Of a stretch of 64,000 bases of DNA, positions 1-64,000 are shown piece after piece. Position numbers and translations under genes: made by a program. The notes under the pieces were generated by a model. It did not search any database, was not told the origin of the DNA, and was given only the letters and a program-made list of their open reading frames with translations. Origin of the DNA: Armatimonadota bacterium (lineage in GTDB: Bacteria; Armatimonadota; Zipacnadia; UBA1398; JAKPQA01); assembly GCA_029547025.1 (NCBI GenBank), contig JAKPQA010000051.1:1-64000 (forward strand), in the 5' to 3' direction. Position 1 is the stretch's first letter, and each line of letters starts with the position of its first letter.

Positions 1-680
1 TCGGCCGCGGCGAAGTCCTCGGTCTTCACCCAGGCGCGAACAACGTAGTGCCTGCGGGGCGCCACGCTCAGCTCCTGCATCGCTCGGGCATGGCCGTGAA
101 CGGGGTCGCCGTCGAGGATTCCCTCGAAGCGCAACGATGCCTCGCCCGAGTGCCTCACCCGCGTGTCGGCAAAGGAGATGACGCCGGGCTTGTCGATGAA
201 GGCGAAGCCGGCGAACTCGTCGCCCTCGTACTCCTCGAACCCCCCGTTGGTGAACGTGATCGGCGGGTCAGGCTCGAGCACGGCCGTGTCACCGTGCGCG
301 ACGAACAGCGCGTCCTCGACCGGAATGCCCTCGGCCAGGTTCGGGTTCCGCGCGAGCACCGAGCCCCCGTAGCCTGCCGAGCAGATGATGGGGATGATCT
401 CAACCCCTTGCTCGTCGCAGAAAGCTCTCAGACGCCTGAGGCGTTCGACGTTGGCCTCGGGCTGCCGGTCGAGGAGCTCGAGGTCAGCCGATAGCACCAT
501 GCCGTTGATGCCGTGTTCCGCGCCGGCACGGACGAGATCTTCGATGCCGGCGAGCTGCTCGTCCGACGACAGGTTCCTCGATACGTACATCCAGCGGTAG
601 GGCAACTTGGCGTCCTGCGCGGCAGCCGCAGTGGCGAGCGCAATGATGGTGCCCGCGCCCCACAGCAGAACTCGCTTCAT
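1..680 (-). CDS. Secreted TIM-barrel-like protein with carbohydrate-binding-like module (C-terminus cut by window)
   Basis: The frame is open from ATG at 680 to the window edge, so only about 226 N-terminal residues are visible. They begin with a clear signal peptide (MKRVLLWGAG, hydrophobic core, then AAAAQD). Next comes a segment that looks like the first strands and helices of a TIM barrel (YRWMYVS, GINGMVLS, VEIIPII). From about residue 130 a beta-sandwich-like stretch follows with the typical NGGFEEY and HSGEASLRFEG motifs of secreted carbohydrate-binding modules. The combination suggests a glycoside-active secreted enzyme, but the catalytic part is not in view and no family is assigned. 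It lies 18 nt downstream of the isomerase gene on the same strand, so the two are probably co-transcribed. Reality of the gene is well supported; function is a guess. Confidence 0.8.
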   Translation of the reverse strand, partial: MKRVLLWGAGTIIALATAAAAQDAKLPYRWMYVSRNLSSDEQLAGIEDLVRAGAEHGINGMVLSADLELLDRQPEANVERLRRLRAFCDEQGVEIIPIICSAGYGGSVLARNPNLAEGIPVEDALFVAHGDTAVLEPDPPITFTNGGFEEYEGDEFAGFAFIDKPGVISFADTRVRHSGEASLRFEGILDGDPVHGHARAMQELSVAPRRHYVVRAWVKTEDFAAA

Positions 681-698
681 GCAGGATGCTCCTCTCGA

Positions 699-1433
699 TC
701 ACAGGCCCAACCCGGCGAGGTGGCGGCGGCTCACGGCCAGATCCTCGAGCGGGTCGCGCAGGTGAGTGTCCTGCTCGACGCACACCGTCCCGGCGTAGCC
801 TGCCTCGGCCAGGGCGCGGACCACCGCGCCGTTGTCCAGCCCGATGTTGCCCGCTCCCAGCTCGCAGAACCGGCCCCGCCGGTGCCACTCGGTGTGTTCG
901 CGCTCCGCGATCCAGTCCTTCAGGTGAACCTGAAGGACCCGCTCCGGGTACTCGCGGACGACAGCTACAGGGTCTCCACCCATGGCAGCCAGGTGGGCCG
1001 TGTCGAGCACGAGTCCGGCCTCCGGGCACCGTTCGAGGAAGCCGATGACCTGCTCGTGGCTTTCGACAGGCGTCCCCATGTGGTTGTGAAGGCCGATGCG
1101 GATACCCCACGCCTCAGCCGCCCGCACCTGGCCGTTCACCTGGCGGACCAGGCCATCGAGATCCGGCGCGGTGGGACTGGCCCACACGTACGTGCAGCCC
1201 ATGGCCGCGCTCCAGCGGATGCACAGATCGGGCGTTGGCGCTTGGACGGTGGCAAACCGACACCCGAGCCGGCGGAAGGTGGCGGCGGCCTCGAGCACCT
1301 GGGCCTCTGTGGCCGCGGTCAGACGCTCCAGGCCGTCGTAGCCAATGGCCTTGAGCGACTCCAGCCGCTGGGCCAGGTCATGCATCCCCCCATGGTACAC
1401 GTTCATGCCGTAGTCGGCCACGAGGATCGTCAT
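699..1433 (-). CDS. Sugar phosphate isomerase/epimerase-like TIM-barrel protein
   Basis: A 244-residue protein of the xylose isomerase-like TIM-barrel superfamily (AP endonuclease 2 fold). The expected metal-ligand segments appear in order: GLHNHMGT, LDTAHLA, VHLKDW and a terminal VEQD. Family members isomerise or epimerise sugars, keto-inositols or related acids, but the substrate cannot be read from sequence. A longer frame extends to 1583, but ATG at 1433 is preceded by a strong GGAGAGGGAGG ribosome-binding site and starts directly at the first barrel strand (MTILVADYG). The gene sits between a PhoPQ-related hydrolase and a secreted glycan-active protein on the same strand, which suggests intracellular processing of a released sugar. 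Confidence 0.85.
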   Translation of the reverse strand: MTILVADYGMNVYHGGMHDLAQRLESLKAIGYDGLERLTAATEAQVLEAAATFRRLGCRFATVQAPTPDLCIRWSAAMGCTYVWASPTAPDLDGLVRQVNGQVRAAEAWGIRIGLHNHMGTPVESHEQVIGFLERCPEAGLVLDTAHLAAMGGDPVAVVREYPERVLQVHLKDWIAEREHTEWHRRGRFCELGAGNIGLDNGAVVRALAEAGYAGTVCVEQDTHLRDPLEDLAVSRRHLAGLGL

Positions 1434-1613
1434 GCGAGCCTCCCTCTCCGTGCGTGCGCGCCGCGTGCCGGCCACCGAGATCATGCCCGCCCGGGCACCG
1501 GCGACCATGCAGTGTCTCGGGCCGCCCGGTCGCCAGAAAGCGACCCGAGTGGAACTGCGCGCCCTTTCGCAGCCCGCAGACACAGGTCCTCGAGTCCTTC
1601 GGGCTGTCCAGTC

Positions 1614-2936
1614 CTACGGGGCTGGTGCCGGGCCGGCGCTCGCCTTCTCCGGGCTCCATAGGCGCGACCGAGACCCGCGCGACACTCTCTCTTGCGCGTC
1701 GAGTCCCGTGATGTTCTGCGGACAGCTCGTCACGTAGCCGTGCACTCCCTGGGCGATGTCCTCGACCTCGACCAACCAGGCGTCCGGCGTCTTGCCGTGC
1801 TCGTAGCCCTCATAGCGCGTGGCATCCGCGCTCGAGGGGAGCATCAGTACCGGATACCAGACGATATCACGCCACAGCGGTACGTCGTCGCAGTAGGCGT
1901 ACCATGCGCGGACCTGGACGATTCGGTTCGGGTCGTCGATGCGAGCACGGAACCGGATGCCCTTCTCGGTCTCCTCGTGGCGGACGTCGCTGATGCGCGC
2001 CACCGGGCGGCCGTCAAAGACGTGAGAGACCCACATCTGCCAGATGAGAAACTGCTGAGGCGATTCCGCGGCGTGCCGGTAGTTTGGCACCATCGAGACC
2101 GTCCAGGGTACGTCGAGCAGCTCCTGGTTCCGGGTGACGTTGAACATGGTGTACCCGTCCTCGTTGGTGGCGCCCAGGTAGATGGTCTTCGCCTTCACCC
2201 GATGCTGCAGTGTGACGGGGGAAACGTACTCGCCCCAGTTGCCCGGTTTCGGGTTCCACCGGCCCTCCATACCCATGAAGACGACGCCCGCCACGTTGTC
2301 GGGCCGGATGGCCGCCGCGACGTAGGCGGAGGGCGCGCGCTTGCTGTGCCCGCCAATCACCGCGCGTATCTCATCGCGTGGAACGCCTAGCGTGTCGGCG
2401 AACACATCCATGGCGCGAAGATACGGGATAGCCAGACGAAAGAAGTAGTGATTCTCGAGCACCCGAGGGACTCCCTCGGCCCAGAGCTCGGTGATGCTCC
2501 ATTCGCGGTCCGGTTGATCCGGAGTCTCTCCGGGGTTGGGGAGGATCATCACCGGGTAGCGCAGGCGCGTGGCGATGGGATAGCCGTAGTTGCACAGGAA
2601 CGACTCGTGGAAGAACTCGCGGATGCTCCCGACGATGACGACCTTGCCTCGCCGCTGGGGGTCCGCCAGCGCCTCGGGATCGGTGGGGATCAGCATCGTG
2701 ACCCGGTGAACCAGCGGTCTGCCGAAGACCATCTGGCTCACGAACCGCCCCTCGACACATCTCAGCCTCACCCGCGGGTCCTCGAGCGAGTCAACCACAC
2801 CGTCGCTCTCGATCGTGAACTCCAGCGGCGGAAGGTCCCGGCGGAACGTCTCGTAGACGTCGATCACCGAGGGCATACCGGCATCGTCAGCGGACGCTCT
2901 GACCAGCATGGCCATGACAGACATGATCAGGGGCAC
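1614..2936 (-). CDS. PhoPQ-activated pathogenicity-related family alpha/beta hydrolase
   Basis: A 440-residue protein resembling the PhoPQ-activated pathogenicity-related family (PF10142), an alpha/beta-hydrolase group of unknown substrate. The nucleophile elbow reads GGHSKRAP, with the candidate catalytic Ser near residue 198 followed by the Lys-Arg typical of this family (GxSKRG). Aromatic-rich acidic-residue segments follow, such as LGATNEDGY and NYRHAAESP, which could hold the catalytic Asp and His regions. The GTG start at 2936 has a GGGAGGA ribosome-binding site seven bases upstream. The N-terminus (MPLIMSVMAMLVRASA) is a short, weak signal-like segment. The last 30 or so residues are low-complexity and probably not part of the fold. 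It is divergent from the GH172 gene, sharing a 138-nt intergenic region. Family assignment is likely; substrate unknown. Confidence 0.72.
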   Translation of the reverse strand: MPLIMSVMAMLVRASADDAGMPSVIDVYETFRRDLPPLEFTIESDGVVDSLEDPRVRLRCVEGRFVSQMVFGRPLVHRVTMLIPTDPEALADPQRRGKVVIVGSIREFFHESFLCNYGYPIATRLRYPVMILPNPGETPDQPDREWSITELWAEGVPRVLENHYFFRLAIPYLRAMDVFADTLGVPRDEIRAVIGGHSKRAPSAYVAAAIRPDNVAGVVFMGMEGRWNPKPGNWGEYVSPVTLQHRVKAKTIYLGATNEDGYTMFNVTRNQELLDVPWTVSMVPNYRHAAESPQQFLIWQMWVSHVFDGRPVARISDVRHEETEKGIRFRARIDDPNRIVQVRAWYAYCDDVPLWRDIVWYPVLMLPSSADATRYEGYEHGKTPDAWLVEVEDIAQGVHGYVTSCPQNITGLDAQERVSRGSRSRLWSPEKASAGPAPAP

Positions 2937-3074
2937 GTGCAGTCCTCCCTAGGTTGCGGCCGAGCGTGTGTGCCGGTTCCGCGGCCGGGTGGCCAGTCCT
3001 GCACGCGGTCAGGAGGTGGCTCGGAACCGTGGACGAAGGGCGAGAGGCACAACCGCCCTGGCCGGAGGTCTCTC

Positions 3075-5435
3075 ATGCACCGCTCGCGTGCGCTTCCCGC
3101 CCTCGCTGCCCTGCTTGTGGCCCTCGCTGTCGGCCTCCCGGCGCGCGCCGACCTGCTTGAGGAACTGACTCGCCTGCCGCGCGGGCACCTCCAACGTGCC
3201 TCGAGCGGTCTGTTTGACCCTGAGTCGAACGCCGACTGCCATCACGTCTATCCGGGCCAAAGATTGCTCCTGGCGGACCTCCAGGGTCCAGGTGAGATCC
3301 GGCACATCTGGTTTGCGTTGGCGAGCCCGGACCGCCGCTATCCTCGGAACGTCGTTCTGCGGGCCTACTGGGATGGCTCCCGGGTGCCGGCCATCGAGAC
3401 GCCCATCGGCGACTTCTTCGCGGCCGGAAACGGCATGCGCGCCAATGTCGACTCGATCCCGGTGGCCGTGAGCTCATATGGGCGCGCGCTGAACTGCTAC
3501 TGGCGTATGCCATTTCGCGAGCGAGCTGTGATGGAGCTCGAGAACCAGGGGCCGGAGCGCGTCTCCGCCTACTTCCAGTGCGAGTGGATGGCCCTCGACC
3601 GCCTCTCCGATGATGCCCTCTACTTCCACGCACGCTACCGGCAGGAGTACCCGGCGAAGCCGCTCTCGCCCTACGTAGTGTTCGAGGGCGAGGGTGAGGG
3701 GCAGTACGTGGGCACCGTGTACTCGTCCCAGAACACGGTGGCCAGCTGGTTCGGCGAAGCCGATGACCGGTTCTACGTCGATGGGGCGGCGACACCGCAG
3801 ATCGTGGGCACGGGGACCGAGGACTACTTCAACGATGCCTGGAACCTCCGCGTCCACACCTACGGCCACCAGGGCGTGACCATCTGCGATCGCAAGGGTG
3901 CGGAGCAGCGCATCACGGCCTACCGGTGGCACATCGCCGATCCGATCCCCTTCCGGCGGTCGCTCAGGGTCGAGATGGAGCGGCGGAGCTTCGTGAACAT
4001 CCCGGACCCCGAGACCGGCAACGGGCGGGAGTACGACTTCAGGTATCGCCCGGACTATGTGTCCTCGGTGGCGTTCTGGTACCAGCGCGGCACGGCGCCA
4101 CGCGCGTGGGACCTGCCGCCAGCCCGCGAACGCCTCCTGCCCGAGATTTGGGTCGAGGCCGCCGAACTGGTCGGCAAAGCGCGTGCGTCTGAAGGGCTCA
4201 AGCCCGTGGCCGCGGCCAACCGGACCTGCCATCAGAAACGGTTCCTCTTCCTGCGGAATGACGCCCTCGGCGGATGGGTCGAGCTGCCCTTTGAGGTGGT
4301 CGACGGTGGGCGCTATGCCGTTTCGGTGTTCCAGTCACTCTTTCGCACCTATGGTGTCTGGCGAGTGAGTCTGCTCGGCCCCGAGGGCACGCTGGTGCTC
4401 GACCCGGCTCTCGACTTCTTCGACTCGATGCTCTCTCGTGAGGAGAACTGGCCCGAGAACTGGCACCATGGCACGTTGGTCGAGACGAAGCTCGGCGAGG
4501 TCCACCTTCAGCCGGGCTCCCATGCCGTGCGGTTCGAGTGCGTTGGCTCGAACCCGCAGTCCATCCATCCCGACACCAGGGCATTTGGGCAGGGCTTCTC
4601 GCTGGGGCTCGACGCCGTCAACCTTCGGAGGCTGCCACTCGAGCCGGCCGAGTGGCTCGCGGACTACCTCCCGGCCGAGGAGAGGCTGTTTGCCCAGCGG
4701 GATGATGAGGCGAGGCGGCGGGTCCGCCAACTGGCCAGGGCTGTCGAGGAGGCGAGGCGGCGCGAGGGGCGATACCCGAGGGATCGCCTCGACGCGCTGG
4801 TGGACCCCTCGCCTCGTGCCGAGGGCGCGTGGGACCCGTGGGGACAGCCCTACCAGTACCGGTGCCCCGGGGAGGTGCATCCGTGGGGCTTCGACGTCTG
4901 GTCCTGGCGCGGGGATTCGCGCCGTGCCGCTCGGTGGATCGGGAACTGGACGTCCCCGCTGGACCTCGCTCGGGAGGCGCCTGCCGGGGCCATTGTTATC
5001 GAAGGCGAGTCCATGCAGCCGGTCGAATCGAGTGGTGGCATCGACACGCGACCCCAGCAGGCGGAGGCCGTGGTCAATGCACCGTTCTCATCGGGGGCGC
5101 AGCTCTTGATCAACATGGCGGAGGAGGGCCAGTGGGTCGAGCTGGCACCGCCGACGCCGGTCCCCGCCGGCGAGTATGATGCGTACCTCTTCTACGGCAT
5201 GTCTTGGGACTACGGCGTCTTCCAGTGGTCCATCGGCGCGAACCAGGACGCCGGGTTGACCGACGGCTACTCTGAGCGTCTGGGGATGGGCAGCGTGGGT
5301 CCGCTGCGCGCCACGGTTGGCGCCGAGAGCGTTACACTTCGCGTACAGGTCATCCGCAGCAATGACCGCTCGGCCGGCCGCAAGGCCGGCATCGATGCAC
5401 TGGTGCTGGCACCCGTGTGGGAGGGGCGCCGATGA
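3075..5435 (+). CDS. Secreted GH172 (DUF2961) glycoside hydrolase with pseudopilin-like insert and C-terminal binding module
   Basis: A 786-residue secreted enzyme. Residues 1-25 form a signal peptide ending ARAD. Residues about 30-350 match DUF2961, now GH172, a jelly-roll family that acts on fructose dianhydrides and arabinofuranosides. The signature GTGTEDYF sits at 245-252 and holds a probable catalytic Glu. Residues about 390-520 form a beta-sandwich likely to bind carbohydrate. Residues about 538-625 unexpectedly resemble the C-terminal half of the type II secretion major pseudopilin GspG: RYP, DPWGQPYQYRCPGE, FDVWS, then IGNW. A last beta-rich module runs from 640 to the end. The frame is open from 2448, but ATG at 3075 begins the signal peptide. 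The transglutaminase gene follows with an ATGA overlap. Confidence 0.88.
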   Translation: MHRSRALPALAALLVALAVGLPARADLLEELTRLPRGHLQRASSGLFDPESNADCHHVYPGQRLLLADLQGPGEIRHIWFALASPDRRYPRNVVLRAYWDGSRVPAIETPIGDFFAAGNGMRANVDSIPVAVSSYGRALNCYWRMPFRERAVMELENQGPERVSAYFQCEWMALDRLSDDALYFHARYRQEYPAKPLSPYVVFEGEGEGQYVGTVYSSQNTVASWFGEADDRFYVDGAATPQIVGTGTEDYFNDAWNLRVHTYGHQGVTICDRKGAEQRITAYRWHIADPIPFRRSLRVEMERRSFVNIPDPETGNGREYDFRYRPDYVSSVAFWYQRGTAPRAWDLPPARERLLPEIWVEAAELVGKARASEGLKPVAAANRTCHQKRFLFLRNDALGGWVELPFEVVDGGRYAVSVFQSLFRTYGVWRVSLLGPEGTLVLDPALDFFDSMLSREENWPENWHHGTLVETKLGEVHLQPGSHAVRFECVGSNPQSIHPDTRAFGQGFSLGLDAVNLRRLPLEPAEWLADYLPAEERLFAQRDDEARRRVRQLARAVEEARRREGRYPRDRLDALVDPSPRAEGAWDPWGQPYQYRCPGEVHPWGFDVWSWRGDSRRAARWIGNWTSPLDLAREAPAGAIVIEGESMQPVESSGGIDTRPQQAEAVVNAPFSSGAQLLINMAEEGQWVELAPPTPVPAGEYDAYLFYGMSWDYGVFQWSIGANQDAGLTDGYSERLGMGSVGPLRATVGAESVTLRVQVIRSNDRSAGRKAGIDALVLAPVWEGRR

Positions 5436-6718
5436 TGGCAGCGGGTGGCCTCGCGCCGCTGGCGATGGCGTTCGCCGTTGTGCGTCCGGTGGCATGGGCG
5501 CCGGCGGAGCCCGTCACACTTGTGATTGTCGACCGCGTCATCAACACGGGGAATGAGCCACTTGAGGCGATGGACGTATGGCTTCCGCTCCCCGCGAATG
5601 ACGCCAGTCAGTCCATCGTGGCGGCTCAGGTGACACCGCGGCCCCACGAGGTCGAGACGACCCGCCACGGACAGCGCGTAGCTCGATGGCAGGGCATCCG
5701 CTTGGCCGGGGGCGCCTGTTTCACTGTCCGGCTCGTCATCGACGCGACGCTGCATCCATCCGCGCTGCCGGCCGGCCGCGAGCTGGCCGAGGCAGAGCGC
5801 CGTTTGTACCTGGCCGACGGCCCAAAGTACCGGCTCGGCTCTCTGCCGGTCCGGTCCGCGGCGGCGGAGATTGCGCCCGGCGCCCGCGGCAGTCAGGCCA
5901 TGGTGGGCGGTGTTTTCGACTACCTCGTTGATCACCTCACCTACTCCCGGGACGGCACCTGGGATCCGGCCGACGCGGTCCTCGAGCGTGGCACGGGCAG
6001 CTGCTCCGAATACGTCTTCGCCTTCATCGCGCTCTGTCGCGCCAAGGGGATCCCGGCCCGCTATGTGGGCGGATCGGCGCGCCGAACCGGCTCGTCGCTC
6101 CATGTGGACCGCGTATGGCACCGCTGGGCCGAGGCCTTCGTCGACGGAATCGGCTGGCAGCCATTTGACCCCACGCGCAGCGACGGGCCGGAGCGCTTCC
6201 GGCGTCACTTCGGCAGCCCGCCGCGAGACGTCCTGGCTCTGGTTCGCGGCGATGGCGCAGACGGCCCGCCCCTGGGCTGGCGGTACGATTCGTACCACGA
6301 ATGGGATGGCAACCGGTCGGATATCAGAGCCCAGCGGCGTGGATGGTGGATCCCGGTGCCGTCGGCCCGGGTGCGCGAGCAGGTGACGGCGCTGGGGCCC
6401 GGTGTGTCGGTTGCCCGGGCCCGCGAGATCGCCCACCCGTTCGTGCTGCCGTGGCTCGACGAGCTCCTGTACGATCGCGGGGCACGGATCGAGGCGGCCA
6501 AGACGATGCGCGATATCGGTGGGCCGTCCGTCGCGCCGGCGCTCATTGATAGCCTCGAGCGCGCCCATGACCCCTCGGGCGACGAGGCGATCGCCACCCT
6601 CCTGAACGAGTGGACGGGTCAGGGGCTCGGCGCCACGTGGGGCGACTGGGACGCCTGGACGCGGACGCAGTCGTTCCGCGATTTCACGGCCCAGGGACGA
6701 GCGGGAGAAGAGCGATGA
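5432..6718 (+). CDS. Transglutaminase-like (cysteine protease fold) protein
   Basis: A 428-residue protein with a transglutaminase-like core. The triad is visible: Cys191 in GTGSCSEY, His230 in VWHRWAEAFVDG and Asp247 in FDPTRSD. Residues 1-26 look like a signal peptide, followed by a beta-sandwich domain (about 27-140). The C-terminal third is helical with HEAT-like spacing (AKTMRDIGGPSVAPALIDSL). ATG at 5432 overlaps the GH172 stop as ATGA and has a GGGAGGGG site upstream, so it is translationally coupled; a GTG at 5417 is possible but less likely. Such secreted proteins act as peptidases or amidases or cross-link proteins. Coupling to GH172 suggests cell-surface or glycan-associated work. 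Confidence 0.85.
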   Translation: MMAAGGLAPLAMAFAVVRPVAWAPAEPVTLVIVDRVINTGNEPLEAMDVWLPLPANDASQSIVAAQVTPRPHEVETTRHGQRVARWQGIRLAGGACFTVRLVIDATLHPSALPAGRELAEAERRLYLADGPKYRLGSLPVRSAAAEIAPGARGSQAMVGGVFDYLVDHLTYSRDGTWDPADAVLERGTGSCSEYVFAFIALCRAKGIPARYVGGSARRTGSSLHVDRVWHRWAEAFVDGIGWQPFDPTRSDGPERFRRHFGSPPRDVLALVRGDGADGPPLGWRYDSYHEWDGNRSDIRAQRRGWWIPVPSARVREQVTALGPGVSVARAREIAHPFVLPWLDELLYDRGARIEAAKTMRDIGGPSVAPALIDSLERAHDPSGDEAIATLLNEWTGQGLGATWGDWDAWTRTQSFRDFTAQGRAGEER

Positions 6719-6763
6719 GAGGCAGCCCCGCGGCGGGGCGTGTTGGTTCGAGGGGGTTGTCCT

Positions 6764-8089
6764 ATGAGTATCCAGGTGGCAGCGGCTGGGGCCATGCTTC
6801 TGGTGGGTACGATCCTCCCCGCAGGCAACAGGAACCTGGCCGGGCCGACCGAGACGGCCATGATCGCGCTGGAGGTGGGTATGACGACGCCGGAGGAGCC
6901 GCGTCAGCAGGCCAGTGAAGCCGAGGAGCGAGTGATCGTGCCTCCCTCCGATCCCATCGGCCCGATGTGGGACTTGGGGCGCTTCGGCCAAGCGCCGATG
7001 TATGAGGAAGCCACAGGCTACCAGTGGGCCGAGACGTCCGAGGGCGTGCGTCCGATCTTTTTCGATGGTCCCGAGTACCGCGGCCGGCCGACGAGGGTGT
7101 TCGCGTGGCTCGGTGTTCCCGATGCGCCGCCGGGGACCAGGTTGCCCGGCATGGTGTTGGTCCCCGGCGGCGGAGGCACTGCGTTCGCTCACTGGGTGAA
7201 GATGTGGAACGAACGGGGCTATGCGGCCATCTCGATGGATACCTGCGGTTGCGTTCCCGTGGGCAGCTATGGCAACTGGGAGCGGCACCCGGCCGGGGGA
7301 CCTCCCGGGTGGGGCGGGTTCGACCAGATCGATCAGCCGCGCGAAGACCAGTGGGCATTCCACGCGGTGGCGTCAGCACTGCTGGCGAACTCACTCCTGC
7401 GGTCTCTCCCCGAGGTAGACCCTGACCGGATTGGCGTGACAGGCATCTCGTGGGGCGGTTACCTGACAAGCCTCATTGCCGGAGTGGACCCGCGCTTCGC
7501 CCTGGCCGCGCCGGTCTACGGCTGCGGGTACACGCTGGACATGACCTTCGGCGAGAGCGTGCGCGGCATGGGGGCGGAGGCTGTTGACCGCTGGATGCGC
7601 TGGTGGGACCCATCGGCGTACCTTGGCAACGCGGCGATGCCGATGCTCTGGATCAACGGCACGAACGACTTCGCCTACACGATGCCGGGCTGGCAGAAGT
7701 CCTACCGCACGCCCGTGGGGCCGCGGACCCTCTCGATGCGAATCCGGATGCCGCACGGCCACATCGAGGGCGAGGTGCCCGAAGAGATCCACGCATTCGC
7801 CAACCAGATCCTCCGGGGCGAGACACCGCTATGCCGGGTCACGGGACAGGGCCGCGCCGGTCAACGCGTCTGGGCCACGTTCGAGGCCCAGTCCCCCATC
7901 ACCAAAGCAGAGCTGTGCGCGACGATCTCCACGGGCCCTTGGACGGAGCGACAGTGGGACCCATATCCGGCCGTTCTCCAGGACGGCCGTGCTGAGACGA
8001 CCCTGCCCGACGGGACCACGTGCTACTTTCTCGCACTGACCGACGAGCGAGGGCTCATCGTGAGCACCGAGCCCGAGGAACCCCGGTAG
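6764..8089 (+). CDS. Alpha/beta hydrolase, acetylxylan esterase/dienelactone hydrolase type
   Basis: A 441-residue protein of the alpha/beta-hydrolase fold. The nucleophile elbow is GISWGGY (Ser229), the candidate acid lies in WINGTNDFAY and the candidate His in MPHGHIEG. The oxyanion region precedes it as VPGGGGTAF. The arrangement resembles acyl esterases of the AXE1/dienelactone-hydrolase group that often deacetylate polysaccharides. Residues 1-22 look like a signal peptide or anchor (MSIQVAAAGAMLLVGTILPA). ATG at 6764 was chosen over an in-frame start at 6740 because it begins the signal sequence and follows a GAGGGGG site. It is third in a plus-strand run after GH172 and transglutaminase, with 45 nt separating it from the latter, and probably removes acyl groups from the same glycan. 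Confidence 0.83.
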   Translation: MSIQVAAAGAMLLVGTILPAGNRNLAGPTETAMIALEVGMTTPEEPRQQASEAEERVIVPPSDPIGPMWDLGRFGQAPMYEEATGYQWAETSEGVRPIFFDGPEYRGRPTRVFAWLGVPDAPPGTRLPGMVLVPGGGGTAFAHWVKMWNERGYAAISMDTCGCVPVGSYGNWERHPAGGPPGWGGFDQIDQPREDQWAFHAVASALLANSLLRSLPEVDPDRIGVTGISWGGYLTSLIAGVDPRFALAAPVYGCGYTLDMTFGESVRGMGAEAVDRWMRWWDPSAYLGNAAMPMLWINGTNDFAYTMPGWQKSYRTPVGPRTLSMRIRMPHGHIEGEVPEEIHAFANQILRGETPLCRVTGQGRAGQRVWATFEAQSPITKAELCATISTGPWTERQWDPYPAVLQDGRAETTLPDGTTCYFLALTDERGLIVSTEPEEPR

Positions 8090-8251
8090 GTGGGTCGAGC
8101 CGCCACGCTACCGCGCCTCGGGGCTGTAGGGTCACGAGCCTCGTAGCCCCGTCCGTCTTCAACCGGATGACTTAGCTGGCCGCTGCCGCAGGACAGCACC
8201 CAGCCGTCCCGAAGACAAGAGACTGGCGTTTTGGGGACGAGGGAGCCGGGT
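8090..8251 (+). terminator. Intergenic hairpin after the esterase gene (possible terminator)
   Basis: CGGGGCT at 8117-8123 pairs with AGCCCCG at 8143-8149, a seven-base-pair stem around a 19-base loop. There is no T-run after it, so it may be a weak terminator separating the glycan-degradation genes from the kinase pair. Nothing else is visible in this gap. Confidence 0.3.
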
Positions 8252-9391
8252 TTGGCTGAAGGTGCACGGGACAGCCCGGAAGGTCGGCGCGTGGTGCTCG
8301 GGCGCTATGAGCTACTCCGGACTATCGCCCGGAGCAACGCCACGGTCTATGAGGCGGATGACCTGCGCATGGGTCGGCGCGTCGCGGTGAAGGAGACGCG
8401 GATCCCCGACGACGTCCCGCCCGAACGCGCCGAGTACTTGCGGGCAAGGTTCCTGCGCCAGGCTGTGGCGGCCGCCGCGCTGGACCACGCCAACATCGTC
8501 ACCGTATACGAGGCCGGAACCGAGGGACCGTACTGCTACATGATCATGGAGCTGCTTCGGGGCCCGTCGCTCTCGACCGTGCTGTCGCGACGCGGGAAGC
8601 TCCAGATCGACGAGGCGCTGGAGATCATTACGCAGGTGCTCGACGCCCTCCAGTCCGCCGCCGAGAAGGGCGTCGTGCATCGCGATATCAAGCCGGACAA
8701 CCTGACTCTGGAGGCTGACGGCTCCGTCAAGGTCACCGACTTTGACATCGCCCTGCGTGAGGGCGAGGCGGGCCGGGGTCGCAAGGGCCCGGTGGGGACC
8801 CCCAGCTACATGTCCCCCGAACAGGCTCGGGGCCGCGAGACCGATCGGCGCAGTGATCTATACTCTGCAGGCGTCGTCCTGTATGAGATGGTGTGCGGCC
8901 GCAAACCCTTTGTCGGCGATACGGTGGATGAGATCATCCAGGCGCTTGAGTACTCCGACCTGGAGTTTCCCGAGCACTTGCCGGCCGATCTGTGCTGGAT
9001 CCTGCGACGGGCCCTGCAGAGGGATCCCGGAGCCCGCTACAACAGTGCGGCCGAGATGCTGGCGGACATCCGGGCCCTGCAGACCCGCGCCCCGAGTGAT
9101 ACGGTCCCGTCCGCAAGCCCCGCGCCGCCCCAGGTGGCGGCCACGCTGGCGGCGTCGGAGCGCCGCTATGCCCTGGGAAACCGCGTGTGTCTGTGGTTAG
9201 CGGTCCTCGTGCTGGCTGCTCTGACGACAGGAGGGTTGGCGCTTCTGTCGCGTCCGCTGGCTCCCCGGGAGCCCGTTCCACCGGCTCCGGCCGTCTCGAC
9301 TCCCAGACGTGCGCCTTCGGGCCTCTTCGGTCCCGACTCCTGGGGGGCCCAAAGGCGACAGCCGGCGCAAGACCCGGTTGGGGTAGAATAG
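8252..9391 (+). CDS. Membrane-anchored Ser/Thr protein kinase with altered DFG and glycine loop
   Basis: A 379-residue Hanks-type kinase. The catalytic Lys47 (VAVKE), HRDIKPDN (143-150, Asp145), GTPSYMSPEQ activation segment and SDLYSAGVVLYEM are all present. Two hallmarks deviate: the glycine-rich loop is replaced by TIARSNATVY with no glycine, and DFG reads DFD (163-165). The metal-binding Asp is retained, so activity remains possible. One transmembrane helix at about 312-333 (CLWLAVLVLAALTTGGLA) is followed by a short Pro-rich outer tail. Of two TTG starts (8231 and 8252), 8252 is preferred because GGGAG lies six bases upstream. The PASTA pseudokinase gene starts 29 nt downstream, so the two are probably partners. 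Confidence 0.88.
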   Translation: MAEGARDSPEGRRVVLGRYELLRTIARSNATVYEADDLRMGRRVAVKETRIPDDVPPERAEYLRARFLRQAVAAAALDHANIVTVYEAGTEGPYCYMIMELLRGPSLSTVLSRRGKLQIDEALEIITQVLDALQSAAEKGVVHRDIKPDNLTLEADGSVKVTDFDIALREGEAGRGRKGPVGTPSYMSPEQARGRETDRRSDLYSAGVVLYEMVCGRKPFVGDTVDEIIQALEYSDLEFPEHLPADLCWILRRALQRDPGARYNSAAEMLADIRALQTRAPSDTVPSASPAPPQVAATLAASERRYALGNRVCLWLAVLVLAALTTGGLALLSRPLAPREPVPPAPAVSTPRRAPSGLFGPDSWGAQRRQPAQDPVGVE

Positions 9392-9420
9392 GTCCCGTTT
9401 GTCTGGTGGAGGCTGCGGGA

Positions 9421-11145
9421 TTGCTACAGCAAGGCGAGCGAGTGCGTGACCGTTTTGAGGTCGGCCGTCCCGGGCATGGAGAGCCCGCGCTCTCGACGTT
9501 TGCCGGGGTGGACGTCCGCTCGCGGACACCCGTGTGGCTAGTAGCTCTCCACCGATCCGTGGCCGACGACCCCGAGGCCTTCGCCCAGCTTCGCCGCCTC
9601 GCTGCACGCATCCGTCCGGGCGGACACCCACATGTGGCGGGCATACTGGCCGTCGAGGAGCACCGAGGCTATCCCGTCGTGGTCTATGAGAGCCACCAGG
9701 GCGAGTCTCTGTCCGAGCTGCTGCTCCGGCCCACTGGTGATGAGAACCTTCCCCGAGTCGTAGCCCGTCACCTGGCGGAGGCCATGGCGCACCTCCACCT
9801 AAAGGGTGAGGCGCACGGTGCCCTGGCGCCGCAGTGGATTGAGGTATACGAGGGCGACGTCGGTCCCGGTGTGCTCCTGTGGGGCGTCGGTCTCGGAGGT
9901 GCGTACCGCCGAGTCGGTCAGGGACCCCATGAGGCGGTCTACTCGGCGCCCGAGCGCCGTCGGGGGGGGGCGCCGGTGCCTCAGAGCGACGTGTACTCGT
10001 TTGGGGCGGTCCTGGCCCACACACTCACCGGCTCGCCTCCGCCATCGTCACCGGGCTGGCAGCCGCCAGCGGCCGGCCCGGGGGGCCTCTCGGGCGTCGT
10101 CCAGCGGTGCATGGCCCCACGAGTCGAGGACCGACCCGCCGATGGCCAGGCGGTCCTGGATATGGTAAAGGCTCAGGTGCCGCCGCCCAAGCCGAGGGGG
10201 AGGCCGCGCCCCATCACGGGATTGGTCGCGCCGCAGAACCCGTCCTCTTCACGCGCTCGAGAACGGAGACTGGGTGTCTGGCAGCGGGTTAGGCGTCTCG
10301 GCACCAGCCCCGCCCGCGCTGCGGTCCGCGGCACGACTGCCGTCAGCCTGGCTCCGCCGGTGAGTATGACCGCCGGGCTCATTGGCGCCCTGCTGCTGCC
10401 GCTGCTGATCGGCCTGCCCATGCTCGCGCTGTACGTGCGGTGGCAACGTAGCGTCCCCGACGAGGTGACTGTCCCGAAAGTGGTGGGCAAGACGGTCGAG
10501 CAGGCGCGCCGCTTGCTCTTGGACCGCGAGCTGAAGCTCGCCGTGGTGGATGAGACCTACGACCCGAGCATTCCCGCCGGCCAGATTGTTTGGTGCAAGC
10601 CGCCGGCAGGCCGAAAGGTCAAGGAGGGCCGGACGATCAGCGTGCGCGTCTCGCGCGGCGCCCGGCAGGTGACGGTGCCGGAGGTGACACGCCTGAAGGC
10701 GAGTGAGGCCCGGCGCCGGCTTCAGGAGGCAGGTCTCCATGCCGCCGATGGCCGAATGGCGTACAGCGATATCGTCAGCGAGGGCGCGGTCATCAGCCAG
10801 AGCCCGCAGGCGGGCCGCAAGTTGCTGGAAGGTAGCGAGGTGGTCCTGCTGGTCAGCAAGGGCCCCCGTGCCGGAGAACAAGCCCGTTCGCCGGAACGGA
10901 CCCGCAAAGTCGACCCCGTCATCGCCAAACTGGAGCGCCGGACCGCCAAGGTGACGGTGGATGTGCCCCAGGCCGCCACGGCCCAGCGCGTGCAGATTCG
11001 TGTGGTGGACGCCGAGGGCGAACGGGTGGTCTATGACGGGCTCCACGAGCCCGGCGACCACATCGAGGAGACAGTGGCGGGTCGAGGCCCAGCCACCGTC
11101 TCCGTGATCCTGGACGATCAGGTCATCCACCAGCAGGCACTGTAG
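9421..11145 (+). CDS. Transmembrane pseudokinase with two PASTA domains
   Basis: A 574-residue protein with a kinase-like domain (about 10-205), a Pro/Arg-rich linker, one transmembrane helix (about 316-338), two PASTA repeats (about 347-413 and 416-481) and a beta-rich tail. The kinase domain keeps late motifs (VYSAPERR, SDVYSFGAVL) but the HRD motif reads HGALAPQW (132-139) and DFG reads WGVG, with no catalytic Lys. It should therefore be catalytically dead. PASTA domains in Pkn2/PknB-type proteins bind muropeptides or beta-lactams. TTG at 9421 is chosen because GGAGG lies eight bases upstream and it follows the preceding stop; a longer frame from 9187 overlaps the kinase gene. The likely role is an envelope sensor or regulator for the neighbouring kinase. 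Confidence 0.85.
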   Translation: MLQQGERVRDRFEVGRPGHGEPALSTFAGVDVRSRTPVWLVALHRSVADDPEAFAQLRRLAARIRPGGHPHVAGILAVEEHRGYPVVVYESHQGESLSELLLRPTGDENLPRVVARHLAEAMAHLHLKGEAHGALAPQWIEVYEGDVGPGVLLWGVGLGGAYRRVGQGPHEAVYSAPERRRGGAPVPQSDVYSFGAVLAHTLTGSPPPSSPGWQPPAAGPGGLSGVVQRCMAPRVEDRPADGQAVLDMVKAQVPPPKPRGRPRPITGLVAPQNPSSSRARERRLGVWQRVRRLGTSPARAAVRGTTAVSLAPPVSMTAGLIGALLLPLLIGLPMLALYVRWQRSVPDEVTVPKVVGKTVEQARRLLLDRELKLAVVDETYDPSIPAGQIVWCKPPAGRKVKEGRTISVRVSRGARQVTVPEVTRLKASEARRRLQEAGLHAADGRMAYSDIVSEGAVISQSPQAGRKLLEGSEVVLLVSKGPRAGEQARSPERTRKVDPVIAKLERRTAKVTVDVPQAATAQRVQIRVVDAEGERVVYDGLHEPGDHIEETVAGRGPATVSVILDDQVIHQQAL

Positions 11146-11153
11146 CATGGCCG

Positions 11154-11171
11154 GCCGGGAGCGGCCCCGGC
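11154..11171. terminator. Short GC hairpin between convergent genes
   Basis: GCCGGG at 11154-11159 pairs with CCCGGC at 11166-11171. It lies in the 33-nt gap between the convergent pseudokinase and oxidoreductase genes, a place where a bidirectional terminator is expected. There is no T-run. Confidence 0.35.
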
Positions 11172-11178
11172 GCGTCGC

Positions 11179-12276
11179 CTACTCATCCAGCGTGCCGGCC
11201 GGGAGGCCCAGAGGGAGGGGCGCCGGCCGTTCGCAGGTCGTCTCCAGCGCAACCCACTTGCCTTGCTCCCATGCGTCGTAGAAGCCGCACATGACATCGA
11301 GAACGTGGAAGGCCATCTCGCCACTCGCTCGGTGCGGCCGTCCCGTGCGAATCCCGTAGGCCATGTCAGCCAATCCGATGCTGCGGCTCTGCTCAGCATA
11401 GCCGTGACTCAGCGGCACCTCGCTCCACGCACCGTTCCGCCAGAGGCGCACTGGTCCGCCGAAGCAGTTGGGATCCGGTGCGGCTAGCGTGCCCTCGGTG
11501 CCGTAGATCTCAAGGCACGGCACCTGAGCCGCCCAGACGTCAAAGCTCATGGCGATCGTCCCGATGGCGCCGTTCGCGAACTCCATGATGCCCATGACAT
11601 GCGTGGGGCACTCGACTTGGAGCACCGTGCCGTACTTGGGCTGGCTGGTGACGACGCGCTGGGGATAGGTGATCGTGGCCGATCCGGTGACGCGCTTCAC
11701 GGGCCCCAGCAGGTTCACGAGGGCCGTCAGGTAATAGGGCCCCATGTCGAACAGCGGGCCGCCGCCCGTCGTGTAGTAGAACTCAGGATCCGCGTGCCAG
11801 TCCTCGTGACCGTGGCAGATCATGTTGGCGGCGGCACCGATGGGCCTTCCGATCCAGCCATCGTCGATCAGCTTGCGGCAGGTTTGGATGCCTGCACCGA
11901 GGAAGGTGTCGGGCGCACAGCCGATCCGGAGCTGCTTCTTCTTTGCCAGTTCGTAGACCGGACGGCCTTCCTCGCGGCTGACGGCGAAGGGCTTCTCGGC
12001 GTAGGTGTGCTTGCCGGCCCGCAGAGCGGCCGTTGCCACACCAGCGTGCGCCTTTGGGACCGTCAGGTTCAGCACGACGTCGACGTTCGGGTCAGCAACC
12101 AGGTCGTCGACGGAGCAGACGCGCGGCACGCCGAACTCCTGCGCTCTGGCCTGGGCCCGCTCGGGCAACAGGTCCGCACACGCGACGAAGTCCAGGACGC
12201 GGAACTGCTGCCCGGCTCCCAGGTAGGCCCCGCAGATGGCACCGCAACCGACCACACCGACTCGAACTCTCTCCAT
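11179..12276 (-). CDS. Gfo/Idh/MocA family NAD(P)-dependent oxidoreductase
   Basis: A 365-residue cytosolic dehydrogenase. The N-terminal Rossmann fold has VGVVGCGAI, and the family signature appears as YAEKPFAV, whose Lys is catalytic. The C-terminal alpha/beta domain has the substrate-site block [13 protein letters not shown]. Family members oxidise or reduce sugars, inositols and related polyols at a ring carbon. ATG at 12276 starts directly before the Rossmann strand; a longer frame to 12408 lacks support. It is divergent from a second family member at 12491 and shares a 214-nt control region with it. The substrate is not predictable. Confidence 0.9.
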
Positions 12277-12443
12277 GGCTCTTGGATCGACTCCCCCATG
12301 GTACGAAGATGCTCGCTGGTTCGGGTGCGCAGCCAAGGCCACCTGCCGCAGAGGCACCGCGATGGGAGGTCCTGCTTCCCCCAGCGAGCAATACTGCGCC
12401 GACGCCACATGGGCGCCGTGTCCCGCTTACGGGGCGGAGCGCG

Positions 12444-12467
12444 GCCCGGGACCGAGGTGCCCCGGGC
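12444..12467 (+). promoter_or_regulatory. Hairpin just upstream of the 12491 oxidoreductase start
   Basis: GCCCGGG at 12444-12450 pairs with CCCGGGC at 12461-12467 around a ten-base loop, 23 nt before the start codon. It could be an operator-like palindrome or a leader hairpin. It is inferred from symmetry alone. Confidence 0.3.
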
Positions 12468-12490
12468 TTCGGTGGGAGCGAGACCCTCGC

Positions 12491-13513
12491 ATGGCCAGCA
12501 GACCCAAGAAGATCAGAGTAGGCTTCATCGGCGCCGGCGGGATCTCCCGCGGGCACTTCTCCCGGCTCAAGACACACCCCAAAGCCGAGGTCGTCGCCCT
12601 GTGTGACACCAGCGAGAAGAGCATTGAGGCGATGCATGCACACGATCCCGACTCGCAGGCGTGCGCCGTGTTCTCCGACTGGAAGACCATGCTCCACGAG
12701 GTCGAGCTCGATGCGGTCCAGATCCACACTCCCCACACACAGCACTTCGAGCAAGCCATGGCGTCGCTGGACCGCGGCCTGCATGTGCTGTGCGAGAAAC
12801 CCATGGTGTGCAAAGTGGCCCATGCCGAGAAGCTCATGCGCAAGATCGAGGCATCGGGCAAGGTCTTCGGGATCTCGTACCAGAGGCACCACCAGCCCGA
12901 GTTCCTCTACATCCGCAAGTGCCTGCTCGAGGGCAAGTACGGCCGGGTGCAGTACATCACCGCGCTGCAGTCGCAGGACTGGTACCGCTGGTGCACGCGG
13001 CCCGGTGTGTGGCGCGGCATCCCGGAGCTCTCGGGTGGCGGTCAGCTCAACGACTCGGGAAGTCATCTGCTGGATATCATCCTGTGGTGCTCGGGGCTGG
13101 TCCCGGCTGAGGTGTTCGCGTACATCGACAACCTGGACTCGCAGGTCGACATCCTCACCGCGGCCAGCGTCAAGTTCACGAATGGTGCCCTCGGGACGCT
13201 GTCGGTGAACGGCAATGGCATTGGCTTCTACGAGGACATCACGTTCTACTGCGACGAGGGCGCTTTCTACATGCGGCAGGGCAAGCTCACGGAGCAGAAC
13301 CGCGAGAAGGGCTATTTCGAGCCGACGAAGATGCCCAAGGGCACCGACCCGGACACCAACTGGATCGACGCGATCTTGGGCAAAGCGGAAATGATCGTCC
13401 CGGCTGTCTGCGGCCTCCGGGTCATCCAGCTCACCGAGGCTGCGTGGAACTCGGGCAAGAGCGGGCGGCCTTCGAAGGTGAAACTGTCGGAGCTGGACAC
13501 GCCGGCAGCATAA
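12491..13513 (+). CDS. Gfo/Idh/MocA family NAD(P)-dependent oxidoreductase
   Basis: A 340-residue protein with the Rossmann motif VGFIGAGGISRGHF and the signature block VLCEKPMVC with its catalytic Lys. A substrate loop includes GGGQLNDSGSHLLD, with the family's conserved His at SHLLD. The domain order and length are normal. ATG at 12491 starts just before the nucleotide-binding strand; the frame is open farther upstream, but that part overlaps the divergent oxidoreductase gene. Its pairing with the oxidoreductase at 11179-12276 suggests a two-dehydrogenase unit or two alternative sugar oxidations. It likely acts in the cytoplasm on a sugar or sugar acid released by the secreted hydrolases. 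Confidence 0.9.
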   Translation: MASRPKKIRVGFIGAGGISRGHFSRLKTHPKAEVVALCDTSEKSIEAMHAHDPDSQACAVFSDWKTMLHEVELDAVQIHTPHTQHFEQAMASLDRGLHVLCEKPMVCKVAHAEKLMRKIEASGKVFGISYQRHHQPEFLYIRKCLLEGKYGRVQYITALQSQDWYRWCTRPGVWRGIPELSGGGQLNDSGSHLLDIILWCSGLVPAEVFAYIDNLDSQVDILTAASVKFTNGALGTLSVNGNGIGFYEDITFYCDEGAFYMRQGKLTEQNREKGYFEPTKMPKGTDPDTNWIDAILGKAEMIVPAVCGLRVIQLTEAAWNSGKSGRPSKVKLSELDTPAA

Positions 13514-13704
13514 CGCCAGCCTGGGGAACCTGGGCCACAGGCCAGGGCTCTTGCGGGGCGCCGGGGATCTCGGTCTGTACCCGTGACCTGGCGTGCGCAG
13601 GCGGCGAGAGGCGGCGGTGGGTGACCGTTGCCACCGCGGTCGGTATGATGGAGGTCATCTGACGGCCTCCCCTGTGGGGTCTGGTGGCTGTGGAGGTATC
13701 GCGA

Positions 13705-15363
13705 ATGTCTCTGCCGATCGGGTCAACGAAGTCAAGGACCTGGCCCAAGGGGATGTGGATGGTGAGCGTGATCAGCGTCGCGCTACTCGGCGCCGCATGG
13801 CAGGTAGGCTGCAGGGCCCGTGCGGCCGATGCCGCGACCGAGGAGGGACCCGCGGCAGCCGAAGCGGTGACGCCCGATGCACCCGAACTGAGGACGGCCG
13901 AGATCTGGATGGGCGCCTACATGGGCGAGTCCAAGATCGGCTACCAGTGCATCTCCATGTTTCCGGATTCGGTCGATGCCGCCAACAAGGTCGACCCGCT
14001 GGTGCTCGGAAAGGACGCCGGCACGACGACACTGAAGGTGATCCCCGATTGGTATGACGGCGAGCAAGTCCAGGTCGTCCGCGCCACGGGCATTCAACGG
14101 ATCCAGATGATGGGGCGCCCGGTCGAACAGACCACCGAACTCAACGAGTACCGGACCCCCGATGGTCAGATGCTGGCCATGGTGTTCCGCATGTCGTCGG
14201 CGGGCATGAGCCAGCGGATGATCGCGACGTTCGACAAAGACAAGATCCGGTACGTGCAGTCGACCGAGCAGGACGAGAAGACCGGAGAGGTGGACATCCC
14301 GGACGGCGCCGACTTCCGCGATCCTGAATACGGCTTCAAAGTTCAGGACCCTCAGCCTGGCCAGACTCTTGTCTATCACCAGTTCATGCCCCTACTCCTG
14401 CGCGTCGTGAAGTTCGAGGCGACAGTCGTAGGCCCCGAAGAGATCGAGATGGATGGCAAGAAGGTTCGCGCCATCCGATACGAACACAAGAGTGACATCA
14501 TCAGCCAGACCAGCTGGGTCGACGAGCAAGGCGACCCCCTCAAGACGGTTGCCGCCATCATGGACCTCCGGTTCGTGCGCGAGGCGCCCGAGGTCGCCAA
14601 GACCATGGAGGGACCCGGCGGCTACGTCCCCTCGCCTGACCTCGTGGCCAAGCTGCAGCTCACGGTCGAAAAGCCCATTGAGAAGCCGCGCGAAGTACGG
14701 AGGATGCAGGCCCGGATCAGCCGTATCGCCCGCGAGAGTCTCATTCTGTCGGACGAGCGCCAGACGGTCACCGAGGTGACCAAGGAAGCAGACGGGACCT
14801 ACAGCGCCCTCTACGAGGTCCGGTCCCTGGACCCGCCGGCGACCGCGCTGCCGTTGCCCATCGACGAGCCGGCCATGGCCGACTACCTCAAGCCCACGAC
14901 GCACATCCAGTGTACCGACCCCCGCCTGGTCAACCAAGCCCGACAGATCGTGGGCGACGAGAAGGACTCGCTGAAGGCCGCCCAGGCCATCGCGCGGTGG
15001 GTGAGCATGACCATGCGAACCCGGGCCGACATCGGCCTGGTGCGTTCAGCGCTCGAGGTCCTGCAGTCCAAAGAAGGCGTGTGCCGGGACTATGCGGCCC
15101 TGTACGCCGGCCTCGCGCGCGCCGCCGGGCTGCCGACGCGGTTCGTCTCCGGTATCGTCTACTGGAAGTCGGGGTTCTTCTACCATGCGTGGGATGAGAC
15201 CTACGTGGGCGAGTGGGTAGCGTTCGACAGCACGGTGGCGCCAGGCTACCCGGTGGATGCCACGCACATCAAGTTCTCTGAGGGCGACGTGGCCGACATG
15301 GTCGAGATGGTGCCCATCATCGGGGCGCTGAAGCTCGATATCCGGGACGTCGCGCCGATGTAG
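13705..15363 (+). CDS. Exported transglutaminase-like protein with N-terminal beta domain
   Basis: A 552-residue protein. The N-terminus is a signal-like segment (VISVALLGAAWQVGC) whose Cys may be a lipidation site, though the lipobox is imperfect. About 350 residues of beta-rich sequence follow. The transglutaminase-like core is at the C-terminus: Cys in KEGVCRDYAAL, His in FYHAWDETYVG and Asp in AFDSTVAPG. ATG at 13705 follows a GGAGG site nine bases upstream; the alternative GTG at 13684 would put that site inside the gene. It is not a close copy of the transglutaminase at 5432, which carries its core in the middle. A surface peptidase or amidase is the usual inference for such proteins. 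Confidence 0.82.
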   Translation: MSLPIGSTKSRTWPKGMWMVSVISVALLGAAWQVGCRARAADAATEEGPAAAEAVTPDAPELRTAEIWMGAYMGESKIGYQCISMFPDSVDAANKVDPLVLGKDAGTTTLKVIPDWYDGEQVQVVRATGIQRIQMMGRPVEQTTELNEYRTPDGQMLAMVFRMSSAGMSQRMIATFDKDKIRYVQSTEQDEKTGEVDIPDGADFRDPEYGFKVQDPQPGQTLVYHQFMPLLLRVVKFEATVVGPEEIEMDGKKVRAIRYEHKSDIISQTSWVDEQGDPLKTVAAIMDLRFVREAPEVAKTMEGPGGYVPSPDLVAKLQLTVEKPIEKPREVRRMQARISRIARESLILSDERQTVTEVTKEADGTYSALYEVRSLDPPATALPLPIDEPAMADYLKPTTHIQCTDPRLVNQARQIVGDEKDSLKAAQAIARWVSMTMRTRADIGLVRSALEVLQSKEGVCRDYAALYAGLARAAGLPTRFVSGIVYWKSGFFYHAWDETYVGEWVAFDSTVAPGYPVDATHIKFSEGDVADMVEMVPIIGALKLDIRDVAPM

Positions 15364-15376
15364 CACCCCCGCTTCG

Positions 15377-16621
15377 CTACAGAACCACGCCGGCGCCGCG
15401 GAGGTCGGCCTGCAGGCTGGCAATGGGAACGTCGCGTACGGGGCATCCGAGGCGCAGAGAGAGGGCGGCCGCAGTGCCGGCGGCTTCGCCCATCACCCAG
15501 CAGTTGTGGATCTCTCGGATGGGCTCCAGCGCCTCGTGGCTGCACGAGACGCACCGCCCGGCGACCAGGAGTCCATCGACCTCCCGCGGGACGAGTGCCC
15601 GGTAGGGGAAGTCGAAGGCGATGCCCTGCTGGCGGAAGTCGTTGCCCCGGCCGACAGCGTCGTCGAACCGCCGGTCAAACTGGGCCGTGTCCTCATCGCC
15701 CATGACGTACTCCCCGATCAGCCTCCTGGAGCGGCGCACGCCAACCTGCGAGGCCGTATCGACCAGCCAGGCACGCTCGAAGCCCGGCACCGTGGCGCGG
15801 AGCTCGGTCACAATGCGCCGGATCGCATCACGGCCCGCCGTCTCCACATAGCTCAGGTCCTCGGGCGAGAGACCATCGCGATCGCACAGCATGTTGTTGC
15901 ACCACACCAGGCCGTCAGGCGTGGGCATGGCTTCGAGCCCCAGCCAGCCTTCGAAGCCCGCGCGTCGCGCGGCCGCCTGGATGGCCTCACCAACCGCCGC
16001 ACGATCGTCAGCTGCAGCCTGCTTCCACCGGGCGACGTCCACATGGCACAGCCGGAAGGGCAGGCCAATCTGCTGGGTGCTCGCCTCGAAGGATGCTCCG
16101 GCAGCGGCGAAGAGATCACCATCGCCCGTGCAGTCGATGAACACCCGCCCCGCCACGGCGAAGCGACCAGCCTTGCTCTCGACGATGGCGGCCCGCACAC
16201 GCTGCCCCTCGACGTGCGCCGACGCGATCCAGACGTGATGGAGGATCCGCGCGCCAGATTCGCGCACCATGTGCTGCGAGAGCCACTTCAGCGCCTCGGG
16301 GTCGAAGAAGGCCGCATCGGCCCCGCCCCGGCAGACGGACGCGCCGGCCTCGACCAAGCGCGTGCGGGTCTCGAGCCCGATACCACCAATGATGGGCCGG
16401 CCGGAGTCCTCGAAGCTGGGCAGCACGAGCACCAGGCCGCCGGTGGCCAGGCCACCGAGGCAGCCATAGCGCTCAAGCAGCAGCGTGTCGGCTCCGCGCC
16501 GCGCCGCGGCCACAGCCGCGGCGACACCGGCGGGCCCGCCGCCGCAGACGACGACGTCGGCCGTGTGGCGGATCGGGATCTCGCGGGTGGGCTCAGTTAG
16601 GGTTGTCGCCGAGGTGCGCAT
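15377..16621 (-). CDS. FAD-dependent oxidoreductase (PF12831 type)
   Basis: A 414-residue flavoprotein. The dinucleotide-binding motif VVCGGGPAGVAAA is followed by LLLERYGCLGG, and the C-terminal FAD motif GLLVAGRCVSCSHEAL is typical of the PF12831 family found with polysaccharide-degradation genes. The central RVFIDCTGDGDL block also fits. Members are usually annotated as FAD-dependent oxidoreductases of unknown substrate. ATG at 16621 is tentative: an upstream ATG pair near 16669 is also in frame and neither has a strong ribosome-binding site. It is the last gene of a probable minus-strand unit that starts at 23723, and lies 13 nt from the convergent transglutaminase gene. Confidence 0.85.
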   Translation of the reverse strand: MRTSATTLTEPTREIPIRHTADVVVCGGGPAGVAAAVAAARRGADTLLLERYGCLGGLATGGLVLVLPSFEDSGRPIIGGIGLETRTRLVEAGASVCRGGADAAFFDPEALKWLSQHMVRESGARILHHVWIASAHVEGQRVRAAIVESKAGRFAVAGRVFIDCTGDGDLFAAAGASFEASTQQIGLPFRLCHVDVARWKQAAADDRAAVGEAIQAAARRAGFEGWLGLEAMPTPDGLVWCNNMLCDRDGLSPEDLSYVETAGRDAIRRIVTELRATVPGFERAWLVDTASQVGVRRSRRLIGEYVMGDEDTAQFDRRFDDAVGRGNDFRQQGIAFDFPYRALVPREVDGLLVAGRCVSCSHEALEPIREIHNCWVMGEAAGTAAALSLRLGCPVRDVPIASLQADLRGAGVVL

Positions 16622-16691
16622 GGCGTGGGTTCGTTCGGCCAGTCGTCGGGCGGGTCCTGCAGCCATCATCGGGCCACCGACCCGCCCGCGG

Positions 16692-18806
16692 CTATGGCCT
16701 GGTCGCCCGCACCTCCCGCCGGTACTCGTAGAGCGAGTACCCGACGTCGCGACAGGCGGCGATGGTCTCCGGATACGGTGTGTCCGCGGTGTCGACGAAG
16801 CCGATTTGGTAGTTCTCCTCATCGAGCCAGCGGCCCGTTGTGGGCTCGTCGAAGTACTGGAACCAGTGGCAGCCGACGAAGCTTGCATTCCGGAGGCAGC
16901 CCTGCACATAGCTGCGGTAGGACTCGGCCCGGGCCTCCTGACTCTCGACGGGCACCAAGCCCGTGTGGAACATGCCGCGGTCCAGCGCACCGAAGTGGAA
17001 CTCGCCGATGATCAGGGGAGCGTCGACGCCCTCGGGCAGCCTGAAGTCCGCCACCGACCGCTGGTACAGGTTGTAGCTGACCACGTGACAGTACTTCGCC
17101 GCGGCCCGTGCGGCGAGCTCGTTGGCGCCGGCGAACCGGCACCCGAGGTACAGATGGTGCGGCGCGAGCTCATCGACCGCCGCGCGAACGGTCGAGAAGT
17201 ACCGCTCCGCCGACTTGGTGTAGAAAGCCGTTAGGTCCTGGCGCGCCCTGCGGGGGCTTGGTGGCTCGTCGGCGGCAAGGAGCGCGTCCCACGAGGCGTA
17301 GTCGGTGCCCCAGACCTCGTTGAGCTTGGCCACGTCTCCGTACTTGGCCCGGAGGTCGCGGACGAACTCCTGCTTCGCGGCCTGGTCCGGAGGCGAGACG
17401 AGGGCCGCGACGGCCAGCGACGTGTCGTCGCCCCACGCGATCTCGTTGTCGACAAAGTAGCCGATACACCAGGGATCATCGGCCGACACCGCGGCCGCAC
17501 CTCTCATACCATCGCGCACGGCCTCAGTGAAGCTCGGATCAAACACGTCGCGGAACTTGCCCCAGTAGCCCTGGCTGCCCTCGAGCATCTTCCCGCCGAA
17601 GCCCACCGGCACGACGTAGGGTGTGCGATCCTGCTGGAAGAGATCCCAGTCGGACCAGTTGCCGATGGTGTTCATGCCCCAGCTCCGCAGGCGTCGATGG
17701 CATACGTCGGAGAAGACCTCCCGCCAGTCGGCACCGTACTTGCGCACCAGGTTGCCCATGGTGAAAGAGTAGGTGCGCACATCTCGCCCCGCGTAGTAGC
17801 CGTGCAGCCCGCGCCCGGTGCCGTAGAAGCTTCCGAGGGGTGAGTCCTTCCCCGGGAGCCACTGGTACCAGTTCTCTCGATCATCGAGCGGGGTGAACTC
17901 GCTGCCGTAGTGGACGCAGTCGATGCCGTGCGACCAGAACAGCCGCCCGTCGGGGTCCACCAGCCACCACTGGCCATCCACCTTCTCGACTCTGAACCAC
18001 CCGGTGGCCTCGAGCTGCGGGCCAACTTGCCAGCCCCCCCACTGGTCCCACGTCTCCGGCCCCGGCCGATCCCGCAGCTCTTGCGCTTCGGCCTCCCGGC
18101 GCTCGGCTAGCTCGCGCTCGGAGTGCGTCTTCCCGGGCCAGTCGCGGTGGATGAACTGGCCAAACTCGTCGATCATGGGGAAGAAGGGCGACGGCACTTG
18201 GGTCACCTGTGGGGTGCCGGCGACCCGAAGGTTGTCGATGGCGATGGAGTGATCCTCCTGCGGCTGCGGGTGGAACACGAGCACCTGCGTCACGTTCGCC
18301 GGATCAAACTCCCGCCGGCCCATGTTCCCGGGCCAGCCACGCATGCCGAAGAACCGAATCGGCTCGCCCGTGGCCGGATCCACGAGCACCGTGGGCAGAT
18401 CGGCCCGGATCGTGCCTTTCTCCCCAGGGCCGAGGTCAATGCCGACCTGGACACAGTGCTTCTGCCCGTCGGCCCCGGGGTTATCGATACGGATGGTGGG
18501 GCTTGCGCGCCGCGTGCCGAGGTTGCGCACATCGAGGAGGACATAGGCGAAAGCCGACAGATCCCAGTGGCCTCCCGGAGCGACGAGCGTGATGCCGGGC
18601 CAAGGCTCGGCGTGGCCGCTGTCCATTCTGAGCCATCTGGAGCCATCGGCTTCCACGCTCGATACGGTGACATCCCTGGCCTCAACAGCGCCGAAGTCGA
18701 AGCCTCCCTCGAAGTCGATGAGGACCTGGTCGGCCATGGCGGAGCCCCCTCCTAGCGCGATGAGAGCGAAGCCGAGGGTCAGCATGATGTGGCAATGTGG
18801 TCTCAT
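16692..18806 (-). CDS. Secreted beta-agarase-like glycoside hydrolase (GH50-like)
   Basis: A 704-residue protein with a signal peptide (about 1-25, ending AMAD). An N-terminal carbohydrate-binding-like domain (about 27-200) precedes a TIM barrel (about 255-690). The barrel carries GYFVDNEIAWGD with Glu455 as likely acid/base and IIGEFHFGALDRG with Glu602 as likely nucleophile. That spacing and wording match GH50-type beta-agarases. ATG at 18806 has an ideal AGGAGGT site. Agarose need not be the substrate: divergent members may act on other galactans. It lies 36 nt downstream of malate dehydrogenase and 70 nt before the FAD oxidoreductase in the same orientation. Confidence 0.8.
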   Translation of the reverse strand: MRPHCHIMLTLGFALIALGGGSAMADQVLIDFEGGFDFGAVEARDVTVSSVEADGSRWLRMDSGHAEPWPGITLVAPGGHWDLSAFAYVLLDVRNLGTRRASPTIRIDNPGADGQKHCVQVGIDLGPGEKGTIRADLPTVLVDPATGEPIRFFGMRGWPGNMGRREFDPANVTQVLVFHPQPQEDHSIAIDNLRVAGTPQVTQVPSPFFPMIDEFGQFIHRDWPGKTHSERELAERREAEAQELRDRPGPETWDQWGGWQVGPQLEATGWFRVEKVDGQWWLVDPDGRLFWSHGIDCVHYGSEFTPLDDRENWYQWLPGKDSPLGSFYGTGRGLHGYYAGRDVRTYSFTMGNLVRKYGADWREVFSDVCHRRLRSWGMNTIGNWSDWDLFQQDRTPYVVPVGFGGKMLEGSQGYWGKFRDVFDPSFTEAVRDGMRGAAAVSADDPWCIGYFVDNEIAWGDDTSLAVAALVSPPDQAAKQEFVRDLRAKYGDVAKLNEVWGTDYASWDALLAADEPPSPRRARQDLTAFYTKSAERYFSTVRAAVDELAPHHLYLGCRFAGANELAARAAAKYCHVVSYNLYQRSVADFRLPEGVDAPLIIGEFHFGALDRGMFHTGLVPVESQEARAESYRSYVQGCLRNASFVGCHWFQYFDEPTTGRWLDEENYQIGFVDTADTPYPETIAACRDVGYSLYEYRREVRATRP

Positions 18807-18842
18807 GATGCGACCTCCTGAGCGTCGGGTGGGGCTACCCCC

Positions 18843-19814
<972 letters not shown>

Positions 19815-22800
19815 CTACTCGCCTCGATCGAGTCGCACACTGTCGATGCGTACCACGCCGTTCTGCTCGCCCGACCCCGGGTCGATGCGCAGAGCGGTAA
19901 TGGTGTGACCCGCCCACTCGGCGTGTTTCCCCACGGGCACGCGAACCGTGTGCATGCGCCCGTCTGCCGGCAAGTCTACCCCGATCACGCGTGCGGGGTC
20001 GAACCCGCCCCTCTCGGTGCCAAAGTACAGGCTGGTGCCGCCCGGGCTCGCCGATGACATCGTGATAACTAGCACATCGGCGGCGTGGCCCGCCACAGCC
20101 AGCCCCCCCCGCGTCATGTAGGGATCCGCCGCAGTGACCTCGGTGATCAGCATTCCATCGCGAACCGTGAAGGCGCTGAGGCCATGGGCCGGAGCCCAAC
20201 CCTCCGCGTCTGCATCGAAGCCGAAGTCAATCCGGTCGACCACCACGACTACGGGAGCGTGGGTGACGCCGAGTGCCTCGACCCATGCGCTGCCCGGCCG
20301 GGTGAGGCGCACCTCCAGAGTACCAATGTCAGCATGGTACCGCCAAGCGGGTGCGCTCACGGCGGCGAGATCCGGACACTCCGGAATCGGTCTGCCATCG
20401 ACTCGCACCTCGGTGGGCCGACTCACGCCCAGAGCCTCGACGGCACCCCACTGGTACTTCGCGAACCGGGCCTCGAAGCGCAGCGTCTTTCCGTCCCACT
20501 CAACCCTCGACAGCTCGGCAGCCGACCGAAGCGCGACACGGTCGCGTCCGTGTCGAACTGAGCGGATCCGAGGCGCCGAGTGCCACCAGTTCCGGTGTGC
20601 CAGGTTCGCGTAGACGAGTGTCGTCGGCGTGAAGCATGGCGGAGTCTGACCATGGAGGCCCGGACGCCCATGGATGAAGTTCAGGGCATCGGGCCACTGC
20701 GCCAGGCGGTCGCCCTCGGTCGCTTGCTGGTACATGCCACTCACGAGCAGGTTCTCCGCAACCCGCTCCCAGGGGAACGAGTCGTCATAGCGCGCCAGAC
20801 GACGGAGGGCCTCCGCATAGGCCATGCCATTCCACTGCACAGCTACCCCGAGCCAGCTCAGTATGTAGGATGTCGCCCCGAATATCGGGATGCTCGCGCC
20901 TTGCATGGCCGGCTGGTCCGGCGCGCTCCAGACGTACACGAACGGCAGACCGGTTCGTGCCCAATAGGCAGCGTCGGCCAGATGCGCACGGTCGCCCGTC
21001 AGCTCGTAGCCGAGCAGACAGGCGTTCACCGCCACCGCGGAGGCCAGGATGTCCGGCGAGTGGACGGGGCACTCCCACACTTGGGCGGCCCGAGGGACGC
21101 GGAACCGGCGCATGGCCCTGAGTGCCCGCAGGCCTGCCTCCTCGGCCTGCGGGTCGCCGGTCAGCAGTGCGTACTCGAGGACCGTGGCGGCCGACGGTGC
21201 GGTGAGACCCACCTCTGAGGCTCCCTCGGCACCGAGGTAGTCGTAGTCGATGACCTCGGCCGTCCACCCCGCCTTCGCGTGCTCGCCCGAGAACCGCCAT
21301 GTGCCATCGGCAGCCTGGTTGGCGATGAGCCCTCGGGCCTGGGCCGCCAAATCGGCGAGGGCGCCCGCCGACGACCGGAACTCGACGGCGTAGTCCCGTG
21401 CCGCCTGATCGCCGCCCATAACCTCGGCGGCCAGCGCCGCGGCCTGCTCGGCCTCGGCTCCGCCCGCGAGGATGCGAGCGCCGATGAGCAGTTCGTGGGC
21501 GGGTTCGCGATTGGGGTGGAACCCGACGATCAGGTCCGAGTACCAACAGCCCCACTCGGGGTTCCACAGAGCGTGTTGCTTGGCGTAGCCCTGCAGTGAG
21601 AAGGCCAGCTCTGCCCGGGCGTCTCCTCGGGGCATGGCGAGCGGCTCCGGGTAGCCATGGAGCTCGAACCACCGGTCGAGAGCCGCCAGCGAATCGGCCG
21701 CCCCGGGCGCGCCCATCAGGTCGGCTTGGAGCGTGATCGTCAGACCGCCGCCGACCGGTATGGGTCTCTCGGCTCGCATGGCGTTCTCCGGCATGCCTAT
21801 CCCCGCGCCCGGGAGCATCAGGCCCACGAGGTGGTTGTCGGGCCCCTGCAGGCGGTTCGGGGAGGAGAAGACAACGCTGGCCGGTCCCAGACCCTCAGGC
21901 AGAGCTTGCTCGCCCGGGACATCCCACAGCAGGCCGAGAACACTGTCCCCGAGCTTCATGCCCACCGCGGGGACGGTCACCTTGTACGGGTGAGGAACGC
22001 ACCGGACGCGGTCAGGGTGTTCGGGTCTGAAGTCGAGTGCGCTCGAAGACTCCTCGCCGTCCACCAGCCACTCGAGCCCTGGTACGATGGCGTCCTGTCG
22101 CGCGTCGCCGCCGAGCTCACCGGCGTAGAGCATGGGACCCTCGATCGCCAGGATTTCGGAGTCGGCCGCCGGCGTCAGTTGGAGCTCGTAATGGATCAGG
22201 TCCAATCCAGCGCGCGCAGCAAGGGCCACTCGCGCGGCCCAAAACTGACCGGCGACGCGCAGGCTCCCCTCGAGCAGCAGCGTGGCGGCGGCACCGCCGC
22301 CGCTGGCGGAGGCCGCGCGCAACATCACAGGGACCTCGCCCTCGGGCGTGACGATGAGGCCGAGCCTGGGCAGCAGAGCCAACGGCCGCCATCCGCCGCG
22401 CCGGCACTGCAGCACGCCCACACCCCAGCCGGCCGGCTGTCGCGCCAGGGCGAGGCGAGTCGATCCCGTTCCGATGACCGCCTGATCACCGGCCACGCGC
22501 GCATAGGCGCCTCCATCGGCCGCCGGAGGCTCGGGCATCCGTCCGGGCGCCACGAGTTGAGTCCGCGCGACCAGGTCGGTGCCGTCCACCGATGCCACGA
22601 GGGGCGCGTTCACGGTGGGCCCATCAACCGTCACACGCCATGCGGCCAACTCCGACTCCATGCCTGGCAGCGCCTCGCGAACACCCGCGATGGGCTCCAC
22701 CCGTAGGCCCTGGGGACCAGAGAGCGACGCGTCAGGGGCGGGCCCAATGCCCGTGCCGTCGTTGCGCCCCAGCAGCCGTACAATGTTTGGCTCGTGAAGC

Positions 22801-23723
22801 TTCACTAGCATGCGCTCCGTGACAAGGCGCAGCCCGGACAGCTTGGCCTCAAGCTTCACCGAGGCGGTTGACGCCTGATCCCCGGCCACTACGGCAGCCT
22901 CGATGGCCGAGCCCAGCGCCGTACGCCGGCCTGTGATCGTGAAGGCGACGGTACCAGCCTCCTGGACGCCGAGCCGGGGGGTGGCCGCCTCGGCTGGCTG
23001 GGCGCTCAGCCCGGCCGGGACGAGCAGCTCTGCTCGTCCCGCGGGGAGGGGGGCGTCTCCCACATTGCGCACCCCCAGCGTGACCTCACACCGTTCGCCC
23101 TCACGGCCGCGCGTCTCACTGATCCTCAGAGGCCCCGCGGAGAGCACCGGGCCGACCTCTGGCACCCACTCGAAATCGTCGACGAGCAGATCCACATTGT
23201 CCGTGTAGAGCCGTATGCCAACGTGGACCCACTTCACGTCGGGGTGTGCCGAGTAGTCATAGGCGAACGAGCCCTGGTGCCATTGGCCGTCGCCGACATG
23301 GCTCGAAGGCACCGTCCACCGCGTCCGGCCCACCCCCACCTCGCGTGGCACTCCGTTCATCGGTATCACGACAAAAACCAGACCGTCGGCCGCATCGGCG
23401 GAAGCGACCTTGTACCAGAAACGAATGCCCCCCTTGACCCGGTCGATCATGCTTCCGCGTTGACCGGCCCCCTCAGCCCAGGCCCGGTTCAGGCCGGGAT
23501 CGGGCTCTCCCGGAAGCTTGAGCGTCAACCTCAGAGCGCGGTTGCCCGATCGCACATCGGCCGTCTCGATGGCGAATGGTGCCATGGGAGCCCAATCGAC
23601 GGGCCGCCCAGAGGCATCCAACTGCTCGAATCCGCCATTCGTGATGGGATTGTCCTGGCTCTGGGCTCGCGCGACACTCAGGCAGGCCACAAGCAGCAAA
23701 CGAAAGGCGACAGAGTCTCGCAT
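19815..23723 (-). CDS. Large secreted protein with carbohydrate-binding-like module and helical glycosidase-like domain
   Basis: A 1302-residue secreted protein; I cannot assign a named family. Residues 1-22 are a signal peptide. Residues about 25-190 form a beta-sandwich with NGGFEQLD and SGNRALRLTL, typical of carbohydrate-binding modules. Ig-like and beta-rich segments follow to about 700. From about 720 to 1090 the sequence is helical with tryptophans and repeated inner-helix motifs (NPEWGCWYSD, DYDYLGAEG, VHSPDILASAVAVNACLLGYELTGD), resembling six-hairpin (alpha/alpha) glycosidases or uronate lyases. The tail returns to beta structure. ATG at 23723 has an AAGGAGG site. It leads a probable operon with mdh, the GH50-like enzyme and the FAD oxidoreductase. 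A C8 tract lies inside the gene at 20103-20110. Confidence 0.78.
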   Translation of the reverse strand: MRDSVAFRLLLVACLSVARAQSQDNPITNGGFEQLDASGRPVDWAPMAPFAIETADVRSGNRALRLTLKLPGEPDPGLNRAWAEGAGQRGSMIDRVKGGIRFWYKVASADAADGLVFVVIPMNGVPREVGVGRTRWTVPSSHVGDGQWHQGSFAYDYSAHPDVKWVHVGIRLYTDNVDLLVDDFEWVPEVGPVLSAGPLRISETRGREGERCEVTLGVRNVGDAPLPAGRAELLVPAGLSAQPAEAATPRLGVQEAGTVAFTITGRRTALGSAIEAAVVAGDQASTASVKLEAKLSGLRLVTERMLVKLHEPNIVRLLGRNDGTGIGPAPDASLSGPQGLRVEPIAGVREALPGMESELAAWRVTVDGPTVNAPLVASVDGTDLVARTQLVAPGRMPEPPAADGGAYARVAGDQAVIGTGSTRLALARQPAGWGVGVLQCRRGGWRPLALLPRLGLIVTPEGEVPVMLRAASASGGGAAATLLLEGSLRVAGQFWAARVALAARAGLDLIHYELQLTPAADSEILAIEGPMLYAGELGGDARQDAIVPGLEWLVDGEESSSALDFRPEHPDRVRCVPHPYKVTVPAVGMKLGDSVLGLLWDVPGEQALPEGLGPASVVFSSPNRLQGPDNHLVGLMLPGAGIGMPENAMRAERPIPVGGGLTITLQADLMGAPGAADSLAALDRWFELHGYPEPLAMPRGDARAELAFSLQGYAKQHALWNPEWGCWYSDLIVGFHPNREPAHELLIGARILAGGAEAEQAAALAAEVMGGDQAARDYAVEFRSSAGALADLAAQARGLIANQAADGTWRFSGEHAKAGWTAEVIDYDYLGAEGASEVGLTAPSAATVLEYALLTGDPQAEEAGLRALRAMRRFRVPRAAQVWECPVHSPDILASAVAVNACLLGYELTGDRAHLADAAYWARTGLPFVYVWSAPDQPAMQGASIPIFGATSYILSWLGVAVQWNGMAYAEALRRLARYDDSFPWERVAENLLVSGMYQQATEGDRLAQWPDALNFIHGRPGLHGQTPPCFTPTTLVYANLAHRNWWHSAPRIRSVRHGRDRVALRSAAELSRVEWDGKTLRFEARFAKYQWGAVEALGVSRPTEVRVDGRPIPECPDLAAVSAPAWRYHADIGTLEVRLTRPGSAWVEALGVTHAPVVVVVDRIDFGFDADAEGWAPAHGLSAFTVRDGMLITEVTAADPYMTRGGLAVAGHAADVLVITMSSASPGGTSLYFGTERGGFDPARVIGVDLPADGRMHTVRVPVGKHAEWAGHTITALRIDPGSGEQNGVVRIDSVRLDRGE

Positions 23724-24074
23724 GGGTGAACGCCCTCCTTGAGGAATGGCCGTTCGCTGCCGTCCAACGCCTACCCTCGCGTGGCGTGCGGGTTCACTCC
23801 TCCCGAGCCTGTCGGGCCTTCACGGCCGGGGTGCACCCGGCCAAAGGCTGCCGGAATCCGGCATGGCCGAGCTTGGGGTCGCCGCAACGCGCGCCGACCG
23901 CCAGGGCAGGGACCGTGCCGGCAGGCGGCGGCCACGTCTGTCTCTTGCACCCCGGTCTTGCCGCATCCGGCGCTCAGCGTGTGCGGTCGAAGGGAACCTG
24001 GACTGTGAGGCTGAATACCGGTCTCGGTCGGCGTCGAGCAGGCCGGTTCGAGTTGGAGTGCGGAGGCGTTCGGT
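23724..24074. other. Divergent intergenic region with one hairpin
   Basis: These 351 bases separate the divergent 1302-residue secreted protein and the sialate esterase, so both promoters should lie here; I see no convincing promoter boxes. GGCCGGG at 23824-23830 pairs with CCCGGCC at 23836-23842 around a five-base loop, which could be an operator palindrome. Short open frames here lack ribosome-binding sites and homology. Confidence 0.4.
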
Positions 24075-25628
24075 ATGTCTGTGTCCCGAAGCGCACTGGG
24101 GATGACGCTCATGGTCGCCCTGGTGGTGCTCTGCTTGCCCGCTGCGGCCGAGGTCTCTCTGCCATCGGTCATCGGGAGCAACATGGTTCTCCAGCGTGAT
24201 ATGCGCTGCCCCATCTGGGGCAAGGCCACACCGGGCGAGATCGTACGTGTCACCATCGACGACCAGGTCAAGACGACCATGGCGAGCCCCGCTGGCCGGT
24301 GGATGGTACGCCTGGACCGTCTGCCGGCTGGCGGTCCACACACCTTGGTCGTGTCCGGGCACAACCGCATCACCTTGACGAATGTGATGGTCGGCGAGGT
24401 GTGGGTTTGCTCGGGCCAGTCAAACATGCAGATGTCGGTCGCCGGGGTGCGCGACGCCGACATCGAGATCGCCAACGCGAACTATCCGGATATTCGGTTG
24501 CTGACGGTCCCCTGCGTCACTGCTGACAAGCCTCAGGATGACTTCCAGGGCAGCTGGACGAGCTGCTCGCCGCAGACCGTGCCCGGCTTCTCGGCCGTCG
24601 GGTACTTCTTCGGCCGGAAGCTACACCAGGAACTCAAAGTGCCCGTGGGGCTCATCAACACCTCGTGGGGTGGCACTCCGGCCGAGTCGTGGACATCGCG
24701 CCCCAGTCTGGAGAAGCATGACGTCCTCACTCCCATTCTCGACCGCTGGGACAAGATCGTGGCGGACTATCCAACCGCCATCGCCACATACAACAACGAG
24801 ACAGTCCCGGCGTGGGAGAGGGAGGCCGCCAAGGCCAGGGCTGAGGGCAAGGAGGCACCGCCCAAGCCCGGGCCACCGGCCGGGCCTGACCACCCATGGC
24901 GACCGGCATCCCTCTACAACGCCATGATCCATCCGCTGGTGCCGTTCGGCATTCGCGGAGCCATCTGGTACCAGGGGGAATCGAACGCCGACCGTGCCTA
25001 CCAGTACCGGACGCTCTTTCCCACGATGATCAAGGACTGGCGGGAAGCTTGGGGCCAGGGCGACTTCGCGTTTCTGTTCGTCCAACTCGCGAACTTCCTC
25101 CCCGAGAAGCCCGAGCCGGGCGACAGCGCGTGGGCCGAGCTTCGTGAGGCCCAGCTGATGACCCTGAAGCTCAAACATACCGGCATGGCCACCATCATCG
25201 ATATCGGTGAAGCCGCGGACATCCACCCTAAGAACAAGCAGGATGTGGGGATACGCTTGGCGCTCTGGCCGCTGGCTCATTGCTTCGGGCGGGACATCGA
25301 GTGCTCCGGCCCGCTCTACCGGTCGATGAGCCGCAAGGGGAATGCGATCCACGTCCGCTTCGACCATGTGGGCAAAGGCCTGGTGGCCAAAGGCTCGCCC
25401 GATCTCGTGGGATTCGCCATCGCGGGTGCCGACCGCCGCTTCGTGTGGGCGGATGCGGTCATCGATGGCGACGAGGTCGTCGTCTCGAGCCGGTTCATCG
25501 ACAAGCCAGTGGCTGTGCGCTACGCGTGGGCCGACAACCCCCGGTGTAACCTGTTCAACCTCGATGGCCTTCCCGCATCACCGTTCCGCACCGATGACTG
25601 GCCGATGGTGACCGCGAACGCGCGGTAA
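24075..25628 (+). CDS. Secreted sialate O-acetylesterase family protein (SASA)
   Basis: A 517-residue secreted SGNH-type esterase. The signal peptide (about 1-25) ends PAAAEV, with the usual N-terminal LPSVIGSNMVLQR. Catalytic Ser116 is in WVCSGQSNMQ. The second family block is GAIWYQGESNAD, and the catalytic Asp-His pair is probably in DIHPKNKQDVG. The family removes O-acetyl groups from sialic acids or xylan-type sugars, and in environmental glycan degraders the substrate is usually acetylated plant or algal polysaccharide. ATG at 24075 has a GGAGG site. It is followed by a strong hairpin terminator and then a convergent gene, so it is probably monocistronic. Confidence 0.92.
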   Translation: MSVSRSALGMTLMVALVVLCLPAAAEVSLPSVIGSNMVLQRDMRCPIWGKATPGEIVRVTIDDQVKTTMASPAGRWMVRLDRLPAGGPHTLVVSGHNRITLTNVMVGEVWVCSGQSNMQMSVAGVRDADIEIANANYPDIRLLTVPCVTADKPQDDFQGSWTSCSPQTVPGFSAVGYFFGRKLHQELKVPVGLINTSWGGTPAESWTSRPSLEKHDVLTPILDRWDKIVADYPTAIATYNNETVPAWEREAAKARAEGKEAPPKPGPPAGPDHPWRPASLYNAMIHPLVPFGIRGAIWYQGESNADRAYQYRTLFPTMIKDWREAWGQGDFAFLFVQLANFLPEKPEPGDSAWAELREAQLMTLKLKHTGMATIIDIGEAADIHPKNKQDVGIRLALWPLAHCFGRDIECSGPLYRSMSRKGNAIHVRFDHVGKGLVAKGSPDLVGFAIAGADRRFVWADAVIDGDEVVVSSRFIDKPVAVRYAWADNPRCNLFNLDGLPASPFRTDDWPMVTANAR

Positions 25629-25652
25629 GGCCCGAGGCGCTCGCTCCACACG

Positions 25653-25687
25653 CCGGGCCGGGCGGGTACCGCACCCGCCCGGCCCGG
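25653..25687. terminator. Strong bidirectional terminator hairpin
   Basis: A perfect 15-base-pair stem (25653-25667 with 25673-25687) around the five-base loop ACCGC lies between the convergent esterase and beta-propeller genes. Its position and stability indicate a shared transcription terminator. Confidence 0.8.
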
Positions 25688-25713
25688 GTTCTGCCTGTAC
25701 CTCCGGGAGTGGC

Positions 25714-26874
25714 CTAGACACCGACGATCTCCCCCACGTCCAGCACGTAGACCTGACGGGTGCCCTCATGCGCCGAGTCGATGCACACCTGGCGGCCGTC
25801 GCGGCTCCATCGCGGGTGAAGGTCGCACCGCCAAGGCCCCGCGAGCGTGGGCGGCGAGTAGAAGTGGCCGATGTCCACGCGTCGGCCTGTGGCGACCTCG
25901 TAGATCAGCAGCGTCCGCTTGTGCTCGCTGTCGGGGTACGTGTCCGTGAGAATCCACCGGCGGTCCGGCGAGTAGCTGCAGTGCCCGTCGACGGTCAGGA
26001 CGTCAGGGCCAACTAGGTCCACAACGCCGGTCTGGTCCCGGAACAGGAAGTAGTGATCTCCCTGCCCGCGGCGCGTGGCCCAGGCAAGGATGTGGTCCGC
26101 GTCGCGCCAGTCAAAGTGAGAGACCATCCCATGGTCGCTCACGCAGTAGACCTCGCTGCCGTCCGGATTCGCCGTGAACATTCGCGTCAGCCAGCTCTCT
26201 CCATGCCGCCAGCGGTGCAGGAACACAAAGCGTGAGTCGTCCGTGCAGAACTGGAGGTGGTTGAACCAGTGCTTGGCACCCTCCATCGTCGGATCACGGC
26301 CCGTGGAGGCGATCTGCGCCAGGGAGACGACGAGTTCGCGCTTCCCCGTCTTCAGCTCCATGCGGTAGATACCGTCGTCCTCGGGCGCGTCCTGTGTCTC
26401 GAACGGGTCGGGCAGGCCATCATACCCGTAACCCGGCCGCGTGACGGCCAGGCGAGCGAAGCTGGGGGTCACCGCCCACGCCCCATCGTGGCTGATGGCG
26501 TAGACGGGGTGCGGCAGCCGACGGATCTCTCCCGTGTGGACGTCGCGGATGATGGACGCGAAGCCCTCCGCCTCGCGTACGTTGTAGATGATGAGCCGGT
26601 CGGGCGCCTGAGGCATCCACTGGAGCATGGTCCCCTGCTGCCAGTTCCAGGCGAGGGTCTCGTCGAGGGGAATCCACTGGCCCTTCTCCAGGTCGGTCAT
26701 GCCCACGACGACGGGCTCGGACGGTTCCGGCTGACGCCCCACGAACGGAACCTCCAGAGAGAGCAGGTAGCGCCCCGACGCACTCCACGGGAACTTGTCG
26801 TAGTAACCGAAGAAGTGGTGTCGCGGGCCCGCGGTGACGGCCCGCGCCTCGACCAGGTGCTCCAGCCAGTCCAT
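25714..26874 (-). CDS. Beta-propeller (TolB/PD40-like) protein resembling oligogalacturonate lyases
   Basis: A 386-residue protein without a signal peptide. It shows repeated blade-like motifs: FPWSASGRYLLSL, ISHDGAWAVT, CTDDSRFVFLH, YSPDRRWILTD and HPRWSRDGRQVC, typical of seven-bladed PD40/TolB-like propellers. The conserved HHFFGYYDKFP opening is reminiscent of proteins annotated near oligogalacturonate lyase (PL22), but I cannot confirm the Mn-binding His set, so lyase activity is only possible. ATG at 26874 follows GGGGGGAA and sits just before the first blade; a longer frame runs to 27054 but overlaps the divergent isomerase. The short 116-nt gap to that isomerase suggests a shared control region. 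Confidence 0.75.
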   Translation of the reverse strand: MDWLEHLVEARAVTAGPRHHFFGYYDKFPWSASGRYLLSLEVPFVGRQPEPSEPVVVGMTDLEKGQWIPLDETLAWNWQQGTMLQWMPQAPDRLIIYNVREAEGFASIIRDVHTGEIRRLPHPVYAISHDGAWAVTPSFARLAVTRPGYGYDGLPDPFETQDAPEDDGIYRMELKTGKRELVVSLAQIASTGRDPTMEGAKHWFNHLQFCTDDSRFVFLHRWRHGESWLTRMFTANPDGSEVYCVSDHGMVSHFDWRDADHILAWATRRGQGDHYFLFRDQTGVVDLVGPDVLTVDGHCSYSPDRRWILTDTYPDSEHKRTLLIYEVATGRRVDIGHFYSPPTLAGPWRCDLHPRWSRDGRQVCIDSAHEGTRQVYVLDVGEIVGV

Positions 26875-26990
26875 CGTGGCGTTCCCCCCAGACGGCCTCT
26901 GTTCGCATCGTCGACAGGACCCCTCGCCGCGAGTGCGGAACAACCATAGGCGCGGATGCGAGAACGCGAATCCCATCGGGGGGAGTTTCC

Positions 26991-27773
26991 GTGATCCTGT
27001 CGTGCACCACCTGCTCGCTTCGGGGACGAGGTCGGGATGAGATCGAAGAGACACTCCGCTACGCCCCCGAGGCGGGATACTCAGCCTGGGGTCTCGGCGG
27101 GCCCTTCACATGGGAGCCTGGGCTCATCCAGTGGCTCGACACCGACCAACTGCGCGAGCGGATGTGCATGGCCGGTTTGCCAACCCTCACCGAGGTGTGG
27201 ACGCCCCCCATCCCCACCGAGTCGCCTGCTCGGGCGGAGGAGGGTGCGCGCCATGTGGTCCTGTCTGCTCGGGCCGCCGAGAAGTTAGGCTGCGATCGGC
27301 TAGTCCAGACCGGCGGCCCACGGCGCGAGGGGGGTCTGGACCAGACGCTGCAGGGGCTCCGCGCCCTCGACGCGGCGCTGGGGAGCCTCCCCGTTCGCGT
27401 GTGCCTCGAGCCACACGTGGGCTCTCAGATACTCTACCCCGACGAGTACAACGTGCTCATGGCCGAACTGCCCACGCGGCGATTCGGCATCACCGTGGAT
27501 ACCGGCCACTTCCACTCGGCCGGTGTGGACTGGAAGGCCCTCATACGCCGCTTCCCGGACCGCGTCTGGAATGTGCACGTCAAAGACCACGTCGGCACGC
27601 AATCGGTCGCCATCGGCGCCGGGGAGATCGATCTCCGGGGCCTCATCGCGGTCCTCCGCGACATCGGCTACGATGGACCGCTGGCCGTCGAGATGGAGGT
27701 CACTGACCCCGAGAACCTGCACCGTTACATCGCCGACGCCCATCGCACCATCACCGCATTACTGGAGGAGTAG
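26991..27773 (+). CDS. Sugar phosphate isomerase/epimerase-like TIM-barrel protein
   Basis: A 260-residue xylose isomerase-like barrel. Metal-site segments appear in order: CLEPHVGS with the first Glu, VDTGHFHSAG, NVHVKDHVG and VEMEVTD with the last Glu. The GTG start at 26991 is preceded by GGGGGAG. It is the first gene of a tight operon: the next start is 2 nt after its stop. In similar operons such proteins act with a Gfo/Idh/MocA dehydrogenase to process oxidised sugars or inositols. The exact reaction is not predictable. Confidence 0.87.
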   Translation: MILSCTTCSLRGRGRDEIEETLRYAPEAGYSAWGLGGPFTWEPGLIQWLDTDQLRERMCMAGLPTLTEVWTPPIPTESPARAEEGARHVVLSARAAEKLGCDRLVQTGGPRREGGLDQTLQGLRALDAALGSLPVRVCLEPHVGSQILYPDEYNVLMAELPTRRFGITVDTGHFHSAGVDWKALIRRFPDRVWNVHVKDHVGTQSVAIGAGEIDLRGLIAVLRDIGYDGPLAVEMEVTDPENLHRYIADAHRTITALLEE

Positions 27774-27775
27774 CC

Positions 27776-28804
27776 ATGGCTGAGCCGAAGCCCGTGCGTC
27801 TGGCCTTCGTGGGCGCCGGCAACCACTCGACCGCCGCACTCTACCCCAACCTGCCGCTGATCCCAGGCGTCGAGTTGGTCGGGGTCTGCGACCTGCAGGC
27901 CGACCGGGCCGAACGCGTGGCCCGGGCCTACGGGGCCAAGCCCTTCTCGAACTGCGCGGCGATGCTGGACGCGCTGAACCCCGACGCCGTGTGTGCCTGC
28001 GGCATGCCCGATATGCACCACGGCGTTGCCATGCAGGTGCTCGAGCGCGGAATCCCGGTCTGGATCGAGAAGCCGCCGGCTCCGACGCTGCACCAGGCCA
28101 AGGAGCTGGCCGCCGCCGCCCACCGCGCCGGGACATTCGGCATGGTCGGGTTCATGAAACGCTTCGCGCCAGCCAACGTCGTGACGAAGGAGTACCTCGA
28201 TAGCGGGCGCTTCGGCGCATTGGCGTCGGTCCTGCTCATCCACGGCTCGGGCCCCTATGGGCATCTCCGGCCCATGCTGATGTTCAACGGGATCCATCCC
28301 ATCGACTCCGTGCGATACTTCGGCGGCGAGGTCGAGGCCGTCCACGCATTCGCCCACGCCAGCACCGACGGTGTGCAGTCCGTTGTCGTGAACCTGCGGT
28401 TCGCCTCGGGTGTCCCGGGTCAGCTCAACCTCAACAGCGGCGGTACCTGGTCTGACTGCTACGAGTACACCTACCTGGCTGGGCACCAAGCCCAGGCGAC
28501 CATCGTCGGGTGCCGTGAGGCCGAGATCATGTCCCCTGCCGGGCGGTTCGCGCAGGTACCCGGTATCATGCCCTTTGGCTGGAGCAATCGCTACTACGTG
28601 TCCGGCACCATGTCCCACTGGGAGGCCGGTGGCCACTACACGCGCGGGTACTTTGGCGAGCTGGATCACTTCGTGAGAGCCGTGCGTGGCGAGGTCCAGC
28701 CTGTGGCCACTCTGGCCGATGGCGTCGAGGCCATGCGCCTCATCGATGCCATCATCGCCAGCGTCGAGGGTCGGCGCGAGGTGCTCCTGAGCGACATTGT
28801 GTAG
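27776..28804 (+). CDS. Gfo/Idh/MocA family NAD(P)-dependent oxidoreductase
   Basis: A 342-residue dehydrogenase with the Rossmann motif LAFVGAGNHS, the signature WIEKPPAPT with the catalytic Lys, and a C-terminal block MFNGIHPIDSVRYF with the family His. It sits in the middle of a three-gene operon, two bases after the first isomerase and 24 nt before the second. The sandwich of two TIM-barrel isomerases around one oxidoreductase suggests sequential oxidation, isomerisation or elimination and re-reduction of one sugar or cyclitol. Confidence 0.9.
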   Translation: MAEPKPVRLAFVGAGNHSTAALYPNLPLIPGVELVGVCDLQADRAERVARAYGAKPFSNCAAMLDALNPDAVCACGMPDMHHGVAMQVLERGIPVWIEKPPAPTLHQAKELAAAAHRAGTFGMVGFMKRFAPANVVTKEYLDSGRFGALASVLLIHGSGPYGHLRPMLMFNGIHPIDSVRYFGGEVEAVHAFAHASTDGVQSVVVNLRFASGVPGQLNLNSGGTWSDCYEYTYLAGHQAQATIVGCREAEIMSPAGRFAQVPGIMPFGWSNRYYVSGTMSHWEAGGHYTRGYFGELDHFVRAVRGEVQPVATLADGVEAMRLIDAIIASVEGRREVLLSDIV

Positions 28805-28828
28805 GGCGCGCGGTTCGCGAGGGAGGCC

Positions 28829-29635
28829 ATGATGCCGTTTCGTTTCGGATGCCAGACATACACCTGGGAGATGCTCGGCCATCGGTGGAAGGGAACCCCC
28901 GACGAAATCCTCGACACCGTGGCTGAGACGGGCTACCAGGGCGTGGAGTTCTCGAACGCGATGATCGGGTGCTACGGCCGGCACCCCGCGGCGTTCCGCG
29001 AGGCACTGGCGGCACGTGGCCTGGACTGCGCCGCCTTCGCGTACGCCCGCACAGGGTTCACCGACCCCACGCGGTGGGAAGAAGATCTTGAGGGCGCCGT
29101 CGAGGCGCTCCGCTTCTGTGTCGCCGTCGACGCGCTGCTGTGTCTGGGAGGCCCGGCCGCGCCCTCGCGTGACCACTACGAGACCGACTTCGCCCAGGCC
29201 GTGCGGTTCTACAACGAGGTCGCACTCCGCGGCGCCGACCTGGGTGTGACCGTCTGCGTCCACCCGCACTCGCACCATGGGTCCCTGGTCGAGTCCGCCG
29301 AGGAGTACGCAAGGCTGCTCGAATCGACGGCAAGCAGTGGGCTGATGTTCAACCCCGACGCCGGCCACATCGCCCGAAGTGGGCAGGACGTGTGTGCCTG
29401 CTTCCGCGCCCACCGCGACCGCATCGCCCACGTGCACATCAAGGATGCCGACCACCAGGGGAACTGGCAGCCACTCGGCCAGGGCACCATCCCCTGGGCT
29501 GACCTGTTCGCCCTACTGGGCGAGACCCGCTACACCGGATGGATTGTCGCAGAAGAAGAGTCCGAGCTGGCCTGGCGTGATGGCGTGGCCGCGGTCAAAG
29601 CCAACCGTGAGTATCTCCAGCGGCTGCTCGGCTGA
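28829..29635 (+). CDS. TIM-barrel isomerase/dehydratase, inosose dehydratase (IolE)-like
   Basis: A 268-residue xylose isomerase-like barrel starting RFGCQTYTWEM, a start shared with IolE-like inosose dehydratases. Metal and catalytic blocks include VCVHPHSHHG, FNPDAGHIAR, AHVHIKDAD and a terminal EEESELAW. In the family the enzyme removes water from 2-keto-inositol or isomerises related keto-sugars; here the assignment is by resemblance only. A ribosome-binding site (GAGGGAGG) precedes ATG at 28829. Its last 123 nt overlap the convergent GH5-like gene antisense. Confidence 0.87.
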   Translation: MMPFRFGCQTYTWEMLGHRWKGTPDEILDTVAETGYQGVEFSNAMIGCYGRHPAAFREALAARGLDCAAFAYARTGFTDPTRWEEDLEGAVEALRFCVAVDALLCLGGPAAPSRDHYETDFAQAVRFYNEVALRGADLGVTVCVHPHSHHGSLVESAEEYARLLESTASSGLMFNPDAGHIARSGQDVCACFRAHRDRIAHVHIKDADHQGNWQPLGQGTIPWADLFALLGETRYTGWIVAEEESELAWRDGVAAVKANREYLQRLLG

Positions 29636-31651
29636 ACGACTCGACGGGGCCAAGCCTGTGCGCCTCGTAGGCCGGTCGGCTGTCTCACCCAGAGCCCGTA
29701 TAAACGACCGGCGCATGTCCCCCGGCGTCTGCGTCGCCAGATGCTCGAAGTGGTACCCCCTGGCCGCGCAGTCCCGGGCATACTGAAGCACCGTTTCGTC
29801 GTCGCCGATGTCGCGGTAGGTGCCGGTGTCGGTCGAGCCGATGACCTTCGCCCGTATACCGGCCGGCGGTTCGCCGCAACCATTGCGCCAGTGGAATGCG
29901 ATCATGTCAAAGCCCAGGGCATCGCACCGCAAGGCCAGGTCACCCTCCACGTTCGCCGACACGACCCGAGCGCCGGCATCCCGCAGCCAACCGTAGGCCG
30001 CTCGGTGGAAGTCGAGCACCTGGTCGTCCGTGCCACTGAGCGGCTCGTTGATGACCTCAAGCACAACATCGTAGCCCGCAAGATACCGGGTCACCGTGCG
30101 CGCCAGGTTCTCATGGACTCGCCCCACCATGCCGTCGCCCGCGGTCAGGTCGAACCAGTTGGTCTCGTTGATGTCGACGCCCTGCGTGTTGTTTCCGGCC
30201 CGGAACGGGTGAGCCTGGTAGACATCCCTGTGCCGCAGGCCGCAGTGGTCGAACAGGCAGACCTGCACACAGATCCCAAGCGAGTTGGCAAGCGCAACCA
30301 GGTCGCGCATGTGCGCCAGATACTGCTCGTCGAGACGCATCAAGTCGAACCGGCCGTCGGCATCGCGCACGAAGGGCCATTGGGCAGCCCACGCCTCGAG
30401 CACCCACTGCCGAGTGAAGTTCACCCCCCAGGTTGCCATCTCGGTGAACACGGGGCGATAGTCGAAGTCCTGGTCGGCGATGGCAGAGTAGGCCGCCGGG
30501 CTGTAACCCACCAGACGCCGGCTCGCTGGCGGCTCTGCCGGTTCGCCAAGCCTCGTCCAGTCAGACCACTCTCCAGTGCCGGCATCATTCATGAGCCGGA
30601 CCCGCGCCTCGGCGTCTGGGCCACCCGCGCTACGCGCGGGGCCGTGATGGCTCCAAGGGCTGTTGATGCGTCCCGACGATCTGGTCTCAGTGCCCTGCCG
30701 GACCTCGACTTCATACGCCGTGTGCGGTTCGCCTTCCCAGGCCACGAGACCCGTCGTCGAACCGGGCAAGATGATGGGCCTCCCGGGCGGGCCGGTGTGC
30801 ACGAAGACGGGCACGGGCTCAGACCACGTGCTCCATCGGGGGCCCCACCTCGACCGGACACAGACAAAGACCGTGCCTCCGGCCGCGGCATCCTCGGCGC
30901 GGAGCGCAGGAGAGGAGTCGACGTCACACGTGCAAACCGGCCCGGGCACCCGCAGGGTCGCGCGCGCGTCGCTTGCGGGGCGCCCCGGTCTCGCGGAAAC
31001 CACGATCTCGGACTCATCCGGGTCCTGCTCGCACGCCCAGGTCAGCCGAAACGGTACCGCGGCCACCACGCCATCCCGGCCGGGCCGGATCACGCTCGGC
31101 GCAGACGCAGGCGCGGCGTCCGTCACAGTCAGGCGATTCACGGCGATGGACGCCCCGCCGGCACCGAACCACAGCCGGAAGTCCGCCCCGCCGTTCTGCC
31201 GCCCCCCAAAGTGCACCTGCGGCAGCTCGAATGTGTGTGCGCGCCAGGACTGCGCCCCCGACAGCGTCACCGAGCCCGCGGACCGGTAGATACTCTCCGC
31301 GCCATCGCCGAGAGCATCATACTGCAACTCCAGCGTTCCGCTGCCATGGTCAAAGTACTCGACACGCACGTACAAGGTCCTCCCCCGCAGACGCTCCGGC
31401 AGGGCCTGCGCGAGGAGGAAATACATATACTGACCGCCTGGACGTGCGGGGCACTCGACCCAGTTGCGACGGCAGTCAACCCCCGCCACCTGGGTGGGGA
31501 TGGTCCAGCCATCGCCCCAGCGCACCTCGGCCGTGCGCAACCCCGAGTCCTCGTCGGTCCGGCCCAGGTCGATCGCGCCCAGCGTCATACCGCGGGCAGC
31601 CACTCCCACCACGAAGACGGCCCACACTGCAGACACGGCAACACCGCGCAT
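29513..31651 (-). CDS. Secreted glycoside hydrolase, GH5/cellulase-like, with N-terminal beta modules
   Basis: A 712-residue secreted protein. A signal peptide (about 1-25) is followed by a beta-sandwich (about 30-185) and two fibronectin-like or Ig-like modules (about 190-390). The C-terminal TIM barrel opens with GVNFTRQWVLEAW and has the acid/base Glu in VLEVINEPLSG, the hallmark of clan GH-A enzymes. The expected second Glu is not obvious; VIGSTDTGTY stands near its place. ATG at 31651 is preferred to the TTG at 31666. The last 41 codons run antisense into the inosose dehydratase-like gene, and that tail looks unlike a folded domain, so the original stop may have been lost. Confidence 0.78.
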   Translation of the reverse strand: MRGVAVSAVWAVFVVGVAARGMTLGAIDLGRTDEDSGLRTAEVRWGDGWTIPTQVAGVDCRRNWVECPARPGGQYMYFLLAQALPERLRGRTLYVRVEYFDHGSGTLELQYDALGDGAESIYRSAGSVTLSGAQSWRAHTFELPQVHFGGRQNGGADFRLWFGAGGASIAVNRLTVTDAAPASAPSVIRPGRDGVVAAVPFRLTWACEQDPDESEIVVSARPGRPASDARATLRVPGPVCTCDVDSSPALRAEDAAAGGTVFVCVRSRWGPRWSTWSEPVPVFVHTGPPGRPIILPGSTTGLVAWEGEPHTAYEVEVRQGTETRSSGRINSPWSHHGPARSAGGPDAEARVRLMNDAGTGEWSDWTRLGEPAEPPASRRLVGYSPAAYSAIADQDFDYRPVFTEMATWGVNFTRQWVLEAWAAQWPFVRDADGRFDLMRLDEQYLAHMRDLVALANSLGICVQVCLFDHCGLRHRDVYQAHPFRAGNNTQGVDINETNWFDLTAGDGMVGRVHENLARTVTRYLAGYDVVLEVINEPLSGTDDQVLDFHRAAYGWLRDAGARVVSANVEGDLALRCDALGFDMIAFHWRNGCGEPPAGIRAKVIGSTDTGTYRDIGDDETVLQYARDCAARGYHFEHLATQTPGDMRRSFIRALGETADRPTRRTGLAPSSRSAEQPLEILTVGFDRGHAITPGQLGLFFCDNPSGVAGLAQ

Positions 31652-31678
31652 GGCAACCCCCCGCAACGCCCAAGTGCG

Positions 31679-31710
31679 CCGGAGCCGGCAGATCGCCCTG
31701 CCGGCTCCGG
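31679..31710 (-). terminator. Terminator hairpin after the CsgG-like gene
   Basis: A perfect 13-base-pair stem (31679-31691 with 31698-31710) around a six-base loop lies 27 nt after the stop of the minus-strand CsgG-like gene and upstream of the GH5-like gene. It should end transcription of the 40-31.7 kb cluster. Confidence 0.75.
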
Positions 31711-31737
31711 TTCCGTCGTGTGCCGCTTCAGTGAGTC

Positions 31738-32649
31738 CTACTCCTCGGGCTCAGCCCCAATGGCACGCTGGCCCACCTTGACCTCGTCGCCCGCCCGCAA
31801 GCGATCGAATCGCCGCTGAACGAGCCGCCGTCGCTCGTCAGGCTTGTTCTTGAGCCGGCGTTCCTCCTCCGGCGTGAGGAAGACGCGGCACAGCGCCGAG
31901 CTTGGACCCACCTGTTCGGTAGCCACGATCATCACGCCCGCAAACCGCCCCGGAGTCACCCCCGTCGCGGGGTCGAAGTCCGACGCGCGGAAGACACTCA
32001 GCACGGTTCCCTCTTTCACGCCGGCCATGGTGCCGATGCTGATCTTGATCGCCAGGGCGCCATCATCGAGCTCCAGGATCTTGCCGCGGGCGGCGAACAT
32101 GTCGCCCGCCATGACCTCGATGGCCTTGTACCCGGCGCCGATGCGCATGTCGTCCCAGCTTGGGTACTCCTTGCTCTTCCGGACCGTGCCATCGCCCACG
32201 CCGTACATCTCGATCTTCGTCGTTCCGACGTTCACCATACGGCACGAGATCCGCGCATGGACTTCGCGCTGGTCATCATCCGTCGGGAGCTCGAGCGTGA
32301 CCAGGCCAATGAGCTCGGCCTTCAGCGCCTTGCCGGCCTTGGCCGCCTGCCGGGCATCCATTGGGATCGAGCGGTCGAGGAACTGCTCCTCAAGCACATC
32401 GTCGAGCCGAGCTCGCTCCACGAGCTTGAACGCCTTGGTCTCGAACACGGCTTTCCAGAGTCGATCGTCGAGGCGCGCCAGCACATCATCCTGCACGTTC
32501 TTCCCCGCATAGCGCATGGGGAGGAACGCGGCGACCTTCTGCCTCTTGCCGCCGCGGGCGGCCAGGCTATCCTCCTTGGGCTGCGCCTGGGCGACCGCTG
32601 TCACCAGCACGACGCCCAGGCATGTCAGTCCCAGCATCCGTCTTACCAT
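31738..32649 (-). CDS. Secreted CsgG/FlgT-like envelope protein
   Basis: A 303-residue exported protein (signal peptide about 1-22, ending AQAQ). Residues about 35-175 resemble the CsgG-like nucleotide-free Rossmann domain: FKLVERARLDDVLEEQ then a spaced AAKAGKALKAELIGLVTL, the usual way such proteins start. No lipid-anchor Cys is visible, unlike true CsgG. Residues about 195-250 (GKILELDDGALAIKIS, GVKEGTVLSVFR) resemble the C-terminal SH3-like domain of FlgT. ATG at 32649 follows GGAGG. It lies 24 nt downstream of the next, functionally similar gene and ends the cluster at a hairpin terminator. It likely acts in the periplasm; a pore role is not supported by what I see. Confidence 0.72.
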   Translation of the reverse strand: MVRRMLGLTCLGVVLVTAVAQAQPKEDSLAARGGKRQKVAAFLPMRYAGKNVQDDVLARLDDRLWKAVFETKAFKLVERARLDDVLEEQFLDRSIPMDARQAAKAGKALKAELIGLVTLELPTDDDQREVHARISCRMVNVGTTKIEMYGVGDGTVRKSKEYPSWDDMRIGAGYKAIEVMAGDMFAARGKILELDDGALAIKISIGTMAGVKEGTVLSVFRASDFDPATGVTPGRFAGVMIVATEQVGPSSALCRVFLTPEEERRLKNKPDERRRLVQRRFDRLRAGDEVKVGQRAIGAEPEE

Positions 32650-32673
32650 CGCCTAAGCCTCCTCTGCGCGCCC

Positions 32674-34047
32674 CTACTTCTCGAAGACCTCGATCTCCGC
32701 CACATCGTCGTTGAAGCTCTTGATGCGGATCCACCGAACCTCGTCCAGCAGCTTCTGGATCTCATCGGCGGTCAGGCCATACACGGTGAGTGACCCGCGC
32801 TTGGCGTCCCGATCGAACTGCTTGTCGGCCCGATCGCTCACCCTCAAGTCCGCTGCCTCGGCCTGCTGTCGCAGCTCCTTCTCCACGGCATCCAGGGTGG
32901 ACGCACGCTCCAGGTCGTTGATGACCAGCCGCACGGAGAGGATCTGAGCCTGGATCGCCATGCCCTGGATCTGGTTGACCTCCACAGGCGGGAACGGCAC
33001 GAGGCGCAGAGCCGTCGCGAGCAGGTCGGAGCCGAGTCGCGACGTCACGCGGAAGCTGACGCGACCCGCCTTGAAGTCCGCATCGCCCAGCACGACCTGC
33101 TTGACCATGTCGAGCTTCTGCAGCTCCTTGGCCAGAGCCTCATACTGGTCTCTCGAGTACAGCTGCGAGAAAGTCACCTCGGTCTCGCCCTCGGGCGGAA
33201 AAGCCGCCAGAAGATCGGCCAGAGCCCCCTCGCATGCCGCCTTCGACGCCCGGCGGGCACCAATCTGGATCGACGTGTCCTGCTCGGTTGCCTCAGCGCT
33301 GGCCGCACCACACACCTGCCCGGTCTGTACCATGATGGCTTTGAGGCTACACGAGGCCCGGACGATCAGCCGCTTGCCCTGCTTGCCCCCCTGCTCGGCG
33401 ACAGCCTGGCCGATGATCAGCACGTCCGCCTTCTCTCGCTTGGCCACCTCGATGGCCTTCAGGCGGTTCACCTCGCCGGTGTCGATACCGATCAGGTCCT
33501 CGACACCCGCCCCCACCGCCGTTCTCACGGTGTACCCGGCTGCCGCCAGGGCATCCTCGACGACCCCTTGAGCCTCCGATCCCCCGAGAGCAGGCTCGTC
33601 CACCACGGTCTGCTGCACCACGCACATGATGGCCAGCGGTACGACCTTCACTCCCGCCGCGATGAGCGCCAGGTTGACCCCACTCACGTCCACCGTGATC
33701 GGAACCTTCACCGTGCAGCCATTGGCGTCCGTCTGCTCCATGCGCTCAGCGTCATACTCGATGATGAAGGTCTCGTCGGCAGCCTTGGCCACGATCTCCT
33801 TCTCGATGGTCGCTGCGTGTTTCGCCCGTACGGCCTCATCGGGTACCAGCTCAGCCACGGCCTGGCTGACCGCGTCCTTATAGGCCGCCGTCAGCGCGCC
33901 GTAGGCATCACCCCCCGCGTCGACGCCGACCGCATCGTAGACCTTCTCCTGCTGGCGAACGCGCGCCCATGCGCTCGAACCCACGGCCAGCACGCCCGCG
34001 AGAGCCACCAGCAGCGCACACGTCGCCCTAGTCGGTCTCAGTGCCAT
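32674..34047 (-). CDS. Exported protein of FlgT/LPP20-like type, function unknown
   Basis: A 457-residue exported protein (signal peptide about 1-29). The first domain has DAYGALTAAYKDAVSQAVAE, a pattern seen in LPP20/FlgT-like N-terminal domains. The middle (about 130-270) is alpha/beta with ADVLIIGQAVAEQ and resembles a CsgG-like or FlgT middle domain. Two beta-alpha-beta segments follow (about 280-360 and 375-455). No catalytic motif is visible. ATG at 34047 has a GGGAGGT site seven bases upstream. Together with the CsgG/FlgT-like protein 24 nt downstream it suggests a periplasmic or outer-membrane complex, in an organism for which no flagellar gene is seen here. Confidence 0.7.
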   Translation of the reverse strand: MALRPTRATCALLVALAGVLAVGSSAWARVRQQEKVYDAVGVDAGGDAYGALTAAYKDAVSQAVAELVPDEAVRAKHAATIEKEIVAKAADETFIIEYDAERMEQTDANGCTVKVPITVDVSGVNLALIAAGVKVVPLAIMCVVQQTVVDEPALGGSEAQGVVEDALAAAGYTVRTAVGAGVEDLIGIDTGEVNRLKAIEVAKREKADVLIIGQAVAEQGGKQGKRLIVRASCSLKAIMVQTGQVCGAASAEATEQDTSIQIGARRASKAACEGALADLLAAFPPEGETEVTFSQLYSRDQYEALAKELQKLDMVKQVVLGDADFKAGRVSFRVTSRLGSDLLATALRLVPFPPVEVNQIQGMAIQAQILSVRLVINDLERASTLDAVEKELRQQAEAADLRVSDRADKQFDRDAKRGSLTVYGLTADEIQKLLDEVRWIRIKSFNDDVAEIEVFEK

Positions 34048-34155
34048 TCAGCTACCTCCCACTTCCCACCATGGAGAGAGCAATCCGGTAGACGGGAAAC
34101 CCCGTCCGATGGCCTCAAACCGCGCGCACACCGACCCGCGTCCCTGTCCTATGAC

Positions 34156-37017
34156 CTACTGACCCTCGTCGGCACGTGCCGTCAGTGCGCAGCGGAATCC
34201 GATGTTCGGTGCCCTCGTCCCTGGGACCACATGCCCGCGGTAGATCGACATGCACTCCTCAGGCGTGCTGTCGTAGGCACCGCCACGTATCACCCTCTCC
34301 TTCCCCTGAGGGGGACCCAGAGGGTTGTCCCGATCCCTCTGATATGGGCCGTACCAGTCCTGCACCCACTCCCAGACGTTTCCTGCCATATCGCAAACGC
34401 CGAATGTACTGACATTGCCCTCGCGCTTCCCGATGGGCTCCACGTTGCCCGCGGCCACCGGCTGGCCCTCAGCCTCCCGGTCGCGCTTCTTCCGGGTGTC
34501 GGCAGCGGTGCCGGGGGGAAGGCAGTTGCAGCGTGACGGGTCGAAGTCTGGACCCCACGGGTAGAAGGCGTTGTCCAGCCCCCGCGCAGCGTGCTCCCAC
34601 TCCGCCTCAGTGGGAAGTCGCTTGCCGCACCATTCGGCATAGGCCTTCGCATCATCCCACGTGACGTTGGTGACCGGAGCTTGCGGATCACCCGCAGGCG
34701 CTGGCCGGCCGGTCTCGGCAGCGAAGACCGCATACTCCTCATTGATTACGGGATATTCATCAATAAAGTAACCGTTGAGCCGCACCGAATGTCCCGGCCG
34801 CTGGTCGGCCGGCCCTGCGTCATGGCCCATGGTGAAACGGCCCCCGGGGATGAATATCATCCCCATCGGCGCTGCGACCAGCTCCACGGACATGGGAGCC
34901 GCACTCTTCACCTCGATGGTCTCCGCCGCTTTGAAGCCGGCGTTCTTGGCCACCACACGGTAGGATCCGACCGGAAGCTCCACCGCGCACGGCGTTGTGC
35001 CCATCGGCTTGAGGTCGTTCGGCTTCGCGGCCGGAGCGATGCTCAGCTCCAGCTTGTCGGGTACCGAGGCGAACTCCACCTTGGCCGTGGGTACCGTCGT
35101 CGCCCCGCCACCCTGTGTGAAGTCGCGGACCACATCCACGCCGTCAGGCACATCGATATCACCCAGGAACCGCAGATCCTTGATCTCAACCTTATGCGTG
35201 CCGGGCTCGATACCGTTGATCTCAACGACGCCGTTCACCGGCTCGTAGCTCTTGCCGTCCACCCGGACCGTCTTGGCCGCGAGGCCCACCACCAGGCGAA
35301 GTGACGTCGTCTTGAACGCCACCTTGGCCTCCCTGCCGGCCTCTACCGTAACCTGTTGCTTGTCGTCGATCTTCGCTCCTCGCAGCGCCACATCGTACGT
35401 GCCCGGCTTCAGACGGAGCACGAGAGGCTCCGCAGCCGAGAACTCGTACGGTCTGCCGTCCACCGTGAGAGTCGCGTCCGGCGCCTTGGCCGTGATCGAC
35501 AGCTCGCCAAAGTACTGCTTCCAGCCAAAGCTCACCGTAGCCGTCTCGCCGGCGGCCACGGTGACAGTCTTGCGGTCGATGACGTCCTCGCCCAGTCTAT
35601 ACTCGAGCTCATGCTCGCCGGGGGCCACCACCACCGTCTGACTCGTACGCCCCGCACCGACCTCCAACGCGGCACCGTCCAACAGCGCTCGCGCCTCATC
35701 CAGGTCGACCGTTACGGTGATGTCTCCGAAGAGGTTCTTGCGGAGGAGCTCGATGGCCGCTGGCTTGTGCGCTTCGATGGCCACCGGGACGCGCACCACG
35801 GCATTCTGATACTCGACTTCCACGGGCTGTTCGCCACTACCAACGGGGTCAAGGGATCCCTTCCCCTGCGCGATGTGGACAAGAGTCCACCGGTCCTCAC
35901 CAACGTAGACGTGGTTGATATCCAGGTCGGTCGCGATATCGAGTGTCGACAGCTCCTCGAGAGCCCGGATGTCGATGGTCTCAACGCGGTCGGGCTCGAG
36001 AGTGACCTTGCGCTTCACCTGAACGCGCTTGCCATCGATCTCGAACCGGATCCGGACCGTATGGTCGCCGGGCCGCACATCGCGTACGACCATAGGCCCG
36101 ACCTCGCTCTTGCGCTGCTTGTACTCGTTGTCGATGAAGTACTCGCAGTCATCCAGGTCGCTGACCGTGCACACCAACCCCGATCGTCCCTCCGCCACCT
36201 TCGGAGGCGGCGGAGGGGGGGCTCCAGCCGCATCGATCGCCACGACAACCTGCTCGCCGGGCTTGACGACCACCCACTGGGGCTTCAGCAGTCTGCCCTC
36301 GACCCTCAGTGCAACCCTGTGGTAACCGGCCGGTATGTTGCCCAGAGACGCTGGGGTCTGGCCCCGCTCGTGGCCATCGAGGTCGATGGCATAGCCGGAA
36401 GGCGTGCTCGACACGCTGATCGAACCTTTGCCGTCGGGCCTCAAGACGCTCCGCACAAGGTCGGCGAGACCGGCCTGATCGCCTCCTTCTCGGGCCAGGA
36501 GGATCTCCTGCTGGGGGCCCAGGACATAGGTGACGGGAATCGCGATCGAGCGCTTCTTGCCCTGGTAGTCGCCGGGCCGAAATCCCGCATACAGCGGCGG
36601 TTGTGCGTCAACGGGCTCGTAATAGATCGACTCGCGTAGGGTCTGCCAGTCCTTGCAGCCCGCAAACCAGCCCTTCTGCTCCAGGCGGGCGGCCTGCTCC
36701 CCGGCCTGCTTGTGCGGCAGCACCAGCACCAGCTTCACAGGCTCGATCTCCGAGGCAACCTCGCCAAGGCCCGAGAGTCCGGCCAGAATGTCGGCCTGCG
36801 TGAGGCCCTGCTTCTCATAGGGGCCGAAGAAGTGGACGATGGCGACCTGGCCATCCACGAGCTGCCCAAAGGTCGTGGGCCCACCGTCTGAGTACGACGA
36901 AAGCCCATACCCCATCGCCGCCGCAGGTAGCTTGTCACCCACCGCCAGATCCTGAGCGAGCGCAGAGCCCCAGATCACCAGGAAGGACAGTGCCAGTACG
37001 CTTCGGCGGAGACGCAC
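34156..37017 (-). CDS. Secreted multidomain protein: thioredoxin-like fold, PEGA repeats, SUMF1/FGE-like domain
   Basis: A 953-residue exported protein. Signal peptide about 1-21 (ending SALAQ). Residues about 25-190 resemble a peroxiredoxin/thioredoxin fold (VAIVHFFGPYEKQ) without a CxxC pair. From 199 on there are several PEGA-type beta modules (STPSGYAIDLDG, IPAGYHRVAL, LKPGTYDVAL, IEPGTHKVEI). Residues about 718-953 form a SUMF1/FGE-sulfatase-like domain: FIPGGRFTMG, VTWDDAKAYAEWCGKRLPTE, YPWG, NVWEWVQDW, RVIRGGAY and GFRC. The paired catalytic cysteines of true formylglycine-generating enzyme are not both present, so a binding or other role is likelier. GTG at 37017, after GGAGGTGG, begins the signal peptide; the frame is open to 37176. 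Confidence 0.85.
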   Translation of the reverse strand: MRLRRSVLALSFLVIWGSALAQDLAVGDKLPAAAMGYGLSSYSDGGPTTFGQLVDGQVAIVHFFGPYEKQGLTQADILAGLSGLGEVASEIEPVKLVLVLPHKQAGEQAARLEQKGWFAGCKDWQTLRESIYYEPVDAQPPLYAGFRPGDYQGKKRSIAIPVTYVLGPQQEILLAREGGDQAGLADLVRSVLRPDGKGSISVSSTPSGYAIDLDGHERGQTPASLGNIPAGYHRVALRVEGRLLKPQWVVVKPGEQVVVAIDAAGAPPPPPPKVAEGRSGLVCTVSDLDDCEYFIDNEYKQRKSEVGPMVVRDVRPGDHTVRIRFEIDGKRVQVKRKVTLEPDRVETIDIRALEELSTLDIATDLDINHVYVGEDRWTLVHIAQGKGSLDPVGSGEQPVEVEYQNAVVRVPVAIEAHKPAAIELLRKNLFGDITVTVDLDEARALLDGAALEVGAGRTSQTVVVAPGEHELEYRLGEDVIDRKTVTVAAGETATVSFGWKQYFGELSITAKAPDATLTVDGRPYEFSAAEPLVLRLKPGTYDVALRGAKIDDKQQVTVEAGREAKVAFKTTSLRLVVGLAAKTVRVDGKSYEPVNGVVEINGIEPGTHKVEIKDLRFLGDIDVPDGVDVVRDFTQGGGATTVPTAKVEFASVPDKLELSIAPAAKPNDLKPMGTTPCAVELPVGSYRVVAKNAGFKAAETIEVKSAAPMSVELVAAPMGMIFIPGGRFTMGHDAGPADQRPGHSVRLNGYFIDEYPVINEEYAVFAAETGRPAPAGDPQAPVTNVTWDDAKAYAEWCGKRLPTEAEWEHAARGLDNAFYPWGPDFDPSRCNCLPPGTAADTRKKRDREAEGQPVAAGNVEPIGKREGNVSTFGVCDMAGNVWEWVQDWYGPYQRDRDNPLGPPQGKERVIRGGAYDSTPEECMSIYRGHVVPGTRAPNIGFRCALTARADEGQ

Positions 37018-37185
37018 GGGTCCCGCCACCTCCGATCGGACTCGGGCGCCCCGAGCCGGTAGCCGGGTGCGCTCAACCACATGCGAAGAACCCTCCGGGC
37101 GGATCTCCGACCTGTCCCCCAAACGCCGAACGCCGATCAACGGCCAGATCACCGCGGATCCTCCCCGATGGGCCACGCCGGGTCC

Positions 37186-38826
37186 CTAGCTGTCAACGAC
37201 GTCGAAAGCGAGGACGGCGCCATCGGCGCCCCCCGAGATCACGAAAGGACCGTCTGACACTCCCGCCACGACGCACAGATCCCCCTCGACCGACTGGAAA
37301 GCCACGGGCACCACGGCGTCGCCACCGACGTACCAGACGCAGACGCCTCCACGACCGCCCGATGCCACCAGATCCGGCGTCAAGAACGACACCGACCGGC
37401 AGCACGCAGTCCGGGCCGGTCGTGCCGCCCTCCCCGAGTGGGCATCCCACGCCCGCACCGACCCATCGGCGCAGCCGGCAACCACCCACGCACCGTCGGG
37501 CGAGAACGCCACCGACGTCGGTTCGCCCCCGGACGACGGCAGAATGAGGGCCTTGGTGCCCGTCTGGACATCCCAGAGCGCGATGTCTGAGTTCGAGACA
37601 CAGGCGTGTGCGAGCCGTGGGGCCGTGGGGTCGAACGCCAGAGCCCGGGTCCAGAACGAGCCGGCCAAACTTCCTCGGTACTCCAGCGAGTTGGCGTCGA
37701 ACAACCACACGCTGTTCTCGCACCCGCCGACAGCAAGCCAGTTGCCCGCAGGGGTGGACGCCAGGGCGCGGGGCCGCTTGGCTCGAAGGGGCAGCTCCCC
37801 CCTGGGGTTCCCCGTGGCCGTATCGAACAGACGCACGAGGCCGTCGCGCCCCGCGCACGCCAGCGTGGCCGATCCCGGGAGGAAGGCCAAGGCCATGGCA
37901 CCCGATGCGCCGGCGGCAATCGAGGCACCGCCGCTGCCGCCCGGATGCCGGATCTGCACCGACCCAGAGACGTCACTGGTGGCGATCCACCGGTGGTCCA
38001 GGCTGGCAACCGCCGCCACAACCGCGGCCTCGTGGGCCCCAAAGGACCTCGCTGCCTGGAGCGACTTCTTGGGTACCGGCGTCACAACGGGACCCACGGT
38101 ACCCCCATCCGACTCAATGGGCGCACCGACGGCTGGCGCCTCGTCCTCGAACAGCAGGGCCGCGGTCTTCGGTGAGGCATCAAAAGCGTCCATGGGCCCG
38201 AACTGGATGGCGCCACTGGTGCTGACCACGAAGTCCTCAGGGAGTTCGTCGCGAGCCGTGCCGACCACCGGGGGCTGGGCCGTCCCTCCGGCCTGCAGCG
38301 GGCAACCGGCACCGGCGCAGCCCTGGTGGCGACGCCAGCAGGACGCGTGCTGGAGCGTGTGGCACGCCGGGCACACCACGACCTCGTCGCGCACGGCATA
38401 CCCGCCACCGCAACGCGGGCACGGACCCACCAGTCCCGAGAGCACCCCCGAGTCCACGCCCAGCCGAACCGGCACGATGGTCCCCGGGTCGCCGGCGATG
38501 TACAAACGCCGGTCGCGCGCGCTCGCGAAGCCCGCCGCGCCCACCGACGACATCCCCACGGCCTCCTCATCGACCGGCAACATCCCCACCCCGGTCTCGG
38601 GGACGGAGGCGCCGGTCTCGTCGCCGGGAGTGTCGATGAACCCCCCCAGGTTCAGACCCGCCAGCATCGAGCCCTGCGGCTCAGACGCCTCATCGCCGGC
38701 CGCAGTGGGCGGCGAGATCGAGTCCTGCCGATAATCCCCAAACTGGAGACCCGTCCCGCTGTCTTCGTCCTCCCCCGCCTCATTCAGGGGTATGAGATCG
38801 AGGTCATCGTCGTCGCGCCCGTGCAT
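37186..38826 (-). CDS. Prokaryotic RING-finger plus WD40 repeat protein
   Basis: A 546-residue cytoplasmic protein. An acidic N-terminus (HGRDDDDLDLIP) and low-complexity region lead to a zinc-finger block at about 136-175: CPRC, then CPAC, HASCWRRH and two further Cys, matching the prokaryotic RING finger family 1 pattern. A linker is followed by about six WD40 blades from residue 265 (VASLDHRWIATSDVSGSVQI, AFLPGSATLACAGRDG, AFSPDGAWVVAGCADGSVRAWDA). ATG at 38826 is preceded by GGGGAGG. RING plus WD40 is a eukaryote-like pairing; E3 ligase activity is unproven, and a protein-interaction scaffold is the safer reading. It is followed after about 170 nt by the PEGA-SUMF1 gene in the same direction. 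Confidence 0.83.
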   Translation of the reverse strand: MHGRDDDDLDLIPLNEAGEDEDSGTGLQFGDYRQDSISPPTAAGDEASEPQGSMLAGLNLGGFIDTPGDETGASVPETGVGMLPVDEEAVGMSSVGAAGFASARDRRLYIAGDPGTIVPVRLGVDSGVLSGLVGPCPRCGGGYAVRDEVVVCPACHTLQHASCWRRHQGCAGAGCPLQAGGTAQPPVVGTARDELPEDFVVSTSGAIQFGPMDAFDASPKTAALLFEDEAPAVGAPIESDGGTVGPVVTPVPKKSLQAARSFGAHEAAVVAAVASLDHRWIATSDVSGSVQIRHPGGSGGASIAAGASGAMALAFLPGSATLACAGRDGLVRLFDTATGNPRGELPLRAKRPRALASTPAGNWLAVGGCENSVWLFDANSLEYRGSLAGSFWTRALAFDPTAPRLAHACVSNSDIALWDVQTGTKALILPSSGGEPTSVAFSPDGAWVVAGCADGSVRAWDAHSGRAARPARTACCRSVSFLTPDLVASGGRGGVCVWYVGGDAVVPVAFQSVEGDLCVVAGVSDGPFVISGGADGAVLAFDVVDS

Positions 38827-39048
38827 CACGAGGCCTCCCCGCGATTCGCAGTCGTGGCTGAGTCCCAGCCGAGCCGTCCGGACCCGCGCACACCACGGCC
38901 TCCGCTGCGCCATCGCCCGGCGCCGCTCACCGAAACCGGCGTACGCTCTGTCCGCACCCAGGGTTTGGGCCGCGGCGCCGCCAGGCCCGCGGGTACGCAG
39001 TGTTTCGTCAGCCCGCCAGTGCGCTCCTCCCGCCTGGTGGCAGTTGGC

Positions 39049-39279
39049 CTAATGCGAACAGCCTGAGCAGCTCGACTTCGAGCACGAGGAGCACGAGGAG
39101 CCGCTGCCGCGGGACTTGCGCTTCGATGAGAGCCCGAGCGCCGTGAAGCTGCCCAGCGTCTGCGTGACATCCCGACCATTGCAGGTGGGGCACCTCACCC
39201 CCTTGCGCGAGTCCTTGATCCCACATCGGATCTCGAAAGGCTTGGCACAGCGGTTGCAGCGGTAGTCATACACCGGCAT
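39049..39279 (-). CDS. FmdB family zinc-ribbon protein
   Basis: A 76-residue protein of the FmdB regulatory family. It opens PVYDYRCNRC, continues with FEIRCGI and then CPTCNG, giving the expected paired CxxC zinc site. The tail after residue 53 is an unusual Ser/Cys/Lys-rich stretch with four further cysteines (SSCSSCSKSSCSGCSH). FmdB-type proteins occur widely as small putative regulators of unknown mechanism. It is a minus-strand gene upstream of the RING-WD40 gene. Confidence 0.85.
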   Translation of the reverse strand: MPVYDYRCNRCAKPFEIRCGIKDSRKGVRCPTCNGRDVTQTLGSFTALGLSSKRKSRGSGSSCSSCSKSSCSGCSH

Positions 39280-39503
39280 AGGTGCCGCTCATCCTCCCCA
39301 CCGACAGTCGGGGCACGCGCCTGGACCCCTCGGACTTCCCTGAGGACAGTTGTACGCGGCAGGCGGGTTGAGGGCAAGGCTCTGCGCCCGTGGGGGGGGC
39401 GGCAGGGGCCACTCGCCGCCATCGAGGCCTGGGCGCTGCGCGCAAGTCCCACACACCGCACTTCCCTGTGTCGTGGAGGGGCTGGACAGGGGGGCGCACA
39501 AGG

Positions 39504-39564
39504 GCGCGTAGGCCGAGTGCCTCGCGCGATGCCTCATAGCCGACCGGGACGGTCGGCCCACGCG
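39504..39564 (+). repeat. Dispersed palindromic repeat, copy 1
   Basis: The element begins GCGCGTAGG and ends CCCACGCG, so its ends are imperfect inverted repeats. It contains the hairpin CGACCGGGACGGTCGG at 39541-39556. An inverted copy lies at 51547-51611. The two share both ends and the hairpin, while the centre differs. This looks like a REP- or MITE-type element. Confidence 0.7.
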
Positions 39565-39569
39565 GTCGG

Positions 39570-39600
39570 CCGCAACCAGGCCCATGGGCCGCTGGAGCCC
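39570..39600 (+). repeat. Dispersed intergenic motif, copy 1
   Basis: The sequence starting CCGCAACCAGGCC and ending TGGAGCCC recurs at 51365-51396 with three small differences (two substitutions and one extra base). It follows the palindromic repeat here, and a similar neighbour is present at the second site. Confidence 0.55.
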
Positions 39601-39632
39601 CGGGTTGCCGCCAATGCCCGCACGGGCAACCC

Positions 39633-40274
39633 CTACACGGTGCCAAGGGGGTACGGGACATGGGTGGCGGCGAAGAACGTCCGATAGGACTGACCGCGCA
39701 GGCCCATGTGGAACTTCAAAGGCGTCGAACCGGCTGATCGCCTCGCATAGCGCTCGGAGGCCGCGGCGCGACTCCTTCCACCAAGCGATAGGAATGTCAG
39801 ATATTCCTCAGCCACGCGCACGAACTCGGATCCCGCAGCGAGGGAGATGAACTCGTACCTCAACGGCGGCTGGTTTGCGAAGAGCTCCTCGATGGCCGAT
39901 GCCTCCGGGTGGGGGCTCGCCACACGGACTCGTCCCATGCCGTCCAGAGTGAGGACGATCTCGGAGTGGAGGTCGGCTCCGGTGGCCTCCACGAAGGGCC
40001 GCAGCGTCTGGTGGAACGCGCGGCAACGCTCCTGAGTCCACTGCGCCGCCTCTTGGATGCCAGCCTCCAGGCCCGCGCGCAGCGCGCTGGTGCCAGACTC
40101 GTCCTCGCGCCGGGGCCTCTCCAGATCGGCCAGTACGCGGTCGACGCGCGCCAGGTGCGCCCGGAGAGCCTGGTCGAAGTCGCCCGAGGGTGCGCCGGAG
40201 CCCGTCTGGCTCAGGACGCGGTGTTCGCCCCGGAGGCGGCGGCGCACGCTGTCGATGCTGTAGACCAAGCTCAC
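39633..40274 (-). CDS. Protein of unknown function
   Basis: A 213-residue cytoplasmic protein that I do not recognise. The first 95 residues are helical and charged. Residues about 100-160 form a probable alpha/beta unit (HSEIVLTLDGMGRVRV, LRYEFISLAAGSEFVRVAEEYLTFL). The tail is basic. The GTG start at 40274 has only a weak upstream site. It is divergent from the GH116 gene at 40440, and on the same strand as the FmdB and RING-WD40 genes, but more than 350 nt of repeat sequence separate it from them, so co-transcription is uncertain. Confidence 0.6.
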   Translation of the reverse strand: MSLVYSIDSVRRRLRGEHRVLSQTGSGAPSGDFDQALRAHLARVDRVLADLERPRREDESGTSALRAGLEAGIQEAAQWTQERCRAFHQTLRPFVEATGADLHSEIVLTLDGMGRVRVASPHPEASAIEELFANQPPLRYEFISLAAGSEFVRVAEEYLTFLSLGGRSRAAASERYARRSAGSTPLKFHMGLRGQSYRTFFAATHVPYPLGTV

Positions 40275-40439
40275 TGAGCCGCTGCCTCCGTCCCCGGACG
40301 CGCCGCGTGGCGCCTCTATGGCGGTTCTCGGCCGGCCGCGACCATCGCCTTAGGGCCATCTGACCGCGTGCGGCAGGTCGGGGCCCTGGGCCACCGAACT
40401 GGGTACCTGGTGGTTCGTGCGAAGGGAGTTGCAGGCTGA

Positions 40440-43400
40440 ATGTCAGGAGACTGCTGCCACGACGGCCGCAATTGCGGCGAGCCCGGGGCGGTAAACCGCC
40501 GAGGATTCCTCCGCAGGGTGGCTGCCGGCACGGCTGCCCTCGGCCTCGCCGAGCTGGCCATGGCCTCGGCTGCAAGCGCGGCGCCGCTTGACCATCTGCC
40601 GAGTCCCGACCTGTCCGCCCTGAGGCGCTACCCGGTGGGCCGCCCCCGCGTCTACACCGGGGCTCACACCGAACACGTGCGGATGCCGATCGGTGGGATC
40701 GGCACCGGTACCGTGTGGCTCGATGGCGACGGGAAGCTCGGGGTCTGGCAGATCTTCAACAACTACGGAGAGGACCGTATCCCCGACAGCTTCTTCGCCG
40801 TGCGGGTCGCGGCCGAGGGTGATGATCCGGTCCTGCGCGTTCTCCAGACCGCCCCCGAGCCCGGGTTCCCAGCGTTCCCCGACCTCGAGTATGAGGGCGG
40901 CTATCCCATCGCACGGCTCACATTCCGCGATCCCAGCATTCCCGTCGAGTTCCGACTCGAGGCACTCAACCCGATGATCCCGCTGGACACCGAGAGTTCC
41001 TCGATCCCCTGCGCGCTGTTCCGCATCACCGCGACCAATACGGGGAGACGCCGCGCCCGCGTGAGCGTGCTCGGCGCCTGCCAGAACGCCGTGGGCAGCC
41101 AGGGCGCCGGGTCCCAGATCACGGACCGGCGCTTCCCCGGGTATGGCGGCAACGTGAACACGACCCACCGTGGCAGGGCCCACACCCTCGTGGCTATGGA
41201 GCGGCACGAGGACCCGCCCGAATCGGGTCGGCTCCATGTGCGCGATGCCTCAGGACAACGCACAGCGGGGCCCGAGCTCCTGTGGCTCAAGCGCCTGCAG
41301 AGCGCCCGGGAGACGGCCGCTGCGGGCCGGCGCGAGACCGAGGTCGTGGAGGAGCTCGTCCGGCTGCTCGACCAGGGCGGAGGCGTCGTGATCGGTGGCG
41401 TCACCCCGGATTTCATCGCCGGGCTCGAGGCCGCCAGGCAGCGCATCGCTTCCGGGGACCACCTCGAAGTCTTCGACGATTTCGAGTCGGGCACGTATGA
41501 CAAATGGACGGTCACCGGAACCGCTTTCGGAAACGAACCCCACACGGGCACGTCGCCCAACCAGCAGCCTGTCAGTGGCTTCCGCGGGAAGCGCCTCGTG
41601 AACTCCTTCGTACCCAACGACGAGCCCCAAGGCGAGATGCTCTCCGTGCCCTTCACCATCCGGAGGAGATACATCGGCTTCCTGATCGGCGGAGGCTCCC
41701 ATGCGCGCCAGACGTGCATGAACCTGCTCGTCGATGGCACCGTCGTTCGCACCGCACGCGGCCGCGACCTGGAGGAGCTCGCCCCAGTCTCCTGGGATGT
41801 CGCCCAGTTCGTGGGGAAGGAGGCCCGCCTGCAGATCCTCGACCACAACTCCGGCGGCTGGGGCCACATCAATGTCGACCACATCGTGTTCTCCGACGTG
41901 GCTCCCGACCTGCTGATCCGGCTGGACGGCCCCAGTGCGGCGCTCGCCGAGCTGTGGGCGCCACACCTGGCCGGCGCGCGGCCCGCCACGGCCGATGACG
42001 TGCCGGCGAAAGCCGTCCCTCCCGCGGGGCTGAGCTTCACCGGCCTCCCCGCCTGGACCATCGCGCGGTACGTTCATCTCGATGGGTTCGCCCCATCGCC
42101 CGATGGCCTTCGCGTGCTCGCCACGGGACCCAACGGCGCCCCCGTGCTGCTTGGAGGCACCCTGGGCAAGGCCGCCGTGGTACTTTCGTTGGCCGAGGAA
42201 ATGCCGTGGGACTGGGCCCGGCGGGCTGTCGAGTACGTGCGCGGAGCTCGTCTGAACCAGGGCGAGACGATCGTCCCGGCGGCGCCCACCTTCGGCACCA
42301 TGGCGCTGGGCGTGGACTCCGCCTCAGCCGTGGCGTGCGCGAGCTGGAATAGCCCCGAGGTCTTGGCCGCTCACTGGCGGCTCAGGGACGCTCCCGCGGG
42401 TCCCGAACGTACCGAACCAAGCCCCATGGGCGAGACACACAACGCCGCCCTCTGTGTGCCCATCATGCTGGAGCCGGGCGAGGCGAAGAGCACCACGTTC
42501 ACCTTGGCCTGGCATTTCCCGAACGTGCAGCGGTTCGACCACTTCGGGAACTACTACACCCGCCGGTTCACATCGGCCCGGGCTGTGGCCGAGTACGTGG
42601 CTGAGCGTCTCCATGGCCTCTGGAACCGCACGGAGCTCTACCACCAGACGCTCTATCAGTCGAACCTGCCTGAGGAGTTCATCGATGCTATGAGCTCCCA
42701 GAGCGTCATCTTCCGAGGGCCGACGTGCTGGTGGAGTGAGGAGGGCTACTTCGCCGGCTACGAGGGCTGCTACGGATGCTGCCCCCTGAACTGCACCCAT
42801 GTCTGGAACTATGCCCAGACTCACGCTCGCCTGTTCCCTGAGATCGGCCGAAACCTACGGGTGTCCGACCTGATCACCTACATCCACCCCACGGGTGAGA
42901 CCTCGCACCGGCAGCACAGCCCCCATGGGGCATTCATCGATGGCCACTGCGCCGTCATCGAGGCCACACTGCGCGAGCATCAGCTGTCGCCCGACATCTC
43001 GTTCCTGCGACGCGTGTGGCCCAACGTGCGCAAGGCCGTCGACTGGCTCATCGAGGCCATCGACAAGGATCACGATGGAGTCCCCGCGGGCCACCAGTGG
43101 AATACCTACGACTGCGCCGTCTCCGGCCCGAACACGTTCATCGGGTCCCAGTATCTCTCGGCTCTCGCCGCGGGCGAGAAGATGGCCGAGGCCATGGGCG
43201 CGCCCGCCATCGCGGCCCGGTGGCGCGCCATTCGCATGGCCGGCATGGCGAATCAGGACGCGCAACTGTGGAACGGCGAGTACTACATTCAGATCCCCGA
43301 GAACCCGCCGGCCCACGACTACAACGGTGGGTGCCACAGCGACCAACTCCTCGGCCAGTGGTGGGCCCACATGCTGAACCTGGGGTACCTGTTCCCGCGC

Positions 43401-44138
43401 CACCGTGTCCGGCAGGCACTCCAGAGCGTCATGAAGTACAACATGAAGGACAACTTCGTGGGCTTCACTCAGGCGCCGCGCCGCTACGTCCCCGACGATG
43501 AAGGCGGGCTGCTGATGTGCACTTGGCCCAAGGGAGGCCGTCCGGATCCGTTCACTATCTACTCCGATGAGGTGTGGACGGGCATCGAATACGCGACGGC
43601 CGGCCTGATGGTCTACGAGGGGATGATCGACGAGGCCCGGCGTATCGTCCGCACCGCGCGCTCGCGCTACGACGGCCGCCTGCGGCCCGAGCTGAACAGC
43701 GGGCCGGGCGGGAACCCCTTCAACGAGCTCGAGTGCGGCAAGTTCTACGCGCGAGCCATGAGCTCGTGGTCCCTGCTCATCGCCTGCCAGGGGATGGTAC
43801 TCGACGGCCCGGCCGGTCTCATCGGCTTCAAGCCCCGATGGCGGCCCGAGGACCATCGCTCGTTCTACACCGCCCCCGAGGGCTGGGGGCTGTTCGTTCA
43901 ATACCGCGAGGCCCGCCGCCAGGTCTCTCGGATCGATGTGCGCCACGGCCGCCTCCGCGTGCGGGAGCTTGTCGTGCAGGCTCCGCCGGTCGCCCCCGCG
44001 ATGCGTGTCCACGTCCGCGCCGGGGGCCGCCGCGTCCGCGTCACCGCATCGCAGCAGGCCGACGAGGTGCGGATCCGCTGCCCGAAGTGGATGACCATTC
44101 CGGAGGGGCAGGAGGTCGAGGTCGAGCTCACGTGGTAA
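40440..44138 (+). CDS. Tat-exported GH116 family glycosidase with inserted beta-sandwich
   Basis: A 1232-residue enzyme of the GH116/non-lysosomal glucosylceramidase family, whose bacterial members are beta-glucosidases or beta-xylosidases. A twin-arginine signal (NRRGFLRRV, then an Ala-rich core to about 48) directs export. The N-terminal beta domain opens MPIGGIGTGT. The (alpha/alpha)6 catalytic part from about 690 has the hallmark CCPLNCTHVWNYAQTHARLF, DGHCAVIE and KDHDGVPAGHQWNTYDCAVSGPN, where the latter holds the likely acid/base Asp. Residues about 340-485 (FESGTYDKWTV to NVDHIVFSD) are an extra jelly-roll module like those appended to GH32 enzymes, inserted inside the N-terminal half. 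A start at 40440 follows GGGAG. It is divergent from 39633-40274. Confidence 0.9.
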   Translation: MSGDCCHDGRNCGEPGAVNRRGFLRRVAAGTAALGLAELAMASAASAAPLDHLPSPDLSALRRYPVGRPRVYTGAHTEHVRMPIGGIGTGTVWLDGDGKLGVWQIFNNYGEDRIPDSFFAVRVAAEGDDPVLRVLQTAPEPGFPAFPDLEYEGGYPIARLTFRDPSIPVEFRLEALNPMIPLDTESSSIPCALFRITATNTGRRRARVSVLGACQNAVGSQGAGSQITDRRFPGYGGNVNTTHRGRAHTLVAMERHEDPPESGRLHVRDASGQRTAGPELLWLKRLQSARETAAAGRRETEVVEELVRLLDQGGGVVIGGVTPDFIAGLEAARQRIASGDHLEVFDDFESGTYDKWTVTGTAFGNEPHTGTSPNQQPVSGFRGKRLVNSFVPNDEPQGEMLSVPFTIRRRYIGFLIGGGSHARQTCMNLLVDGTVVRTARGRDLEELAPVSWDVAQFVGKEARLQILDHNSGGWGHINVDHIVFSDVAPDLLIRLDGPSAALAELWAPHLAGARPATADDVPAKAVPPAGLSFTGLPAWTIARYVHLDGFAPSPDGLRVLATGPNGAPVLLGGTLGKAAVVLSLAEEMPWDWARRAVEYVRGARLNQGETIVPAAPTFGTMALGVDSASAVACASWNSPEVLAAHWRLRDAPAGPERTEPSPMGETHNAALCVPIMLEPGEAKSTTFTLAWHFPNVQRFDHFGNYYTRRFTSARAVAEYVAERLHGLWNRTELYHQTLYQSNLPEEFIDAMSSQSVIFRGPTCWWSEEGYFAGYEGCYGCCPLNCTHVWNYAQTHARLFPEIGRNLRVSDLITYIHPTGETSHRQHSPHGAFIDGHCAVIEATLREHQLSPDISFLRRVWPNVRKAVDWLIEAIDKDHDGVPAGHQWNTYDCAVSGPNTFIGSQYLSALAAGEKMAEAMGAPAIAARWRAIRMAGMANQDAQLWNGEYYIQIPENPPAHDYNGGCHSDQLLGQWWAHMLNLGYLFPRHRVRQALQSVMKYNMKDNFVGFTQAPRRYVPDDEGGLLMCTWPKGGRPDPFTIYSDEVWTGIEYATAGLMVYEGMIDEARRIVRTARSRYDGRLRPELNSGPGGNPFNELECGKFYARAMSSWSLLIACQGMVLDGPAGLIGFKPRWRPEDHRSFYTAPEGWGLFVQYREARRQVSRIDVRHGRLRVRELVVQAPPVAPAMRVHVRAGGRRVRVTASQQADEVRIRCPKWMTIPEGQEVEVELTW

Positions 44139-44308
44139 GTCCGACCGGAGGCATGCGGTAGCCAGGGCGGATGGCGAATGCCGGCGGCGCTTGGGCCCTC
44201 GCGACGTTCAAAACGATTCGCGGAACACCGGGCCCTGTCCGGGCGTACGCCTGAAGTGCCGAGAGGCAGCAAGTTCGTGGCCGCCGATGCGGCAGAGGGA
44301 GGGCTACT

Positions 44309-45043
44309 GTGTTGACTCTGTGTCCGGTCTGCGGAGCCAGGCTTCCCCGAGGGCTCCATGTGTGCACCCAGTGTCGCGGCTCGCTCTTGGACGACCGGGG
44401 AAGCGATGTGCGTCCGCCGGGGCCCCCGAGCGTGCAGCCGCCGGGTGGGGGCGTGTTCCAGCCCGCTGGGCCGCCCCAGCCACCACCGGGTTTCACCGGG
44501 CCCTCGGGCCCGCCTTTATCCTACGGCCCTCCCCCCAAGCCCACGAGCCTCGTGGTCCTCGGCGGCATCATGATCGGCTTCGCCGCGATCGGCCTCGGCT
44601 TGGCCGTCATCAACCTTCTGTCTGCCTCCATGACGAGCGCCATGATGAAGGCGAACCCTGAGGTCGCCCAGGCCATGAAAGACCTCCCCGTCCAGGGCTG
44701 GACCGTGTTCCAAGCCCTCTTGGGCATTTTCGGCGCACTGGTCCTGCTGCCCCCCGGCGTTGGCGTGTGCATGGCCAAGTCGTGGGGGCGTGTTTTGGCC
44801 CTCGGGTGGAGCGGTTACCATATCATCATGGTTATCCCGAAGATCGTGTTCGGGATGAAGACGGCCGCAGCCGTCGCCTCGATGATGACCTCAACTAGCG
44901 GAGGCGCGCCCCCGGGCTTTCAGATCGGGATGCAGGTCGGTCAGGGTATCGGTCTGTTCTGCACGGTGGGACTGGGTCTGGTGCTGCCCATCGCCACCCT
45001 GGTGATCCTCTTGCGCGAGGACGTCGCGCGGTGCTTCCGATAG
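44309..45043 (+). CDS. Zinc-ribbon, Pro-rich linker and multi-pass membrane protein
   Basis: A 244-residue membrane protein of unknown function. A zinc ribbon at the start (LCPVCGARLPRG, VCTQCRG) is followed by a Pro/Gly-rich linker (about 35-75). About four transmembrane helices follow (SLVVLGGIMIGFAAIGLGLA; VFQALLGIFGALVLLPPGV; LGWSGYHIIMVIPKIVFG; IGLFCTVGLGLVLPIATLVI). The architecture is common for small bacterial proteins named zinc-ribbon domain-containing. GTG at 44309 has GAGGGAGGG just upstream. It stands alone, 170 nt after GH116 and 230 nt before the next gene. Confidence 0.8.
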   Translation: MLTLCPVCGARLPRGLHVCTQCRGSLLDDRGSDVRPPGPPSVQPPGGGVFQPAGPPQPPPGFTGPSGPPLSYGPPPKPTSLVVLGGIMIGFAAIGLGLAVINLLSASMTSAMMKANPEVAQAMKDLPVQGWTVFQALLGIFGALVLLPPGVGVCMAKSWGRVLALGWSGYHIIMVIPKIVFGMKTAAAVASMMTSTSGGAPPGFQIGMQVGQGIGLFCTVGLGLVLPIATLVILLREDVARCFR

Positions 45044-45273
45044 GCGCACCACTACCAGCCCGATGACGACGCGCCGCCATGCGGCCACCCGACAGCCCGT
45101 CCCTCTGTCTGGCGCATGGGTCGGTTGCCCCCGCGACCCCGGGAACCCATGGGCGACGGCATACGGAACCATGACAGCCGCCCAGAACTTGCCGGAGTCG
45201 ACCGTCGTTGGGGGAGGGAGGACGCGCCCAGCGGCCAACTGAGCAATGCCGGGCGGATGGAGCGGGCACCAGC

Positions 45274-45756
45274 ATGGCAGGCACGGTACTGATGGAGACT
45301 GCGGAGCCGAACACACTGTCGAGTGCCGAGGGCGTGCACAAGGACTTCCACGCCGCTCTCAGCGCGGGGATCGAGTACCTCGACCAACACTATGGCGAGG
45401 ATGCCGTGCGTGAGTTCCTCAGGGACTTCGCTAAGTCATACTACGCCCCGCTGAACCGATCCCTCCGCCATCGCGGCCTCTCTGCGCTCCGCGACCACAT
45501 CGGCGAAGCCTACTCGCGCGAAGGGGCCGAGGTGGTCTTTCGCGGGAACGACGACGAGCTCCGGGTCGAGGTGCCGGCCTGCCCGGCTGTCGCCCACATC
45601 CGCCACGCCGGGTACCCCGTGGCCCGCCTGTTCCGCGAGACTCTCGGGTCGGTCTATGCGGCCGTATGCGATGGTACGCCGTTCGCCTTCGAGCTCCTCG
45701 AGTACGACGACGCTACCGGGCGGAGCATCATGCGATTCCACAGGAGGCCCCAGTGA
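45274..45756 (+). CDS. Small protein, weakly resembling L-2-amino-thiazoline-4-carboxylic acid hydrolases
   Basis: A 160-residue cytoplasmic protein. It is helical at first (DFHAALSAGIEYLDQHYGEDAV), then has a beta-rich half with ACPAVAHI, VCDGTPFAFELLEYD and a terminal MRFHRRP. The pattern recalls the PF14196 group (ATC hydrolase-like) often found beside MttB-family methyltransferases, but the match is weak. ATG at 45274 follows GGATGGAG. Its stop overlaps the next start as GTGA, so the two are translated together. It is the first gene of a three-gene operon with the MttB-family enzyme. Confidence 0.72.
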   Translation: MAGTVLMETAEPNTLSSAEGVHKDFHAALSAGIEYLDQHYGEDAVREFLRDFAKSYYAPLNRSLRHRGLSALRDHIGEAYSREGAEVVFRGNDDELRVEVPACPAVAHIRHAGYPVARLFRETLGSVYAAVCDGTPFAFELLEYDDATGRSIMRFHRRPQ

Positions 45757-46202
45757 TCCCCGCCACCGACTTCATTCCCGCCTACACCGAACTGCTCAAA
45801 GCCTTGGCTCGACGGGGCGGTCGGGAAGCCGTGCACGACTTCTGGAACGGCCTGGCCACCAGCCTGCTGGAGCGACTGCCCGATGTCGTCGCCGAACAGG
45901 GCGTTCGCGGGTGCTGGCTCTACTGGAACCACAGCCTCGGCCAGGGCGCCGAGGCGCTCGAAGGGGCCCTGCTCGAAGAGACCCCCGCATCGGCCGAGTT
46001 CAGCATCCTCGTCCGCAACTGCCCTCACAAGGGGGTCGGCAACGGGCTGAGGGCCGTCGAACGTTCGGGCGACTACTGCAGCCACTGTGATGTCCTCTAC
46101 GTCCGCGTGCTCAGACCGATGGGATACGACTGCACCGTCGACACCAACCACTGCGACGAGGGCTACTGCATCCTTCACGCGAAACGCCGCACAGCTGGCT
46201 GA
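45753..46202 (+). CDS. Cys-rich small protein, ATC hydrolase-like, partner of MttB-family enzyme
   Basis: A 149-residue cytoplasmic protein with seven cysteines, six in the last 65 residues: RNCPHKG, DYCSHCDV, YDCTV and NHCDEGYC. The pattern could bind zinc or an Fe-S centre, or be redox-active. The opening helices (DFIPAYTELLKALARRGGREAV) match those of the gene before it, so the two look like distant paralogs. GTG at 45753 lies six bases after AGGAGG and overlaps the upstream stop (GTGA). The MttB-family gene starts 37 nt later. It may deliver or protect a methyl acceptor, but this is inference. Confidence 0.7.
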   Translation: MIPATDFIPAYTELLKALARRGGREAVHDFWNGLATSLLERLPDVVAEQGVRGCWLYWNHSLGQGAEALEGALLEETPASAEFSILVRNCPHKGVGNGLRAVERSGDYCSHCDVLYVRVLRPMGYDCTVDTNHCDEGYCILHAKRRTAG

Positions 46203-46239
46203 CACTCGGGTCGCCACCGCCGCCAACCACGGAGTCTGC

Positions 46240-47649
46240 ATGTACCCTTACCGCATCCTCGAGGATCATCACATCGCCCCGATCGGTGAAGCCGTGCTCA
46301 TCGTGCTCGAGCGAGTGGGTGTGCTCTGCCAGAGCGAAGAGCTCCTTGCTGCGCTCGCCGCCGGGGGGGCCGAAGTTGATCCCCCTCGTCAGATCGCGCG
46401 CATGCCCCGCACGCTCACCGAGCCTCTTCTCGCACAGCTGCGGCGTGAGGCACCGCCCGAAGACCGCGAGCCCCAACGCTTCGCGCCGCCCGGCCAACCC
46501 GGGCTCGGCACCCAGGTCGCACAGATCCTCTACGACTACGGCACCGGGGAGCGCCAAGCCGGGGATCGCGAGGGCCTCACGCGTTGCGCGCGCTTTGGCG
46601 ACGCATTGCATGGCGAGTCCGGCGTCGGGCACTGCTTGCTGCTTACCGACGTCCCCCCCATGGTCGAGCCGATGGAGGCCGGTCTCATCCTCGCCCGGCA
46701 CACGCGACGGCCGGGACCGCCCTTCGCCTGGCACGTGGACCAGGTGCCCTACCTCATCGAGATGGGCGAGATCCTCGGCTTGCCGGGCTGGTACACCTGG
46801 GGCGCCATCTGCTTCGCCCACCCCCTCCGCTTCGACCGTGACGTCGTCGCCAGATTCGTCGCGCGGGCCAAGCTCGGCGACCCCGTCGGGCTTACCGCTA
46901 TGCCCGTGGCGGGCGTGACGACCCCCATCACCGTTGCGGGCTTCGTGACGATGTGCGCCGCGGAACTCGTGGCCACCTGGATCGCCGCTCGGGCCATCAA
47001 CCCGCACGCACCCTTCACCGGCTCGATCTGGGGCGGCGCACTCGACATGCGCACCGGCGATGTGAGCTACTCATCGTTCGATGCCATGTTCTACGCCCTG
47101 GCCGCGTCCGAGTTCCTGCGACGATGGACCGGCCACCTGATCCCGGTGGGCGGCGGGGAGTACTCCAGCGCTCGGGAGCCGGGCTACTACGCCGCCATGG
47201 AGAAAGCCCACAAGGCCATGACCATCGCGGCATTTACCGGGCAGCCGCCCTCCATCGGATCGGGCATGCTCGAATCGGGCAGGACCCTCTGCCTCGTGCA
47301 GTTGCTGCTGGAACGCGAGCTCACCGAGGGCGTCCGCATCTACTCGAGAGACATCGAGGTCTCCACTGCAACTCTGTGCCTCGACGACATCCTCGCCGTC
47401 GAGCACGGCCTCGAACGCAGCTTCCTGAGCACCGACTCCGTCCTCCGTGACTACCGCCAGTACTCCTGGTGCCCCCCAACGCTCGAGCGCGACGGCTGGC
47501 GCGGAGCCCAGACCGATGAGCGCGTCCTCCAGAGGCTTCAAGCCCGGGTCGATGACCTCATCGCCAGCCACGTCGATCCGCCCGTCGATGAGGACCGCCT
47601 CGCCGCCGCCGCCCGGGTGGCCCGGCGCGCCCGGACCGAGCTCCTATAG
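46240..47649 (+). CDS. MttB superfamily methyltransferase (non-pyrrolysine type)
   Basis: A 469-residue TIM-barrel methyltransferase of the MttB superfamily, whose members move a methyl group from quaternary or tertiary amines to a cobalt corrinoid. The pattern is typical: RVGVLCQSEELL near the start, then VTTPITVAGFVTM, WGGALDMRTGDVSYSSFDAM and GSGMLESGRTL. The frame has no in-frame TAG, so it is the non-pyrrolysine type, related to MtgB glycine betaine methyltransferases. A corrinoid protein and a reductive activase gene are not seen nearby. ATG at 46240 has GGAG six bases upstream. It follows the two small proteins in one operon and overlaps the convergent isomerase by 6 nt. Confidence 0.82.
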   Translation: MYPYRILEDHHIAPIGEAVLIVLERVGVLCQSEELLAALAAGGAEVDPPRQIARMPRTLTEPLLAQLRREAPPEDREPQRFAPPGQPGLGTQVAQILYDYGTGERQAGDREGLTRCARFGDALHGESGVGHCLLLTDVPPMVEPMEAGLILARHTRRPGPPFAWHVDQVPYLIEMGEILGLPGWYTWGAICFAHPLRFDRDVVARFVARAKLGDPVGLTAMPVAGVTTPITVAGFVTMCAAELVATWIAARAINPHAPFTGSIWGGALDMRTGDVSYSSFDAMFYALAASEFLRRWTGHLIPVGGGEYSSAREPGYYAAMEKAHKAMTIAAFTGQPPSIGSGMLESGRTLCLVQLLLERELTEGVRIYSRDIEVSTATLCLDDILAVEHGLERSFLSTDSVLRDYRQYSWCPPTLERDGWRGAQTDERVLQRLQARVDDLIASHVDPPVDEDRLAAAARVARRARTELL

Positions 47650-48468
47650 CGTCCCACGGGTCGCGTCCACCATCTCCTGGAGCCTCTGCGCCGTCTCGAA
47701 GGCCTTGGTCAGAAACGCCGGCTCCTCAGCGAGCCCCGAATTGCGAATCGAGACCTCCTCGCTGATCCACTTCGTGTAACCCGATCGTGCGAGGATTCCA
47801 GTCAGCCGTTCCCAGTCCACTGTCCCCGAGAAAGGAAGGTTGTGGTCGTCGCCGGTGCCCTGGTTGTCGTGGAGGTGCACCGAGATGAGTCGATCGGCCA
47901 GCTTGGCCAGGCGGTCCAGCCCCCCCGGGAACAGGTTTCCGTGCCCGGAGTCGTAGCACAGCCCCACGAACTCCGGCCCGTACATCCCGAAGACCCGCTC
48001 GATGGCGTCGAAACTGGCGTCCGAGCCCCCATTCTCGATCGCGATCCGCACCGCGTGGATCGACGCATACGGCTCGAGCGCATCCATGGAACGCCGGAAG
48101 CGCGTCCAGGCCTCCTCATCACCCTCCGGGCACCCTGCCGGAAGGTGCATAATCACCACGTCGCCCCCCAGCCAGGCCGTCATCTCAATCCGATTGAGAA
48201 CCAACTCGACGCCCGCCAGACGCTCATACTCACGCGGGGAGCCCCAGTTCTTCTCCGGACCGATGGATCCGTGCAGATCGGTCAGCTTCAGCCCGAATCC
48301 CTTCATCCAGCGAAGGATCTGGTCCACCTCTGCGTGGGAGTAGACGAAGTCCGAAGACCAGTGGTGGCACCAGTGAATGTGTGTGAAGCCCGCTTCGGCG
48401 ATGCGCCGAAGCGCGGGCTCGGGACAGCCCGAATCGGTGGCGTAATCGGTGGTCACGGAAAGAAGCAT
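47644..48468 (-). CDS. Sugar phosphate isomerase/epimerase-like TIM-barrel protein
   Basis: A 274-residue xylose isomerase-like barrel. Metal-site segments: IAIENGGSD with the first Glu, CYDSGHGNLF, VHLHDNQGTGDDH and SEEVSIRN. The DNQGTGDDH loop is a typical signature of this subgroup. ATG at 48468 has GGAGG ten bases upstream; a longer frame extends to 48993 over the divergent gene. It faces the MttB gene with a 6-nt stop overlap. Divergent from the Tat-exported oxidoreductase, with 211 nt between starts. Substrate unknown. Confidence 0.87.
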   Translation of the reverse strand: MLLSVTTDYATDSGCPEPALRRIAEAGFTHIHWCHHWSSDFVYSHAEVDQILRWMKGFGLKLTDLHGSIGPEKNWGSPREYERLAGVELVLNRIEMTAWLGGDVVIMHLPAGCPEGDEEAWTRFRRSMDALEPYASIHAVRIAIENGGSDASFDAIERVFGMYGPEFVGLCYDSGHGNLFPGGLDRLAKLADRLISVHLHDNQGTGDDHNLPFSGTVDWERLTGILARSGYTKWISEEVSIRNSGLAEEPAFLTKAFETAQRLQEMVDATRGTL

Positions 48469-48679
48469 GGTCCACGAACCTCCAGGTCTATCGCCGCCAC
48501 GGCGGCGCGTATGCGTCCTTCGCCCGGGCGCTGTGCGCGCCCTTCCTCGCCGGAGCTTCGCGCCGTCGCAGGTCGCGTCTCGCCACCGCGCGAATGGTTT
48601 GGTGGCGGCGCTTTCCCGCCGCATCAATCTCGCCCGCTGGGTGCGGACGGGATCGGTCTCCACTCGGGAGGTTCGGCAC

Positions 48680-50125
48680 ATGAGCCATCGTGGCGACAGC
48701 GCGATGGGGGTCAGCCGTCGCGGGTTCCTCAAGTCGGCCGCCGTGGGCGCCGCGGCACTCGGACTGGGGACCGCGGTCACCCCACAGGCCAACGCGCGCC
48801 CCCTGGGCGCCAACGAGCGGATCAACATCGGAATGATCGGAGTCGGCGGCCGCGGAAGCTGGCTGGCCGGTGACATTCTGGCCAAGGCCAAAGACGGCCA
48901 GAACATCGCGATCACCGCTGTCTGCGACGTGTGGGATGTCCGCGCACAAGACGTGGTGAACCGCACCAAGAACGAAACGGGCGTCGACGCCAAGCGATTC
49001 CGTGACTACCGCGAGCTGATCGAGGTGCCCGACCTCGACGCCGTTATCATCGCCACGCCGGACCACTGGCATGCCAAGCAGTCCATCGACGCCATGCGCA
49101 AGGGACTCGATGGCTACTGCGAGAAGCCCATGACCCTCTATTGGCACGAGGCCAAAGAGGTCTCTCGAGTCGCCGAGGAGACCGGGGCCGTGTTCCAGTG
49201 TGGTGCGGGCTCGGCCTCGGACGGCAACTGGTGGACCGTCGGTGACATCGTCCGCGAGGGCGGCGTCGGCCCCCTTGTCTGGACTCAGGGCGGTGCTTTC
49301 CGGAACGACCCCTCAGGCGACTGGAACTGGGGCATTCAGCCCTGCGACCCCAAGAAGGACCTCGACTGGCCCATGTGGCTCGGCAGCCGCTTCGGCCTCG
49401 CTCCTGAGCGGCCCTATGATGCCGAGCGCTACAGCCGGTTCCGCAAGTACTGGGACTACTCCGGCGGCCTGGCCACCGACCTGCTCTACCACGTCTACTC
49501 GCATCTGATCCTCGGCATGGTCCCCCAGTTCCCCTACCGCGTCACGGCCTCCGGCGGGAACCCCGTGCACACGCTCGAGAACGATAACCGTGAGGTTCCC
49601 ACGCTCTTCCACGTGCTGGCCGACTACCCGCTGCAGCACACGCTCCACATGGTGGGCACCCAGGAGAGCGAGGACGGTGTGCCCGACCTGATCCGCGGAC
49701 AGATGGGTTCCGTCTCCGCCGGCGGCCCGGGCGCCGTCGTTCGGGTGCAAGGACCCTTCACCGACGCCATGATGGAGAAGACCAGGACACTGGCCTGCTA
49801 CGAGGACGCCGAGCTCGTCACCGAGGAGCGCGACGGCAAGACCGTCCTGCGCGAGATCCGCGTTCCGCGGCGCTATGATTGGGGCGATCACGTCCAAAAC
49901 TGGATCGACTGCATCCGCTCGCGAAAGCAGCCGACCCTCAATGCCCGGCTTGCCTACCTGGTCGAGGTGCCCATCGCCCTCTCGGTGATGTCCTTCCGCC
50001 AGGGCAGGGCCATCTACTTCGACCCCGACACCGAGCAAGTCGTCGACGAGCTCCCCAAGCCGCGCAAGGTTCGCGAGGACATCCCGTCCTATCTGACCGG
50101 GAGGAAACCCGGCGCGAAGATGTAG
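48680..50125 (+). CDS. Tat-exported Gfo/Idh/MocA family oxidoreductase
   Basis: A 481-residue protein with a twin-arginine signal (SRRGFLKSAAVGAAALGLG). The Rossmann fold begins INIGMIGVGGRGSWLA, with the signature YCEKPMTLYW and a C-terminal domain that includes DYSGGLATDLLYHVYSHL. Tat export folds the enzyme with its NAD(P) inside the cell before transport, as in glucose-fructose oxidoreductase and other periplasmic family members common in Planctomycetota. ATG at 48680 follows GGAGG eight bases upstream. The next oxidoreductase gene begins 22 nt later, so they form a pair. Confidence 0.9.
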   Translation: MSHRGDSAMGVSRRGFLKSAAVGAAALGLGTAVTPQANARPLGANERINIGMIGVGGRGSWLAGDILAKAKDGQNIAITAVCDVWDVRAQDVVNRTKNETGVDAKRFRDYRELIEVPDLDAVIIATPDHWHAKQSIDAMRKGLDGYCEKPMTLYWHEAKEVSRVAEETGAVFQCGAGSASDGNWWTVGDIVREGGVGPLVWTQGGAFRNDPSGDWNWGIQPCDPKKDLDWPMWLGSRFGLAPERPYDAERYSRFRKYWDYSGGLATDLLYHVYSHLILGMVPQFPYRVTASGGNPVHTLENDNREVPTLFHVLADYPLQHTLHMVGTQESEDGVPDLIRGQMGSVSAGGPGAVVRVQGPFTDAMMEKTRTLACYEDAELVTEERDGKTVLREIRVPRRYDWGDHVQNWIDCIRSRKQPTLNARLAYLVEVPIALSVMSFRQGRAIYFDPDTEQVVDELPKPRKVREDIPSYLTGRKPGAKM

Positions 50126-50147
50126 ATCCCACTCCGGAGGGGAACCA

Positions 50148-51212
50148 ATGGCCAACACCTATCGTGTCGCGTTCATCGGCACCGGCCGCCCGTGGGGGCA
50201 TGAGGGCCGCACCGGGTTCGGCATGGCTTATGAGCACGCTCATGGCTACATCGCCTCGAAGCGCTGCGAGCTCGTCGCCGCGGCCGATATCGTCGAGGCG
50301 AACGCCCGGGCGTTTGCCGACCACTTCGGCTTCGCCACCATCTACACCGACTACAAAAAGATGCTGAAAGAGATCCAGCCGGACATCGTCAGCATCTCGA
50401 CCTGGCCCCACCTGCACTGTGAGATGGTGGTCCAGACGGCCAAGAGCAAGGGCCTCAAGGCCATCCACTGCGAGAAACCCATGGCACCCACCTGGGGCGA
50501 GGCGCAGAAGATGGCTGCGGCCTGCGAGAAGGCCGGCGTCCAGCTCACCTTCAACCATCAGCGACGCTTCCTCGAACCCTTCCGCATGGCGCGCGAGATG
50601 GCCCACGATGGCACCATCGGCGAACTGGTCCGGCTTGAGGGCGCTTGCGCCGATGAGATCGACTGGGGCACCCACTGGCTCGACATGTTCGGCTTCTACA
50701 ACAACGAGACGCCTGCCAAGTGGGTCATGGCCCAGATCCACTCGGTCCAGGAGCGCAAGATCTTCGGCCTCGACACGACCAACCAGGGGCTCATCGAGAT
50801 CATGTACGAGAACGGCGTCCGCGGCTTGCTCTTCACTGGGTGGGACAACGACATCGGCGCCATGAACCGCCTGATGGGCACCGAGGGGTACATCGACCTG
50901 TGCGATGAGCAGCCACACCTGCGGGTCCGAGGCAAGCGCAGCGCGACCCTCAAAGGCATCAAGACCAAGCAGGGGCTTCACGGCGGTGTCGTCGAGGCCG
51001 TCATCGACGCTGTCGCTGCTCTCGATGAGAAGCGTGAGCCTGAGCTCTCAGCCGCCCGCGCGCTGAAGGCAACCGAGGTGATCTTCGCGGCCTACGAATC
51101 GAGCCGTAGCCGAGGCCGCGTCGACCTCCCGCTGAAGAAGAAGGACTCGGCCTATCTGTCGATGATCGCCTCTGGCGACCTGAAGCTCGCCAAGCCGAAG
51201 CCCAAAGAGTAG
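50148..51212 (+). CDS. Gfo/Idh/MocA family NAD(P)-dependent oxidoreductase
   Basis: A 354-residue cytoplasmic protein with VAFIGTGRPWGHEG, the signature HCEKPMAPTW, then FNHQRRF and a C-terminal block THWLDMFGFY. The wide glycine loop (TGRPWGHEGRTGFG) is longer than usual for the family. ATG at 50148 has GGAGGGG upstream. Its position 22 nt after the exported homolog suggests one oxidation outside and one inside the cell. The 3' flank is a repeat-rich region without genes. Confidence 0.88.
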   Translation: MANTYRVAFIGTGRPWGHEGRTGFGMAYEHAHGYIASKRCELVAAADIVEANARAFADHFGFATIYTDYKKMLKEIQPDIVSISTWPHLHCEMVVQTAKSKGLKAIHCEKPMAPTWGEAQKMAAACEKAGVQLTFNHQRRFLEPFRMAREMAHDGTIGELVRLEGACADEIDWGTHWLDMFGFYNNETPAKWVMAQIHSVQERKIFGLDTTNQGLIEIMYENGVRGLLFTGWDNDIGAMNRLMGTEGYIDLCDEQPHLRVRGKRSATLKGIKTKQGLHGGVVEAVIDAVAALDEKREPELSAARALKATEVIFAAYESSRSRGRVDLPLKKKDSAYLSMIASGDLKLAKPKPKE

Positions 51213-51271
51213 GCGCAACGCAATCAGTCCAGACCGGTCCGCTGCGGCCCCTCCAACGACCGCACCGCAAA

Positions 51272-51326
51272 CGAGGAGGGGCCGCATGGAAAGGGCCCGC
51301 GAAGCGGGAAGGGCGCCATCGGGCCC
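51272..51326 (+). repeat. Direct repeat family 2, copy A
   Basis: A 55-base unit that recurs at 51449-51503 with 53 of 55 bases the same. It can fold into hairpins: CCCGC-GAA-GCGGG inside, and GGGCCCG with CGGGCCC around it. Upstream, GCGGCCCCTCC at 51244-51254 pairs with GGAGGGGCCGC at 51275-51285. Confidence 0.8.
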
Positions 51327-51364
51327 AGGTCGGCACGGCAACCCCGGGCGCGTTGGGGGCCCCT

Positions 51365-51396
51365 CCGCAACCAGGCCGATGAGCCGCCTGGAGCCC
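51365..51396 (+). repeat. Dispersed intergenic motif, copy 2
   Basis: Same motif as at 39570-39600: starts CCGCAACCAGGCC, ends TGGAGCCC. It lies between the two direct-repeat copies. Confidence 0.55.
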
Positions 51397-51448
51397 TACG
51401 CCAGGGCCAATGCCTCTGCTCGGCCCCTCCGAAGGACCTCCCAAAAAC

Positions 51449-51503
51449 CGAGGAGGGGCCGCATGGAAGGGGCCCGCGAAGCGGGAAGGGCGCCATCCGG
51501 CCC
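51449..51503 (+). repeat. Direct repeat family 2, copy B
   Basis: Second 55-base copy, 53 of 55 identical to copy A. An outer hairpin (51421-51430 with 51452-51461) is also conserved. A shortened copy lies at 60300-60338 on the other strand. Confidence 0.8.
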
Positions 51504-51546
51504 GCTCTCCATCGCCCTGCCGCCGGCCCGGGTTCCACCACCCCGC

Positions 51547-51611
51547 GCGCGTAGGCCGACCGTCCCGGTCGGCTCGGTCATCGGTGTCGAGCGAGACGCT
51601 CGACCTACGCG
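51547..51611 (-). repeat. Dispersed palindromic repeat, copy 2
   Basis: Read on the minus strand it begins GCGTAGGTCGAG and ends GGCCTACGCGC, with the hairpin CGACCGGGACGGTCGG inside. It is an inverted copy of 39504-39564. It abuts the remnant of a third paralog gene, suggesting that its arrival accompanied loss of that gene. Confidence 0.72.
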
Positions 51612-51672
51612 TGCGCGCCTGACTCGGCGCCAGGGCCGCCAGGATGCCCAGCATGGCCGCCCAGATCGTCAC
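51612..51672 (-). pseudogene. Remnant of a third tandem paralog (signal peptide only)
   Basis: A GTG at 51672 overlaps the stop of the gene at 51669 as GTGA, exactly as that gene overlaps its own upstream neighbour. The first 20 or so codons read MTIWAAMLGILAALAPSQA, close to the signal peptide of the 51669-52742 gene (GAATLGILAALAASRA), and share the 22-base DNA stretch CAGGGCCGCCAGGATGCCCAGC apart from flanking changes. Then the palindromic repeat begins and homology stops. The rest of the paralog is missing. Confidence 0.65.
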
Positions 51673-52742
51673 TCCGGCTCCCTCCCGGCAAGGGCCGCCT
51701 CGATCTCGCTCTTGCAGACCAGCTCGAACCAGCCGATGCGCGCCTCGATCTCGGCCATCACCCCTCGGTCACCCGATGCACGAGCGGCCTCGCGCAGTGG
51801 CCCGGCGGCCTCGTACCGCCGGAGCACGCTCTCGCGCGTAGGCGGCTTCGTGCCGCCCATCACGCGCAGAGTCCTCTGCGGGAACGGGGTGAGGCCGTAC
51901 ACATAGAGCGCCACCACCGTGTCGAGTTGGTGGTTCAGCGGGAAGTCGGGATGTGCCGCACGGAAGGCCTCGGCGCGCTGCCGCAGCTCCTCGAGGCCGG
52001 CCTGCCTGAACCCGTGGTGACTGCGGCCCCTGCGCGCCTCGGCCCACATCGCGTAGAACTCGGCATAGGGCAGGTAGGCCGATCCTGGCCACTTCTCATT
52101 GATCGCCTTGGTCAGCCCGAAGGGATCAGCGTTCGGGCTCGGAGCGCACGCGGCTGAGTGCCCACTTAGAAACGCCGCCGTGTCCCGCTCGGTCTCCGGG
52201 GGCTCGAGGATCTCGAGCCAGCCGAGGTCGGCCTCGAGCGTGCCGAGCCAGAGTTCGTCGGGCGCGGGCCGCGCTCCACGATCGAGCAGGTACACCATGT
52301 CGGGTGTGGACTCGTAGCGAAGCTTGAGATGGTACCGGCCGGGCTCGGACAGATCATAGAGCATGTTCAGGCTGTACCACACCACCGCAGTAGCCCCCGA
52401 GTCGAGGACCCAGGGGCTGCGGACGAGCGGCGCTGCCTCAGGCCGTGAGAACTCCCTGACCCAGTAGGCACCGCCTGGCGCCAAACGTGGCTCGCGCCAT
52501 CCGCCGCTGGCATCCGCTGCCCACAGGGTGAGCGGGTACCCCGTGTCACGGACATGAGGTCGAACGTAGGGTGGCACGACCTGCACCGGGCGCTCGCTGC
52601 GGTTGGTCAGCTCCACCCGCACCAGAATCGGCTCCTCCTGCAGCACCTGGCGCTTCCACACGTCGGCCGTCATCTCGACGGCGGCGGCGCGCGAGGCGGC
52701 CAGGGCCGCCAGGATGCCCAGCGTCGCCGCCCCGGCCCTCAC
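51669..52742 (-). CDS. Secreted protein of unknown function, tandem paralog 2
   Basis: A 357-residue exported protein (signal peptide about 1-21, GAATLGILAALAASRAAA). Residues about 25-150 are beta-rich, like an Ig-type domain (EEPILVRVELTNRSERPVQVVPPYV, VVWYSLNMLYDLSEPGRYHLKLRY). The second half is helical, with YLPYAEFYAMWAEARRG and FPLNHQLDTVVALYVYG. It is a clear paralog of the upstream gene: both share YLPYAEFYAM, DFPLNH and the ending ALAGR(E/D)PE. The GTG start at 52742 overlaps the upstream stop by 4 nt and follows GGGAGGG. No catalytic motif is recognised. Its place behind a metzincin gene suggests a substrate, inhibitor or chaperone of that protease. Confidence 0.75.
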   Translation of the reverse strand: MRAGAATLGILAALAASRAAAVEMTADVWKRQVLQEEPILVRVELTNRSERPVQVVPPYVRPHVRDTGYPLTLWAADASGGWREPRLAPGGAYWVREFSRPEAAPLVRSPWVLDSGATAVVWYSLNMLYDLSEPGRYHLKLRYESTPDMVYLLDRGARPAPDELWLGTLEADLGWLEILEPPETERDTAAFLSGHSAACAPSPNADPFGLTKAINEKWPGSAYLPYAEFYAMWAEARRGRSHHGFRQAGLEELRQRAEAFRAAHPDFPLNHQLDTVVALYVYGLTPFPQRTLRVMGGTKPPTRESVLRRYEAAGPLREAARASGDRGVMAEIEARIGWFELVCKSEIEAALAGREPE

Positions 52743-53827
52743 TCCGGATCCCTCCCGGCAAGGGCTGCCTCGATGTGCTTCCGGTAGGCCCACTCGGTCC
52801 AGCCGACGGTGGCCTCCATCTCGGCCGCCAGGCCGTAGTCGCCCGAACGTCTGGCTGTCTCCAGGAGCTCGCGGCCCGCCTGCAGCAGCGCAAGCACCTC
52901 GGAGCGCTTGGGCAGGCGCTCGTGGGCGTCCAGGGGGTAGGCCGTCCGCACGGCAACCCCGTATGCGTACCGCGCCACGATGGTGTCCAGCTCGTGGTTG
53001 AGGGGGAAGTCGCTGTGCGCTTCACGGAAAGCCGCGACCTCCGCCCGCAGGGCCTCGAGCCCGCTCGGCTTGTGCCACCCCTCGTGCAGGCCGGATCGCG
53101 CCTCAGTTCGCATCGCGTAGAACTCCGCATACGGCAGATACACCGACGTCGGCCACCGCGCAGCTACGACATCGCGCACCGCGTAAGGCTCCGCGTACGG
53201 ATTAGGCGCACACGCGCAGGCCCTGCCTAGTAGGAACTCCGCAGCCGCCCGCTCCTCGTCCGGCGGAGCGAGTATCTCCACCGTCCCCAGGTCGACCTCG
53301 AGCTTACCGAGCCACAGGTCACCTGCCCTGGCGCGGGCTGACTCGTCTGCGACTGCAACCATCTCGGGGCTGGGTGCATACACCACTCTGAGGCGGTACC
53401 GACCAGGCTCGTATAGAGCGTAGACCATGTTCAGGCTGTACCACACCGCGATCGCCTGGCCGGGGTCGAGGGGCAACAGCCTATGGATGAAGGGCCGGAC
53501 CTCGCTCCGCATGCAGCCCGCGAGCCAGTAGGTCTCGGTACCCCGTATCCTCGGCTCCGCCCAAATGCCATCGCGACCTTCGACCAAGACCCGAAGAGCC
53601 AGGGGTTGGGACGGTCCGTAGGGTGCGATGAACGGTGGCACGACTAGTACATGGTCAGTCCCGTCATTGCGGAGAGCGACCTCGACGAGAACGGGCTCGC
53701 ACTGGAGGACCCGGGGCCCGGCGAGTGAGGCAGTCAGCTCCAGGGCTGTCGCCCGATCGGTCGATCCCAAGCCGACAGTGACGATCGCGAACAGTAGTGG
53801 CAGAGACTTCGGCTTCGGACTCCTCAT
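52739..53827 (-). CDS. Secreted protein of unknown function, tandem paralog 1
   Basis: A 362-residue exported protein (signal peptide about 1-29, LPLLFAIVTVGLGSTDRATA). It has the same two-part layout as the next gene: a beta domain (EPVLVEVALRNDGTDHVLVVPPF, WYSLNMVYALYEPGRYRLRV) and a helical half (YLPYAEFYAMRTEARS, DFPLNHELDTIVARYAYG). ATG at 53827 overlaps the metzincin stop as ATGA, so translation is coupled to the protease. I do not recognise the family. The tandem duplication within an operon argues for dosage or for two slightly different partners. Confidence 0.75.
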   Translation of the reverse strand: MRSPKPKSLPLLFAIVTVGLGSTDRATALELTASLAGPRVLQCEPVLVEVALRNDGTDHVLVVPPFIAPYGPSQPLALRVLVEGRDGIWAEPRIRGTETYWLAGCMRSEVRPFIHRLLPLDPGQAIAVWYSLNMVYALYEPGRYRLRVVYAPSPEMVAVADESARARAGDLWLGKLEVDLGTVEILAPPDEERAAAEFLLGRACACAPNPYAEPYAVRDVVAARWPTSVYLPYAEFYAMRTEARSGLHEGWHKPSGLEALRAEVAAFREAHSDFPLNHELDTIVARYAYGVAVRTAYPLDAHERLPKRSEVLALLQAGRELLETARRSGDYGLAAEMEATVGWTEWAYRKHIEAALAGRDPE

Positions 53828-56511
53828 GGCGTCTCCTCCGGAGCCCCAGGAAGTGGCTCCCCTCTCCCCGCGATGCCGTCCCTCAGGTCCACCGGCTGCG
53901 TCGGATCGGCTGGCTCACCGACGGCCGGGACGGGCCCGCCGAACTGCGCGATGCCGTTGAGCCCGTCATTGGGGTGCAGTGGTGTCCCCGCATCGGAAGC
54001 GTACAGCATCACACAGCCATCGTTGCGCAGATGGTTGGCGTGGTCGGGATGCCCCCTGGCCAGGTCGGTCAGTCCGAACAGGTGCCCGCACTCGTGCACG
54101 AGCATCTCGGCCAGTTGCGTCTGGTTGATCTGCCGCTCCCCGTCGCTCAGGTACTGCATCATGATCACCTGCCGTCCGACGGCCATCCCCGTGCCGTCGG
54201 CATGGGTGCCGAAGTCGGGCGCGAAGCAGAGCCCATCGATCAGATGCGCAACGTTCGGCTGACCCCGGTAGTGGAAGTAGGGCAGCAAGTCATCGTCGAA
54301 ACCGCGGAAGAGCGAGGTCGGGTACAAGCCCACCCCGTGCTCGCCCGGGTGCGGCCGCCATTCCACGAAGGCTCGCGACCGGCCGTCTCCGCCGACGGTG
54401 AACGCATCGCCGAGCCCGCCGGGGTACACCGCTTGGCACAGGTGCGGCGCGACGGTGGTCAGGATGCCGACCGCACCGACGCCGCCCGCTTGGTAGTCGT
54501 GCACGAGTGGCGTCTCGAGCGTGAGCGTCCCGTTGACTTCGCTCACCCAGATGATGCGGTGCGTGTCAGAAGCGTCCTGGTGCTCTGGGTCGAACACGAC
54601 CGCCAGGTCGTGGAGCCAGGCCGACACGACGTTGGCGACGTGTATCACCGTGTCGCCTGCCGAAGCGGGCTGCGTCAGCAAGCGGCCGTACGTAGGCATC
54701 CTGTCCCGCTCATAGTAGATGAGCTTCCACGCGGTGAGGACGCCGCTCGACGCCTGTGCCGCGGTCGCCGGCATCTGGCATGTGCTTGCGTCCACGACGT
54801 AGTTATCCCCCGCCTGGTGGTCGGTGAACGTCAGCGTAGTGGTCGCCACGGCCCGGTTCGTCGGCGGATCGCCCCCACTCTGATCGGCGGCAGCGACGCT
54901 CACCTCGGGTGCCACCGTGCCCCTGCCTTCCCCGACCGTCTTGTCTACGTTGTCGTCCGTGTCGGGGTTGTCCACCCCCTCGGACGACTGGTCCCAGAGC
55001 GTGTTGCTGTCCGGGTCGCGCGACCTGAAGTACACTTGCATTCCGCCACAGGTCGCCGATGTGCTTGTCGCGTCATTGGTTGGATCGCTGTCGACGACTG
55101 TGAGTTCCACTAATGCCTCGATAGTGGCCTGACGGTCGGCAGTCTGGCACCGAACCGGAGTGCCGGCCGGTCGCCGGAACAGGAGGGGCGCCTCGGGGAA
55201 CTGCGCGAGCGTGTCACTGACGTAGACGTGGCCAGTCGTGTTCGGATTCGTAGTGCTCTGCGGCCGGGGCCAGACCTCGGTGACTCGCGTGTCGATGCGG
55301 GCGGCCCTCGGCAGCGCGGGCCAGTTCGTGTGCGTCCGGTTGCCGTCCAACGCGTTGTCTCCGTGCGCGTCGACGGCCTGGACGATGATGTAGTGCGGCG
55401 AACCGTCCAGCGGATCGAGCTGGATCGTTGTTGGCCTTCCTTCGGTGGAGAGCGCCTGGCCATCGCCCAGTACCCGGAACCGTGGGGCCGGGGGCTGGTT
55501 GTCGACCGAGGCGTCCACCACGTAGGCCACGACCGACGACGGCTGCTCGTCACCCAGGTCGGACAGCGTAGAGGTTACCGTCAGGGGCAGGTGCCCATCG
55601 GCGAACGAGCCGGCGGACGCCGAGAGCCTCTGGAACGACAGATACCGAGAGTGGGTCTGGGCGGCATCGGCCGTGCAACGCACGACCGATATGCTGAACC
55701 CGTATGGCCCCGGGGCCGGGGCGACGCCCCAACTCCATTGCCACCACCCTCCGGTCTGGGTCAGCTCCCCCTCCCGCTGGATCCGCGACTTGTCGGCCGT
55801 CGCGACCGTCCCGCCACCGACCAGGTCGTAGATGGTGATGTCGACGCTGATCATGTCGACGTACGGAGGGGCGTAGTCGAACGTGAAGTTGATGCGAGGA
55901 TACCTGAGCTGCGGGTCTGTCGACGTCGGATCGAGCCACACGATGTCGAGGTCACTCGGTTGGCCCTCAGGGCGGTAGACCGGGTCCGCCAGGATCACCA
56001 GGTCCTTCACCGTGACGGTCCGCGGCGGGAGCTGCACGTCGACCATCTGCATGGGGAACTGCAGGTAGTGAATGACCGCGGTCAGGCTCCAAGCGCCGTT
56101 GTGCCCGTAGCTGTTCGCTGGAGGGAACCACATGGTCCCCCACACGCCATTCGGCATCGCCTGACCCGCCGCAGAGGGCTTGCAGCCCTCCTTCGGACTG
56201 GGCTCGTGGACCCCGTCGCCGGTCTCGGTGCAGTAGAAGTCGACGCCCCTCGCCCAGCGGCCCACGTTGCTCGTCTGCACCCGGAGCTCGACCGGCGCGG
56301 ACACCTCCGCCCCCTCCGCTGGCACGATCCACCCCTCGGCCTGACCCGCACCCATCACTCCGGCAATGGCCGGGTCCTCTGAGACGGGCGGCGCCTGCGT
56401 CTCCCACCCGTCGGACCCACTGGCGGGCGTCGACAGGGGTAGTGGTGCGATGAGTGTCAGTGCGGCGAGGAGGACCGCGAGGCCTATCGTCATTCCGGCG
56501 GAAGAACGCAT
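53824..56511 (-). CDS. Large secreted metzincin-type zinc metalloprotease
   Basis: An 895-residue secreted protein. A signal peptide (about 1-30) is followed by several Ig/beta-sandwich modules (about 45-560; GWIVPAEGAEVSAPVELRV is the first). The C-terminal catalytic region has HECGHLFGLTD at 806-816, an extended HExxHxxGxxD zinc site like that of snapalysin-type metzincins, with the Met-turn likely at NDGCVMLY (Met835). A short C-terminal tail is Pro-rich. ATG at 56511 is preferred over the TTG at 56529. It is the first gene of a three-gene coupled operon. An 11-base G tract lies 46 nt upstream of the start. Substrate and activation mode are unknown. Confidence 0.83.
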   Translation of the reverse strand: MRSSAGMTIGLAVLLAALTLIAPLPLSTPASGSDGWETQAPPVSEDPAIAGVMGAGQAEGWIVPAEGAEVSAPVELRVQTSNVGRWARGVDFYCTETGDGVHEPSPKEGCKPSAAGQAMPNGVWGTMWFPPANSYGHNGAWSLTAVIHYLQFPMQMVDVQLPPRTVTVKDLVILADPVYRPEGQPSDLDIVWLDPTSTDPQLRYPRINFTFDYAPPYVDMISVDITIYDLVGGGTVATADKSRIQREGELTQTGGWWQWSWGVAPAPGPYGFSISVVRCTADAAQTHSRYLSFQRLSASAGSFADGHLPLTVTSTLSDLGDEQPSSVVAYVVDASVDNQPPAPRFRVLGDGQALSTEGRPTTIQLDPLDGSPHYIIVQAVDAHGDNALDGNRTHTNWPALPRAARIDTRVTEVWPRPQSTTNPNTTGHVYVSDTLAQFPEAPLLFRRPAGTPVRCQTADRQATIEALVELTVVDSDPTNDATSTSATCGGMQVYFRSRDPDSNTLWDQSSEGVDNPDTDDNVDKTVGEGRGTVAPEVSVAAADQSGGDPPTNRAVATTTLTFTDHQAGDNYVVDASTCQMPATAAQASSGVLTAWKLIYYERDRMPTYGRLLTQPASAGDTVIHVANVVSAWLHDLAVVFDPEHQDASDTHRIIWVSEVNGTLTLETPLVHDYQAGGVGAVGILTTVAPHLCQAVYPGGLGDAFTVGGDGRSRAFVEWRPHPGEHGVGLYPTSLFRGFDDDLLPYFHYRGQPNVAHLIDGLCFAPDFGTHADGTGMAVGRQVIMMQYLSDGERQINQTQLAEMLVHECGHLFGLTDLARGHPDHANHLRNDGCVMLYASDAGTPLHPNDGLNGIAQFGGPVPAVGEPADPTQPVDLRDGIAGRGEPLPGAPEETP

Positions 56512-56937
56512 GGAGCAGCACCCCCGCAATGAGGAGTGAAGTCGAGTGCATCATTCGGGGGGGGGGGTCCTGCGCTCCATGTGCGGGATTCACAGGTTAC
56601 TTTTGCGGGGCGCGGTGGCTGCGCGCCCCAGAAGGAACCTCTGTCCCCGACGGAGCACAATCCACCGAGTGCAATGCCACCCCGTGAGGTGACCGCTCGA
56701 TGACGCCGCGGCGCCTTGCCACTGGCCACTGCCTTAGTTGCGACCGGCGCAGGCTCTGCCTGATCGCCTCGGGCCGCTCCCCCGGAGGCCCGGAAGGGGG
56801 CTCAAGGGGGGCCGTGCCGAGGCGAGTCGCGCAGCGGGACGGTCGCGGCAGGCCGACGCGTAGCCCACAGTGGCTCCGCGGGCCCGGCCGCCACATGGGA
56901 TCGCTCACAGGCCCGGCGGACCGCGCTGTCGCGAACG
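56512..56937. other. Divergent intergenic region with homopolymer and leader hairpin
   Basis: These 426 bases hold the promoter side of the metzincin operon (minus) and of the small beta-rich protein (plus). A run of eleven G lies at 56557-56567. GGGGCGCG at 56607-56614 pairs with CGCGCCCC at 56622-56629 around a seven-base loop. The part from about 56780 to 56880 resembles a degenerate copy of the intergenic repeats but I am not confident. No further gene is supported. Confidence 0.5.
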
Positions 56938-57411
56938 GTGCCGGAAGGATGCCGGCTGGTCGCTTATCTCGACCTCCCGCGCGACCGGGAGGACGGTGCG
57001 GCGGGTGGGCCGGGTCTGCGTCTCGTGCGCGGCCAGCCGTACCTCTTCGAGGCCCCCGGCGTCGCGCCGCGCTACCATGCTTCCATCGTATTTGACGCTG
57101 TGCGCATCCTGGTCGAGTTGCGCGGACTCGATCCCACCAAGCACTACCGCGTCGGCTGGTCCTGGTGGGACCACAATAACGATGGACGGGTGCTGAGCGT
57201 CGCGGCCATCGACCCGCAGGGCGGCAGGCACGTTCTCGTCGATCGCGTCCGCCTCCCGGCCTACGCGGGGCGGAATGAGTTGCCTGAGGAGCGCATACTC
57301 AGCCTGCCGCCCGAGGCTTACCGCGAGGGGCGGTGCGTGCTGGAGTTCAGCAACCAGGCGGCCGTCCCGAACGCCGTGCTGAGCGAAGTGTGGCTCCACG
57401 AGGTGGAGTAG
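56938..57411 (+). CDS. Small beta-rich protein of unknown function
   Basis: A 157-residue protein with no signal peptide. It is mostly beta-strand (SIVFDAVRILVELRGLD, HYRVGWSWWDHNNDGRVLSVAAID, CVLEFSNQAAVPNAVLSEVWLHEVE). The WSWWDHNNDGR segment recurs in secreted carbohydrate-active proteins, so this may be the detached C-terminal domain of a larger ancestor. The GTG start at 56938 has no good ribosome-binding site, which adds doubt about the true N-terminus. It lies 29 nt upstream of the UroD-family gene in the same direction and could be co-transcribed with it. Confidence 0.6.
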   Translation: MPEGCRLVAYLDLPRDREDGAAGGPGLRLVRGQPYLFEAPGVAPRYHASIVFDAVRILVELRGLDPTKHYRVGWSWWDHNNDGRVLSVAAIDPQGGRHVLVDRVRLPAYAGRNELPEERILSLPPEAYREGRCVLEFSNQAAVPNAVLSEVWLHEVE

Positions 57412-57440
57412 CGAGAGTCATCGCGGAGGGGAACGCGACC

Positions 57441-58601
57441 ATGCCCGAGTCACCGATCGCCGACGGCATCCACGCCATGGTGCCGCGAGAGCAGATGGTG
57501 GAGCACGCCCGGCGGCTGCGGGACACCTACGCCATGGTGCCCGGCATCCGGTTGGTGCGGCGCGAGTTCGGTTTCTACTGCCTCGAGCGCTGGAAGCGCG
57601 ACGGAATGCCGCAGGACGTGCCCCTTGCCGAGCTGTTCGACTACGACCCGCCCGGCTTCCACCCTCTTGGCCAACTCGGCTGGTGCGAGGCGGCGTTCGT
57701 GCCCTCCTTCGAGACGAGGGTTCTCGAGGACCGCGGCGCCCACGAGGTGGTTCAGGATTACGCCGGACGGCATGTGCTCTACTTCAAAGGCCGCCGGGAT
57801 GGCTTCATGCCCGAGTACCTCGAGCATCCTGTCCGCGACCAGCGCACTTGGGAAGAGGACGTTAAGTGGCGGATGGACCCCACCTCGTCCGAGCGGTACG
57901 CCGACCTGGAGGAGCGGATGGCCGCCGCCCGTCAGGCGGCCGGTCAGGGCTACATGATCCAGCAGAACCTCATTGGCGGCTACATGTACTTGCGCAGCCT
58001 CATGGGCCCTGAGGGCACGCTCTACGCCGTGCACGATATGCCCGAAGTGGTCCACGATTGCATGCAGACATGGTTCCGGCTGGCCGACACCGTCATCGCC
58101 AGGCACCAGGAGCACGTCACGCTCGATGAGCTCTACCTGGCCGAGGACATCTGCTACAACCACGGGTTACTCATCTCGCCGGCGATGATGCGCGAGTTCC
58201 TCATCCCCTACTACCAGCAGCTCATCGCGAACATCAAGGCGCGGCAGATAGACCGCAGCCGGCACCTCTATGTCCAGATCGACACCGACGGCTTCGCGCC
58301 GCCAGCCATACCCGTCTACCGGGCGATCGGGATGGACGCCATGAGCCCCTTCGAGGTGGCGGCCGGGTGCGATGTGGTGCAGATCGCCCGGCAGTATCCC
58401 GATCTGGTCATGTTCGGGGGGATCGACAAGCGGGTGATGGCCCAGGGCCCGGCGGCCATCGATGAGTACCTTCAGCACGTCATCCCGCCGATGCGCGCCC
58501 GCGGGGGGTACATCCCCACTTGCGACCACGGCGTGCCCGAGGAGGTCAGCTACGAGAACTACCTTCACTACCGGAAGCGGTGTGTGGAACTGGGGGGGTA
58601 G
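57441..58601 (+). CDS. Uroporphyrinogen decarboxylase (UroD) family protein, methyltransferase-like
   Basis: A 386-residue cytoplasmic TIM-barrel protein of the UroD superfamily. Visible parts are LYLAEDICYNHGLLISPAMM, YVQIDTDGFAPP, MFGGIDKRVM and the ending YIPTCDHGVPEEVSYENY, typical of the non-haem subgroup often annotated as methylcobamide:CoM methyltransferase (MtaA/MtbA)-like. The haem-pathway N-terminal arginine motif is not seen, so haem synthesis is unlikely. ATG at 57441 follows CGGAGGGG. A link with the MttB-family enzyme at 46.2 kb in corrinoid methyl transfer is possible, but no corrinoid protein is in the window. Confidence 0.82.
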   Translation: MPESPIADGIHAMVPREQMVEHARRLRDTYAMVPGIRLVRREFGFYCLERWKRDGMPQDVPLAELFDYDPPGFHPLGQLGWCEAAFVPSFETRVLEDRGAHEVVQDYAGRHVLYFKGRRDGFMPEYLEHPVRDQRTWEEDVKWRMDPTSSERYADLEERMAAARQAAGQGYMIQQNLIGGYMYLRSLMGPEGTLYAVHDMPEVVHDCMQTWFRLADTVIARHQEHVTLDELYLAEDICYNHGLLISPAMMREFLIPYYQQLIANIKARQIDRSRHLYVQIDTDGFAPPAIPVYRAIGMDAMSPFEVAAGCDVVQIARQYPDLVMFGGIDKRVMAQGPAAIDEYLQHVIPPMRARGGYIPTCDHGVPEEVSYENYLHYRKRCVELGG

Positions 58602-58659
58602 GTCTCGCTGGGCAGAAGACCGGGGACAGGCGAGGTCTCCCGTGAAGGCCCGAGGCACA

Positions 58660-59481
58660 TCACCTAACCGCGGTCTCCTGCGGCCTTCCCCGATGCACCC
58701 ACTTCGCGAACTGGTGGGCCTTCGTGAACGCCTGCGAGCAGGCGAGGCGAACGGTCAGGTAGCTACTGATGGCCACGGCGCCGACCAGCATGTAGGCAAT
58801 GAGGACCTGGTACTTCACGGCCTCGACCGGCGCCACGCCCCCGATGACCTGGCCGGTCATCATCCCCGGAAGCTGGACGATGCCGTAGACGGTGATGGCA
58901 TTGATGGTAGGCATCCAGCCTGCACGCAGGGCTGCGCGGACGCTGGCGCGAGCGGCCTGGCGCCATGAAGCCCCGAGGCACAGCATGGCCTCGACCTCAT
59001 CTCGCCGCAGGGTGAGCTCCGCCAGAAGGCGATCCGCCGCCACGGCGCACCCTGTCGTCGCGTTGCCGATGATCATGCCCGAGATCGGGATCAGGTACTG
59101 CGGCTGGTACCACTGCTCCAGGCGCAGGACCACGGTCACGACCGGGCCCATGACGGCCAGGACCGCCACGGCAATGGAGCCCGTCATGACCGCCTGGAGT
59201 CCCGGTGGCTTACGCTCGACGCGCTGGTAGGCCGACCGGGCTCCGACCAGCACCATCAGGATCACGACCGGTACGACGTGGTACCAGCGGTCCATCTCGA
59301 ACACGAGGACGAGGACGAACCCCATGGCCATGAGCTGCACGCACGCTCGGATCGAGCCGATGACGAGGGCCTTCTCGAGCCCCAGCCGCTCCACGCGCGC
59401 CAGAACGACGGCCAGCACGACGAACCCAATGGCCAGAGCCAGGTTCGGATACCCGATGGACTGGTAGCCCACGTCACCCAT
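58660..59481 (-). CDS. ABC transporter permease, FetB-like (UPF0014)
   Basis: A 273-residue membrane protein with about seven hydrophobic helices (LALAIGFVVLAVVLARV, VVPVVILMVLVGARSAYQRVERK). The family signature GMIIGNATTGCAVAADRLLAEL and the following LPGMMTGQVIGGVAPVEAVKYQVLIAYMLVGAVAISS match the UPF0014 family of FetB, the permease partner of FetA in iron export in E. coli. Start at 59481 overlaps the ATPase stop by 8 nt, so the two genes are coupled. Substrate (iron or another metal) is by family only. Confidence 0.87.
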   Translation of the reverse strand: MGDVGYQSIGYPNLALAIGFVVLAVVLARVERLGLEKALVIGSIRACVQLMAMGFVLVLVFEMDRWYHVVPVVILMVLVGARSAYQRVERKPPGLQAVMTGSIAVAVLAVMGPVVTVVLRLEQWYQPQYLIPISGMIIGNATTGCAVAADRLLAELTLRRDEVEAMLCLGASWRQAARASVRAALRAGWMPTINAITVYGIVQLPGMMTGQVIGGVAPVEAVKYQVLIAYMLVGAVAISSYLTVRLACSQAFTKAHQFAKWVHRGRPQETAVR

Positions 59482-60253
59482 CGTGCTCGGCCTCCGCTCC
59501 CGCCTCCGCCGCCTGCTCGATGAACGCGCGGGCCTGTGGCGACTGCGGCGCGGCAAGAGACTGATCCGCCGGGCCGTGCTCGACCAGTTGGCCGCCGACC
59601 AGAATCGCAGCCCACTGAGCCACGGCCCGTGCGTGGGCGAGTGTGTGGCTCACGACGACCGCGGTCACGCCGGCCACCTCGCTCACGCGCCGGATGGCCT
59701 CGAGCACGTGCCGCGCCGCCCCGGGATCCAGGGCCGAGGTGGGTTCATCGAGCAGCAGCGCCTCCGGGTCGTTGGCGAGCGCCCGCGCGATGGCCACCCG
59801 TTGCCGCTCGCCGCCGGAGAGCTGCTGCGCCTCGCGCGGCGCGAAGTCGCGGGGCAAGCCGACCGTGTCGAGCAATGCGCCGACCCGATCCAGGTCCGTC
59901 GCCGACCACTCGCCACGCAGGGCCGGCCCGTAGGCCACGTTGTCGGCCACGCTGCCGGCGAACATGGCAGGCTGCTGCTGCACGAGGCCGACGCGCCGCC
60001 GGAGCTCGAGCACGTCGAGCTCGCGAAGTGGGACTCCGGCGAAGCCGATGGTGCCCTCGTCCGGCTCCTCGAGCCGGTTGAGCAGGCGCAGGAGGGTCGA
60101 CTTGCCCGAGCCTGATGGGCCCACCACGGCCATGATGGACCGTTCGGGCACCTCCAGGCTGACGCCCGACAGAGCGAGCACGCGCCGCGTGCCGCCGTCG
60201 CCCGACGGAACGAAGCGCCACTTGGTCACCGACCGGATATCGAAGGCAGCCAT
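59474..60253 (-). CDS. ABC transporter ATP-binding protein, FetA-like
   Basis: A 259-residue ATPase with Walker A GPSGSGKST, Q-loop VGLVQQQPAMF, signature LSGGERQRVAIARAL and Walker B LLLDEPTSALD, then the H-loop VVSHTLAHA. It is paired with the FetB-like permease. ATG at 60253 follows GGAGGGA; an in-frame GTG at 60268 is less likely. The transporter would use ATP to move a metal or other small solute across the inner membrane. Family similarity to FetA is moderate. A repeat copy lies upstream. Confidence 0.87.
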   Translation of the reverse strand: MAAFDIRSVTKWRFVPSGDGGTRRVLALSGVSLEVPERSIMAVVGPSGSGKSTLLRLLNRLEEPDEGTIGFAGVPLRELDVLELRRRVGLVQQQPAMFAGSVADNVAYGPALRGEWSATDLDRVGALLDTVGLPRDFAPREAQQLSGGERQRVAIARALANDPEALLLDEPTSALDPGAARHVLEAIRRVSEVAGVTAVVVSHTLAHARAVAQWAAILVGGQLVEHGPADQSLAAPQSPQARAFIEQAAEAGAEAEHDG

Positions 60254-60299
60254 GGGCCGTCCCTCCACGGTGTGCCGCCGCTAGCCTGCCCGTGCCGGC

Positions 60300-60338
60300 G
60301 GGCCGCATGGCGCCCTTCCCGCTCTGCAGGCCCCTCCG
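60300..60338 (-). repeat. Direct repeat family 2, shortened copy C
   Basis: Read on the minus strand, CGGAGGGGCC is followed after a short gap by AGCGGGAAGGGCGCCAT and CGGCCC, the core of the 51.3 and 51.5 kb units, with about 13 bases missing in the middle. It lies between the ABC ATPase and glycosyltransferase genes. Confidence 0.6.
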
Positions 60339-60371
60339 CTCGGCCCCGCCGAACACCCGCCGAGGCGAACG

Positions 60372-61382
60372 CTACCAGGGCGCTCCGGGGCGAGCTCCGG
60401 GCCGAAACAGCCATCGCAGCACCGCCCAGTAGGCCTGGCGCTGAGCGCGGGCCGCGTCGCCGCGGCGAGGGAGCGACGCGACCAGCCGTAGCGCGGTGCC
60501 CAGCGCGATCACGGCCTCCATCGCCACTGCGTACGCCCGGCCGTGGTGCTTCCGCGCAAACCGCAACGCGGCGCGGTAGCCCTCGATGGCCTTCCGGGGC
60601 CCAACTCGGGCGGCGCTGGCGCCACCCAGGTGCAGCACTTCGGCCTCGGGGAAGTAGGCCACGCGGAAGCCGGCCTGGCGGGCGCGCCGGCATAGATCGG
60701 CGTCTTCCCCGTAGAAGAAGAACCCCTCGTCGAACCCGCCGAGCTGGTTCCACAGCTCACGGCGGATGGCCAGGCACGCCCCGCTGACGTAATCGACATC
60801 GAGCGCCGAATGATGGTCGAACCACGTCATCTCTGGCCGCCCGAACAGCCGCGACCGCGGGGCCAGTCTGGTCAGCGCCAGAGCCTCGAGGAGCGCGTTG
60901 AGCAGACCGGGCTCGGTGCGGCAGGACGATTGCACGCTGCCGTCCGGAGAGACGAGGCGGGGGCCGACGATGCCCACATCATCGTGGCTGGTTATGAAGT
61001 CCGTCAGGGCCTCCAGCGCGCCCTCGCGCACCTCGGTGTCGGTGTTCAGCAGAAGCAGAACGTCGCCCGAGCATTCGTGGGCGCCCTGGTTGTTGGCGCG
61101 CGCGAAACCGACATTGGCCGGGTTCTGGATGACCCGGACTTGCGGGAACCGCTCGCGAACACGGGCCACGCTGTCATCGATGGAGGCATTGTCGACAACG
61201 ACGACCTCAGCCTCCTGCCCCGGGGGCGAGGCAAGCACGGTCTCCAGGCAGCGGCACAGCAGCTCCGCCGTGTTCCAGTTCACGAGGATGATCGACAGCG
61301 TGGGCCGGACGTCGGGTTGCGCGTATACCACCCCTGGCGGCCACCAGGCATCGGGGGCCGCATCAGCGGCCCCCCAATTCAC
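60372..61382 (-). CDS. Family 2 glycosyltransferase (rhamnosyltransferase-like)
   Basis: A GT2-type enzyme of about 336 residues, close to the WbbL/rhamnosyltransferase group. It has LSIILVNWNT, VVDNASIDDS, LLLNTDTEV (with the metal-binding DxD-like part), SGACLAIRRE and GFDEGFFFYGEDADLC. It transfers a sugar from a nucleotide donor onto a lipid-linked or polysaccharide acceptor. Start is uncertain: GTG at 61382 follows GGAG four bases upstream and comes directly after the MFS stop; GTG at 61331 would give an N-terminus closer to the family norm. It is cotranscribed, probably, with the MFS permease upstream. Confidence 0.85.
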   Translation of the reverse strand: MNWGAADAAPDAWWPPGVVYAQPDVRPTLSIILVNWNTAELLCRCLETVLASPPGQEAEVVVVDNASIDDSVARVRERFPQVRVIQNPANVGFARANNQGAHECSGDVLLLLNTDTEVREGALEALTDFITSHDDVGIVGPRLVSPDGSVQSSCRTEPGLLNALLEALALTRLAPRSRLFGRPEMTWFDHHSALDVDYVSGACLAIRRELWNQLGGFDEGFFFYGEDADLCRRARQAGFRVAYFPEAEVLHLGGASAARVGPRKAIEGYRAALRFARKHHGRAYAVAMEAVIALGTALRLVASLPRRGDAARAQRQAYWAVLRWLFRPGARPGAPW

Positions 61383-61383
61383 C

Positions 61384-62661
61384 CTACTCCGCACCAAGCT
61401 TCTCGGCCTTGTACCCGCCCTTGGCCTTGTCGTTCAGGTAGATGCACGTGAAGGCGATCAGCACGATCACGGGCAGGATGGCGACATACTGGAGTGCCGT
61501 CTGCTGACTGCCTGTGACATCCATGATCTTCCCCATCGCCGGCGTCGTGAACCCGACGGCGATGTTGCCGAACGCGCCCGTCATGGCGAGTAGCAACGCG
61601 CCGCCCCTTGGGAACCGCTCGGACGTGATCGCGAGCATCGTCGGCCAGAAGTAGCACACACCCATTCCGAACACGAAGGCCGCCCCGAATGCGGAAACCA
61701 TGCTGTTGGCCATACCCAGTAGCATCAGACCGACAGCCGCAACCACAGAACCGGCCATGATGATGCCCGTGGGCGAGAGCTTCCGCTCCAGTGGCCCGGC
61801 GAAGCAGCGACCGACGGCCATGACGAGGTTGATGAAGACGAGCACCAGGATCCCGGCTGTCGCCATGCCCTCGATGGTGCGCTGCATGATGTTGGTGATC
61901 CACTGGTTCGGGCCAAGCTCCGTGCTGGCGGTGCACATCATGCACAGCAGCAGGAACAGGTAGAAGGGCCGCAGCGCCTCGCGGAACATCTCCCTGTTGG
62001 ACACACCGGCCGCTACGCGTTCGGTCACCGGGAACTTGGCGGGGAAGATCAGGATACCGTAGATCGCCACGGGGATCAGCAGGATCGCCATCTTGATCTG
62101 CCACGCGGGAGTTCCGCCGATGAGCGGTATGCCGCCAGCCGGACCGGGAGCCGCGACCTGGCTGAGCCCGTAGGCGATCAGGCCGCCGAGAACGATGCCA
62201 CCCGGGAACCATGCGTGGAGCAGGTTCAGCTTCGCCGTCTTCTTGTCCGGATAGAGCGTGGCCACGAGCGGGTTGATGGCCGCCTCGACCATGCCGTTCC
62301 CGATCCCGCCGATGAGTGTGCCCGCGAACAGCATGCCGAAGCCGGTGGCGAAGATGGTCATCAGGAAGCCAACGGCGTGGCCCGCGAAGGCTAGATACAG
62401 GATGCGCCTCATCCCCAGCAGGTCACAAAGCGGCCCGCCAAACAGAATGGCGAGAGCGAACCCCCACGTCCACGCGCCAGCGGCCATGCCGAGGTGCGTA
62501 TCGTTGAGCATGAACTGGGTCTTGAGGTCGCCCATGATGTCGCCGCGGATGGCGAACGACATGGCGGTTGCGATGAGCGACATGCAGCTTGCCGTGAATA
62601 GAAGCCCCGGCTTGATGCCCTGAGCTTCCCAATTGCTCTGACCGGACGCTTCCTTTGCCAC
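61384..62661 (-). CDS. MFS transporter, sugar permease-like
   Basis: A 425-residue protein with twelve probable transmembrane helices. The first-half signature GMAAGAWTWGFALAILFGG and GIGNGMVEAAINPLVATLYPD resemble FHS-type and related sugar:proton symporters. The cytoplasmic loop after helix 6 (KFPVTERVAAGVSNREMF) and a Lys-rich tail (NDKAKGGYKAEKLGAE) fit. GTG at 62661 follows GGGAGAGG. It is the only obvious sugar importer in the window, and the GT2 gene starts at its stop. The solute is probably a mono- or disaccharide. Confidence 0.85.
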   Translation of the reverse strand: MAKEASGQSNWEAQGIKPGLLFTASCMSLIATAMSFAIRGDIMGDLKTQFMLNDTHLGMAAGAWTWGFALAILFGGPLCDLLGMRRILYLAFAGHAVGFLMTIFATGFGMLFAGTLIGGIGNGMVEAAINPLVATLYPDKKTAKLNLLHAWFPGGIVLGGLIAYGLSQVAAPGPAGGIPLIGGTPAWQIKMAILLIPVAIYGILIFPAKFPVTERVAAGVSNREMFREALRPFYLFLLLCMMCTASTELGPNQWITNIMQRTIEGMATAGILVLVFINLVMAVGRCFAGPLERKLSPTGIIMAGSVVAAVGLMLLGMANSMVSAFGAAFVFGMGVCYFWPTMLAITSERFPRGGALLLAMTGAFGNIAVGFTTPAMGKIMDVTGSQQTALQYVAILPVIVLIAFTCIYLNDKAKGGYKAEKLGAE

Positions 62662-62797
62662 GGGGTCCTCTCCCTCTGCGCACCGTCACAAGTGTCCTGA
62701 GCCGGTAGAACCGGCTGAGTTCACTTGTTCGGGAGGCGAGGGGTATCGACCTGCAGGCGGCGCGGGAGCTCGGGGCAGCGCTGGCCCCTGCAGAGTA

Positions 62798-62849
62798 CGG
62801 GGGCGGGTGGAGGCCCTCGCAGAACTCCGAGGCCTGTGACCCGCCCCCG
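62798..62849 (-). terminator. Terminator hairpin after the VIT/VWA protein gene
   Basis: CGGGGGCGGGT at 62798-62808 pairs with ACCCGCCCCCG at 62839-62849, a perfect 11-base-pair stem, with a second short stem (AGGCC with GGCCT) in the loop. It starts 16 nt after the stop of the minus-strand VIT/VWA gene, upstream of the MFS gene. Confidence 0.7.
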
Positions 62850-62865
62850 GCTCTCGGCGGGGCTG

Positions 62866-64000
62866 CTACTTCGCCGGCGCCTCGGCGGGCTTCATCAGCG
62901 CCGCGACCTCGTCGGCCGTGAGGGTCTCGATCACCTTCGCCGGCGCGGTCGCCACCTGGCCCTCGGCCACCGGGGGCGCCGCATTGAGTTGCGCGGCATC
63001 CTCCTCGGTCACCGTCTGGATCACCTTCCCCGACGGCAGGACGATGACGACCCGCTCGCCCAGCGCCAGGCACTGGGCGACCCAGTCCGTAGCGGCCAGC
63101 GCGAAGTAGGCGTCGCTAAGACACCGCACCAGCGTGATCTCCGCGCCCTCCTGCAGCGCGGAATCCACCCACAGGCCGTCGATGTAGTAGAAGGTTCGGC
63201 CGCCTGCACGCTGGGACGCGGTGGCGCCCCCTTCCACCTCAACCTGCTTGGCCTTTCCCAGGGCCTGCGCGAGTTCGACGGCCGCCCGGCCGGTCTGCTG
63301 CCTGGCGGCGGTTCCGTAGTGTAGGCTGAAAGCTGGCTCAGGCTCAGCCAAGCGGTCGGCCACGATGTCCGTCTCACCGAACCGGAGCCCCTCGGCTCCG
63401 CCCACGTCGCCAGCCGCCGGTCCCGCAGGACCGCTTGCGCCCCGGTCGCCTTTGGGACCGGCAGGGCCCGCGGGCCCCGGGATCGGCGGCACGCCCATGC
63501 CGCCGCCCATCATGCCGCCAAAGCCGCCACCGCCCATTCCAGGCATGCCACCCGGGCCCATCATGGGGCCACCCATCATTGCGCCCGCTGCGGTGCGGTC
63601 GCGATCCATCCAAGTCACGGCGGGGGGCGAAGCCCCGGTGCTGGCCGGGCTCGGTGCCACGCCCCACGCCGTGTTGTTCCGGTACCGCGCCCTCTCGGCC
63701 TCATCGAGCACGAGATAGGAGGTATACGGGGTCACCAGACCCCATTCCTTGCCCAGGGCGATGACCTCGTCCTTCAGCTCCTGCGTCTCGCCATGGAGCC
63801 GGATCTCGTCCAGCAAATGCCCGACGCGGCGCGTGGCCCACAGGCGTGGTACGAAGTCGTTGGCCTCCTCGATCTCGGCGAACCGCGCGTCATACGCGTA
63901 CTCCTGCTGCTTCCCGCCCACGTCGCCCCGCAGTTTCACGGCAACCTCTCCGGCACCGCGGTAGCGCCCGAACACGGTGAGCTGCGAGCCCTTGAACAGG
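62866..64000 (-). CDS. C-terminal part of a VIT/VWA domain protein with collagen-like segment (N-terminus cut by window)
   Basis: The frame is open past the right edge of the window; about 378 residues are visible. They begin FKGSQLTVFGRYRGAG and continue with FVPRLWATRRVGHLLDEIRLHG, then WGLVTPYTSYLVLDE: this is the conserved C-terminal end of VIT-plus-VWA (inter-alpha-trypsin inhibitor-like) proteins. A Gly/Met-rich stretch (GAMMGGPMMGPGGMPGM) and a short collagen-like run (GPAGPAGPKGDRGASGPAG) follow, then an alpha/beta C-terminal segment. It ends near the terminator hairpin. Surface adhesion or protein interaction is the usual expectation. The in-frame GTG at 63975 is not the real start. 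Confidence 0.8.
   Translation of the reverse strand, partial: LFKGSQLTVFGRYRGAGEVAVKLRGDVGGKQQEYAYDARFAEIEEANDFVPRLWATRRVGHLLDEIRLHGETQELKDEVIALGKEWGLVTPYTSYLVLDEAERARYRNNTAWGVAPSPASTGASPPAVTWMDRDRTAAGAMMGGPMMGPGGMPGMGGGGFGGMMGGGMGVPPIPGPAGPAGPKGDRGASGPAGPAAGDVGGAEGLRFGETDIVADRLAEPEPAFSLHYGTAARQQTGRAAVELAQALGKAKQVEVEGGATASQRAGGRTFYYIDGLWVDSALQEGAEITLVRCLSDAYFALAATDWVAQCLALGERVVIVLPSGKVIQTVTEEDAAQLNAAPPVAEGQVATAPAKVIETLTADEVAALMKPAEAPAK

Follow-up and report, generated by a model that had tools for sequence, protein, structure and literature searches.

Organization of the locus

The window, that is, the whole stretch of 64 000 nucleotides analysed here, comprises bases 1–64000 of a 75-kb contig from an Armatimonadota MAG of the class Ca. 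Zipacnadia (6.3 Mb, 96% complete). Four open reading frames are present on its minus strand, and an independent codon-usage gene call returned the identical four: gene A (37186–38826, 546 residues), predicted to encode a cytoplasmic protein with a Prok-RING_1 domain and a WD40 propeller; gene B (about 34156–37017, within an open frame of 34156–37176), encoding a large exported PEGA-SUMF1 protein; gene C (32674–34047, 457 residues), encoding an exported FlgT-like protein; and gene D (31738–32649, 303 residues), encoding an exported CsgG/FlgT-like protein. Past gene D, the last of the four, the minus strand carries a GC-rich perfect hairpin (31679–31710) with a 13-bp stem and a 6-nt loop. An earlier sequence-only reading had described these four genes and the hairpin, as well as the CsgG-like, PEGA-SUMF1 and RING-WD40 domains, and is confirmed in this respect by the reading frames, the codon-usage call, the sequence itself and Pfam. 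The hairpin sequence is without a T-tract, and a terminator scan found no canonical terminator at the locus, the spaces between the four genes included. A large GH116-type (DUF608) gene (40440–44138) lies directly upstream of the cluster on the opposite strand.

The gaps between A and B, B and C, and C and D are 168, 108 and 24 nt, respectively, and for this reason tight coupling is evident for C and D only. On the other hand, the location of all four genes on one strand at these distances, with no terminator found between them, and the export of three of the four proteins would also suit a single undescribed envelope system, in which C, D and B would form an exported complex and A would be its cytoplasmic regulator.

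Genes C and D and their relation to FlgT

Gene C encodes an N-terminal FlgP/LPP20/FlgT_N-like domain (about 33658–33948, minus strand), a TolB/FlgT_M-like domain (33178–33636, minus strand) and a small α/β C-terminal region (about 32677–33177, minus strand), the last of which is an addition with respect to FlgT. A Pfam search of the 457-residue protein gave no match, and a BLAST-level search with C, covering 61 relatives and the GTDB contigs, found almost nothing, so that a profile was needed. The C-family profile matched FlgP from C. jejuni (9hmf_C; E = 4.9e-11) and from Vibrio (8z5n; E = 0.004), in both cases over the N-terminal domain. FlgP/LPP20 proteins are lipoproteins of that domain, whereas C contains further domains and has no lipid anchor, its Sec-type signal sequence being without a lipobox. 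An alignment-based AlphaFold model of C (pLDDT 74.7) had FlgT as its top PDB match (3w1e; E = 1.8e-8 over 397 columns). Profile and fold comparison therefore bear out the FlgT/LPP20-like nature of this protein, which had been guessed by eye.

Gene D encodes a TolB/CsgG/FlgT_M-like domain (about 32095–32544, minus strand) followed by a FlgT_C-like barrel (about 31771–32094, minus strand), and its product likewise carries a Sec-type signal sequence that lacks a lipobox. It matches the CsgG family of Pfam above the cut-off (PF03783; E = 8.9e-6), and the D-family profile matched both CsgG (3x2r; E = 4.5e-16) and FlgT (3w1e; E = 0.005); a PDB search with a three-row D profile gave nothing useful. 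The alignment-based AlphaFold model of D is of modest confidence (mean pLDDT 69.6) and has FlgT as its top PDB match (3w1e; E = 4e-8, 298 columns aligned).

Profile–profile comparison confirms homology between the TolB-like domain of C and that of D (hhalign probability 96.7, E = 4.5e-10). According to the models, C covers the N and M domains of FlgT and D the M and C domains, and the two together correspond to a split FlgT, all three domain types being present only when C and D are combined. Like FlgT of the Vibrio H-ring (3w1e, 8z5n), both proteins are without a lipobox and are predicted to be periplasmic. FlgT is a single polypeptide, whereas here the domains are divided between two genes, both of which encode a TolB-like M domain; other phyla also have a D–C fusion. 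Whole-chain TM-scores of C and D to FlgT are low (0.26–0.37) because the domains are differently placed or poorly modelled, and the likeness is therefore a domain-by-domain one.

The match of the D family to CsgG raises the alternative of a CsgG-type outer-membrane secretion channel formed by D, in which C would be the periplasmic gate and B or other neighbours the secreted substrates. The D family resembles the curli channel (3x2r, 4uv3) over the TolB-like core, and the alignment shows that D relatives from Omnitrophota and Auribacterota retain a Gly-rich hairpin region. In D from the window, however, the alignment lacks some 20–25 residues corresponding to the first transmembrane hairpin region of CsgG, the AlphaFold model contains no such hairpin, and a FlgT_C-like barrel is found in place of the membrane hairpin and lipobox. 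The sequence-only reading had noted that CsgG-like proteins form pores or periplasmic assemblies; since the hairpin and the lipid anchor are both absent, a pore or secretion role is unlikely for D, and a pore model was rejected. The order of its fold matches, with FlgT followed by LpoB, PelC and CsgG in its pre-pore form, also argues against the channel arrangement as a whole, which is considered to be highly improbable.

The known LpoB and PelC proteins are lipoproteins. After FlgT, the TolB-like domains in the C and D models have some of their best fold matches in these two and in GNA1162, which would be compatible with a soluble protein of the periplasm that regulates cell-wall or exopolysaccharide enzymes. 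This is nevertheless a very unlikely role for C and D, as the full-length matches go to FlgT rather than to LpoB or PelC, neither protein is a lipoprotein and the gene calls at the locus include no PBP or Pel genes nearby.

Distribution of the C–D pair

The C profile has matches in 59 of 291 Armatimonadota genomes, the weakest of which cover the FlgP-like N-terminal part only. The matches listed from a scan of GTDB contigs include Desulfobacterota, a Thermotoga MAG, KSB3, Acidobacteria, Saprospiraceae, Poribacteria, Auribacterota and Omnitrophota, among others. In all, 75 C-family loci are listed, the window included, from at least eight phyla, and at least 40 loci were found outside the Armatimonadota genomes; the neighbouring genes were called by a home-made codon-usage script and typed with profiles, and some of the contigs are short, with ends nearby. 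Among these 75 loci, D lies no more than three genes from C, in the same orientation, in 30 and is fused to it in 11, one or the other being the case in 39, and about half of the C loci listed show no neighbouring D. Given that the loci were collected with C alone as the query and that genes of the CsgG family are uncommon (33 places in 46 genomes of the class, the one in the source genome being D itself), the association between C and D is not a matter of chance. The fused forms, mostly in the order D then C, were seen in Acidobacteria, Saprospiraceae, KSB3 and Zipacnadia, while adjacent genes occur in Desulfobacterota, Omnitrophota, Auribacterota and a Thermotoga MAG. This conserved and little-known pair, present in many phyla, is the real finding of the locus; no description of it, nor of a PEGA-SUMF1 protein together with CsgG, was found in the open-access literature.

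A separate gene for an FlgP-like protein neighbours C in 15 of the 75 loci listed, forming with the C–D pair a trio of the FlgO/FlgP/FlgT type. The H-ring that lies beneath the outer membrane of Vibrio is built from FlgO, FlgP and FlgT, FlgO being the CsgG/TolB-like partner of the other two (PMC7990780). FlgO, known from Vibrio and Arcobacter, is an outer-membrane lipoprotein, unlike C and D.

The structural likeness of C and D, which is closest to FlgT and FlgP, and the presence of FlhA in the source genome (E = 1.6e-256) could indicate that C and D are accessory parts of the flagellar motor of this organism, a genuine equivalent of the H-ring or basal disk. No flagellar genes are found near the locus, however, and the presence of C does not track flagella across the phylum: FlhA occurs in 43 of the 59 C-bearing genomes, compared with 204 of the 291 Armatimonadota genomes overall, and one genome (G027) contains two C–D pairs and no FlhA. 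Fused C–D proteins are moreover encountered in Saprospiraceae, which are generally non-flagellated. A dedicated flagellar function is for these reasons distinctly unlikely, and unlike FlgT the C–D pair is not tied to flagella.

Caspases flank C in four genomes among the 75 loci listed (G046, G060, G066 and G255). SLH-caspases adjoin C or C–D in three of them (L030, G046:C221, 2358–7410; L065, G060:C35; L064, G255:C438), and in the fourth a caspase-SUMF1 fusion adjoins C (L095, G066:C299, 1–2520). The link between this envelope pair and caspases is a recurring one, and the caspase and SUMF1 neighbours hint at possible cargo of a scaffold. In Geobacteraceae and related Desulfuromonadales (L202, L208, L210, L211, L213 and L216–L218), the gene order around C is constant: recA and a gene for a PilT-like ATPase lie upstream of it, and it is followed by genes for a TPR-CsgG protein and a second CsgG-like/Fn3 protein and, farther away, by an AlaS-like gene.

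Genes A and B

The start of gene B is most likely to be the GTG at 37017, as judged from the signal peptide that follows and the GGAGG upstream of it. Pfam identifies PEGA repeats (about 34882–36426, minus strand; E = 1.6e-20) and a C-terminal SUMF1/FGE-sulfatase domain (34186–34863, minus strand; E = 2.6e-52), the latter also matching PDB entry 6muj (E = 5e-33). Although this domain resembles the formylglycine-generating enzyme, B has serine at the first of the two cysteine positions of the active site (RGGAYDSTPEEC, compared with RGGSYLCHDSYC in FGE from S. coelicolor), and for this reason it is probably a binding domain rather than one that modifies its target by forming formylglycine. The protein contains a further conserved domain, absent from the earlier description, which spans about 175 residues at the mature N-terminus (36427–36951, minus strand) and has no match among Pfam or PDB profiles; a redoxin-like assignment made by eye was dropped after the same searches. 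Elsewhere, this domain was found only in PQQ-propeller/SLH proteins of Armatimonadota (L164, L165, L166, L169 and L171), and a search with the whole of B returned generic SUMF1 domains only.

The source genome contains a second PEGA-SUMF1 gene (L174, G000:C80, 4943–12115). The cluster around it is conserved across the order (L172, G001:C66; L173, G002:C582) and includes a TPR protein and exported proteins that are rich in Met and Gly (GMMGG) and without a Pfam match. Gene order is conserved to a greater degree in this cluster than in the A–B–C–D cluster.

Gene A encodes a WD40 propeller (about 37189–38064; Pfam E = 3.2e-19) and a Prok-RING_1 domain (PF14446, 38314–38424) with a score of 29.1 bits (E = 9.5e-7), exactly at the curated cut-off. 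There is one copy of Prok-RING_1 in the source genome. RING and WD40 are each common in the class, their matches coincide in none of its other genomes, and their fusion in A is a singular case. With its zinc-binding RING, identified at that cut-off, A resembles a RING E3 ligase, but inspection of its neighbours in the window revealed no E1, E2 or Ubl genes, and hence no evidence for a ubiquitin-like system at the locus. Among defence-family models, the WD40 region of A matched HEAT-ARM_XIII only, and PADLOC gave no system. The usual setting of Prok-RING in the class is exemplified by islands from other Ca. Zipacnadia (L182, G021:C369, 710–8397; L181, G032:C185, 3148–11204), in which ubiquitin-like (YukD/ubiquitin), ThiF/E1 and JAB-LysM proteins accompany Prok-RING_1 membrane proteins, a setting unlike that of gene A.

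The distribution of A and B weighs against the inclusion of all four genes in one envelope system. The order A–B–C–D occurs in none of the 74 other C loci listed; RING, WD40 and PEGA are beside C in none of these 74 and SUMF1 in one, as the caspase fusion of G066. Genomes of the same order gave no match to C and none to RING, the source family being represented by one sequenced member. Co-location of RING and WD40 in the manner of A is absent from the other genomes of the class, and the N-terminal domain of B keeps other company. Caspase-SUMF1 (FGE-sulfatase) and caspase-WD40 proteins are known in bacteria, caspases being frequently combined with WD40 or FGE-sulfatase domains (PMC3501461), and the fusion beside C in G066, which shares SUMF1 with B, could be taken in favour of the four-gene system; B itself has no caspase domain and differs from such proteins in its PEGA repeats and extra N-terminal domain. 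Across the 291 Armatimonadota genomes and the 40 loci listed elsewhere the four genes were not found together, and A and B adjoin C–D in the source genome only. A conserved four-gene system is not supported, and a single system formed by all four at this locus is unlikely. The uncharacterized envelope assembly proposed in the sequence-only reading is plausible for the conserved C–D pair and not for the cluster as a whole, and its link to a eukaryote-like regulator finds no support, since RING-WD40 flanks the pair nowhere else in these genomes and loci.

Proposed role of the C–D pair

The reading towards which the evidence leans, albeit by no wide measure, is that C and D constitute a periplasmic scaffold resembling a split FlgT, with a use that is not limited to the flagellum and with lineage-specific partners. 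C, with the N and M domains, and D, with the M and C domains, may act as a two-protein module. Following export to the periplasm, they would most likely co-assemble beneath the outer membrane as a scaffold or ring, by analogy with the assembly of FlgT with FlgO and FlgP around the flagellum of Vibrio; the scaffold proposed here is probably not confined to that organelle. The envelope process that it serves may vary with the adjoining genes, which are SLH-caspases or a caspase-SUMF1 protein in other genomes and gene B in this one.

At this locus, B is best read as a lineage-specific partner of the pair, and A less surely so. B would be an exported ligand-binding partner of the scaffold, while A would be no more than a cytoplasmic scaffold protein with a loose connection to the others. 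The link between B and the pair comes from one genome and one indirect SUMF1 connection, the caspase-SUMF1 protein beside C in G066 being the sole outside indication that SUMF1 works with C–D.

A broader view may be put forward tentatively, as a possibility that falls short of being probable: C–D, often with an FlgP-like protein, could represent an ancient outer-membrane ring or scaffold of many phyla, with a use that goes beyond flagella. The FlgO–FlgP–FlgT rings of flagella were perhaps recruited from it, and it would serve as a plug-in platform for exported effectors or sensors such as caspases, SUMF1 and PEGA proteins.

FlgT and FlgP are known only as components of flagellar rings. That a pair with this fold is conserved in different phyla, in some of them as a fusion, and also occurs in flagella-free genomes suggests a wider and perhaps older role in the cell envelope, and C–D provides a defined gene pair that is amenable to deletion and imaging.
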